In this document: positions 1-37,187 of the stretch, one piece after another
Layout: each line of letters starts with the position of its first letter
How positions within the stretch are numbered: position 1 is the first letter of the stretch
Virus record (IMG/VR): IMGVR_UViG_3300033553_000838
Location: 1-37,187 of that record
Direction: 5' to 3' (one strand)
Origin: a virus
DNA: 37,187 bases
Made by a program: the position numbers and the translations under genes
Notes under the pieces: generated by a model
The model's input: the letters and a program-made list of their open reading frames with translations, nothing else
What the model was told of the DNA's origin: nothing
Databases searched by the model: none

Positions 1-345
1 ATGGCAACCAACACGGCAAAAAAACCAGTCGATCAAGACTGGGATTCTGCGGACGTTAAGTATGCGCTGCATAAGAAAGGGATCACCCTTTCCAGTATCG
101 CCGAAGCCTACGGATTGACTAGCTCAAGCACGCTGTCATCGGTATTCACCCGCAGCTATCCACTCAACGAAAAGCGTATCGCCGATGCCATCGGTGTCCA
201 CCCTATGGAAATATGGCCTTCTCGCTACAACAAAGACGGTTCAGTCAAGCCACGAGGCTTCCGTGCATTGCAGTTTAACGCAACCGAGAAGGCGCGCAAG
301 AGCAAGACAACTGCCGCCGACAGCAGATTCTTGAAGGTCGCCTGA
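1..345 (+). CDS. ner: Ner-like/Nlp family winged helix DNA-binding regulator
   Basis: 114-residue protein resembling the Ner/Nlp family, the small regulator that in Mu turns down early transcription. Residues about 14-75 form the DNA-binding unit: a helix with 'KYALHKKGITLSSIAEAYG', a turn, then 'SSTLSSVFTR' as recognition helix and 'IADAIGVHPMEIWPSRY', the usual end of the Ner fold. The C-terminal tail is basic. The ATG sits at the first base of the window, so the ribosome binding site and the early promoter/operator cannot be seen. Placement directly before a small conserved gene and the MuA-type transposase matches Mu-like genomes. Function follows from family and position. Confidence 0.85.
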   Translation: MATNTAKKPVDQDWDSADVKYALHKKGITLSSIAEAYGLTSSSTLSSVFTRSYPLNEKRIADAIGVHPMEIWPSRYNKDGSVKPRGFRALQFNATEKARKSKTTAADSRFLKVA

Positions 346-346
346 C

Positions 347-790
347 ATGCGCAAGATCGTGGACACATTGACTGGCGACCTATTCGCCACCGTGCCACAA
401 GCGCACCCAATGACACCGGGTGCATGGCGCTTTCGTGGCGAGATCGCCCATGTGATGGGTGAAGCCATCAAGACATGCTCCAAAGACCGTTACCAGATCG
501 CCGCTGATATGAGCCGCCTACTTGGGCGCGAGGTATCGGTAAACACCCTAGATAAGTACACCTCCGAAGCCTCGGAGGATCACATCCCAAACCTTGAAAC
601 CGCCATCGCTTTTGATGCCGCTACCGAACAGATGGCGCTTGCCAATCTATTCGTCAGCAAGCTCGGATGCCGCGTGCTTCCCGGCAAGGAAAGCCTTCTG
701 GTCGAACTGGTTAGATTGGACCAGATGAGGGCGGACATCACCAAGCAAGAGAAGGCGATCAAGCGCGTCCTTGGAGAAAGCCATGACTAA
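347..790 (+). CDS. Mu-like early protein of unknown function preceding transposase A
   Basis: 147-residue protein starting one base after the ner-like stop and overlapping the transposase start by 8 bases. The middle part reads like a DNA-binding helical domain ('DRYQIAADMSRLLGREVS' then 'VNTLDKYTSEAS'), followed by 'IPNLETAIAFDAATEQMAL' and a C-terminal charged helix (about residues 115-145) that could form a coiled coil. Proteins of this kind often sit between ner and A in Mu-like phages of Burkholderia/Pseudomonas type. I do not recognise a biochemical function; a regulatory or DNA-binding role is inferred only from the helical pattern. Confidence 0.7.
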   Translation: MRKIVDTLTGDLFATVPQAHPMTPGAWRFRGEIAHVMGEAIKTCSKDRYQIAADMSRLLGREVSVNTLDKYTSEASEDHIPNLETAIAFDAATEQMALANLFVSKLGCRVLPGKESLLVELVRLDQMRADITKQEKAIKRVLGESHD

Positions 791-2882
791 TAAAGTCGAC
801 ATCAAGGTGATCGCTGATGCCTTGGACGTAAGTAAGCAGGCATGTCAAAAGCGTGCACTCAAAGAATCATGGCCGTTTGATGAAGTGCCACATCCGGGCG
901 GGGGAAAGCGCCTCTACCCCCTCGCCACCCTACCCAAAGTAGTGCGCGAAGCCATCCTGCACCACAGCGTTAAAAGCTTGCACTCAGACGATGCTCCCCT
1001 TTCATCGTCTGGGTTGGGGGTTGCGACCACAGTCGCAACTCCTACCTATCCCGTAGTACCGCTTGATCCAGATCATTGCACCGCCCGCCAGCGTGAAGAG
1101 AAGCTGGCACGCCAAACAGTGCTGCGCAAGCTGGATGAGTTGCAACACGCCTCCAGTTGCACACGCGAAGCGGCGATCACGACCATGCTGACGATGGCAC
1201 GTGCCGGAACACTTGGTGAATCCGTATGCGCAACCCTGCGCATGGCACGTGATGCCCGTGGCCGCAAGGGCGATGAATACCCATCGGTGCGCTCACTCAA
1301 GCGCTGGATCGCCAAGGACAAGGCTGGCGACCTGATGCCCAAGATCACGCAAGCCGACATGCGCATCCTGCCTTGGCACGCGCTGGCGATATCCCTGCGC
1401 CGCCGCCCTCAAGGCAGCAGCTTGACGTGGCTGCACAGTGAACTTGAATCGCAGTGGAATGCAGAATGGGGAACCGCCCCGAGCTACCACGTAGTGAGCC
1501 GATTATTCCGCGATAAGTTCAGCCAGATCGACCAACTCAAAGGCCGCTATACAGGCTCCGCGTTGCGCAGCCACAAGTTCTATCAACACCGCACCAATGA
1601 AGGGCTTGTACCAGCGATGGAAGTCCACGCGGACGGCTGGAACACCCACTTCACTGCACCACACCCTGTGACAGGCGAGTTCATCACCTATGAAGTGTGG
1701 CACTACCACGATGTAGCAACTCGCTTCGTCACCCCACCCGGATTGGGTTTAACCGAGAAATTCGAGGTGATCGCTAAGGGCTTGGAGAACTTCATTCGTG
1801 TGTTTGGCGTGCCGCTGATCGTGCAGACCGACTCCACCAAGATCGTGCGCGGATCGGCACGCTTCACCAAAGACCCAGTGCGCTCAATCGAAGAGCGTGT
1901 CGGCTGCACCGTCGTCCACCCCCAAGAGGTTGGAAACTCCCAAGCCAACGGCATCTGCGAAAACTTCAACGTCAGCTACCTAGACAAGCGCAGCCGTGAA
2001 CTGGCGACCTACCAGAGCAAAGGACAGATGGATGAACTGACCTTTAAGCGCGTCAAGAAACTCACCGCAGACATGGTGAAAGCGGCCAACGCAGGCGACC
2101 TAGTAGAGCGCGACAAGAAAAAACTCGAAGCCGAGCGCATGGGTAAAGGGATGGTGTTCACCACTCATGCCGAAGCGGTGGAGTGGATCAACGGTATATG
2201 CGCAGACTATAACAATCGCCCGCATCGCAGCCTGCCAAAGGTGCGCGGAGAGGATGGCAAGTTGCGCCACCAGACCCCCGCAGAAGCGGTAGCTCAACAT
2301 GCTGCCAATGGCTGGAAACCTGAGCTGATGGGCGACACACCAGAAGCCCACGAAGCATTCCTGATCGACACCTTCCGTCCGCGCACCATCGTCAAAGTCA
2401 CCCGCGAAACCGTCAGCCCATACGGCGGCATGCGCTTCCGCAATGCCGAGGTTCTTGGCCACTGGAACGGTAAGGAAGTCGTGGTGGTGTATGACATCCA
2501 TGAATGGCAGACCGTGCGCGTAGAACAAATGAACGGTGCGCTGATCTGCATCGCAGAGTTCGTCGCAGCCACAGGCTACCGCGCTGTCACCGCCTACGAG
2601 GATGCAGAAGACAAACGTGCCAAGGCTCAGATACGCCGCCGTGAGAAACAGATCGAGCAGATCGAGGCGCGTCATCCAACAGCGGCCATCGAAGCACCCG
2701 TTAAAACAATCGTGGACTTCATCGACATTAACCCCGCGCCAGCAAAGGAGCGTGAGCTAACCATCGCAGACTTTTTACCCGCAGCAAAGAAGGAAGAGAA
2801 GGAATCGACCTATAGCGACACCGTTATGTGGCTGTACGGCGATAACAAGGAAGCACCGAAAGAAGAGGTGGCCGCCAAGTAG
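783..2882 (+). CDS. A: Mu-type DDE transposase (MuA)
   Basis: 699-residue transposase that would cut and join the phage ends during integration and replicative transposition. N-terminal residues about 1-60 form the winged-helix DNA-binding domain ('IADALDVSKQACQKRALKES'). The RNase H-like catalytic core carries the acidic triad at D284 ('VHADGWNTH'), D350 ('VQTDSTKI') and E393 ('ANGICENFN'). The region after 540 matches the Mu transposase C-terminal beta-barrel ('VSPYGGMRFRNAEVLGHWNG'), and the tail is charged, as expected for contact with MuB and ClpX. I chose the ATG at 783 because GGAG lies 7 bases upstream; an in-frame TTG at 771 is less likely. Length is close to MuA (663 aa). Confidence 0.95.
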   Translation: MTNKVDIKVIADALDVSKQACQKRALKESWPFDEVPHPGGGKRLYPLATLPKVVREAILHHSVKSLHSDDAPLSSSGLGVATTVATPTYPVVPLDPDHCTARQREEKLARQTVLRKLDELQHASSCTREAAITTMLTMARAGTLGESVCATLRMARDARGRKGDEYPSVRSLKRWIAKDKAGDLMPKITQADMRILPWHALAISLRRRPQGSSLTWLHSELESQWNAEWGTAPSYHVVSRLFRDKFSQIDQLKGRYTGSALRSHKFYQHRTNEGLVPAMEVHADGWNTHFTAPHPVTGEFITYEVWHYHDVATRFVTPPGLGLTEKFEVIAKGLENFIRVFGVPLIVQTDSTKIVRGSARFTKDPVRSIEERVGCTVVHPQEVGNSQANGICENFNVSYLDKRSRELATYQSKGQMDELTFKRVKKLTADMVKAANAGDLVERDKKKLEAERMGKGMVFTTHAEAVEWINGICADYNNRPHRSLPKVRGEDGKLRHQTPAEAVAQHAANGWKPELMGDTPEAHEAFLIDTFRPRTIVKVTRETVSPYGGMRFRNAEVLGHWNGKEVVVVYDIHEWQTVRVEQMNGALICIAEFVAATGYRAVTAYEDAEDKRAKAQIRRREKQIEQIEARHPTAAIEAPVKTIVDFIDINPAPAKERELTIADFLPAAKKEEKESTYSDTVMWLYGDNKEAPKEEVAAK

Positions 2883-2938
2883 TTCTAGCTACCGGACGGC
2901 CTTTTGAAGCAACAGCACTACAGCAAGGAGAAATATAC

Positions 2939-3667
2939 ATGAAACAGCATTTCGTAGAAACCAGCAACCACCGCCGCTTCATCGCGGGTGTATCCGCAGT
3001 CGAGAACCGTGGCAGCCCAGAAGCATGCATCCAGCTACTCACAGGATCACCCGGTACAGGCAAGAGCTGCACCGTTGATAACTGGGGAGCCAAGCGCGAC
3101 GCCATCTATCTCGAAGGCATCCCCGGCATGAGCCTCAGCTTCATCCGTGACTATCTGGCAGATCAGACCAACGTCTATGCACGCGGCAAGTTCGCCCAGT
3201 ACCAAGGCATGGTGGATCACTTCCGCCGCAGCCGCCAACCCATCATCCTAGACGAAGCGCAGCACGGCTTGCCCAATAAGGCCGAGTGCATCGAATACCT
3301 GCGCCGCATCGCCGAGCAAGCCAACGTCATCCTGGTGCTGGTGTGCCACACCTCCGAGAAGCACCGCTTCAGCGAGGATCGTCTGGCCCACATCGCCACC
3401 CGCGTATCCGACGTGACCGAGCTGAAGCCAGCCAGCATCGAAGACTGCGCCATCTATCTGGGTGACCTATGCGAAGTGCGCGTGGATGCAGGCATCGCGC
3501 AGTTGGTATTCGAGCAATCACGCGGACGCTACCGCCTCATGTCCAACGCCGGACGTACCCTTGAGGCCATCGGTAACAAGATGGGTTTAACCGAGCTGAC
3601 TGCCTCCGACATCAAGGGCATCCGCCTATGTGAAGACGCCATGAAGGCGCTGAAGAAAGGGGCCTGA
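2939..3667 (+). CDS. B: Transposition target-capture AAA+ ATPase (MuB)
   Basis: 242-residue AAA+ ATPase, partner of the transposase. MuB polymerises on target DNA, stimulates strand transfer and gives target immunity. Walker A is 'GSPGTGKS' at residues 36-43, Walker B is 'IILDEAQHG' with D105/E106, and a sensor-1-like strand 'VILVLVCHT' follows. It is shorter than Mu B (312 aa) because the N-terminal helix-turn-helix region is missing; it resembles the B proteins of BcepMu-like phages and the TnsC-like short ATPases. A strong AAGGAG lies 8 bases before the ATG. It follows A after a 56-base gap. Confidence 0.93.
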   Translation: MKQHFVETSNHRRFIAGVSAVENRGSPEACIQLLTGSPGTGKSCTVDNWGAKRDAIYLEGIPGMSLSFIRDYLADQTNVYARGKFAQYQGMVDHFRRSRQPIILDEAQHGLPNKAECIEYLRRIAEQANVILVLVCHTSEKHRFSEDRLAHIATRVSDVTELKPASIEDCAIYLGDLCEVRVDAGIAQLVFEQSRGRYRLMSNAGRTLEAIGNKMGLTELTASDIKGIRLCEDAMKALKKGA

Positions 3668-3670
3668 TTG

Positions 3671-4033
3671 ATGTCAAGAAAAGGCCAAATCTCCCCTCGC
3701 ACCGTCACGTTCGGCTTGCGCCAGCGTGCGTGGTGGGTGATGCGACGCCGCATCAGCTTCAGCCTAGCCGAACTGTTGGCCACACTGGCCGATGGTACAG
3801 AGCGCGATGCAGAAGGAAACCTGCGCAAATACCTGCGCGCCTTGGTAGCTGTTGGGATCGTGCGTGTAGAGGCCGAGTTGGAGCGTGGCACAGCACTCAC
3901 CAGCCCCGGCTTCTATCGCTACCAGCTCATCGTCAATTCAGGTCGTAAAGCCCCGGTATGGCGCGCCAAGAGCAATAGCGTGTACGACCCGAACAGCGAC
4001 ACCACCTACCCAATGGGGGAACGCCATGAATGA
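3671..4033 (+). CDS. Winged-helix-like phage early protein
   Basis: 120-residue basic protein. The central part looks like a winged helix: 'ISFSLAELLATLADG' (helix), 'NLRKYLRALVAVGIVRVEAE' (recognition helix into a wing), then 'SPGFYRYQLIVNSG'. This layout is common in small hypothetical genes of Mu-like early regions. The ATG at 3671 is preferred over the adjacent TTG at 3668; GGGG lies about 8-11 bases upstream at the end of MuB. It overlaps the next gene by 8 bases. DNA binding is inferred; the specific role is unknown. Confidence 0.7.
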   Translation: MSRKGQISPRTVTFGLRQRAWWVMRRRISFSLAELLATLADGTERDAEGNLRKYLRALVAVGIVRVEAELERGTALTSPGFYRYQLIVNSGRKAPVWRAKSNSVYDPNSDTTYPMGERHE

Positions 4034-4346
4034 TGCACACACATTCGATCTGGCGCAGAAAGCCGTGGCAGCTACCAGCATGACGGCAGTCGCCATCGCC
4101 ATCGGTTACTCGCGCACCTCGGTCTCACTGTACCTATCTGGAAAGTATGGCGCTGGCGTAGAGAAGCTCGAAGCCGCCATCACCGCGCGCTACGACATCT
4201 ACCCCTGCACTCACACAGGCATCGAGATAAGCGGCCCCGACTGCACCCGCCGCGCCACTGCACCGCGTCCATTCGGTGGGCGTGCCAAAGAAGCTCACTG
4301 GTTGGCATGCCAAACGTGCCAGCACAACAAGGGAGGCAAATCATGA
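4026..4346 (+). CDS. Helix-turn-helix protein with C-terminal Cys/His motif
   Basis: 106 residues. The N-terminal half is a typical helix-turn-helix: 'MTAVAIAIGYSRTSVSLYLS' followed by 'GVEKLEAAITARY', as in short Cro/LacI-like phage proteins. The C-terminal half carries 'PCTHTGIEISGPDC' and 'LACQTCQHNKGG', with cysteines and histidines spaced as in a small zinc-binding unit. The ATG at 4026 has a GGGG upstream and overlaps the end of the previous gene; its stop overlaps the next ATG (ATGA). Probable transcription regulator of the early region, target unknown. Confidence 0.7.
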   Translation: MNDAHTFDLAQKAVAATSMTAVAIAIGYSRTSVSLYLSGKYGAGVEKLEAAITARYDIYPCTHTGIEISGPDCTRRATAPRPFGGRAKEAHWLACQTCQHNKGGKS

Positions 4347-4624
4347 TCGACCACGCACCAGAATTTAACGCCCGCCAACAAGCGGAGCAAGAGAACCGCG
4401 ATATTGCTGAGTTGGACAAGCACGCAGCACCGCTGCATTGGATGCTGCTGGTCGTCTTGGTGATCCTCCTGGCATCCCAACTGTGGAAAGGCTGGCACCA
4501 CTACTCCGATCTCGTGGCCGCCAACGAGGCGCTGATCCAATGCATGAACAGAAAATCGGTGGGCATCGCTGATGTGCTGATTCGTTGCGATGTGAAGGAG
4601 CTTGTCTCGGAGGTGCAGCCATGA
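4343..4624 (+). CDS. Small single-pass membrane protein
   Basis: 93 residues with one clear transmembrane segment at about 33-48 ('WMLLVVLVILLASQLWKGW'), a charged N-terminal cytoplasmic stretch and a C-terminal part with two cysteines. The start at 4343 is chosen because GGGAGG lies 7 bases upstream and the ATG overlaps the previous stop (ATGA). It ends in an ATGA overlap with the next gene. No family recognised; membrane location is the only claim the sequence supports. Confidence 0.65.
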   Translation: MIDHAPEFNARQQAEQENRDIAELDKHAAPLHWMLLVVLVILLASQLWKGWHHYSDLVAANEALIQCMNRKSVGIADVLIRCDVKELVSEVQP

Positions 4625-4908
4625 CCTTCGAGATCATCGAGCAAGCACCACGCAAGGTGAGCAATGCCGCCCTGCGTCGGCAGATCGCCGAGAAGGCTTA
4701 CCAGTGCGCGCGCTGGTTGCGCATCAACGGCTTTGAAGTACTCGCCGTCTTGGGGGGGGTACGTCAGCCGCGCGTTGTCATCCGCCCCAGCACGCTGTGC
4801 TACCAACTGGAAGGCGCAGTAGATGCGTTCGAGCGCAGCCCACGTGGAGAGCGGCGCTACCGCTACGCCGTGCGCTTCGACTGCATGATCGAGTGGGAAT
4901 CCGTATGA
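4621..4908 (+). CDS. Hypothetical phage early protein
   Basis: 95 residues, with start by ATGA overlap and GGAGG about 7 bases upstream. The N-terminal half is helical and basic ('NAALRRQIAEKAYQCARWLR'), followed by beta-rich 'VVIRPSTLCYQLEGAV' and 'YRYAVRFDCMIEWES'. The gene holds a run of eight G (4752-4759), read in frame as part of 'VLGGVRQ'; any length change there would destroy the protein. No family recognised. Confidence 0.65.
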   Translation: MTFEIIEQAPRKVSNAALRRQIAEKAYQCARWLRINGFEVLAVLGGVRQPRVVIRPSTLCYQLEGAVDAFERSPRGERRYRYAVRFDCMIEWESV

Positions 4909-5150
4909 ACCCGACACGCACAAAGATGTTCCGTTGCAGCGAATGCGGGGAGTTGCACAACTACGAAGACGACGCACAGTCTTGCTGCGCACCCGTGGTG
5001 ACCGAAGTGCCATGTTGGGCTTGTAGCGAATGTGGAGACGTGACTGACGATGAAGACGCGGCCCGCTACTGCTGCCTAGCTGAAGACGTAGTGCTACTGC
5101 CAACACCCTTACAACTTGAGGCCGCTGGCCAGCAAAGGTTGTTGCCATGA
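4905..5150 (+). CDS. Small double zinc-ribbon protein
   Basis: 81 residues with two similar cysteine clusters: 'FRCSECGELHNYEDDAQSCC' and 'CWACSECGDVTDDEDAARYC'. Each has a CxxC knuckle followed by an acidic stretch and a second cysteine pair, so an internal duplication of a zinc ribbon is likely. Starts and ends in ATGA overlaps with its neighbours. A binding role (nucleic acid or protein) is inferred from the metal motifs; the target is unknown. Confidence 0.65.
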   Translation: MNPTRTKMFRCSECGELHNYEDDAQSCCAPVVTEVPCWACSECGDVTDDEDAARYCCLAEDVVLLPTPLQLEAAGQQRLLP

Positions 5151-5356
5151 AAGCCGGCCAATTCGGGACATGGACAGAGCAACTGCTCTTTCGCATGGGC
5201 TACAAAACTGCCAAAGAGCGCCCTCAATGTTGGACTTGCCATCATGCGATCGGAAAGTGCCAAGAGAACGGATCGGTCAATCTGCGTTGCACCAAAGCAG
5301 ATACCACCACGACTCGAAGCGCAGTCTGCAACGAGTGGGAGGTGACTCATGGCTAA
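5147..5356 (+). CDS. Small Cys-rich hypothetical protein
   Basis: 69 residues. Four or five cysteines appear in 'CWTCHHAIGKCQENGSVNLR' and the following 'RCTK...VCNEW' part, suggesting a metal-binding or disulphide-free zinc fold. The N-terminus 'GQFGTWTEQLLFRMGYKTA' is helical. Joined to its neighbours by an ATGA overlap at the start and an 8-base overlap at the end. No family recognised. Confidence 0.6.
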   Translation: MKAGQFGTWTEQLLFRMGYKTAKERPQCWTCHHAIGKCQENGSVNLRCTKADTTTTRSAVCNEWEVTHG

Positions 5357-5708
5357 AACCTTCACCGTCACCCACGGCAGCATCCGTATCAAGGTAAAGC
5401 TGCTGCCCACTGTCGATGACGTGCATCGCGCTTATACGGGCGGCACCAGCGTGCCACGCCGCAGCGGAGCCAAGATCGTGCATGGCTTCTTCAACGCCAA
5501 CACACCAGTCAAGCACGTCGGCACCATCGTGCTACCTGAGCGGGGGGGCAACCTGAACGAGCTGGTACCGCACGAGACCACGCATGCCGTCATCCACCAT
5601 TTCAACGGCGTATTGAGCCATGCAGATGAAGACTGCGCGACAGCGGTCGGCATCATCAGCTCACGCATCTTCAAGCGTCTAAACCTGATCAAAGCGGAGG
5701 CCGCGTGA
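5349..5708 (+). CDS. Small HExxH-motif (zincin-like) protein
   Basis: 119 residues. The motif 'LVPHETTHAVIHHF' at about 73-86 is an HExxH zinc-metallopeptidase signature. It is followed 11-17 residues later by 'HADEDCATAVGIISSRIF', where a Glu in a helix is well placed as third ligand. The N-terminal half is beta-rich and basic. The layout recalls minimal zincin domains such as those in phage ImmA/DUF955-type proteins, but it is short and I cannot assign a family. Overlaps both neighbours. A protease role in the early region is inferred only from the motif. Confidence 0.65.
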   Translation: MAKTFTVTHGSIRIKVKLLPTVDDVHRAYTGGTSVPRRSGAKIVHGFFNANTPVKHVGTIVLPERGGNLNELVPHETTHAVIHHFNGVLSHADEDCATAVGIISSRIFKRLNLIKAEAA

Positions 5709-6226
5709 TGTATATACACGAAGCGATACTGCTCACACTACTCGCCAACCACAGCAGCTCCAACCCGCTGCCGTTCAACGACCTGCACCTTGCCAGCAAG
5801 ATGTCCAAGAAGGGATTGCACGCCGCCCTAGACAAGATGTTCTATGCCACGCCAGCCGTCATCAATCGCGCCACCATCACCAAGAAGGGCGAGACACAGA
5901 TGGTGGTATGGCCGACCTGCGTCGTCGTCCACCAAGGCATACAAACCATCGGCATCACGGGTGAGGCGTTCAAACGCAAGCAGGCGGTAAAGGCATCACT
6001 GCCACGCCCGCCGCGCTTTAACGAGCTGACCAAGTTAGTGCTGGACAAGGTCGTCACCCAGCCCGGCATCAGCCGTATGGACTTGTTCTCATATGCCATG
6101 TCCACGCAGTTCATCAAGGACGCATCCAAGATCAAGAGTGCCATCGGCAACCTCACCTTCAAAGGATTCATCGTGAGTTCAGGTAAGGCGGGAAACCTCA
6201 CCTACACACCGGGAGTAGCGAAATGA
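5708..6226 (+). CDS. Hypothetical early protein, winged-helix-like repeats
   Basis: 172 residues. Two regions look like winged-helix units: residues about 1-60 ('LASKMSKKGLHAALDKMF') and about 108-170 ('FNELTKLVLDKVVTQPGISR' then 'DASKIKSAIGNLTFKGFIV'). A basic linker 'FKRKQAVKASLPRPPRF' joins them. The start is an ATG reached by overlap with the previous stop; an adjacent GTG at 5705 is in frame. DNA binding is inferred, function unknown. Confidence 0.65.
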   Translation: MYIHEAILLTLLANHSSSNPLPFNDLHLASKMSKKGLHAALDKMFYATPAVINRATITKKGETQMVVWPTCVVVHQGIQTIGITGEAFKRKQAVKASLPRPPRFNELTKLVLDKVVTQPGISRMDLFSYAMSTQFIKDASKIKSAIGNLTFKGFIVSSGKAGNLTYTPGVAK

Positions 6227-6765
6227 AGACCTCCTGCCCCGCGTGCGGCGCTGCCTTCTCGCTCGACGCACTCATCGGTAATGAAGGCGCACGCGAGGCC
6301 GTCATGGCCGCGCTGGCGATCCCTGCGCCCCTCGGCAAGCTGCTGGTGCAATACCTCAGCCTGTTCCGTCCCGCACAGCGCCAGCTCTCGTTCGACCGCG
6401 TGGCCAGCATCCTCAACGAACTGCTGCCCATGATCGCCGAAGCCAAGATCGAGCGCGGAGGCCGCATCTGGTCTGCCCCGCAAGAGTATTGGGCGATGGC
6501 ACTCACCGAGATGATCAACAAGCGCGACAACCTCACCCTGCCACTCAAGAGCCACGGCTACCTGCTAGCCATCATCGAAGGCTACGGCAACAAGGCTGAA
6601 GCCAAGCAAGAAACCAGCACCGAGCAACAACGTGGCGGACGCACGCAAACAGGCTCAGCAGCGTTCAAGAGCGTCGATGAGGTGCTGGGTAAGCCAACCC
6701 AAAGCAAGCCCCGCGATGGCATGCCAGCACACGTTAAAGCAGCACTCAAACCAAGCAGTAATTAA
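6223..6765 (+). CDS. Phage early protein with N-terminal zinc ribbon
   Basis: 180 residues. It begins 'MKTSCPACGAAFSLDALI', a CxxC zinc knuckle, then has a helical domain ('EAVMAALAIPAPLGKLLVQY') and a helix-rich central part ending about residue 125. The C-terminal tail from about 128 is low in complexity, rich in Gln/Ser/Lys, and likely disordered. This type of protein recurs in early regions of Mu-like phages and is usually annotated as hypothetical. It is the last early gene before the retroelement. Confidence 0.65.
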   Translation: MKTSCPACGAAFSLDALIGNEGAREAVMAALAIPAPLGKLLVQYLSLFRPAQRQLSFDRVASILNELLPMIAEAKIERGGRIWSAPQEYWAMALTEMINKRDNLTLPLKSHGYLLAIIEGYGNKAEAKQETSTEQQRGGRTQTGSAAFKSVDEVLGKPTQSKPRDGMPAHVKAALKPSSN

Positions 6766-6780
6766 CCAAGGAGAAACACC

Positions 6781-7143
6781 ATGAACAAAGCAATCAACTT
6801 TGTAATACCAGAACCAAAAGAAGGTGAGATCTACGCTGGAACCATCATCAATCCTGATGGCACTGGGAAACACACCTTTCTACTGCCCGGCGACAACGAC
6901 GATGCCGACTGGCAGACCCAGATGGACTGGGCCGCATCCATCGGCGGCGAGCTGCCGGATCGCGTGCAGCAAGCCATGCTCTACAAGCACCTGCCTGAGC
7001 TTTTCCAGAAGGATTGGTACTGGTCTAGCGAGCAGCGCGGCTCCGGTTCCGCTTGGGTTCAGGACTTCTACGACGGCAGCCAGGATTGGTACAGCACCTT
7101 CTTCAAGTGCCGCGCTAGAGCCGTCCGCAGCGTATCCCTTTAA
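6781..7143 (+). CDS. DGR target protein 1 (DUF1566-type C-type-lectin-like variable protein)
   Basis: 120 residues with AAGGAG 7 bases before the ATG. The fold matches the DUF1566/formylglycine-type C-lectin family used as scaffold by DGR targets: 'HTFLLPGDNDDADWQTQMDW', 'GGELPDRVQQAMLYKHL', 'DWYWSSEQ', and the C-terminal strand 'FKCRARAVRS'. Residues about 85-116 are encoded by variable repeat 1. The ten positions that are Asn codons in the template read V, D, Y, D, S, D, Y, S, F, F here. There is no signal peptide or membrane segment and no second domain, so the protein is almost only the lectin-like module. What it binds is unknown. It lies directly before a paralogous target gene. Confidence 0.88.
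   Translation: MNKAINFVIPEPKEGEIYAGTIINPDGTGKHTFLLPGDNDDADWQTQMDWAASIGGELPDRVQQAMLYKHLPELFQKDWYWSSEQRGSGSAWVQDFYDGSQDWYSTFFKCRARAVRSVSL
7033..7130 (+). repeat. DGR variable repeat 1 (VR1)
   Basis: 98-nt repeat at the 3' end of the first target gene. Compared base by base with the template repeat it has no gaps and 13 differences, at repeat positions 25, 26, 31, 37, 40, 47, 52, 58, 62, 67, 68, 70 and 71. In every case the template base is A. The first 24 and last 27 bases are identical to the template; the invariant 3' block corresponds to the initiation-of-mutagenic-homology end. Confidence 0.95.
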
Positions 7144-7173
7144 CACTTCAGCATTCATCAATTGGAGATCGCA

Positions 7174-7545
7174 ATGAACAACGCAAAGAACGAATTCCTG
7201 AAATCCCTGCTCAAGGCAGGAGAAGAGTATGGCGGCCTGCTATTGGGCAAGGACGGCGAGCCAGATCAGCACATCGTATTACTTCCCGGCGAGGCACAAG
7301 CCGTGAACTGGGACGATGCCAAGAAATTCGCCGCCGACGCAGGCGGTGAACTGCCAACGCGCCGCGAACAAGCACTGCTGTTCGCCAACCTGCCTGAGCA
7401 TTTCACACCGAACTGGTATTGGTCTGGCGCGCAGCGCGGCTCCGGTTCCGCTTGGGTTCAGGACTTCGACATCGGCTACCAGCTTTGGAACTTCACCAGC
7501 TTCAAGTGCCGCGCTAGAGCCGTCCGCAGATCAGTAGCCATTTAA
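7174..7545 (+). CDS. DGR target protein 2 (DUF1566-type C-type-lectin-like variable protein)
   Basis: 123 residues, paralogue of the preceding gene: 'HIVLLPGEAQAVNWDDAKKF', 'GGELPTRREQALLFANLPEH', 'NWYWSGAQ', then the variable part and 'FKCRARAVRRS'. I prefer the ATG at 7174, with GGAG 6-7 bases upstream, over the in-frame TTG at 7162. The ten template Asn positions read V, D, D, I, Y, L, N, F, S, F. Like target 1 it has no export signal. The invariant first half has diverged well away from target 1, so this is not a very recent duplication, whereas the repeat ends are identical, as expected from repeated template copying. Confidence 0.88.
   Translation: MNNAKNEFLKSLLKAGEEYGGLLLGKDGEPDQHIVLLPGEAQAVNWDDAKKFAADAGGELPTRREQALLFANLPEHFTPNWYWSGAQRGSGSAWVQDFDIGYQLWNFTSFKCRARAVRRSVAI
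7432..7529 (+). repeat. DGR variable repeat 2 (VR2)
   Basis: 98-nt repeat ending the second target gene, gap-free against the template. It has 13 differences at repeat positions 25, 26, 31, 37, 41, 46, 52, 53, 61, 62, 68, 70 and 71, all at template adenines. Nine of these positions are also changed in VR1; five of those nine carry the same base in both. Identity with the template extends slightly past the core on both sides (CG before and AT after). Confidence 0.95.
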
Positions 7546-7570
7546 CGATTCAATAATTCATTTATTCAGC

Positions 7571-7939
7571 ATGGCAATCACCTCAGAACTGCCCATATAC
7601 AAAGTGGCCTACGACCTACTCGGCGTCATCACGGATCTGTCTGCAAATATGCGGAGGGATTTCAAGCAAAGCTTAGGCGGCAAATTGCGTGATGAGTGCG
7701 TAGAGATCGTGACGCTCATCTTCCGCGCTAACTGCGCTAGGGAGAAAGCGCCACATCTCGACGCGCTGATCGAGCGGTTGCAGGTTGCCGAGTTGCTGTT
7801 GCGTATATCGCGCGACAAGCTGCTCATCTCGACCAGCCAGTACGCCAAGGCTGTCGCGTTGACCGACAAGGTCGGCAAGCAGGCTGGGGGATGGCGCAAA
7901 TACGCAATGTCGCCCGCTTCGTCAGGGTCAAGGCCATGA
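7571..7939 (+). CDS. avd: DGR accessory variability determinant (Avd)
   Basis: 122-residue, all-helical basic protein in the position and size of Avd (128 aa in the Bordetella phage BPP-1 element). Avd is a pentameric four-helix-bundle protein that binds the reverse transcriptase and the template RNA and is needed for mutagenic cDNA synthesis. Features include 'IYKVAYDLLGVITDLSANM', 'LRDECVEIVTLIFRANCARE', and a helix with 'LERLQVAELLLRISRDKLL'. It belongs to the wider S23 / bAvd helical family. It sits between VR2 and TR/RT, and its stop overlaps an ATG of the reverse transcriptase frame (ATGA). Confidence 0.88.
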   Translation: MAITSELPIYKVAYDLLGVITDLSANMRRDFKQSLGGKLRDECVEIVTLIFRANCAREKAPHLDALIERLQVAELLLRISRDKLLISTSQYAKAVALTDKVGKQAGGWRKYAMSPASSGSRP

Positions 7940-9336
7940 CGACTGTGCGAAAAGTTGATCTGGTCGTGCCGCTGGCCACACAGGCCACCGCCATGCGCAC
8001 CGCAGATACCGCTGGGCTAGATACCCAAGGCAGGTCTGGCGCAGTTTCCTTGCTGACCGTCTATAGCGGTCGCCGAGGCGACGTAGAAAGCACGATACAT
8101 CGCAGCGCGGCTCCGGTTCCGCTTGGAATCAGAACTTCAACAACGGCAACCAGAATTGGAACAACACCAACAACAAGTGCCGCGCTAGAGCCGTCCGCAG
8201 ATGAACAAACGCGCCACCATGCTGAATTCTCTTTTGAAGAGTTGGTACAAGCCTATCTCGACTGTCGCCGCACCAAGCGCAACAGTGCCAGCGCATTGGC
8301 TTTCGAGACGAATCTGGAACGTAACCTATGTCGTCTGAACGATGAACTGCTGGAAGGCCGCTATCAGCCCGGCAAGAGCATCTGCTTCGTCATCACCAGA
8401 CCAAAACTACGTGAAGTATGGGCCGCAGAGTTCCGTGACCGCATCGTGCATCACCTGCTTTACAACCGCATCGCACCTCGCTTCTACGCAGGATTCATCG
8501 CAGATTCATGCGCCTGCATTCCCGGTCGCGGCACACTGTATGGCGCGAAGCGTCTGGAAGCGAAGATCCGCAGCATCACCCAGAATTGGAGCCAGCCCGC
8601 GCATTACCTGAAGCTGGATCTCGCCAACTTCTTCGTTAGCATCGACAAGCGCGTGGTGCGCCAACTGTTGGCCAAGCGTGTAGATGGCTGGTGGCTGCAA
8701 TTGGCCGAGCAGGTGCTGTTCCACGATCCGCGCCAAGACTTCGAGCTGCGCGGCGATCCGGATCTGCTCGCCCGCGTCCCTGCGCATAAGCGCCTTACCA
8801 GCCAGCCAGCGCACCTCGGCCTGCCCATTGGCAACCTGAGCAGCCAGTTCTTCGCCAACGTCTATTTGGACTTGATGGATCAGTTCATCAAGCACGAATT
8901 GCACTGCAAGCACTACATCCGCTACGTCGATGACTTTCTGTTGTTGCATACGTCACCGCAGTGGCTGAACGCCGCGAAGTGGGAGATCGAGGAGTTCCTA
9001 CGCGACAACCTCGGGGCGCGCATCAATCCCAGCAAGACCATCCTGCAACCGATAGAACGCGGTGTGGACTTCGTGGGCCAAGTCGTTAAACCGTGGCGCA
9101 GATATACCCGCCGCCGCACGTTTAACGATGCCTTGAGCCGCGCTGCGCAAATCCCGGCACATGAGTTGTTCGAGACCGCAAACAGCTACTTCGGCCTGCT
9201 GCGCCAATCTACGCATAGCCACCGCGACCGCACGATGCTGGCCAATGTCCTGCGCCATCGCGGCCACTGCATCAACAAGGATTTAACCAAGACGTATAGG
9301 CAATCAACCAAGGGAGGCTCCAATGGCAACCAGTAA
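7936..9336 (+). CDS. DGR reverse transcriptase (frame also reads through the template repeat)
   Basis: 466 residues if started at the ATG overlapping the avd stop. The RT domain begins about residue 98 ('FSFEELVQAYLDCRR'). Catalytic motif A is 'LKLDLANFF' with D228, and the active site is 'YVDD' at 330-333. The 'IGNLSSQ' motif (298-304) is the (I/L/V)GxxxSQ signature that separates DGR enzymes from group II intron RTs. 'FRDRIVHHLLYNRIAPRF' and 'KHYIRYVDDFLLLH' are also typical. There is no ATG or GTG in this frame between 7993 and the RT domain, and a TTG at 8242 would cut into it. So translation either starts upstream (7936 is best by coupling; 7891 and 7993 are alternatives) and reads through TR, or the region has a frameshift. 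Confidence 0.9.
   Translation: MTTVRKVDLVVPLATQATAMRTADTAGLDTQGRSGAVSLLTVYSGRRGDVESTIHRSAAPVPLGIRTSTTATRIGTTPTTSAALEPSADEQTRHHAEFSFEELVQAYLDCRRTKRNSASALAFETNLERNLCRLNDELLEGRYQPGKSICFVITRPKLREVWAAEFRDRIVHHLLYNRIAPRFYAGFIADSCACIPGRGTLYGAKRLEAKIRSITQNWSQPAHYLKLDLANFFVSIDKRVVRQLLAKRVDGWWLQLAEQVLFHDPRQDFELRGDPDLLARVPAHKRLTSQPAHLGLPIGNLSSQFFANVYLDLMDQFIKHELHCKHYIRYVDDFLLLHTSPQWLNAAKWEIEEFLRDNLGARINPSKTILQPIERGVDFVGQVVKPWRRYTRRRTFNDALSRAAQIPAHELFETANSYFGLLRQSTHSHRDRTMLANVLRHRGHCINKDLTKTYRQSTKGGSNGNQ
8103..8200 (+). repeat. DGR template repeat (TR)
   Basis: 98-nt template between avd and the RT domain. In the frame used by the targets it reads QRGSGSAW, then a core with ten Asn codons (AAC/AAT), then KCRARAVR. 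Asn codons are the usual DGR design, because adenine mutation of AAY gives up to 15 residues and never a stop. It contains 29 adenines, 17 of which are changed in at least one VR. It is open in the RT frame as well. A small hairpin (GTCGC/GCGAC, 8069-8082) lies just upstream and may belong to the template RNA. Confidence 0.95.
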
Positions 9337-9640
9337 CCAACTGCTCAACCTATTGTCGCATCACATCGGCAAGGGCAATGGCATCGGCGTCAAAGCGCTG
9401 GCTCAACAACTCAGCGCCAAAGAACGCCACGTGCGCACGCTGATCAGTGAGCTACGTGATGACGGACACGCCATCTGCGGCACGCCAAAGCATGGCTACT
9501 ACGTCGCCTCCACACCTGAAGAGATGACACAGACCTGCGAATTCCTGCGCCGCCGCGCCATGCATAGCTTGGGGCTAGAAGCCAAGCTGCGCCGTATTCC
9601 GCTGCCCGATCTGCTCGGCCAGCTACACCTACCCACTTAA
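9323..9640 (+). CDS. HTH_11-like winged-helix protein
   Basis: 105 residues. The N-terminal part is a clear winged helix: 'QLLNLLSHHIGKGNGIGVKA' leading to 'LAQQLSAKERHVRTLISELR' as helix-turn-helix and 'DGHAICGTPKHGYYVAS' as wing. This pattern (HTH_11) recurs in early regions of Mu-like prophages. GGAGG lies 6 bases before the ATG, and the start overlaps the RT end by 14 bases, so it is likely co-transcribed with the DGR. Regulatory role inferred. Confidence 0.75.
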   Translation: MATSNQLLNLLSHHIGKGNGIGVKALAQQLSAKERHVRTLISELRDDGHAICGTPKHGYYVASTPEEMTQTCEFLRRRAMHSLGLEAKLRRIPLPDLLGQLHLPT

Positions 9641-9652
9641 CGGAGACCAAAG

Positions 9653-9835
9653 ATGACCATCACTTTTGCAACCTATTGGATTCCCCTAGCCATCACGCTC
9701 ATCGGCGTGTTCTGGGCGCTGTTCATCGTCGATGACGGCGGCGGCATGTTCAGCGGCATCGGAAATCTTTTCGCACTCATCCCTGTCAGCGTCATAAGCG
9801 CAATCGCTTGGATCGTCTGGGCAATTTATAAATAA
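9653..9835 (+). CDS. Small two-span membrane protein
   Basis: 60 residues with two hydrophobic segments, about 8-26 ('WIPLAITLIGVFWALFIV') and about 38-58 ('LFALIPVSVISAIAWIVWAI'), joined by a short acidic/glycine turn. GGAG lies 7-8 bases before the ATG. It sits in the early operon before gam. Function unknown. Confidence 0.65.
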   Translation: MTITFATYWIPLAITLIGVFWALFIVDDGGGMFSGIGNLFALIPVSVISAIAWIVWAIYK

Positions 9836-9851
9836 CCAACCGGAGACACAC

Positions 9852-10367
9852 ATGGCACCAAAGACCCGCATCAAAGCAAAAGCCCAAGTAAACATCCCGC
9901 AAACCAAGGATGAGGCCGCACGCGACATCCGCTCCATCGGCGACGCGCAGCGCAACCTGCTGCGCACCACCGCCGAGATGAATGACGCCATCGCCCACAT
10001 CACCGCGACCTACCAGCCCGTGCTGGAGACCATCGGAGACGACCTCAAAAAGCTACAGGAAGGCGTGCAGTTCTACTGCGAAGCCAACCGCGACGAACTG
10101 TGCGGAAAAGGTAAGACCGCCAACCTCGTCACAGGCGAAGTGCAATGGCGTCAACGCCCCCCCAGCGTGCGTGTGACAGGTGCCGAGAGTGTCATCGAGA
10201 CACTGCAACGCCTCGGCTTGAGCCAGTTCGTGCGCGAGAAGCTGGAAGTGAATAAAGAAGCCATCCTCAACGACCCAGACGGCGTGAAGGGCGTGGCAGG
10301 CATCACCGTCGTGACAGGCGTTGAGGATTTTGTGATCACGCCGTTCGAGCAGGAAGTAGCTGCTTAA
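9852..10367 (+). CDS. gam: Host-nuclease inhibitor Gam
   Basis: 171 residues, the length of Mu Gam (174 aa). Gam is a Ku-like protein that dimerises on double-stranded DNA ends and shields them from host exonucleases. Recognisable parts are the early helix 'DEAARDIRSIGDAQRNLLRT', the long coiled-coil helices to about residue 75, 'KTANLVTGEVQWRQRPPSVR' and the C-terminal 'LNDPDGVKGVAGITVVTGVE'. GGAG lies 7-8 bases before the ATG. Position between the accessory early genes and gemA matches Mu. Confidence 0.92.
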   Translation: MAPKTRIKAKAQVNIPQTKDEAARDIRSIGDAQRNLLRTTAEMNDAIAHITATYQPVLETIGDDLKKLQEGVQFYCEANRDELCGKGKTANLVTGEVQWRQRPPSVRVTGAESVIETLQRLGLSQFVREKLEVNKEAILNDPDGVKGVAGITVVTGVEDFVITPFEQEVAA

Positions 10368-10369
10368 CC

Positions 10370-10801
10370 ATGAACCGCTACCCCACCGACCAACGCCGCC
10401 GCGACCTTGCCGCTATCCACGCAGCCAAGCGCGACCTCGCCATGACCGACGATGCCTACCGCGACATCCTGTGGTCGGTGGCGCGCGTGCGGTCGTCTGC
10501 CGATCTGGATCAGGCAGGCCGTAGCAAGGTGCTGGATCACTTCCGCGCCTGCGGTTGGAAGCCCGTGCCAAAGGTTAACGAGTGGGCGTTCATCGACAAA
10601 GCCGCGCCGGATCGCCAGCCCCTGCTGCGCAAGATCTGCATGGTGTGCAAGAGCATGAAGGTGGGCAAGGCATACGCCGAGGGCGCAGGCAAGCGCCAAA
10701 CAGGCGTCGACCGCAAGCTGGAGATGATGGATCAAGGCCAACTGTGGATTCTGGCTGGCGTGCTGGAACACACGAAGAAGAGCAAGGAGCAGGCGAAGTG
10801 A
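10370..10801 (+). CDS. gemA: GemA/gp16 family regulatory protein (DUF1018)
   Basis: 143 residues of the Mu gp16/GemA family (DUF1018). Family hallmarks are 'LAAIHAAKRDLAMTDDAYRD' at the start, then 'LDHFRACGWKP', and the C-terminal 'QLWILAGVLEHTKK'. In Mu, GemA is a late-early protein reported to alter host gene expression and DNA topology. It starts 2 bases after the gam stop and ends overlapping the Mor start (GTGA). Confidence 0.9.
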   Translation: MNRYPTDQRRRDLAAIHAAKRDLAMTDDAYRDILWSVARVRSSADLDQAGRSKVLDHFRACGWKPVPKVNEWAFIDKAAPDRQPLLRKICMVCKSMKVGKAYAEGAGKRQTGVDRKLEMMDQGQLWILAGVLEHTKKSKEQAK

Positions 10802-11214
10802 AGCCCGAAACCGTCAAGGCCAATCAATTGACCGTCACCCCAGTCAACTTGCTCGAAGTGGTTGAGATCATCGGCGAAGCGGCAGCGTTAAAACTGGTCG
10901 AGCGTTACGGCGGCACCACCCCGCGCCTGCCCGCCATCCGCAACATCACACCCGATCACCCGCTGGCTCAATGTATCGGCATCGAAGCGCTCACCGAGTT
11001 AGTAAAGAATACTGGCGGCGGACGTTGGCTGTATGTTGCCCGCTGCGCGCGCGGCCTGCGCGAAGCGCGTAATCGCGAGATCGTGCGGCTCTACAGCCCG
11101 CCCAACAACATCCCAGTGCCAGTGCTGGCTAGACGCTTCAATCTTAGTGATCGGCAGGTGTGGACTATCCTCGGCAGTACCGTGGAGGATGACAGGCAGA
11201 CGGGGTTGTTTTAA
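10798..11214 (+). CDS. mor: Mor/C-family transcription activator
   Basis: 138 residues, GTG start at 10798 with AAGGAG 9 bases upstream, overlapping the gemA stop. It belongs to the Mor/C family (Mu Mor is 129 aa): an N-terminal dimerisation region ('LLEVVEIIGEAAALKLVERY'), the conserved 'YGG...RLPAI' strand, and the C-terminal helix-turn-helix 'VPVLARRFNLSDRQVWTIL'. In Mu, Mor activates the middle promoter and C the late promoters. No second family member is visible here, so this one may do both jobs. The dyads at 11995 and 19874 are candidate binding sites. Confidence 0.88.
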   Translation: MKPETVKANQLTVTPVNLLEVVEIIGEAAALKLVERYGGTTPRLPAIRNITPDHPLAQCIGIEALTELVKNTGGGRWLYVARCARGLREARNREIVRLYSPPNNIPVPVLARRFNLSDRQVWTILGSTVEDDRQTGLF

Positions 11215-11244
11215 GGTGCGGGCTGTAGGCACAAGGAGAGAGTC

Positions 11245-11544
11245 ATGGGAAAAAGGCTCAGCGAAGAGGAAAACTATCAGCTTCGCAAAAAGCATTCTGA
11301 TGAGCAACGCAAGCGGATCATGTTGTCAGTGGACACGTTCCCGTACTTAATGCTTGATGTGGCGGACCCTAGAAGAGCAAAACCTGAATGCTGCGCAATG
11401 GATGGAAAAGCTCTTCGTTACGACCACCCATATTGGACTGATCACTATCCACCGTGTACAAAGACTTGTTTGTGTGGAGTGATCCAATACAGCGAGAAAA
11501 TGCTGTTGAAACACGGAATCCCTATTGTTGATGGTGGCAATTAA
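11245..11544 (+). CDS. Stand-alone MuF-like domain protein
   Basis: 99 residues, AAGGAG about 8 bases before the ATG. It matches the middle of the phage's own MuF protein. Here 'TFPYLMLDV...DGKALRYDHPYW...C-L-C-GVIQYS' aligns with 'TFPYLQYDA...DGMVLPVDDPFW...C-K-C-RVIQMS' in the same order and spacing, including the Cys-x-Cys pair and the final Gly. It has none of the MuF N-terminal region or the C-terminal nuclease-like domain. The DNA is more AT-rich than its neighbours. It lies between mor and the lysis genes, where phages often carry cargo genes. Function unknown; possible origins are a mini-paralogue or a captured fragment. Confidence 0.7.
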   Translation: MGKRLSEEENYQLRKKHSDEQRKRIMLSVDTFPYLMLDVADPRRAKPECCAMDGKALRYDHPYWTDHYPPCTKTCLCGVIQYSEKMLLKHGIPIVDGGN

Positions 11545-11579
11545 TGAAGATAATGTGCACCCACATGAAGGAGTTAACC

Positions 11580-11942
11580 ATGAAAGCCATTGCCTTTGTT
11601 TTAACCATGCTGATCGCAACCAGCGCCCATGCTGGCATAACTGAGGATCTGTGCACCTTGGCAAAAGCAGAAACTCACGGATTCCGCTGCAAGGTGAATC
11701 ACGGTGACGATTCACATACGCTGCTCATTAAGAAGGATGTGCGCGAGTCCGACACGGAAGAGAAGAAAGCCAATGCCAGAGTGCGCATGGCCGACGTGAT
11801 TGAGAGTCACTTCCGTACTGGTGGCGATCTTGTGTTGATCCGTTTCACTGGGATCGATGGAAAGCTTTACGAGAGATCCTGTATCAAGATCAAGAATACA
11901 TACAAACCATCTTGCTACGACGCAGTGCGCATTAAAGAATAA
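11580..11942 (+). CDS. Small secreted (periplasmic) protein
   Basis: 120 residues with a clear Sec signal peptide at 1-18 ('MKAIAFVLTMLIATSAHA', cleavage after AHA). The mature part is about 102 residues, rich in charged residues, with four cysteines (DLCTL, FRCKV, RSCIK, PSCYD) that could form two disulphides in the periplasm. GAAGGAG lies before the ATG at 11580; an in-frame upstream ATG at 11544 would destroy the signal peptide. AT-rich compared with flanking phage genes and placed just before a terminator, so it looks like a cargo gene (moron). No family recognised. Confidence 0.7.
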   Translation: MKAIAFVLTMLIATSAHAGITEDLCTLAKAETHGFRCKVNHGDDSHTLLIKKDVRESDTEEKKANARVRMADVIESHFRTGGDLVLIRFTGIDGKLYERSCIKIKNTYKPSCYDAVRIKE

Positions 11943-11964
11943 CCCGCCCTAGCACCCCCTCCAA

Positions 11965-11993
11965 GCCCCGCCCTTCGCGGGGCTTTCTCTTTG
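11965..11993 (+). terminator. Rho-independent terminator after the middle genes
   Basis: Perfect 7-bp GC stem GCCCCGC/GCGGGGC (11965-11971 with 11977-11983), extended by A-T pairs, loop CCTTC, followed by TTTCTCTTT. It closes the transcript carrying mor and the two cargo genes just before the lysis-block dyad. Confidence 0.85.
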
Positions 11994-11994
11994 C

Positions 11995-12010
11995 ACTGAA
12001 GCGCTTCAGT
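11995..12010 (+). promoter_or_regulatory. Dyad operator candidate of the lysis block (copy 1)
   Basis: Perfect inverted repeat ACTGAAG-CG-CTTCAGT, part of an 18-bp palindrome when the flanking C and G are counted. It lies between a terminator and the first lysis gene. The same dyad (centre CC) occurs at 19874 before the protease/scaffold gene, followed in both by RTCGCC. An ATG lies exactly 28 bases after the dyad, and a second ATG 9 bases further on, at both sites. Likely binding site of a late activator, the Mor-like protein being the obvious candidate. The -10 box is not clear; TAATCA at 12034 is the best match. Confidence 0.6.
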
Positions 12011-12017
12011 GTCGCCC

Positions 12018-12037
12018 ATTACGCGCGCGCGCGTAAT
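12018..12037 (+). repeat. 20-bp alternating GC palindrome
   Basis: Perfect 20-bp palindrome ATTACGCGCGCGCGCGTAAT, 7 bases after dyad copy 1 and ending just before the start-codon area of the first lysis gene. A long alternating CG run can adopt unusual DNA forms or fold in RNA. It is not repeated at the second dyad. Confidence 0.75.
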
Positions 12038-12047
12038 CATGCGCGAC

Positions 12048-12215
12048 ATGGACAACACATCACCAAACACCTGCGGCACTTGCGCCATCTGGACGCGACA
12101 TGACGACAAGCGCATGCCTCAACATGGGCAGTGCGCTAAGAAGTCTGGGGGCTACTACACGCACCAGGGCAATGCCTGCTCGTTCAATCCGATCTTGTGG
12201 AAGAAGAAGCCATGA
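12048..12215 (+). CDS. Small Cys-rich protein at head of lysis block
   Basis: 55 residues (58 if started at the in-frame ATG at 12039). Four cysteines in 'NTCGTCAIWTRHDD', 'HGQCAKK' and 'GNACSF' suggest a small zinc-binding fold. No Shine-Dalgarno sequence is visible before either ATG. Both ATGs are at the same distances from the upstream dyad as the two ATGs of the protease gene. The stop overlaps the endolysin start (ATGA). Function unknown. Confidence 0.6.
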   Translation: MDNTSPNTCGTCAIWTRHDDKRMPQHGQCAKKSGGYYTHQGNACSFNPILWKKKP

Positions 12216-12724
12216 GGAAGATCGACCGCATCGTTATCCATTGTTCCGATACACCGAACGGTAGGACGCTCTTCACTGGCAAGCCGAGCGATCGCAACTA
12301 CATCACGCCGGTGATGGAGATCGACAGTTGGCACAAGGCACGTGGCTTCAAACGCCTGCCTAACTGGCGCTCACGCCAGAACCCCGGCCTTTCATCCATC
12401 GGTTATCACTACGTGGTTTACACGCGCGGGTTCGTTGAGACGGGTCGCCACGTCGATGAGATCGGCGCGCATGCGAAAGGCTACAACGCCACGAGTATCG
12501 GCATCTGTGTGATCGGTCGCGATCAATTCACGCCGCAGCAATGGGCCGCGCTCGATCATCTGGTCGATTCACTGCGCGAGATCTATCCGCTGGCCAAGGT
12601 GGTCGGCCACGGCTCACTCAACAAGCACAAGACCTGCCCCAACTTCGATGTGGCTGCATGGCTCGATAGCGGCCTGCCTGATGCCAACAAGATATTCAAC
12701 CCTGAACCAGGAGCGATTGCATGA
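12212..12724 (+). CDS. Endolysin, N-acetylmuramoyl-L-alanine amidase
   Basis: 170 residues of the Amidase_2 / T7-lysozyme (PGRP) family, which cuts the bond between N-acetylmuramic acid and the peptide stem. Zinc ligands are H10 ('IVIHCSDTP'), the His in 'VVGHGSLNKHKTCPNFD' and the Cys in its 'KTCPNFD' end; the catalytic Tyr is in 'SIGYHYVVY' and the Lys in 'KHKTC'. No signal peptide, so release depends on the neighbouring holin. ATG 12212 overlaps the previous stop; an upstream GTG at 12197 is in frame but less likely. Confidence 0.92.
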   Translation: MRKIDRIVIHCSDTPNGRTLFTGKPSDRNYITPVMEIDSWHKARGFKRLPNWRSRQNPGLSSIGYHYVVYTRGFVETGRHVDEIGAHAKGYNATSIGICVIGRDQFTPQQWAALDHLVDSLREIYPLAKVVGHGSLNKHKTCPNFDVAAWLDSGLPDANKIFNPEPGAIA

Positions 12725-12960
12725 ACACCACCGTCACCCCCGTCGTCGTCGATCCCAAGCCTTGGTGGATGTCCAAGACTATCTGGCTCAACCTAGTCAG
12801 CGCCGTGCTGTTGGCGCTGGAGCTGAAGTTCGACCTGCTGCAACCCTATCTGCCGGGCAGTGTGTACGCATGGTTCGCCGTGTTCCTGTCGGTCGCCAAT
12901 CCAGTGCTGCGCATCATCACCGCATCGCCCATCACGTTCGGTTTCACTAAGAGCGAATGA
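12721..12960 (+). CDS. Holin-like membrane protein
   Basis: 79 residues with two hydrophobic segments, about 20-37 ('KTIWLNLVSAVLLALELKF') and about 45-66 ('LPGSVYAWFAVFLSVANPVL'), and a short charged C-terminus. It sits between endolysin and spanin genes, joined by ATGA overlaps at both ends. Size, topology and place fit a holin releasing the amidase. No specific holin family recognised. Confidence 0.75.
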   Translation: MNTTVTPVVVDPKPWWMSKTIWLNLVSAVLLALELKFDLLQPYLPGSVYAWFAVFLSVANPVLRIITASPITFGFTKSE

Positions 12961-13466
12961 GCAACTTATTCAATCCCGGCTTCTGGCTCGTGGCGCTGTT
13001 GCTGGCGCTGGGCTTATTTGGTGCGGGCTATTCATCGGGGAACAAACATGCGAACACGCAATGCATCGCCAATCAGGTCGTCGCGCAAGACGCTGCGCAA
13101 GTCGAAATCGCCACAACAAACACGAAGCGTGAGGCTGTCGCAAGCAGTCGCGAACTATCAAGAGGTCGTATCGGCGCAACGTATGCGCAAATTGGAAAAG
13201 CCGCGCAGCAATTGGAAGTGGAAATGGCTGCAAGTGCTGTTGGTGCTGTTGGTTGTGGCCTTGATGCTAACGGGATGCGCCTCTGGAATGCCGCCAATCG
13301 CGGAGCAACCGAGGCGGTGCGCAGCGAGCCTGACTACTCCATGCCCACTGCCCCCGCCGCTATCGAATGGCTCGGATCACGCGATGCTGCAGAACCATAT
13401 CGAGTCGATGGAGCTGTACGCGCAGTGCCGCGATCAGCTGGCGAAGTTGGTGGAGTGCTCAAGTGA
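12957..13466 (+). CDS. Rz-like inner-membrane spanin (i-spanin)
   Basis: 169 residues. N-terminal membrane anchor about 8-26 ('GFWLVALLLALGLFGAGYSS') with most of the protein outside, and a helical region 'AQVEIATTNTKREAVASSRE' as expected for the periplasmic coiled coil. Assignment rests mainly on the embedded lipoprotein gene in another frame and on the gene order endolysin-holin-spanin. Its role would be fusing inner and outer membranes in the last step of lysis. Confidence 0.75.
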   Translation: MSNLFNPGFWLVALLLALGLFGAGYSSGNKHANTQCIANQVVAQDAAQVEIATTNTKREAVASSRELSRGRIGATYAQIGKAAQQLEVEMAASAVGAVGCGLDANGMRLWNAANRGATEAVRSEPDYSMPTAPAAIEWLGSRDAAEPYRVDGAVRAVPRSAGEVGGVLK

Positions 13467-13527
13467 AACCGGAAGACCAAGCGCAAGAACTGGAGCTGAT
13501 GGAATGGGAAGCGCACCAAGAGATTAG
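13183..13527 (+). CDS. Rz1-like outer-membrane lipoprotein spanin (o-spanin), embedded in another frame
   Basis: 114 residues, read one frame over from the i-spanin gene it lies in, running 61 bases beyond its stop. It has a basic N-terminus, a hydrophobic core ('WLQVLLVLLVVALMLTGC') and a lipobox LTGC with the lipid-modified Cys at 32. A proline-rich stretch follows ('PCPLPPPLSNG'), which is typical of Rz1. Embedded o-spanins are known from lambda and many others. The exact C-terminus is less certain because it overlaps the next gene. Confidence 0.75.
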   Translation: MRKLEKPRSNWKWKWLQVLLVLLVVALMLTGCASGMPPIAEQPRRCAASLTTPCPLPPPLSNGSDHAMLQNHIESMELYAQCRDQLAKLVECSSETGRPSARTGADGMGSAPRD

Positions 13528-13690
13528 AGGCTTGCCGGAGCCAGATGTCATTCCGGCGACACATTGCCGCGACATTGATTGCGGCGAAGAGATACCGGAA
13601 GCGCGCCGCGAGGCGTATCCGCGAGTGCGGTTTTGTGTGGCGTGTCAGGCACGCCGGGATAAAGCGAGAGGTGGTTTATGTTGCAAATAG
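13463..13690 (+). CDS. TraR/DksA-type C4 zinc finger protein
   Basis: 75 residues, GTG start at 13463 overlapping the i-spanin stop with GGAG 7-10 bases upstream. The zinc finger is 'HCRDIDCGEEIP' plus 'RFCVACQARRD', the CxxxxC..CxxC form of the TraR/DksA phage family. 'EARREAYPRVRFCVACQ' is the common family signature. Related proteins bind RNA polymerase in the secondary channel and alter promoter use. Common in lysis-to-head regions of Mu-like phages. Confidence 0.8.
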   Translation: MKPEDQAQELELMEWEAHQEIRGLPEPDVIPATHCRDIDCGEEIPEARREAYPRVRFCVACQARRDKARGGLCCK

Positions 13691-14085
13691 AAATCTGGCA
13701 GTTGGTGGGTTCGCTGGCGGCGATTGTGGTGACCTTTGCCACCATGATTTGGGCGTTCGGCAAGATGCTGGCGGGGCAGTTCAAAGATAGCTTGGATGCG
13801 CGCTTTGCCACCCAAGATGAGCTGCGCAAACAGCGCGAGCATGCGATGGATGAACGCTTCCGCCGTATGGAAGAAGACCTTGAAGGCAAAGCGCCGCACT
13901 ACAACGAGCGCATATCCTACCTTGAGGCCAACGCCAAAAAATCCCCCACGCATGATGATCTAGCGGGGCTTCACGAAAAGATTAACGGTGTCAGCAATGA
14001 AATCAGCGAACTGACTGGCGCGTTCAGTGGCGTGAAGACATTGCTTGAAACCCTGCATCGTCACCTGTTAAACGGGGGTAAATGA
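13678..14085 (+). CDS. Mu gp25-like protein (DUF2730), membrane-anchored coiled coil
   Basis: 135 residues: N-terminal transmembrane helix about 6-28 ('IWQLVGSLAAIVVTFATMIW') followed by long charged helices with heptad-like pattern ('DELRKQREHAMDERFRRMEE', then 'LEANAK'). This is the DUF2730 layout found in Mu-like phages at this place. GAGAGG lies before the ATG, and the start overlaps the zinc finger gene by 13 bases. Role unknown; an anchored coiled coil close to lysis genes. Confidence 0.75.
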   Translation: MLQIEIWQLVGSLAAIVVTFATMIWAFGKMLAGQFKDSLDARFATQDELRKQREHAMDERFRRMEEDLEGKAPHYNERISYLEANAKKSPTHDDLAGLHEKINGVSNEISELTGAFSGVKTLLETLHRHLLNGGK

Positions 14086-14390
14086 TGAGCACTTACGCTG
14101 AAGAGATTAACGCATCGCGTCGACTAGCTATCTTGTTGGCGCTGGGATTTGCACCTGGCTACACCCTCAATCGTACTGCTCTGCGCCGCTTTGTAGAGCG
14201 CACGGGCTACATCACCAGTGTGGATTTGTTGAATACCGAGCTGTCTTGGTTGGCCGAGATGGGCTACATCGATCTGCTTGAGTTGGACGCGGTGTATCTG
14301 ACCGCGCGCGGTGAGGATGTATCGCTAGGGCGCATTCAAGTGCCGGGTGTACGTCGCCCATCGCCGGGAGAGACCAATGGCCCACGGTGA
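14082..14390 (+). CDS. Mu gp26-like conserved phage protein
   Basis: 102 residues. It resembles the VpaChn25_0724/Mu gp26 family of small winged-helix-like proteins: 'ASRRLAILLALGFAPGYTLN', 'LRRFVERTGYITSVDLLNTE', 'LAEMGYIDLLELDAVYLTAR' and 'EDVSLGRIQVPGVRRPSPG', which is the family end. An alternative ATG at 14085 has better spacing to GGGGG. Always found between the gp25-like gene and the small terminase. Function not known. Confidence 0.8.
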   Translation: MMSTYAEEINASRRLAILLALGFAPGYTLNRTALRRFVERTGYITSVDLLNTELSWLAEMGYIDLLELDAVYLTARGEDVSLGRIQVPGVRRPSPGETNGPR

Positions 14391-14874
14391 TGATGCACGC
14401 CGCGCCGTCCGCGCGGCTTACGTTTTTGACCAGCTCGCACTTGAGTCCGCAGCGACCAAGTGCAACATCCCCTATGACACCGTGCGCAACTGGAAGCGCG
14501 AAGCCAAGAAGCTGGGCGACGATTGGGACAAGGCACGTGGCGCGCAGATGATCGCAGGCGGTGGCATCGAAGACGTAGTGCGCCAAACCTTAGGCATCGT
14601 CGTGCAACAGGTGCAAGCCACCGTGCAGGCTATCCAAGATTCGGATATGCCACCCGGCGAAAAGGTGCAGATGCTGGCTAGCCTTGCCGATGCGTACAAC
14701 AAGCTGATGGCCGCGAGCCGCAAGATGATGCCGGAGACAGACAAGCTAGCTGTGGCCACGGATGTGGCGAAGCGGCTGGCTGAATTCGTGCGGGAAAATT
14801 ATCCGCAGCACGCGCCCGCGTTCGCGGAGATCCTCGGGCCGTTTGGTGATGATCTGGCGAGGGCTTATGGCTAA
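14377..14874 (+). CDS. Terminase small subunit-like protein (DUF1804)
   Basis: 165 residues. The N-terminal helix-turn-helix 'LALESAATKCNIPYDTVRNW' followed by 'KREAKKLGDDWDKARGAQ' is characteristic of DUF1804, the DNA-recognition small terminase of BcepMu-like phages. The rest is helical, as expected for ring assembly. GGAGAG lies 5-6 bases before the ATG. It overlaps the previous gene and the next one. Should recognise the phage packaging site and hand DNA to the large subunit. Confidence 0.82.
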   Translation: MAHGDDARRAVRAAYVFDQLALESAATKCNIPYDTVRNWKREAKKLGDDWDKARGAQMIAGGGIEDVVRQTLGIVVQQVQATVQAIQDSDMPPGEKVQMLASLADAYNKLMAASRKMMPETDKLAVATDVAKRLAEFVRENYPQHAPAFAEILGPFGDDLARAYG

Positions 14875-15094
14875 GCTATCAGCTTCTGCTGAACACGCGC
14901 TATCTGTGGTTGCACACGCCTCAATGGCTAAGGATATGGCAAAGAACGTCGAAGGAATGGGCGGCTTTTATGAGTTCTGGCTGAAAGAGCAGACACCCAA
15001 AGACCGCGAAATCGTCGAGTCATACATCAAGCTGTCGAAGCTGGCTTATAAGGATTTTACCTCCATGCTGGCCAAGGACATGAAGCATGGCTAA
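14867..15094 (+). CDS. Small hypothetical protein between terminase subunits
   Basis: 75 residues, start overlapping the small terminase stop by 8 bases and end overlapping the large terminase start by 8. Helical and basic, with 'GGFYEFWLKEQTPKDREIVE' in the middle. No family recognised. Position suggests a packaging accessory. Confidence 0.6.
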   Translation: MAKLSASAEHALSVVAHASMAKDMAKNVEGMGGFYEFWLKEQTPKDREIVESYIKLSKLAYKDFTSMLAKDMKHG

Positions 15095-16832
15095 CAACAC
15101 CTCCGAAAAAGATTTCCTCAAGGAGATTGCCGAGCTGACGCAGGGGCTGCGCGCGGAGATCGAGGCCAAGCAGGTCGGCCTCGACCCGTCGCCAGCGGCC
15201 AAGCGCGCACGGCGTAAGCGCGTGCTGGTGGACGGCGACTTCGAGTTCTTTTGCTACACCTACTTCCGGCACCACATCCGTCCGCCTTCGTCGGAGTTTC
15301 ACCGGCACTTCTTCAAGCGCTTCCCGCAGATTTTGGACAAGCCGAGCGGCGCGAAGGAATGGTGGGTGGCGCCGCGCGGCGAGGCAAAGTCATCGCTGAC
15401 CACCAAGGTCGGCCCGTGCTGGGTGGCCGTGCGCGCGCTGCTGCAAAAGCCCACGATCCGCGCAGAGGTGGGCTGGCAAGGCGACGTGCCGTACTTCATC
15501 GACTACATCACCATGCTGGGCGCGGAAACCAAGCTGCCGACCAAGCTGCTCGAAGTCGTTAAAGTCGAGCTGACGGTTAACGCCGCACTGGCGCTGGATT
15601 TTCCGGAGGCGTGCGGCGCGACGAAGAACTGGAAGATCGGCGACTTCACCACACGCAGCGGCGTGAAGATGGAAGCGTTCGGTGCCGAGCAGGCGATTCG
15701 CGGTACTTTCCACGGCGCATCTCGCCCCAAGCTGCTCCTGGGCGACGATCTGATCACCGACAAGGAAGCCAAGAGCCCGACCGAATGCAACAACCGCTGG
15801 GACTGGCTGGAAAAGGCCGTGGACTTCCTCGGCCCGCCGGATGGCTCCGTTAAATTCGTCGGCGTCGGTACCGTGCTCAACAAGAACGATCCGATCAGCC
15901 AGGCCAAGGGCGCGATCGGACACCTGGTACACCACTTCCGCGCGCTGATCGAGCTGCCGAAGCGCATGGATATGTGGGAGGAATGCCAGGCACTGATGCT
16001 CAACCAGGACAAGCCCGCCGAAGAAGCCGCCAACGAGCGCGGCGAAGTACTCGAAGAGAATCAGCTCCCGTCCCATCTGTTCTATCAGGCGCACCAGGCC
16101 GAGATGGATAGCGGCGCGGTGATCTCGTGGCCGGGCGTGCGCAGCCTGTATTGGCTGATGCGCCAGCGGGCGAAGAATGCCAAGGCATTCGCCACGGAAA
16201 TGCAGGGCGACCCGCGCAGCGATGAGGACAAGGTTTTCGCCCCGGTGGCGTTTTGGGTGTCGCGCCTGTCGCACTGGAAGCCGTTCGGCGCGTGCGACCC
16301 GTCGATGGGTAAGGGCGAGAAGTCCGACCCGTCGGCGATTGTAGGGGGCTTTTACGACACCGAGCGCCAGAAGCTGCACGTTGACTATGCCGCCATCAAG
16401 CGCCGGGTGCCGAGCAAGCTGGAGGCCGATCTGATCGCATTCCAGCAGGAATTCAAGTGCCAGGCTATCGGCTTCGAAAACAACAACGCGTATGAACACA
16501 TGCGCCAGTCATTTGTCACGGCCGGGCTGGCCAAGAGCGTGGCGCTGCCACTGGTGGCGGTCACGGCCACGGTCGATCCGGAGGTACGCATCGATTCGCT
16601 GGAACCGTATATCACCGACGCGTTTGAGCCGCGCATCCTATTCAACCCAGCGCTGACACTACTTCTGGCCGAGATGGATAGCTGGCCGGAAAAGCAATCA
16701 GCCCATCACTACGATGGGCTGTGCGCGCTGCACATCCTGTGGATGATTGCCGTATCGCGCAGCGCGCCGATGGAATTCCAATCATCCGGTCAACGTGTCG
16801 CCACATCCGGCGGCATGTCCGGATTCATGTGA
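15087..16832 (+). CDS. Terminase large subunit (Mu gp28-like)
   Basis: 581 residues, the DNA-packaging motor. The ATPase has a Walker A-like 'APRGEAKSS' at 95-103 and Walker B 'LLLGDD' with D220/D221. The RNase H-like nuclease has its acidic residues at D404 ('GACDPSMG'), E464 ('GFENNN') and D543 ('HYDGLCAL'). Length is close to Mu gp28 (551 aa). The C-terminal glycine/serine tail may contact the portal. It precedes the portal gene by 8 bases. No sign of damage. Confidence 0.93.
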   Translation: MANNTSEKDFLKEIAELTQGLRAEIEAKQVGLDPSPAAKRARRKRVLVDGDFEFFCYTYFRHHIRPPSSEFHRHFFKRFPQILDKPSGAKEWWVAPRGEAKSSLTTKVGPCWVAVRALLQKPTIRAEVGWQGDVPYFIDYITMLGAETKLPTKLLEVVKVELTVNAALALDFPEACGATKNWKIGDFTTRSGVKMEAFGAEQAIRGTFHGASRPKLLLGDDLITDKEAKSPTECNNRWDWLEKAVDFLGPPDGSVKFVGVGTVLNKNDPISQAKGAIGHLVHHFRALIELPKRMDMWEECQALMLNQDKPAEEAANERGEVLEENQLPSHLFYQAHQAEMDSGAVISWPGVRSLYWLMRQRAKNAKAFATEMQGDPRSDEDKVFAPVAFWVSRLSHWKPFGACDPSMGKGEKSDPSAIVGGFYDTERQKLHVDYAAIKRRVPSKLEADLIAFQQEFKCQAIGFENNNAYEHMRQSFVTAGLAKSVALPLVAVTATVDPEVRIDSLEPYITDAFEPRILFNPALTLLLAEMDSWPEKQSAHHYDGLCALHILWMIAVSRSAPMEFQSSGQRVATSGGMSGFM

Positions 16833-16840
16833 GGTAGATC

Positions 16841-18333
16841 ATGAGCACTTTAAAGAAGGAACAGAAAGACGAGATCGCCACCACGCGCGACGGCCGCGAC
16901 ATCACACGAGGCTACGTGGACGCGCTGCCGCTGCTGCCATCCACCGACAAGCTGCTGGCGCTCAAGGGCAACGGCGATCTGACGATCTACCAGGAAGTGC
17001 TGCGCGACGACCAGGTGAAGGCCTGCTTCGGCCAGCGCGTGCGCGCGGTGATCTCGCGTCCGTGGGAAGTGAAGCCCGGCGGCGACAAGCGCATCGACAA
17101 GCAGGCCGCCGAGTTCATCGAAGAGCAGATCAAGAAGCTCGCGTTCGACGACATCACCGAGAAGATGCTCTACGGCGTGTTCTACGGCTATGCGGTGGCC
17201 GAGCCGCTGTATGCGGTGAGGATGGCAAGATCGTGTTGGATGCAAGCCGTGGCGGCGTCAAGGTGCGCGACCGGCGGCGCTTCGGCTTTGCGCCGGATAT
17301 GTCGCTGCGCCTGCGCACGTCCGCTAATCCGATGGGCGAGGTACTTCCCGAGAAGAAGTTCTGGCACTTCGCCACCGGCAGCGACCACGACGACGAACCC
17401 TACGGCCTCGGTCTGGCGCATTGGCTCTACTGGCCGGTGTTCTTCAAGCGCAGCGGAGTGAAGTTCTGGCTGATCTTCCTGGAGAAGTTCGGCAGCCCAA
17501 CTGCTGTGGGGGAATATGAGCCTGGTACCAGCCAAGAGGATCAGGACAAGCTGTTGTCCGCGCTGCAAGCCATCCAGACCGACAGCGCGATCATCCATCC
17601 AAAAGGCATGATGGCGACGCTGCTGGAGGCCACACGCGGCGGCACAGCTGATTACACCGAACTCTACGACCGCATGGATGCAGCCATTGCCCGCGTGACG
17701 CTGGGCCAGACGGCTAGCACCCAAGGCTCGCCCGGTAAACTGGGCAATGATGATCTGCAGGGAGACGTGCGCGCGGACATCGTTAAGGCCGACGCCGACT
17801 TGGTATGCATGAGCTTCAACGCTACGGTGGTGAAGTGGCTGGTCGAATGGAATTTCCCCGGCGCTGCACTGCCGCAGGTATGGCGCAAGTGCGAGGACGA
17901 GGAAGACGCGAACACCACCAGCGAGCGAGACGAACGCATCAGCAAGATGGGGTTCAAGCCGACGCTGAAGTACATCCAGGATACGTATGGTGGGGAGTGG
18001 GTAGAGGTCAATTCTTCCGACAAAGATACGCCGACTGGCCAAGTTGGAGATGCCGAGTTTGCTGAGAACTACCGCAGGGTATCTGGTGCTTTTATCAAAG
18101 ACACTGACGAGTTAGACGCCCTAGCGGCAGGTATGGCGAGCGATTGGGAGCGCGTCACCGATCCGTTGATCGCGCCCATCGTGGCGCTGGCGGCGGAAGT
18201 GAGCAGCTTTGCGGAGTTTCAGGCGCGGCTGCCGGATCTGATCCAAGACATGGATACTGTGCAACTGGCCGAGATGTTGGCGCAGGGGCAGTTCGCCGCG
18301 CGGATCTGGGGCAAGGTCAATGCCGAAGATTAA
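16841..18333 (+). CDS. Portal protein (DUF935, Mu gp29-like), interrupted by a frameshift
   Basis: Portal vertex protein forming the DNA channel of the head. The N-terminal part (from 16841, 'LTIYQEVLRDDQVKACFGQR' and 'EKMLYGVFYGYAVAEPLYAV') is in one frame. From about 17218 the family continues in the -1 frame ('EDGKIVLDASRGGVKVRDRR', 'YGLGLAHWLYWPVFFKRSGV', 'LLSALQAIQTDSAIIHPKG', 'TLGQTASTQGSPGKLGNDD') to 18333. A single missing base at GCGGTGAGGATGG would explain it. Since the other head genes are intact this is either a recent mutation or a sequence error; programmed frameshifting is not known for portals. Combined length, about 497 aa, fits DUF935. Confidence 0.88.
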
Positions 18334-19504
18334 GCTCGAACCCTTGCCGCCCGAAGAGGCGATCGCCTTCTTCCGGCAGAAGGGCTACAAGATCGGATTC
18401 GACTGGCGCGACGTCTGGCAGCAGGAACATCAGGCTGGCTTCACTGTGGCCAAAGCCATGCAACTGGACATCCTGCGCGATATCCGCACGGCAGTGGATA
18501 GCGCGCTGGTCAACGGCACCACTTTCGCCGACTTTCGCAAAACGCTGGAACCGATGCTGGTGCAAAAAGGCTGGTGGGGTCGCGCCGATATGGAAGACCC
18601 ACTTACCAAAGAGATCAAGAACGTGCAGCTTGGCAGCACGCGCCGTCTCAAAACGATCTACGACACCAACCTGCGCACAGCGCACAGCGAGGGACGGTGG
18701 GAGCGCATCCAAGCGAGCAAGCAGACCTTCCCCTATCTGCAATACGACGCGAACAACAGCGAGAACCCGCGTCTACAGCATTCCGCCTGGGATGGCATGG
18801 TGCTGCCGGTGGATGATCCTTTCTGGCAGTCGCATGCGCCGGTCAAAGAATTCGGCTGCAAGTGCCGAGTGATCCAGATGTCAGGGCGCGATCTGGCGCG
18901 GCGCGGATTAGAGGTGAGTGCAACGCCCAAGGTGCCGACGGTGACCTATACCAACAAGCGCACCGGCGAAGTGCAGCAGATACCACAGGGGGTGCACCCC
19001 GCATTCAATTACCCGATGGGCGGGCGGCTGACCAACCTGCCGAAGATGATCACCGAGAAGCTGGATGCAGTCGACGTGCCGCTGGCCGCTGGTGTGCTCA
19101 AGGGAATCGTATCTGGCGAAGCGTTCGCACGCTTCTTTGCAAAGCCGGAAGGTGTGTTCCCTATCGGTGTGCTGGTTACAGCGGATGCTGAGCTGATCGG
19201 CGCGAAGACACATACGGTGCGCTTGTCTGCTGAGACGATGCAGAAGCAGATCGACGTGCACCCAGAGCTTGCGCTGGAGGAATATGCGTTCGTGCAGCAG
19301 GCCATCGAGCGCGGCGTGCGTATCCAAGATGGTGATACCGCGTTGGTCTATCTGTTGGAACTGGACGGGTATGTGACGGTGGTTAAAGCGACAGGTAGCG
19401 GCAAGGCTGTGTTCATGACCAGCTTCCGCAGGCTGTCGAGCAGCCAAGTGAAACGGGATGAAGAGATCCGCAGGTTGTTACGCAAGCAGGAAGGGAATAA
19501 GTAG
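18320..19504 (+). CDS. MuF head-morphogenesis protein with C-terminal nuclease-like (PBECR-type) domain
   Basis: 394 residues. Residues about 35-200 are the MuF/SPP1 gp7-type minor head domain: 'TIYDTNLRTAHSEGRWERIQ', 'TFPYLQYDA', 'SAWDGMVLPVDDPFW' and 'FGCKCRVIQMSGRDLARRG'. From about 275 to the end there is a separate module ('AKTHTVRLSAETMQKQIDVH', 'LVYLLELDGYVTVVKATGSG', 'VFMTSFRRLSSSQVKRDEE') resembling the phage barnase/EndoU/colicin/RelE-like nuclease (PBECR) domains known as MuF-linked toxins. Such proteins may be carried in the virion and enter with the DNA. Starts inside the portal end (14-base overlap). The domain call is from memory of the family, not a search. Confidence 0.82.
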   Translation: MPKIKLEPLPPEEAIAFFRQKGYKIGFDWRDVWQQEHQAGFTVAKAMQLDILRDIRTAVDSALVNGTTFADFRKTLEPMLVQKGWWGRADMEDPLTKEIKNVQLGSTRRLKTIYDTNLRTAHSEGRWERIQASKQTFPYLQYDANNSENPRLQHSAWDGMVLPVDDPFWQSHAPVKEFGCKCRVIQMSGRDLARRGLEVSATPKVPTVTYTNKRTGEVQQIPQGVHPAFNYPMGGRLTNLPKMITEKLDAVDVPLAAGVLKGIVSGEAFARFFAKPEGVFPIGVLVTADAELIGAKTHTVRLSAETMQKQIDVHPELALEEYAFVQQAIERGVRIQDGDTALVYLLELDGYVTVVKATGSGKAVFMTSFRRLSSSQVKRDEEIRRLLRKQEGNK

Positions 19505-19606
19505 CGGGCGGTGGGGCCCCCCGATCCGGTTACCCGGCAACCCCACATGGCGCTCCGGCATCTCTGCCGTGCTACGGCCGGGGGAATAGCACCGTGTCGC
19601 GCCCGC
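19504..19606 (+). other. Highly structured intergenic element after muF
   Basis: A 7-bp closing stem GCGGGCG/CGCCCGC (19504-19510 with 19600-19606) encloses three arms: GTGGGG/CCCCAC (19511-19516 with 19541-19546, with an inner CCGG/CCGG hairpin), CGGCA/TGCCG (19556-19560 with 19565-19569), and TGCTA/TAGCA (19570-19574 with 19587-19591). A CCCCCC run and a GGGGG run could also pair. This looks like a folded RNA or a structured DNA site, begins at the muF stop, and contains no gene. Function unknown. Confidence 0.55.
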
Positions 19607-19666
19607 AGAGGAAGTATATTCCCCTTCGGAACGATGCGCCAGCTGCCAAAAATGCCGCCAGATGTA

Positions 19667-19686
19667 AAAACGCCCTGTGGCGTTTT
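19667..19686 (+). terminator. Terminator hairpin before the protease/scaffold promoter region
   Basis: Perfect 8-bp stem AAAACGCC/GGCGTTTT (19667-19674 with 19679-19686), loop CTGT, with a T run in the stem arm. It could stop transcription in both directions. Between it and the dyad at 19874 are about 190 bases with no gene; that stretch is AT-richer and holds candidate promoter sequence (TTGAAT at 19788, TTGAGT at 19828) but no clear -10/-35 pair. Confidence 0.7.
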
Positions 19687-19873
19687 GACACCCAAACAAG
19701 CGCCCGATGTAGCTAAAATCGCGGCGCGACGTTTTTAACGGGGGTCTAACGGCCTCCTTGGGCGTGTTTTAACCCACTCTCAGGTGTTGAATCTGACACA
19801 TGCATTCAGCTTTGCATTTTTAGGGGTTGAGTGTTAGGGTAAAAAAGAGATCAAGTTCTGGCATCTCCTCCGC

Positions 19874-19889
19874 ACTGAAGCCCTTCAGT
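19874..19889 (+). promoter_or_regulatory. Dyad operator candidate of the capsid block (copy 2)
   Basis: Inverted repeat ACTGAAG-CC-CTTCAGT followed by ATCGCC, nearly identical to the dyad at 11995. The first in-frame ATG of the protease gene (19918) is exactly 28 bases after it and the second (19927) 37 bases after it, as at copy 1. These two dyads occupy the places of the Mu late promoters Plys and PI. Candidate activator (Mor/C-type) site. Confidence 0.6.
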
Positions 19890-19926
19890 ATCGCCGCGCA
19901 ACACATGCCCCGGGAAAATGGGCGGC

Positions 19927-21066
19927 ATGAAAAAACCAATCCAAATCTTCAAGCCAGGCAAACGCACTGCGATGAACGGTGCAAAGCTGGAAATTTCTGA
20001 GTCTGACATGGTGGCTTGTGCTGCCGCCTACGATCCGGCGAAGCATGAGGCTCCGCTCTGCGTTGGTCATCCCAAGCTCAACAAACCCCGTTTTGGTGGG
20101 GTTGCTACTCTCGACTTTTCAGAGGGTATTCTCAACGCTTCCCCGAAAGATGTTCTGGTTGAATTTGCGGAATGGGTCGAGAGGAAGATGTTCCCCAGTG
20201 TTTCCGCTTCCTTCTGGACTCCAGATGCGCCTGGCAATCCTGTGCCGGGCGTGTACTACCTTCGTCACGTCGGTTTTCTAGGTGCGATGCCACCAGCCGT
20301 TAAAGGGTTGAACGAGCACGGCATCAGCTTCGCCGATAGCGAAGAGGGAATCGTTGAATTCTCCGAGTTGGATTTTGGCGGCTACGACGATATGTCAGTG
20401 GCCAAGCTGTTTCGAAACATCCGTGAATTCTTCATCGGCAAATTCAGTCAAGACGAAGCCGACCGCGTGCTGCCTGACTATCAGATCAGCAGCCTTGAAG
20501 CGGCCGCCACCGAAGAGATCATCGAGGATCGTAACGAGTCACAAGCCGGTGCGGGCGGTTCCGCATCATTTTCCGAAAGTAGAGGTGATCAAGTGACCCC
20601 AGAACAAAAAGTTGCACTCGAGGCGGAAAACGCCAAATTGAAACAACAGGTAGCTGATGCGGATGAGCGCGACAGAGTTGCCAGGGCAACGGCTAGCCAT
20701 GCTGGCCACGTATCCTTTGCCGAAGGCTTGGTCAAGGAAGGCAAGTTGCTACCTGTTAGCAAGGATGTCGTCATCGCCACGATGGACTTCATGGCCGATC
20801 AAGAATCAGTGGTCGAGTTTGGTGAAGGTGATGCCAAAAAGCCACTGCTCGATGCATACAAGGCTTCGTTGTTGGCCAACCCGAAGCTGGTCGAGTTCGC
20901 CGAGGTATCGGGCGCGACTGGTGATGCTGCTGGCGTAGTCAACTTTGCTGCGCCATCCGGCTACGGTGTGGATAGCGACCGCTTGGCGCTGCACACCAAG
21001 GCGTTGGTGTACCAGTCTGCCAACAAAACGACTTACGAGGCCGCGTTGGCCGCAGTAAGCCAGTAA
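19927..21066 (+). CDS. Phage head maturation protease (Mu gpI-like) with scaffold domain
   Basis: 379 residues. The N-terminal 180 or so match the Mu I protease: 'IQIFKPGKRTAMNGAKLEIS', 'AYDPAKHEAPLCVGHPK', 'FPSVSASFWTPDAPGNPVPG' and 'YYLRHVGFLGAMPPAVKGLN'. A linker follows, then a helical scaffold part ('VALEAENAKLKQQVADADER'). I chose 19927 because family members start with a Met a few residues before 'IQIF'; 19918 is in frame and equally possible by spacing. It should process scaffold and capsid during head assembly. First gene of the capsid block. Confidence 0.88.
   Translation: MKKPIQIFKPGKRTAMNGAKLEISESDMVACAAAYDPAKHEAPLCVGHPKLNKPRFGGVATLDFSEGILNASPKDVLVEFAEWVERKMFPSVSASFWTPDAPGNPVPGVYYLRHVGFLGAMPPAVKGLNEHGISFADSEEGIVEFSELDFGGYDDMSVAKLFRNIREFFIGKFSQDEADRVLPDYQISSLEAAATEEIIEDRNESQAGAGGSASFSESRGDQVTPEQKVALEAENAKLKQQVADADERDRVARATASHAGHVSFAEGLVKEGKLLPVSKDVVIATMDFMADQESVVEFGEGDAKKPLLDAYKASLLANPKLVEFAEVSGATGDAAGVVNFAAPSGYGVDSDRLALHTKALVYQSANKTTYEAALAAVSQ
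20593..21066 (+). CDS. Internal scaffold protein (Mu gpZ-like) from an in-frame start
   Basis: A GTG at 20593 in the protease frame is preceded by AGAGGTG, a reasonable ribosome binding site. It starts 'MTPEQKVALEAENAKLKQ', exactly at the scaffold coiled coil. The product would have 157 residues. In Mu, Z is made the same way from within gene I. Inferred from the start signal and the known gene arrangement. Confidence 0.6.
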   Translation: MTPEQKVALEAENAKLKQQVADADERDRVARATASHAGHVSFAEGLVKEGKLLPVSKDVVIATMDFMADQESVVEFGEGDAKKPLLDAYKASLLANPKLVEFAEVSGATGDAAGVVNFAAPSGYGVDSDRLALHTKALVYQSANKTTYEAALAAVSQ

Positions 21067-21093
21067 CCCTATCCATCACAAAGGAGAACCAAG

Positions 21094-21435
21094 ATGAAGA
21101 ATGCAATCAGTTTGCTGGCGCTGACCATGACGGCCAGTGGCGTGATCACCTCAAACCGTTTCGTGACACCTGCCGGTGCAGTGGCAGGTGCTGGCGTGAA
21201 TGCGCAGGGTGTATCTGATACAGATGCTGCAATCGGCGACAAGCTTGCTGTGCATACGCTCGGTACCGCCATTGTCGAAACTGGCGCAGCCATCGCGGCA
21301 GGCGCTCTGATCGAGACCGATGCAACGGGCCGTGCCATCACCAAGGCGGCAGGTGCCACGGTGGCGCGTCTGGCACCCGGTGAAGTGTCGACCGCAGCAG
21401 GCCAGTTCGTCGAAGTCGTACTGATCCCGAACTAA
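21094..21435 (+). CDS. Capsid decoration/cement-like protein (DUF2190-like)
   Basis: 113 residues, AAGGAG 8 bases before the ATG. The body 'VNAQGVSDTDAAIGDKLAVH', 'ETGAAIAAGALIETDATGRA' and 'TAAGQFVEVVLIPN' has the glycine/alanine-rich beta pattern of DUF2190-type capsid cement proteins. The gene lies between the protease and the major capsid gene, as in other phages of this type. It would bind the outside of the capsid and stabilise it. Confidence 0.78.
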   Translation: MKNAISLLALTMTASGVITSNRFVTPAGAVAGAGVNAQGVSDTDAAIGDKLAVHTLGTAIVETGAAIAAGALIETDATGRAITKAAGATVARLAPGEVSTAAGQFVEVVLIPN

Positions 21436-21473
21436 GCCGGATCATTTCAAATCAATTTTTAAGGAGCTACACA

Positions 21474-22532
21474 ATGAAAAGCAAATACTCTTTCTGGCAC
21501 ATCGTCGCGATTTCTGTCGCGGCACTAGGGCTGGCATTCGCGGCACATGCTGGCGTGCTTGATCCTAACGCGGCGATGGCCATCGGTTTGGTTGGCAACA
21601 TGACCAATGCGCAAGCGCGCGTAGTCGATCCTATTCTTTCGACAGTCGCTCAGGGCTACAAGAATGGCCGCATGGTGGCTGATTATCTGTTCCCGGTTGT
21701 TCCTGTCGATCAGCGCGGTGGCAAGATTCTGGAGTTCGGCAAGGAAGATTTCGAGTTGTACAACACAGCACGTGCACCCGGCGCGGATACGAAGGAAGTT
21801 CAGTTCGGTCATCTTGGCAAGCCGTATGCCCTTGAGGGGCATCGCCTGATGGGCAAGGTGCCGTTCGAGCATCTTCAGGAAGCGACGCAGGTGCCTGGCA
21901 TCAACCTGGGGCGCGGCGCGGTCAATAAGACGCAGAACATCATCTTGTTGAGCGCTGAATATCAGGCTGCTGTAATCGCCCGCAATGCAGCCAACTACGC
22001 GGCAAGCAACAAGGCTGCGTTGGCAGGCACATCACGTTGGGATGACTATGCATCCGGCGTATCTGACCCCGCTGCGGACATCGATACTGCCGTTGAAAGC
22101 ATCCGTGCTCAAGTTGGCATGCGCCCCAACACCGTGGTGTTGTCCCCCAAGGCGTTCAAAGCGGCAAAGCGCCATCCAAAGATTATTGACCGTGTGAAAT
22201 ACACGGGCCGTGACAGCGTGACATTGGAGATGTTAGCCAATCTGTTCGATGTGGAACGTGTCGTAAGCGGTGATGCGATTTACAACAACGCCGGAGCAAT
22301 GACCGATGTGTGGGGTAAGGATGTGATCGTGGCCTACACCGAGATTGCCACAGCGGACGATGGCGGCTTGCCCAGCTACGGTTATACATACCGTTTGCGC
22401 AATTACCCGATGGTCGAGTCGGCATTCATGGATCGCGGAAAGAACAGCTGGATGTATCCGGTCAACGATGAGCGCGCACCCGTCATCGCCGCCGCTTCTG
22501 CCGGTTACCTGCTCCAGACCGTCGTCTCTTAA
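21474..22532 (+). CDS. Major capsid protein
   Basis: 352 residues, AAGGAG 7 bases before the ATG. The body from residue 43 ('MTNAQARVVDPILSTVAQGY', 'VADYLFPVVPVDQRGGKILE', 'LAGTSRWDD', 'VGMRPNTVVLSPKAF') matches the HK97-fold major capsids of BcepMu-like and related phages rather than Mu gpT. Unusually, residues 1-27 look like a Sec signal peptide ('IVAISVAALGLAFAAHAG'). Family proteins commonly begin near 'M-x-N-x-x-x-RVVDP', which here corresponds to the ATG at 21600, but that ATG has only a weak ribosome binding site. Confidence 0.88.
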   Translation: MKSKYSFWHIVAISVAALGLAFAAHAGVLDPNAAMAIGLVGNMTNAQARVVDPILSTVAQGYKNGRMVADYLFPVVPVDQRGGKILEFGKEDFELYNTARAPGADTKEVQFGHLGKPYALEGHRLMGKVPFEHLQEATQVPGINLGRGAVNKTQNIILLSAEYQAAVIARNAANYAASNKAALAGTSRWDDYASGVSDPAADIDTAVESIRAQVGMRPNTVVLSPKAFKAAKRHPKIIDRVKYTGRDSVTLEMLANLFDVERVVSGDAIYNNAGAMTDVWGKDVIVAYTEIATADDGGLPSYGYTYRLRNYPMVESAFMDRGKNSWMYPVNDERAPVIAAASAGYLLQTVVS

Positions 22533-22562
22533 TCCATAACCCCCGAGCGTTGGACAGCGCCC

Positions 22563-22584
22563 CCCGCCCGAACTGTCGGGCGGG
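22563..22584 (+). other. Strong hairpin downstream of the major capsid gene
   Basis: Perfect 9-bp stem CCCGCCCGA/TCGGGCGGG with loop ACTG, in the 71-base gap between the capsid gene and the next gene, ending 19 bases before the next ATG. No T run follows, so it is not a standard terminator. It may be the kind of conserved element reported downstream of Mu-like capsid genes (Mu-gpT-DE), or an mRNA stabiliser allowing high capsid expression. Confidence 0.65.
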
Positions 22585-22603
22585 TCTGTAAGAGGTACAC
22601 GAC

Positions 22604-22951
22604 ATGGCAAAGAAAACTTATTCAGTACTAAGCCCGATCAAGCACGATGGCAAGGAATATGCGGTCGATGAAACCATTGATCTGGAAGACAAGGAAGCGG
22701 AAGACCTGCGCGCCGTAAATGCGATCAGCGATGCGACGGGTGTAACAAGTAACACGATAACAGCCCCAGTCGACGAAGCTGAACGCATCGCCTCCATCAT
22801 GGCTGCCATCGGTCAGCTCGATATCAACAACAAGGCGCTGTGGGTAAAGAGCGGTGCACCAAAAACCGAAGCCCTCACCGCGATCACCGGATGGCCTGTT
22901 GTGGCCGCTGACCGCGATGCGGCCTGGGCGCAGATCTCCGCTGGCAAGTAA
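22604..22951 (+). CDS. Mu gp35/FluMu-type head protein
   Basis: 115 residues. The N-terminal beta domain 'YSVLSPIKHDGKEYAVDETI' with 'EAEDLRAVNAI' is the FluMu N-terminal domain. The C-terminal part 'IASIMAAIGQLDINNKALWV' followed by 'GAPKTEALTAITGWPVVAAD' resembles the HI1506-type C-terminal module. AGAGG lies before the ATG. Found between capsid and head-tail connector genes in Mu-like prophages; precise role unknown. Confidence 0.75.
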   Translation: MAKKTYSVLSPIKHDGKEYAVDETIDLEDKEAEDLRAVNAISDATGVTSNTITAPVDEAERIASIMAAIGQLDINNKALWVKSGAPKTEALTAITGWPVVAADRDAAWAQISAGK

Positions 22952-22957
22952 TCCGTC

Positions 22958-23458
22958 ATGACCTACGCCACCCCCACCACTCTACTCAATCAGTTCGCCG
23001 CCGAAGAGATCGCGCAGCGTGCGGATCGGAGTATCCCGCGCCTAGTGTCGGCCGAGATGTTGAAGACAGCGGCGGCGGGCGGAGTTATGAGCGGGTACAC
23101 ACTAGACGAGCAGGCAGCAACTGCTACGGCACTGGCCTTGATCGAGGGGAAGTTGCTGGATGCGGATAGTGTGATCGACGGCTATCTGTTGTCGAAGTAT
23201 CAGGTGCCGTTGAGCGCCGTGCCGCGTCTGGTGGTTGGGGTCGCATGCGATCTAGCACGCTATGCGCTGTATGACGATATCGCCACCGAACAGATCACGC
23301 AGCGCCACAAGGACGCAATCAAGCTGCTGGATTCGATCAGTAAGGGCACGGTAAATCTCGGCGCGAACGATAGCCAGGTGCAGCCGCAAGATCACGCGAC
23401 CGTGAAATACGCTGCACCGGATCGTGTGTTTAACGCAACTTCGCTGGAGGGGTTCTAG
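22958..23458 (+). CDS. Mu gp36-like head-tail connector protein (DUF1320)
   Basis: 166 residues, DUF1320 family: 'LLNQFAAEEIAQRADRS' at the start, 'ALALIEGKLLDADSVIDGYL', 'YQVPLSAVPRLVVGVACDLA' and 'RHKDAIKLLDSISKGTVNLG'. This helical adaptor sits at the portal-tail joint. It starts 6 bases after the previous stop; the stop shares a base with the next start. Confidence 0.88.
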   Translation: MTYATPTTLLNQFAAEEIAQRADRSIPRLVSAEMLKTAAAGGVMSGYTLDEQAATATALALIEGKLLDADSVIDGYLLSKYQVPLSAVPRLVVGVACDLARYALYDDIATEQITQRHKDAIKLLDSISKGTVNLGANDSQVQPQDHATVKYAAPDRVFNATSLEGF

Positions 23459-23985
23459 TGATCGGCGGCATCCTCATGCGTGCTGATGTCGATTCGCGCA
23501 GCGTTCGCTCGAAGCTGGCCGAGTTGATCGCGCTGGGTCAAGACCCTTCCGATGCGCTACGTGACATCGCAACCCTTGGTGAGAATTCGACGCGCGAGCG
23601 GTTCCGTCTGCAGATCAGCCCGGAGGGTAACCGTTGGAAGCCGAGCCTGCGCGTGCGATTACGGGGCGGCAAGACGTTGACGAAAGACGGCCATTTGAGT
23701 GGTTCGATCACTAGCCGTTCCGGCCGCAGCTTTGCCGAGTGGGGAACCAATCGTGTGTACGGTCCAGCCATGCAGTTAGGTTTTGATGGGTCGGTCAATG
23801 TGACATCACATACGCGGGTGATCACCTCCGCGTTCGGCCACAAATTGAGGTTTGGTGTAGCCGTCAACGTGGGCGCTTATACCTTGCGCCAAAAGATCGT
23901 GGCACGGCCATACCTAGGTGTGAACGATGAGAACGCGGCTGACATTCTGGATCTGCTGTCGGATCGCATAGAGGGCGCGCGCTGA
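23458..23985 (+). CDS. Virion morphogenesis protein (Mu gpG-like, Phage_tail_S)
   Basis: 175 residues, GTG start sharing its first base with the previous stop codon. Family features: 'DPSDALRDIATLGENSTRER', 'ISPEGNRWKPS', 'TKDGHLSGSITSRSGRSFAE' and 'VARPYLGVNDENAADILDLL'. This family of tail-completion proteins (P2 gpS / Mu gpG) joins finished tails to heads. Confidence 0.88.
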   Translation: MIGGILMRADVDSRSVRSKLAELIALGQDPSDALRDIATLGENSTRERFRLQISPEGNRWKPSLRVRLRGGKTLTKDGHLSGSITSRSGRSFAEWGTNRVYGPAMQLGFDGSVNVTSHTRVITSAFGHKLRFGVAVNVGAYTLRQKIVARPYLGVNDENAADILDLLSDRIEGAR

Positions 23986-24581
23986 TGTTCGCCGAGATGG
24001 AGATCGGTCTGGTCGATGCAATCACTGCGAGTGCATTGAGCGCCAAGCTGGCCTGCGTGGAAACGTTGCCAGAGTTGGATGGCGACAACCTGGTGCAGAA
24101 GTTTGCGGCGCAAGCCCCTGCTGTATTTGTTGTGGCGGGCGTGCATGCCTCGGTGCAAGACGGCTCGATCACAGTGCCGTTCGGTTTGGCCTGTGTGGCA
24201 CGCAATGCGCGCGGACACGCAGACGCAAGACGCGGTGATGGCAAGACGCTGGGGATGTATCAGATCGTGTCTGCCGTATTGGGCTTGATGGAGTCTGGGC
24301 GCGCTGGCGGATATGTGTGGCGCGTGACAGGTGTGGATTTGATGCTGGATGACAAGCTAACTAAGGCTGGCCTGACCTGCGCGGTGGTGCATGTATCCAC
24401 TACTGCTCAACTTCCCGCTGGGCTAGATGAGACCGTGCTGGCTGATTTCACAACGATGCGCGCTGACTACGATGTTAAGCCACAAGTCTCGGCAGCCGAA
24501 CACACCAAGTGGGTCGGCGATGTCCCTGATTATTTAACAAGCAAGCCTGAGCTTCAGGATCTGCAAACTGTTCAACCATAA
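23985..24581 (+). CDS. Mu gp37-like tail protein (DUF1834)
   Basis: 198 residues, DUF1834 type: 'LVQKFAAQAPAVFVVAGV', 'VARNARGHADARRGDGKTLG', 'GVDLMLDDKLTKAGLTCAVV' and 'ADFTTMRADYDVKPQ' near the end. It follows gpG by a one-base overlap. Expected to act at the tail terminus; exact role not established in Mu. Confidence 0.82.
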   Translation: MFAEMEIGLVDAITASALSAKLACVETLPELDGDNLVQKFAAQAPAVFVVAGVHASVQDGSITVPFGLACVARNARGHADARRGDGKTLGMYQIVSAVLGLMESGRAGGYVWRVTGVDLMLDDKLTKAGLTCAVVHVSTTAQLPAGLDETVLADFTTMRADYDVKPQVSAAEHTKWVGDVPDYLTSKPELQDLQTVQP

Positions 24582-24591
24582 GGAGATGACC

Positions 24592-24777
24592 ATGCAACTG
24601 CCATTCGGACAACCCGTTACCGCCAAACCCCTCAAGGGGCTGCGCGTGCGCAAGGAAGACGGCACTTATCTACCAGAGGCTGGCGATACCGTCACCCACA
24701 GCAGCTACTGGGCACGCCGTGAGAATGATGGCGACGTGACGTTAAGCGAGCTGGCCAAAGCTAAAAAGCCTGCGTAA
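24592..24777 (+). CDS. Mu gp38-like protein (DUF2635)
   Basis: 61 residues. 'PLKGLRVRKEDGTYLPEAGD' and 'SYWARRENDGDVTLSELAK' are the DUF2635 signature. The ATG at 24592 is preferred, since AAGGAG ends 6 bases before it; an in-frame ATG at 24586 directly abuts that site. Always found before the sheath gene in Mu-like phages. Function unknown. Confidence 0.85.
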   Translation: MQLPFGQPVTAKPLKGLRVRKEDGTYLPEAGDTVTHSSYWARRENDGDVTLSELAKAKKPA

Positions 24778-24816
24778 TACCGTTAATAAATTTAGTTATC
24801 TAACAGGAGACTCATC

Positions 24817-26295
24817 ATGCCGGACAACATCACTTACCAAACTATTCCCGTCGATTGGCGCGTGCCCGGTCAATTCATCGAGATTGACCACGCCCGTGCC
24901 GTGCGAGGATTGCCGCAGATGCAGCACAAGATGTTGATCCTTGGCCAGCGCCTTGCGACAGGCACAGTGCAGGCTGGTGTGTTGAGTAAGGTCACCCGCA
25001 AAGAAGATGGTGTGGGCTACTTCGGGCGTGGCTCGATGTTGGCTCAGCAGATCGCGGCGGTGATGAAGGTCAATCCCTACACCGAGTGTTACGCGCTGGC
25101 ACTGGATGATAATCCTGCGGGTGCGTTTGCAGCTGGCACGCTGGCGTTCACCGGCCCTTCTACCGCGACTGGCACGCTGTATCTATATATCGGGGGCCGT
25201 CGCCTGACGGTGGGTATCACCAGTGGCCACACGGCCGCACAGATCGCCACAGCCGTGGCAGCGGCGATCAACGCAGATGTGGATGGTGCGGTGACGGCTG
25301 CGGCTGCCCTTGGCACGGTGACGGTGACTGCGCGCCATAAGGGCGAGGAAGGTAACAGCATCGACCTGCGTGTGAATTACTACCAGGGCGAATTCACACC
25401 GAATGGTGTGGCGCTGGTGATCACGGCGATGACTGGAGGTGCTGGCAACCCGGATGTGACCGCTGCGATCACGGCGATGTCTTCGCTGGCGGCCTACTCG
25501 ATCTTGATGGCTTGGACTGATGTGGCCAACGTCACGTTGATGGAGACTGAACTGCAATCACGTTGGGGCGGCATGGATATGCGCGCTGGGCACGTGTTCT
25601 GCCACAAGGCTGGCAGCTACAGCACGCTGTCTACTTATGGCGCAGCGCGCAACAGCGGCCACAGCACATTCAGCGGCCTGAAAGCTTCGCCAACCTTGCT
25701 TTGGGTGATCTCTGCTCAGTTCGGCGCGGTGTGCGAATTCTCTGGCGCGAACGATCCTGCCCTGCCTTTCCGCACACTGGCGTTGCCCGATGTGATGGCA
25801 CCGGTCGAGGCGGATCGCTTCACCGACACCGAGCGCAACCTGTTGCTGCATGACGGCATCAGCACCATCGTGTTCGATCAATCTGGCGCGGCCAGCATCG
25901 AGCAGGTAGTGACGACCTATCAGACCAACAGTTTCGGCATGGACGATGTGAGCCTGCTGAAGTTGAACACGAAGTGGACGGTGGACTATCTACGCTTCCT
26001 GTTCCGCTTCGCGATCGCAACGGATTACCCGCGCCACAAATTGGCTGAAGACAACGTGCTGGAACGCATCCAGCCGGGACAGCAGATCGCTACGCCAAAA
26101 CTGATCCGCAACACGCTGATCGGTGCGGCTGCCAAGGCGGAGAAAGCCGGTCTGTTAGAAGACCTGGAGCAGTTCAAGGCAGATCTGATCGTGGTTCGAT
26201 CTACAGCGGATACCTGCCGTATCAATTCCATCTTGTCGCCGAACGTGGTCAACCAGTTCGATGTGTTCGCGGCATCCGTTCAATACGTACTGTAA
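24817..26295 (+). CDS. Contractile tail sheath protein (Mu gpL-like)
   Basis: 492 residues, length of Mu gpL (495). N-terminal 'WRVPGQFIEIDHARAVRGLP' and 'HKMLILGQRLATGTVQAGVL' and the C-terminal 'DRFTDTERNLLLHDGISTIV', 'YLRFLFRFAIATDYPRHKLA' and 'QFDVFAASVQYVL' fit the family. Subunits surround the tail tube and contract to drive it through the envelope. GGAG before the ATG; 39-base gap upstream. Confidence 0.93.
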   Translation: MPDNITYQTIPVDWRVPGQFIEIDHARAVRGLPQMQHKMLILGQRLATGTVQAGVLSKVTRKEDGVGYFGRGSMLAQQIAAVMKVNPYTECYALALDDNPAGAFAAGTLAFTGPSTATGTLYLYIGGRRLTVGITSGHTAAQIATAVAAAINADVDGAVTAAAALGTVTVTARHKGEEGNSIDLRVNYYQGEFTPNGVALVITAMTGGAGNPDVTAAITAMSSLAAYSILMAWTDVANVTLMETELQSRWGGMDMRAGHVFCHKAGSYSTLSTYGAARNSGHSTFSGLKASPTLLWVISAQFGAVCEFSGANDPALPFRTLALPDVMAPVEADRFTDTERNLLLHDGISTIVFDQSGAASIEQVVTTYQTNSFGMDDVSLLKLNTKWTVDYLRFLFRFAIATDYPRHKLAEDNVLERIQPGQQIATPKLIRNTLIGAAAKAEKAGLLEDLEQFKADLIVVRSTADTCRINSILSPNVVNQFDVFAASVQYVL

Positions 26296-26307
26296 GGAGA
26301 GACAACC

Positions 26308-26658
26308 ATGTCACAAGTATTCGGACGCGCTTTCATCACCGTAGCGGGCAAACGCTACAACACCAAGGAGGGCGCAAGCCTGAAGTTCGGCGGTATCAGC
26401 CGTGAAGCCGTGATCGGCGACAGCGGTGTTGCTGGGCACCAGGAGAAGATCGAAGCGCCGCAGGTGGATTGCACCATCATCCACACGGCCAACATCAGCT
26501 TGAAAGAGATCCAAGCGATCAAGGATGCCACGATCAGCTTCGACACCGACAACGGCAAGAGCTTCGTGATCACCGATGCATTTAACGGCCCCGCACCAGA
26601 GCTGTCGCGCGACGGTATCAAGGCATCCTTCTATGGCTCGCAGTGCGAGGAAGTGTGA
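26308..26658 (+). CDS. Tail tube protein (Mu gpM-like)
   Basis: 116 residues. 'GRAFITVAGKRYNTKEGASL', 'EKIEAPQVDCTIIHTANISL' and 'FDTDNGKSFVITDAF' match the Mu tail tube family. It stacks as hexameric rings inside the sheath. GGAG before the ATG, directly after the sheath gene; its stop overlaps the next ATG by one base. Confidence 0.92.
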   Translation: MSQVFGRAFITVAGKRYNTKEGASLKFGGISREAVIGDSGVAGHQEKIEAPQVDCTIIHTANISLKEIQAIKDATISFDTDNGKSFVITDAFNGPAPELSRDGIKASFYGSQCEEV

Positions 26659-26978
26659 TGACTACCGTCACAGGCAAATTCCGGCATGGCATGAAAGTCG
26701 GCGAGAAGCTGTTCAACGGCTTTGAGCTGCGTGAGGTGTATGTGGAAGACATGATGTGCGCGGAGCTTGAGGCCGCGAAGATGGGTGGCGGCATTGAAAC
26801 GCCGATCATCTTCAACGGCCAGATGATGTTGCGCCAACTCGTGAAAGTGACGACCGACGATGGCGACGAATTCGCGGGGCCTTTCACCACCAACATGCTG
26901 ATCAAGCTGAAACCAGCCGACTACCGCGCACTGCGTAACAAACAGACGGAGATCGATGCGCTGGGGGAAGCCGTATAG
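26658..26978 (+). CDS. Tail assembly chaperone (Mu gp41-like)
   Basis: 106 residues: 'FNGFELREVYVEDMMCAELE', 'FNGQMMLRQLVKVTTDDGDE' and 'LKPADYRALRNKQTEIDALG'. This is the Phage_TAC type chaperone that coats the tape measure protein during tail assembly. Near its end the sequence CTGGGGGAAG (26961-26970) offers a slip site for the -1 extension described in the next entry. Confidence 0.88.
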   Translation: MTTVTGKFRHGMKVGEKLFNGFELREVYVEDMMCAELEAAKMGGGIETPIIFNGQMMLRQLVKVTTDDGDEFAGPFTTNMLIKLKPADYRALRNKQTEIDALGEAV

Positions 26979-27112
26979 CGCATCAGGGGAATGTGCTGGA
27001 TTGCATTCTGCTGATCGCGCTAAAGACCGGCTGGCCGCGCCAAGAGATTCTTGGACTGCCAGCCGCTGAATTTAACTACTACCTAGATAAGTTAACGAAG
27101 AAACAATCATGA
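26966..27112 (+). CDS. -1 frameshift extension of the tail assembly chaperone
   Basis: About 48 residues in the -1 frame relative to the chaperone, with no start codon at a useful place. It reads 'HQGNVLDCILLIALKTGWPR' and then 'QEILGLPAAEFNYYLDKL', the usual form of the second tail-chaperone part. The frame is open back through the GGGGG run, and its TGA overlaps the tape measure ATG. A G/GT-type programmed frameshift is a conserved trait of tail chaperones in long-tailed phages. The fused product would have about 150 residues. Confidence 0.75.
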   Translation, partial: GSRIAHQGNVLDCILLIALKTGWPRQEILGLPAAEFNYYLDKLTKKQS

Positions 27113-28893
27113 GCTCACGTGACCTTACGCTATCCATGCGGCTATATGCCGACACCGCCCGCTTCGTTGCGGGTTTGGTGCATGGGGAGCGTGGCGTTAA
27201 AACTTTCGCGGGCGGAGTAAAGCGTGAGTTCGAGGCGCTCAAGGGAGTGCTTGGATCGGTCGAGGGTAAGCTTGCGTCACTGGGCGTTTCGGTTGGTGTT
27301 GTGGCGGCCATTGCTCAGTCCGCCAAGATGGATAAGGGTTTGACTCAGATCGGGCAAACGGCGGGCGCTTCCAAGCAAGACGTTGCGGATCTGCGCAGGG
27401 AGCTGTTCCGCATGGGCTCCGAAACGGGCCGTCAGGTAGATGATCTGCAGATGGGTTTTAACAATGCGGTGCAAGCCGGTCTGAACTTCCGCGAAGCCCT
27501 GCCGGTGATCGATGCCACCAACAAAGCGATGGCGGTGACGGGCGCTAATGCGGATAGCTTGACCGGCTCGCTGACCGTGGCAGCAACGGCGTTTGATTTT
27601 GATCTATCCAAGCCTGGCATGGCGGTGGACATCCTGGACAGAATGACGGTGGCCGGGCGACTTGGAAACGCAGAACTGGAGAACCTTTCTTCTATCTTCG
27701 GCCGCGTGGGGCCCAATGCGGCTGCAGCGGGTTTTGGATTCGATAAGACACTGGCCTTCATCGAAGGCTTGTCGCAGATCGAGCGCCAGCCCGAGCGTCT
27801 GGCTACGCTGGCTGATAGCACGCTGCGCTTGTTCACCAATCTGCGTTACATGAAAGAAGCACAGGCTGCAACAGGCGTTCGCTTCTTCGATGCGAAGGGA
27901 CAGCGTCGCGATGCATTGGCCGTGCTGGCCGACATCAAGAAACAATACGACACACTGGGCACCGAGAAGGATCGCTCAGTGTTCATCCAAAAAGCGTTCG
28001 GCAATGCCGATCTGGATACCATCAAAGGTATGCGCGTGTTGTTGTCCGGCGACATGCTGGGCAAGGTCAACCAATTCTCTGCGCAGATATCCAATGCGGG
28101 CGGCGCGATCGCGCGCGACCTGCCGGATGCGATCAACAACGCCGTCGACCAGACCAGCCGCTTGAAGACTGCCCTGCGCTCGGCTGCAGACGATTTTGCA
28201 AAGCCCATCAACGAAACGCTCTCCAACCTCATCAAGTTTGGCATGGATAAAAAGGAGAACGGCGGCCTCGGATTGGATGGCAAGGATATGTTGCTGGGTG
28301 GTGCTGCGCTGACACTGGGTACGCTGGCCACCGCACGCTATGGCGGCAAGGCGCTGAGCGCGTTGTCAAAGCGTCTGGGTGGTACGGCGGCAGGCGTGGC
28401 TGAGGGTAAGGCGCTGGAGGCCGCTGCAGGGGTGATGCCGGTGTTCGTGGTGAACATGCCGGGCAGCGGGTTTGGCGGTACGCCTGGAGTCGGAGTAGAC
28501 ATCGGCAAGGGGTCGGTGACCACGGGCGGCGCGATGCGCAAATTGCTGATTAGCGCGGCTTTGTTGGGCGGCTCTAACCTATCTGCACTTCGTTTGATGG
28601 GGGTCGGTGCAATGACTACGGCCGCAGGAGTTGGCACGGCATCATTGGCTGGTGGATATGCAGTTGGCCACACTGATCTTGGCGGAAATATCGCGCTGCA
28701 AATAATGAAGTTCTTCGGCAGCAAGGATGCTGAGATGGCGCTGAATACGCTGAATGCCGAGACCAAGCTGAACGGCGAACTGCGTATCAAGGTGGACCGC
28801 GACGGCAACCCGTCGGTGATGGGGTTCAAGACAGACCAGCCAGGCTTGCGCGTCAACGTGCACAACGGCTTATACATGGCGGGAGGTAACTGA
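27109..28893 (+). CDS. Tail tape measure protein
   Basis: 594 residues. The N-terminal 'LTLSMRLYADTARFVAGLVH' and the TP901-type core ('KGLTQIGQTAGASKQDVADL', 'VAATAFDFDLSKPGMAVDIL', 'QIERQPERLATLADSTLRLF', 'VFIQKAFGNADLDTIKGM') identify it. Hydrophobic segments follow at about 385-405 and 480-525. It sets the tail length and is ejected ahead of the DNA. Short for a tape measure, hence a short contractile tail. Starts by overlap with the chaperone extension stop. Confidence 0.92.
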   Translation: MSSRDLTLSMRLYADTARFVAGLVHGERGVKTFAGGVKREFEALKGVLGSVEGKLASLGVSVGVVAAIAQSAKMDKGLTQIGQTAGASKQDVADLRRELFRMGSETGRQVDDLQMGFNNAVQAGLNFREALPVIDATNKAMAVTGANADSLTGSLTVAATAFDFDLSKPGMAVDILDRMTVAGRLGNAELENLSSIFGRVGPNAAAAGFGFDKTLAFIEGLSQIERQPERLATLADSTLRLFTNLRYMKEAQAATGVRFFDAKGQRRDALAVLADIKKQYDTLGTEKDRSVFIQKAFGNADLDTIKGMRVLLSGDMLGKVNQFSAQISNAGGAIARDLPDAINNAVDQTSRLKTALRSAADDFAKPINETLSNLIKFGMDKKENGGLGLDGKDMLLGGAALTLGTLATARYGGKALSALSKRLGGTAAGVAEGKALEAAAGVMPVFVVNMPGSGFGGTPGVGVDIGKGSVTTGGAMRKLLISAALLGGSNLSALRLMGVGAMTTAAGVGTASLAGGYAVGHTDLGGNIALQIMKFFGSKDAEMALNTLNAETKLNGELRIKVDRDGNPSVMGFKTDQPGLRVNVHNGLYMAGGN

Positions 28894-30080
28894 TGGCCTG
28901 GCGCGATCAATGGCAGACGGCGACCTTTCGCGGTGTGAAGTTCCGTTTCCGTTCGGCCTCGGCAGTATTGGGTCGACGCAATGTGGTGCACAGCTATCCT
29001 GGGCGTGACGATCCTTATGTGGAAGACATGGGGCGCAAGGCGCGCGAGTTCACGCTGGAGGCGTTCGTTCTTGGCACCGACTACATGGCTTGGCGAGATC
29101 AACTGGAGGCAGCCTGCGAACAGTCCGGCCCCGGTGAGTTAGTACACCCGACGCGCGGCCGCATGCAGGTGGCGGTACAGGATTGCCGCCCGACCGAGAG
29201 CGTAGATGCGGGCGGGATGGCTAGTTACTCGCTGTCTTTCATTGAGGCAGGCGGTAATGCGTTTCCCACGGTGCGCGTGGATACACAGGCGGCGATCACG
29301 GTTGCTGCTGATGCTGCTGTCGCGGCGATACGCGCAGATTTCGCCAATAAATTTTCCATCTCTGGCATGCCTTCGTTTGTGAGTGTACGCGCGCTGGCCA
29401 GCGTGAACTCGGCGCTGGACACAGCCTATGGTGCGACGCTGAGAGGATTTGCGCAGGTCAATGTGTTGCCCGGTATCTATGCTGATTTGAGTACGCTGAA
29501 GGGGCAAGCAGAGCAGTGGCTCAGCCTGCCTGCAACACTGGGCGAGAAACTCTCTGCTCAAGTGGAAATGATCGGCGATCTATTCAATGCGGAGCATGCG
29601 TATTCAGCGGGTGGTGCGGTGGCGGAATCTGTCAGCGCGCAACCGAGCAATATCTCAACGCCCGCGCAGGCGCAGGCCACCCAGAACGCGGTGGCGGTGG
29701 CGCAGTTGATGCAACGCAGTGGGCTGGTGGTAGCAGCCCGCGCTGCGGGGGCAATATCTTATGCGAGCAGCAATGATGCACTGCTGGTGCGCGATAGCTT
29801 GGTGGACCGTTTGGATGCAGCAGCAGAGATAGCTTCGGACGAGGTGTATTTCGCGCTGAGCAATCTGCGCGCGGTGCTGGTGCGTGATATCGGCGCACGT
29901 GCGGCGAATCTGACACGACTGATCCAATACACACCGGGGCAGACGCTTCCCGCCATCGTGCTGGCTTACAAGCTTTATGGCGATGCCGAGCGGGCGGATG
30001 AGATCGTGGCGCGCAACCGTGTACGCCATGCGGGGTTCGTGCCGGGCGGGCAGCCGTTGGAGGTGCTGACCAATGGTTGA
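28893..30080 (+). CDS. DNA circulation / tail protein (Mu gpN-like)
   Basis: 395 residues. 'WRDQWQTATFRGVKFRFRSA', 'RNVVHSYPGRDDPYVEDMGR', 'LEAACEQSGPGELVHPTRGR' and 'YSLSFIEAGGNAFPT' are the N-terminal DNA-circulation family block. The C-terminal half is helical with 'ARNRVRHAGFVPGGQPLEVL' at the end. In Mu, gpN is a tail/baseplate hub component. Overlaps both neighbours. Confidence 0.9.
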   Translation: MAWRDQWQTATFRGVKFRFRSASAVLGRRNVVHSYPGRDDPYVEDMGRKAREFTLEAFVLGTDYMAWRDQLEAACEQSGPGELVHPTRGRMQVAVQDCRPTESVDAGGMASYSLSFIEAGGNAFPTVRVDTQAAITVAADAAVAAIRADFANKFSISGMPSFVSVRALASVNSALDTAYGATLRGFAQVNVLPGIYADLSTLKGQAEQWLSLPATLGEKLSAQVEMIGDLFNAEHAYSAGGAVAESVSAQPSNISTPAQAQATQNAVAVAQLMQRSGLVVAARAAGAISYASSNDALLVRDSLVDRLDAAAEIASDEVYFALSNLRAVLVRDIGARAANLTRLIQYTPGQTLPAIVLAYKLYGDAERADEIVARNRVRHAGFVPGGQPLEVLTNG

Positions 30081-31173
30081 GATCAAGATCGGCGACCAGG
30101 TATACGGCGGTTGGAAGCGCGCGCGCATCGGGCGCGGCATCGAGCAGATCGCGGGTAGCTTTGAGTTGACGGTTTCTGAGCGTTGGCCCGGGCAAGCCGT
30201 ACCGCGCCAGATCCGCCGTGGCGAGCGCTGCACGATCCTCGTCGACGGTGAGACGGTAATCACCGGATGGGTGGACGATGCGCTGCCGTCGTTTGCAGCA
30301 GATGCGCATGAGTTCCGTGTTAGCGGGCGCGATGCGACCGGCGATTTGGTGGATTGTTCGGCGATCCATAAGACGGGGCAATGGTCGGGCATGAAGCTGG
30401 ACAAGATCGTGCGCGACATCTGCTTGCCTTTCGGCATCAAGGTGATAGTCGATACAGATATTGGTGCGGCTTTCTCCAGCTTCAGCATCTCCGAGGGTGA
30501 GTCCGCATTTGAATGTATCGAGCGGGCGTGCCGCATGCGCGCGGTGATGCCGGTCTCTGATGGCAAGGCCGGATTGGTGCTGACGCGCGCGAAAGATGGC
30601 GAGTCGGTTGCGGAGTTGATCGAGGGGGTGAACATCCTGTCGGCCGACGGCGAATTCGGGATGAAAGAACGCCATTCGCGTTACATCGTAAAGGGACAGG
30701 ATCGCGGCAGCGATGATGATTCCGATGCGCCCGAAACACACACCCAGGTGAATGCAGAAGCGGTTGATGAACAGGTGACCCGCTATCGCCCACTGGTGGT
30801 TTTGGCGGAAAGCCGTGGCCCACACGCGACCTACAAGGACCGTGCGACATGGGAGCGCAATGTACGTCGTGGCCGCAGTAGTGTGGCGACTGTGGTAGCG
30901 CAGGGTTGGCGAAACCTTGCCTCTGGCCTGCTGTGGCAGCCAAACACGATGGTGCATTTAGTTTCGCCTTGGTTGGGCGTGGATGCGTATTTGCTTGTGG
31001 TGGCGGTGACTTTTACCCTGGACGACGAACGCGGGGCGGTGACCTCTTTGCGCTTATCCAGTCGCGACGCGTTCGATTTGATCGTGGGTAAGAAGACACC
31101 GGGGCTGAACGGAAAGATTAGGGAATCAAAGTCTCGCGAAAAATCATTGGGCACTGACTGGAGCACGTTCTGA
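30073..31173 (+). CDS. Baseplate hub protein (Mu gp44/gpP-like)
   Basis: 366 residues, homologue of Mu gp44, the trimeric hub fold shared with T4 gp27. 'WKRARIGRGIEQIAGSFELT', 'GEKVITGWVDD'-like strand (here GETVITGWVDD), 'FRVSGRDATGDLVDCSAIH' and 'GESAFECIERACRMRAVMPV' support this. It joins the tube to the spike protein encoded next. Overlaps gpN by 8 bases and abuts gp45. Confidence 0.92.
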   Translation: MVEIKIGDQVYGGWKRARIGRGIEQIAGSFELTVSERWPGQAVPRQIRRGERCTILVDGETVITGWVDDALPSFAADAHEFRVSGRDATGDLVDCSAIHKTGQWSGMKLDKIVRDICLPFGIKVIVDTDIGAAFSSFSISEGESAFECIERACRMRAVMPVSDGKAGLVLTRAKDGESVAELIEGVNILSADGEFGMKERHSRYIVKGQDRGSDDDSDAPETHTQVNAEAVDEQVTRYRPLVVLAESRGPHATYKDRATWERNVRRGRSSVATVVAQGWRNLASGLLWQPNTMVHLVSPWLGVDAYLLVVAVTFTLDDERGAVTSLRLSSRDAFDLIVGKKTPGLNGKIRESKSREKSLGTDWSTF

Positions 31174-31754
31174 TGATTTCCACGTTCAATAAACTGGTCG
31201 ATCCGCTGCGCCGCCGTGTACGGCTGATGATTGGCCGCGCGGTGCTGGCGGCTGCGGCAGACGATAGCAAGGGCATCCAACTGGTACAGGTGAAGCTGCT
31301 TGATGGCGAGGTGGGTGATGGTGTCGAGCGGATGCAGAATTATGGATATACCTCGGTACCTAAGGCGGGTGCGGAAGGTGTGATGGTATGCGTCTCCGGG
31401 GATCGTAATCACGGGATCGTGGTGGTGATGGATGATCGCCGCTACCGGCTGAAGAATCTGCAACCGGGCGAGGTGGCGCTGTACACCGACGAGGGCGACA
31501 CCATCGTGATGAAGCGTGGTCGCAAGATCGAGGTGACGGCTGGCGCAGAAGTAAAAGTGACCGCACCAATCGTTAAAGTTGAGGCGAGCACCAAGGTGAC
31601 TTTAACGTCACCTCTGGTGGAGATGACGCAGAACTTGAGCGTAGGCGGGTCGGTGGCGGTGATGGGTGATGTGACGGCAGATGGCATCAGCCTCGCGAAC
31701 CATATGCATGGCGGTGTTGTCGCTGGTGGTAGCAATACCGGAGTACCGGCATGA
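31173..31754 (+). CDS. Baseplate spike protein (Mu gp45-like)
   Basis: 193 residues, length of Mu gp45 (197). N-terminal OB-fold part ('IQLVQVKLLDGEVGDGVERM', 'GVMVCVSGDRNHGIVVVMDD') followed by a beta-helix ('KIEVTAGAEVKVTAPIVKVE'). The tip sequence 'LANHMHGGVVAGG' includes the HxH that binds iron in the Mu spike. It is the membrane-piercing needle. Confidence 0.93.
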   Translation: MISTFNKLVDPLRRRVRLMIGRAVLAAAADDSKGIQLVQVKLLDGEVGDGVERMQNYGYTSVPKAGAEGVMVCVSGDRNHGIVVVMDDRRYRLKNLQPGEVALYTDEGDTIVMKRGRKIEVTAGAEVKVTAPIVKVEASTKVTLTSPLVEMTQNLSVGGSVAVMGDVTADGISLANHMHGGVVAGGSNTGVPA

Positions 31755-32212
31755 GCGATATACGTACGATCTTCGTAGACATGGCACACGGCGTGGATTT
31801 CGCTATCGAGTCAATGCTGCTCGCCCAGGATGATGGCTTGAGCACTGCGCTGATGTTGAGCCTATTCACCGACCGCCGTGCCGGTAATGACGATGTACTT
31901 CCTGCGGGCGCGGATGATCGGCGTGGCGTGTGGATGGATGGTTATGTGGAGGTGCCGGGCGATCTGATGGGTAGCCGCTTATGGCTGCTGCAGCGCGCGA
32001 AGCTGTTGCCGGAGACGGTGATCCGCGTGCGCGAGTATTGCGAGGAGGCGCTGGACTGGATGGTGCGCGACGGTGTGGCGAAGTCGGTTCTGGTGACTGC
32101 GTGGATAGAGCGCAGCGCACCTATCGGCGTGATCGGCGCGCAGGTGGATATCGCGAAGCCGGACGGCACGACGACACGATTTAAATTCGAGAAACTCTGG
32201 AGTGCGACGTAA
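31751..32212 (+). CDS. Baseplate wedge protein (Mu gp46-like)
   Basis: 153 residues: 'LMLSLFTDRRAGNDDVLPAG', 'DDRRGVWMDGY', 'MGSRLWLLQRAKLLPETVIR' and 'YCEEALDWMVRDGVAKSVLV' are the GP46 family signature. Overlaps the spike gene (ATGA) and abuts gp47. Confidence 0.93.
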   Translation: MSDIRTIFVDMAHGVDFAIESMLLAQDDGLSTALMLSLFTDRRAGNDDVLPAGADDRRGVWMDGYVEVPGDLMGSRLWLLQRAKLLPETVIRVREYCEEALDWMVRDGVAKSVLVTAWIERSAPIGVIGAQVDIAKPDGTTTRFKFEKLWSAT

Positions 32213-33267
32213 TGCCATTCAATAGACCGACTTTACAGCAACTGATCGACCGCTCGGTGGGCGATATCGAGGCTGGTTTACCCGGCACTGATGCGAAGTT
32301 GCGCCGAACTAATTTGAATGTGCTGGCCAAGAGTATGGCTGCTGTTTCGCACGGACTACATGCGTACATCGCTTGGCTGGCCAACCAGCCGCTGCCGGAT
32401 ACGGCCGAGGCTGAGTATCTTGATCGGCATGCCACGCTGTGGCTGGACCAGCCGCGTAAGCCTGCGGTGGCTGCGGTGGGCGATGTAACTTTTAGTGGAG
32501 CGAATGGCGTGGTGATCCCAGCGGGAACTTCGCTGGTACGGGCGGATGCGGCGGAGTTTGTGACGACGGCAGAAGGTACGATCGCACTCGGCGTGGCAGC
32601 GGTTGCTGTGGCGGCGGTAGATGCGGGTGCTGCGGGGAATTCTGTATCGGGTATCACGCTGACTTTGACCACCCCCATCGCAGGCATTACCTCTACCGCA
32701 ATCATCTCTGCCACCGCCCTCACCGGTGGTGCTGACATTGAAACCGATGATGCCTTACGTGCACGCGTGCTCGCCCGTATTAAACAGGCTCCGCACGGTG
32801 GCGCTGCATTCGACTACGAAGCTTGGGCTTTAGAAGTCGGTGGCGTCACCCGCGCATGGGTCTATCCAATGGAGCTTGGCCCCGGCACAGTCACCGTGCG
32901 CTTCGTGCGCGACAACGACGCGTCAATTATTCCTGATGCAGGCGAAGTAACTGCCGTGCAAGATTACATCGATGCGCGTCGACCAGTGACCGCTCAAGTG
33001 ACTGTAGTTGCGCCCATCGCGGTCCCGCTCAACTTCACACTCTCTATTGCACCCGTTTCAGCGGCCGTAAAAGCTGCTGTCGAGGCCGAGTTGGTAGACA
33101 TGATCAGCCGCGAAGCGGTGCCAGGCGGAACCATCCTGCTATCGCATATTCGTGAAGCTATTAGTATCGCGACTGGAGAGGTGGATCACACGCTTACCTC
33201 GCCCGTAGTAAACGTGATGCATACAACTGGGCAGATCGCCACGATGGGGGTTGTGACATGGGTATGA
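32212..33267 (+). CDS. Baseplate J-like protein (Mu gp47-like)
   Basis: 351 residues, length of Mu gp47. N-terminal 'RPTLQQLIDRSVGDIEAGLP', middle 'LDRHATLWLDQPRKPAVAAV', 'ETDDALRARVLARIKQAPHG' and 'GGVTRAWVYPMELGPGTVTV' mark the baseplate J family (T4 gp6-like wedge). Abuts gp46 and overlaps gp48. Confidence 0.93.
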   Translation: MPFNRPTLQQLIDRSVGDIEAGLPGTDAKLRRTNLNVLAKSMAAVSHGLHAYIAWLANQPLPDTAEAEYLDRHATLWLDQPRKPAVAAVGDVTFSGANGVVIPAGTSLVRADAAEFVTTAEGTIALGVAAVAVAAVDAGAAGNSVSGITLTLTTPIAGITSTAIISATALTGGADIETDDALRARVLARIKQAPHGGAAFDYEAWALEVGGVTRAWVYPMELGPGTVTVRFVRDNDASIIPDAGEVTAVQDYIDARRPVTAQVTVVAPIAVPLNFTLSIAPVSAAVKAAVEAELVDMISREAVPGGTILLSHIREAISIATGEVDHTLTSPVVNVMHTTGQIATMGVVTWV

Positions 33268-33836
33268 GTGCGGCTGCATATTTGAGCCAACTTCAAGCCT
33301 TGTTACCACAAGGCCCAGCTTGGACACGTGAGCCGGATGCTTTGCTTACCCGCTTGTTGTTGGCATTCGCAGAAGAATTCACGCGTTGTGACGCACGAGC
33401 AGATCAAGTAATCAGCGAGTCAGACCCTCGCAGCGTCTACGACTTGCTGCTGGACTGGGAACGTGTAGCAGGGATCACTCCGCTGGATGGAGAGAGCATC
33501 GAGCAGCGCCGTGCCGCGCTGACCGCAAAGCTCACCGGACGAGGTGGGCAGTCGCGCGCCTACTTCATCGCGTTGGCCGCACGGCTCGGATTCGCGGGCG
33601 TGACCATCACCGAATATCAACAGATGAACTGCAACGGCGATTGCGAAGATGCGCTCTATAGCTTGGCAGATGCGTTCGTGTGGATGCTCAACATCCCCGC
33701 GCTGGGCGGCATATATTCAGGCAACTGCAACAGCCCCTGCGACAGCGCGCTCGGGTCGTGGGGCTATACCGCGTTGGAGAACGAGATCAATGATGATAAG
33801 CCCGCACACACCACCGTCTTATTTAATTACGTTTAA
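33258..33836 (+). CDS. Baseplate/tail protein (Mu gp48-like, DUF2313)
   Basis: 192 residues: 'YLSQLQALLPQGPAWTREPD', 'ADQVISESDPRSVYDLLLDW' and 'EQRRAALTAKLTGRGGQSRA' are the family start. 'CNGDCEDAL' and 'GNCNSPCDSALGSWGY' form the Cys-containing end. An alternative ATG at 33264 is in frame. It links the baseplate to the fibres. Confidence 0.9.
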   Translation: MGMSAAAYLSQLQALLPQGPAWTREPDALLTRLLLAFAEEFTRCDARADQVISESDPRSVYDLLLDWERVAGITPLDGESIEQRRAALTAKLTGRGGQSRAYFIALAARLGFAGVTITEYQQMNCNGDCEDALYSLADAFVWMLNIPALGGIYSGNCNSPCDSALGSWGYTALENEINDDKPAHTTVLFNYV

Positions 33837-33848
33837 CAGGAGACCAAG

Positions 33849-34739
33849 ATGCGCAGAATAAATACCACCCACAAGGCCGCCGATCTATTCGGGCCGGGCA
33901 AAGACGGATTCCGTAACGGAGATATGGGCACCGGCATCATGCCAACCGAGCTGAATGCGGAATGGTTCAACATGATGCAGGAAGAAATTGCCGGCGTGGT
34001 TGAGGCGGCTGGACTGGCGCTGAATTCCGGGAATTCTGCCCAATTGCAGGAAGCCATCAAACGCCTGATCGACGCCCAGTCCGGAAACTACGCCCTCGAC
34101 ACCGGAGCGGCCAATGCCTATGTAGTGGCACTCGATCCGGCCATCGTGGCCTATGCAGACGGCATGACTGTACGGGTTAAGGTTGTCAACGCCAATACTG
34201 GCGCATCGACGCTGAATGCAGGTGGTGGTGCCAAGTCGCTTGTGAATGATGTTGGAACAGCACTAGCTGTCGGTGACATACCAGCTAGCAGTGTTTTCAC
34301 TGCCACTTATATTCTGGCTGCGGACAAGTTCTACATCACCTCGATGGTGCAGTCTCAGGGGGATGCACGTTATGCCAAGTTGGAAGGCTTACTGACGCAA
34401 GCTTTCGTGGCTGCGGACGGTGCGACTGGGAAGCAGGTAGTGAATATCAGCCAATTTGCAAAATCACTTTCCGGGTCCGGTTATCAGAAGCTTCCTGGTG
34501 GTTTTATTATTCAGTGGGGCGGACTTACAAATACAGGGGGAAGTCAGGCTGTAACCTTTCCGATAGCTTTCCCTGCTGCTGTAGCTTCTATAACTAGTAA
34601 TGGAGGTTGGGCTACTGGCGGAAATTATTTGACATCCGTGTCGGGACTAACAACAACTGGATTCACGATGAATTCGTATACATCCAATACGGGCGTTCTT
34701 GTGACTTGTAATGCTGTATGGATTGCTATCGGATATTAA
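33849..34739 (+). CDS. Tail fibre protein
   Basis: 296 residues. The N-terminal baseplate-binding part ('KAADLFGPGKDGFRNGDMGT', 'PTELNAEWFNMMQEEIAGVV') is typical of Mu-like and P2-like fibres. A beta-rich middle follows, then a C-terminal receptor-binding tip starting about 205 ('YQKLPGGFIIQWGGLTNTGG', 'TFPIAFPAAVASITSNGGW', 'FTMNSYTSNTGVLVTCNAVW'), the gp53/gpH-like tip domain. The DNA of the tip (about 34440-34739) is clearly AT-richer than the rest of the gene, pointing to exchange of the tip. No DGR repeat is present in it. Confidence 0.9.
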   Translation: MRRINTTHKAADLFGPGKDGFRNGDMGTGIMPTELNAEWFNMMQEEIAGVVEAAGLALNSGNSAQLQEAIKRLIDAQSGNYALDTGAANAYVVALDPAIVAYADGMTVRVKVVNANTGASTLNAGGGAKSLVNDVGTALAVGDIPASSVFTATYILAADKFYITSMVQSQGDARYAKLEGLLTQAFVAADGATGKQVVNISQFAKSLSGSGYQKLPGGFIIQWGGLTNTGGSQAVTFPIAFPAAVASITSNGGWATGGNYLTSVSGLTTTGFTMNSYTSNTGVLVTCNAVWIAIGY

Positions 34740-34748
34740 GGAGAGAAC

Positions 34749-35321
34749 ATGCCCATCTATTTTGCAAAATCAACTGGCGGCTTTTACACCACCCAAATCC
34801 ACGGCTCCAGCATCCCTGATGATGCAGTCGAAATCACCAATGCCGAGCACTCTGCATTGCTGGCGGCACAGTCTCAAGGCAAGCGCATCACCTCCGACGC
34901 ATCCGGCCGCCCGATAGCCATCGACCCACCACTGCCGAGCATCGAGCAGCAGATCGCATCCGCGCTGGCGGGAACCTACGCCGACGTCGACGCCATCTAT
35001 GCCGCCGCCATCGGCGGTCGCGCACCGGAATACGAGCAGGCCGAGCAAGCTGCCCTTGCATACCAAGCGGCTGGCTACACCGGCACGGCGTCGCCCTATG
35101 TGGCGGACTACGCTGTCACAGCAGGCATCACCGACCGTCAATCCGCCGAACTCATCATCGCCCGCGCCAATGGCCTGCGTGCGGCGGTGCTGGTGATGCG
35201 CTCCACCCGCTTCACCGCCCAGTCCGCGATGCGCGCTGCCACCACGCAAGCCGAGCTGGATGCGGCGGTGGCAGCGTGGACGGCGTTCATCGCCCAGGTG
35301 CGCATCCAGCTGGGGCTGTAA
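34749..35321 (+). CDS. Tail fibre accessory/assembly protein
   Basis: 190 residues. N-terminal 'PIYFAKSTGGFYTTQIHGSS' and 'IPDDAVEITNAEHSALLAAQ' are typical of tail fibre assembly proteins. The C-terminal half is an alanine-rich helical region ('ARANGLRAAVLVMRSTRFTA'). GGAG before the ATG, 9 bases after the fibre stop. It likely helps the fibre fold or attach. Confidence 0.8.
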   Translation: MPIYFAKSTGGFYTTQIHGSSIPDDAVEITNAEHSALLAAQSQGKRITSDASGRPIAIDPPLPSIEQQIASALAGTYADVDAIYAAAIGGRAPEYEQAEQAALAYQAAGYTGTASPYVADYAVTAGITDRQSAELIIARANGLRAAVLVMRSTRFTAQSAMRAATTQAELDAAVAAWTAFIAQVRIQLGL

Positions 35322-35737
35322 TGGTCAAACTCGCCCTCTACAAAGGACGCGGAAAGCTAGGCAACCGCATCACGCGCTGGTGGACGGGCTCGATCTATTC
35401 GCACTGCGAGCTGGTGGTGTGCGGCGTGTGCCTCTCGGCGAGCTTTATGGATGGCGGCGTGCGCGCCAAGCAGATCGATCTGGACAGCGGCCACTGGGAC
35501 GTGATCCCGCTGCCCTGGGCAGATGTGGCACAGGTGCTGGCATTCTTCGAGCAAACCAAAGGCCGCGCCTACGACTGGCTCGGCCTGTTTCGCGGCCAGC
35601 TTTTCAACCGAGGCGGGCGAGACGGCAGCAAGTATTTCTGCTCAGAATGGTGCGCCGAAGCGATCGGCATCCCAGGGGCCGAGATGTATAGCCCGGCGCG
35701 GTTGGGGGAGCTTTGTGAGGTTATGAGGGGTAGGTAG
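35321..35737 (+). CDS. Permuted NlpC/P60-like (YiiX-type) papain-fold protein
   Basis: 138 residues. The candidate catalytic His is in 'GSIYSHCELVVCG' and the Cys in 'SKYFCSEWCAEAIGI'; this His-before-Cys order is the permuted NlpC/P60 papain fold. 'WDVIPLPW' and 'RAYDWLGLFRGQLFNR' are conserved in phage members of this group. Start ATG 35321 shares a base with the previous stop. It could be a peptidase or amidase acting on cell wall or lipid; the substrate is unknown. Confidence 0.75.
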   Translation: MVKLALYKGRGKLGNRITRWWTGSIYSHCELVVCGVCLSASFMDGGVRAKQIDLDSGHWDVIPLPWADVAQVLAFFEQTKGRAYDWLGLFRGQLFNRGGRDGSKYFCSEWCAEAIGIPGAEMYSPARLGELCEVMRGR

Positions 35738-35750
35738 AAAGACGGTGCGA

Positions 35751-35778
35751 CCGTTAAAGTGCTCTAACACTCTAACGG
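35751..35778 (+). other. Imperfect hairpin downstream of the tail operon
   Basis: Stem CCGTTAAAGTG with CACTCTAACGG (one mismatch), loop CTCTAA, 13 bases after the previous stop. No T run follows, so the role as a terminator is uncertain. Confidence 0.45.
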
Positions 35779-35821
35779 CCACCTCCCGCAGATAAAGCCT
35801 GCGTTCAGCCAAAGCACCGTA

Positions 35822-35835
35822 CTGCTCGCGAGCAG
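35822..35835 (+). promoter_or_regulatory. 14-bp palindrome upstream of com
   Basis: Perfect palindrome CTGCTCGCGAGCAG, 32 bases before the com ATG, in the place of the Mu mom promoter. It differs from the ACTGAAG dyad. The 130-base gap holds no GATC site, so the Dam/OxyR control known for Mu mom is not visible here. Regulatory role inferred from position only. Confidence 0.4.
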
Positions 35836-35867
35836 CGTGCCGAGGCTACCACGCTAGGCAGGTATTG

Positions 35868-36050
35868 ATGGAAACAGTTAGATGCGGTAAGTGCACCAAG
35901 ATGTTGGCGAGAGCCGACTACATACAGATTGAGATCAAGTGTCCGCGCTGCGGCACATTGAACCTGAAGGCCAAGAGTCTCGAACCAGAACGCCGTGGAG
36001 CGTCTATCCGAAAGGAAGCGCACCATGACAAGAAAGACCCCGATCTTTAA
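35868..36050 (+). CDS. com: Com-like zinc finger translational regulator
   Basis: 60 residues (Mu Com is 62). The zinc finger is 'VRCGKCTKML' plus 'KCPRCGTLNLKAKSLEPERR', the CxxC..CxxC arrangement of Com, which in Mu binds mRNA and opens the translation start of mom. Here it overlaps the following methylase gene by 26 bases, again as com overlaps mom. The start is the ATG at 35868; a TTG lies directly before it. Confidence 0.88.
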   Translation: METVRCGKCTKMLARADYIQIEIKCPRCGTLNLKAKSLEPERRGASIRKEAHHDKKDPDL

Positions 36051-36816
36051 CAATCAGGAACACGCGCCGATCATCCCTTGGGTGGGTGGTAAGCGTAGGC
36101 TGGCCAAGCACATCATTCCGATGTTCCCAGTGCATAGCTGCTATGTCGAGCCATTCTGCGGTGCAGCAGCGCTGTACTTCCTGAAGCCGCAAGCCAAGGT
36201 GGAGGTGCTGAACGACGTGAACGGTGAGCTGGTGAATCTATACCGGGTGGTGAAGCACCACATGGATGAGTTCATGCGCCAGTTCCGTTGGGCGCTGACC
36301 AGTCGCCAGATGTACAAGTGGCTACAGGCCACGCCAGAGGAAACGCTCACGGATGTGCAACGCGCAGCCCGCTTCTTCTACCTTCAGAAGAACAGCTTTG
36401 GCGGCAAGGTAAGCGGCCAGACATTCGGCACTGCCACCACCAGTGGCCCACGCCTCAACCTGCTACGTTTGGAAGAAGACATCAGCCAAGCGCATCTGCG
36501 CCTATCCCAGACCTTCATCGAGCATCTTGATTGGGAAGCCTGCATCGCCAAGTATGACCGTCCCCATACCCTGTTCTACTGCGACCCGCCCTACTGGCAG
36601 ACAGAGGGCTACGGTGTCGAGTTCGGCATCGATCAGTATGACCGCATGGCTGAACTGGCCAGAACGATCAAGGGAAAGATGGTGATCAGCGTGAACGATA
36701 TTCCGGCGATGCGGAAAGCCTTCGCTGGGCTGCCAATGGATAGCCTCCCGATCAGCTACACGGTGGGTGGTGGCAAGGGGAGTAAAGCCGCTGAGTTGGT
36801 GATACGAAACTGGTGA
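36025..36816 (+). CDS. dam: D12-class adenine-specific DNA methyltransferase (Dam-like)
   Basis: 263 residues. S-adenosylmethionine binding is at 'PWVGGKRRLA' and 'CYVEPFCGAAALYF' (motif I), and the catalytic motif IV is 'FYCDPPYWQTEGY'. 'EVLNDVNGELVNLYRVVKHH' is also typical of D12-class enzymes. It would methylate N6 of adenine in phage and perhaps host DNA, giving protection from restriction. AAGGAA lies 8 bases before the ATG. It takes the place of mom behind com. Target sequence unknown, possibly GATC. Confidence 0.9.
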   Translation: MTRKTPIFNNQEHAPIIPWVGGKRRLAKHIIPMFPVHSCYVEPFCGAAALYFLKPQAKVEVLNDVNGELVNLYRVVKHHMDEFMRQFRWALTSRQMYKWLQATPEETLTDVQRAARFFYLQKNSFGGKVSGQTFGTATTSGPRLNLLRLEEDISQAHLRLSQTFIEHLDWEACIAKYDRPHTLFYCDPPYWQTEGYGVEFGIDQYDRMAELARTIKGKMVISVNDIPAMRKAFAGLPMDSLPISYTVGGGKGSKAAELVIRNW

Positions 36817-36936
36817 GGCCGCTTTCGTTTAACGGGAAAGTTGCTGAGTATTATTTCGTATTGGTTTGGCGGGGGTTAGATAGGCTGTTAAAGTCGCCCC
36901 CGATTTGCTACTTTTAACGCGATGCGGCAGTTTGGG
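36817..36936. other. Non-coding right-end region
   Basis: 120 bases after the methylase with no gene. It holds CGGGGG/CCCCCG arms (36870-36875 with 36897-36902) followed by ATTTGCTACTTTT, a weak terminator-like element, and the inverted pair GTTAAAGT/ACTTTTAAC around it. No further feature can be supported. Confidence 0.4.
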
Positions 36937-36971
36937 CAGTGCCAAATGCACCGCAAATCAGTGCCAAATGC
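36937..36971 (+). repeat. Direct repeats near the right end (candidate MuA sites R1/R2)
   Basis: CAGTGCCAAATGC occurs at 36937-36949 and 36959-36971, exactly 22 bp apart. Mu R1 and R2 sites have the same 22-bp spacing next to the right end. Further sites (R3 and left-end sites) cannot be assigned here. Confidence 0.7.
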
Positions 36972-36979
36972 GTCGCGCG

Positions 36980-36987
36980 CTTACACA
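36980..36987. other. Probable right end of the phage (attR junction)
   Basis: Transposable phages end in CA-3' (5'-TG on the other strand). TTACACA follows the second repeat by about 10 bases, so the end is probably at 36985 (giving 5'-TGTAAGCG when read inward) or 36987. DNA beyond it would be host. The 5-bp target duplication cannot be checked without the left end. Confidence 0.5.
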
Positions 36988-37187
36988 TCTCGAAGTAACT
37001 GCTCAGGCACACCGACACTGCCTCTCTGCATCTGGATAGTTTCATTTTCCTCCACAGGAACGGTTGGGATTGGAGGTGCAGAGAATGCCCGAATGACCAC
37101 CCCACCTCTTGCATAGGCAGAGCCATACAGCCCGACACACATGAAAAGCGCAATAGTTATGAAACTTCGTAATAACCTACTTCTCAT
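36981..37187 (-). pseudogene. Flanking host ORF for a secreted protein, apparently cut by the insertion
   Basis: 68 codons on the minus strand, from the window edge (ATG at 37187) to a TAA at 36981-36983. It starts with a signal peptide ('IALFMCVGLYGSAYARGG'). The stop codon lies inside the proposed phage end, so the last codons and the stop come from the phage and the host protein would be truncated. The true start could also lie further upstream outside the window. No family recognised. Confidence 0.5.

Follow-up and report, generated by a model that had tools for sequence, protein, structure and literature searches.

Diversity-generating retroelements (DGRs) are understood mechanistically mainly from phage BPP-1, whose priming RNA is situated on the 3' side of the template. 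The locus described here, found in a viral sequence of 37,187 nt (IMG/VR record IMGVR_UViG_3300033553_000838, positions 1 to 37,187, one strand; hereafter the window), raises the question of how a template is organized with respect to the structured RNA beside it and to the gene of the reverse transcriptase (RT). Based on the evidence presented below, it is likely that the window carries a DGR of a 5'-leader type, in which one template serves two targets in a Mu-like prophage and would at the same time be coding sequence of the RT. The DGR as an element, the overlap of template repeat (TR) and RT open reading frame (ORF) as an annotation class, and the RT-15 RNA motif are already known. Conversely, the literature searched yielded no account of the link between RT-15 and TR, of the covarying helix that joins them or of evidence that the template is translated; an earlier notice of these points is possible.

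One template and two targets in a Mu-like prophage

The assignment of the window to a Mu-like transposable phage, made in the preliminary description, was borne out by Pfam and PHROG profile searches, which detected genes for tail sheath, baseplate hub and tail fibre in addition to the transposase and Gam (Table 1), and the DGR is located in the early region of this prophage. TR and each of the two variable repeats (VRs) measure 98 nt and align without gaps, and direct alignment reproduced the 13 + 13 mismatches reported previously, 26 of 26 at TR adenines; adenine makes up 29 of the 98 TR bases, and (29/98)^26 is about 2e-14. The identity between TR and VR2 reaches further, spanning 8101-8202. 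In the target frame TR reads QRGSGSAWNQNFNNGNQNWNNTNNKCRARAVR, and all 26 changes fall within its ten Asn (AAY) codons, as described before. Both VRs sit at the 3' ends of C-type-lectin-like target genes. For target gene 1 the Pfam Lcl_C match (E 0.0019) was below the cut-off and phrog_4245 matched at 5e-8, while the AlphaFold2 model of target gene 2 (pLDDT 96.5) had as its best PDB match the C-terminal domain of Legionella Lcl (8q4e, E 3.7e-5). A search of the host genome revealed no target beyond these two genes.

Table 1. Coordinates of the DGR and neighbouring features (positions in the window unless another locus is named)
Feature	Position	Strand	Evidence or remark
Mu-type transposase	771-2882
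Target gene 1	6781..7143	+	120 aa, C-type-lectin-like (Lcl_C/DUF1566-like), VR1 at 3' end
VR1	7033..7130	+	13 mismatches to TR, all at TR A
Target gene 2	7174..7545	+	123 aa, C-type-lectin-like, VR2 at 3' end
VR2	7432..7529	+	13 mismatches to TR, all at TR A
avd (accessory variability determinant)	7571..7939	+	bAvd Pfam 8.2e-12; PHROG Avd 2e-31
RT-15 structured RNA (Rfam RF03018), putative 5' leader of template RNA	7908..8102	+	163.9 bits
RT reading frame	7936..9336	+	466 aa; ATG overlaps avd stop (ATGA, 7936-7939)
Helix 5' strand GTTGATCTG in RT-15	7954..7962	+	covariation, 82 + 123 loci
TR	8103..8200	+	template repeat; simultaneously putative in-frame RT coding sequence
Helix 3' strand CAGATGAAC at TR 3' boundary	8198..8206	+	covariation
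Mu Gam	9852-10367
DNA methyltransferase insert (phrog_954)	L004:3474-3980		PHROG 7e-70

Avd and an RT with the motifs IGNLSSQ and YVDD had been noted next to the repeats, and both profile matches and motifs are present: the RT matched RVT_1 at 3e-13 and the PHROG RT family at 3e-111, it carries the SQ motif and YxDD typical of the DGR clade, and Avd is encoded by many, not all, DGRs. Like the genes for Avd and RT, those for both targets are intact. Altogether, the window and its relatives support the view that this is a complete DGR and that both targets have been diversified by adenine-specific retrohoming.

RT searches yielded 80 viral and 32 genome loci, and a second set of 123 loci was fetched independently by means of the RT-15 DNA. 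The comparison of VRs among relatives, suggested earlier as a check, showed that adenine changes dominate, with 1999 of 2026 mismatches at TR adenines (pooled, 163 VRs). In two related loci (L024 and L025) RT, TR and flanks are identical and one VR differs at 12 of 24 adenine sites and at 0 of 56 other sites. To judge from such comparisons, DGRs of this clade are active in nature, and the DGR of the phage in the window would probably be active as well. In another locus (L046:3256-3346) a VR has only two differences from TR, both at adenines, as if it had been recently rewritten.

Most loci of this DGR clade (53 of 71 non-redundant loci) have two VRs upstream of avd. A single template serving two targets is thus the norm here, a two-target DGR is in itself ordinary, and DGRs with two VRs were already listed in 2012 (PMC3521204). 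That this layout is standard was missed in the preliminary description, as were the RT-15 RNA 5' of TR, the pairing of the TR 3' end and the passage of the RT frame through the template. In the window VR1 and VR2 share their outcome at five adenines (Val in the first Asn codon, Asp in the second and Phe in the last), which may reflect selection for residues of the fold or exchange between the two target genes.

The RT-15 RNA and its predicted pairing with the template boundary

The 163-nt spacer between avd and TR corresponds to RT-15, which in the window matches the full model (1-192) at 163.9 bits against a gathering score of 82, is a full-length member of the Rfam family and ends one base before TR. 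In relatives RT-15 also lies 5' of TR and ends no more than a few bases from where TR begins. Among a class sample of 369 genomes the RT-15 scan found the copy in the window alone. No Rfam match was obtained 3' of TR in the window, and synonymous or third codon sites in the RT 5' end showed no excess conservation that would point to a BPP-1-like RNA there; these third positions are not unusually conserved and so give no hint of a further RNA element on that side of TR. RT-15 reportedly has its source in a paper by Weinberg from 2017. An "RT-15 RNA" was not mentioned in the literature searched, and prior notice in Weinberg 2017 or Wu 2018 is possible.

In the Rfam structure of RT-15 an AATCTG stretch is unpaired and the model stops at TR. 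Here, by comparison, the RNA is joined to TR, predicted to form a helix with the 3' end of TR, and located inside the RT reading frame. The conserved single-stranded stretch of RT-15 reads NNN(A/G)ATCTG and the TR end reads CAGAT followed by variable bases, so that a helix of nine pairs may be drawn, eight of which form in the window together with one G.G mismatch. Across 82 loci pairs 1-5 are nearly invariant and pair 6 is canonical in 82 of 82 (T-A in 29, C-G in 24, G-C in 22, A-T in 4 and T-G in 3); shifted registers and permutations fall short of this pairing, and for pairs 5-8 a count of 263 was obtained versus a permutation maximum of 217. The second set agreed, with pair 6 canonical in 115 of 123 loci and a count of 358 versus a permutation maximum of 288; three of the eight exceptions could re-pair via a one-base bulge. 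Mapped on the RT tree, 14 changes affect the left base of pair 6 and 13 the right base, while jointly the pair changes only 15 times. These change counts are given in place of an independent-pairs test, which did not reach significance on supported branches, where pairs were too few.

At a more distant locus (L111) both strands are altered, ATCATTTG with CAAATGAT, as an 8-bp complement at the TR boundary, and an 8-bp complement is likewise found at the TR boundary of Bacteroides phages F2/F4 (GTTATCTG with CAGATAAC). The homology between TR and VR ends mostly inside the helix, the first mismatch lying 3-7 nt past the first base of the helix in 148 of 163 VRs. The covariation thus supports the pairing of the leader with the TR 3' boundary, which is predicted to close the template into a loop.

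The RT reading frame across leader and template

The RT ORF extends upstream beyond TR: the frame is open from inside avd across the entire TR, and RT-15 and TR would encode the first ~93 residues of the RT. Between TR and the RT helix the window has no ATG, GTG or TTG, and the sole start candidate nearby, TTG 8242, would remove part of the conserved RT start. A start codon after TR is absent in 64 of the 71 non-redundant loci and absent both within and after TR in 24, while a start overlapping the avd stop is present in 50. An open frame alone is weak evidence of translation, as the brt frame of BPP-1 likewise stays open for a long way upstream. Stop codons in the avd-TR spacer occur in the RT frame at 6 of 69 loci, and in the other two frames at 66 and 64.

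Codon-position bias in the leader is weak (0.098, 0.085, 0.121) because all positions of the RNA are conserved, and for this reason the phase of insertions and deletions was used as the test of translation. Without coding constraint two thirds of length changes are expected to alter the phase. The length of one RT-15 segment changed 17 times on the RT tree with one phase change, and the TR-to-RT distance 24 times, again with one. A more upstream RT-15 segment is laxer, with 4 phase changes among 14 changes in length, which is what an RT start further downstream would lead one to expect.

In the second set, the RT motif is in the frame continuous with TR in 114 of 123 loci and in other frames in none. 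At the loci with a stop in this frame upstream of TR, TR itself contains an in-frame ATG in 29 of 29 cases, versus 43 of the 94 open loci. At one locus (L004) TR and RT are separated by an inserted gene, identified as a DNA methyltransferase by its PHROG match only, with no Pfam match. This gene continues the TR frame as an in-frame fusion, and behind it the RT has acquired a Shine-Dalgarno sequence and an ATG of its own. The simplest reading of these comparisons is that ribosomes traverse the template in the course of RT synthesis; the extension peptide would have little function of its own. AlphaFold2 predicts residues 1-93 to be disordered (pLDDT <50), and with hardly any leader codon bias there is no sign that the N-terminal extension peptide matters. 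TR mismatches are highest at the third codon position of the target, suggesting that the TR-encoded RT residues are themselves not selected. The template would therefore be protein-coding in two frames, the target frame via the VRs and the RT frame via TR itself.

TR/RT overlap was the basis of the "group 3" DGRs (Schillinger 2012, PMC3521204), an annotation class; here, by comparison, the frame through TR was tested by indel phase, start codons and the in-frame insertion. In Bacteroides phage BS-TP1 the annotated RT (L357:2719-4200) begins inside the end of avd and continues through TR. In Bacteroides phage F2 TR is spanned by an ORF of 81 aa (L120:4747-4992) whose stop codon overlaps that of the RT start (ATGA), which would be another form of translation across the template.

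A model for the template RNA and its alternatives

The DGR of BPP-1 (NC_005357; Rfam RF03022, Phage_DGR) shares with that of the window avd, TR, a DGR-type RT, a target with the C-type-lectin fold, adenine-specific differences between TR and VR, and an RNA structure beside TR. The arrangement differs: in BPP-1 TR abuts avd and is followed by a structured spacer of 144 nt and then by brt with its own start, whereas in the window the 163-nt RT-15 leader precedes TR and the RT domain follows directly with no start codon. With the same Rfam search as used for the window, the Phage_DGR RNA of BPP-1 and the RT-14 RNA of BalMu-1 were both placed 3' of TR. BPP-1 also requires a DNA hairpin after VR (PMC3240598). 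The test used here recovered that hairpin; after VR1 it found no perfect stem of at least 5 bp and after VR2 only a 5-bp A/T stem, so that no perfect hairpin of at least 6 bp follows either VR. Stems of at least 7 bp after VR occur in 12 of 137 VRs of the clade. Thus, neither a structured spacer 3' of TR nor a hairpin or cruciform after VR is found in the window, and the absence of the hairpin here, together with its rarity in the clade, suggests that target recognition may also differ from that of BPP-1.

Based on these data, a model can be proposed in which a single transcript would hold avd, the RT-15 leader, TR and RT, the template being the 5' part of the RT gene. Having finished avd, ribosomes would reinitiate at the ATG that overlaps its stop and read on across RT-15 and TR into the RT, as the comparative evidence indicates. 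The leader would fold directly 5' of TR, its single-stranded part pairing with the TR 3' boundary to form a template loop. By analogy with BPP-1, RT and Avd would copy TR from this boundary, misreading adenines (the specificity is evident from the repeats), and the cDNA would replace VR1 or VR2. In BPP-1 an adenine of the 3' spacer primes the cDNA at the TR 3' junction (PMC12875486); the leader may do the job of that spacer, recruiting RT-Avd, to which it would bind, and setting or priming the cDNA start. Translation and copying of the template would presumably compete. Whether these loci represent a second class of DGR template RNA is evenly balanced in our judgement; in such a class the recruiting and priming RNA would lie 5' of the template and pair with its 3' end, the template RNA would be the RT messenger, and RT translation and template copying would be mutually exclusive, as a built-in switch or a cis-preference.

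A very improbable alternative is that of an ordinary DGR of BPP-1 type, in which TR and leader are non-coding, a weak RT start lies near the domain and the upstream open frame is a compositional accident. It draws on the weak codon bias of the leader and on BPP-1 itself, where the brt frame is open for 699 nt upstream despite its own ATG. Opposed to it are the lack of an ATG, GTG or TTG where such a start would be needed, TTG 8242 cutting into the conserved start, the in-phase indels (17 + 24 events, one phase change each), which are unexplained in non-coding DNA, the L004 fusion, and the 29 of 29 loci with an ATG inside TR. That the copy in the window is decaying and inactive appears improbable: one mismatch in its helix would be in line with such a state, but all four genes (avd, RT and the two targets) are intact, and the VRs show no changes outside TR adenines, such as would accumulate after loss of activity.

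A more serious contender, although we hold it to be rather less likely than not, is that the helix is real and controls translation, transcription termination or RNA stability, and that cDNA synthesis starts instead from nicked target DNA or from another RNA as primer. The helix spans coding sequence and might obstruct ribosomes, and target-primed initiation corresponds to an older model for BPP-1 (PMC3240598), yet the placement of the helix where TR/VR homology ends (148/163 VRs) suits a cDNA start point better than it would a general regulatory element. This alternative touches the priming step only.

If this large clade of phages of proteobacteria, and by their boundary complement the Bacteroides phages, use a 5' leader, the features essential to a DGR template RNA could be separated from those peculiar to BPP-1. 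The orphan Rfam family RT-15 would gain a job, the inconsistent annotation of RT start codons in this clade would be explained, and the cDNA start point would become a checkable prediction.

Burkholderia phage Magia, Pseudomonas phage Cruim01 and Shewanella phage QDWS carry RT-15, avd and an RT of the same clade as the window (RT identity 67-69%) but encode an integrase and are not Mu-like. In the GenBank record of Cruim01 (L118:7693-7885) an RT-15 misc_RNA was already annotated beside the RT, with no DGR link. In the window both small lectin-like targets (6781-7545) lie between transposase and Gam, distant from the tail genes and with no visible anchor; in Magia, where lectin-fold DGR targets are annotated, these are likewise away from the tail genes.
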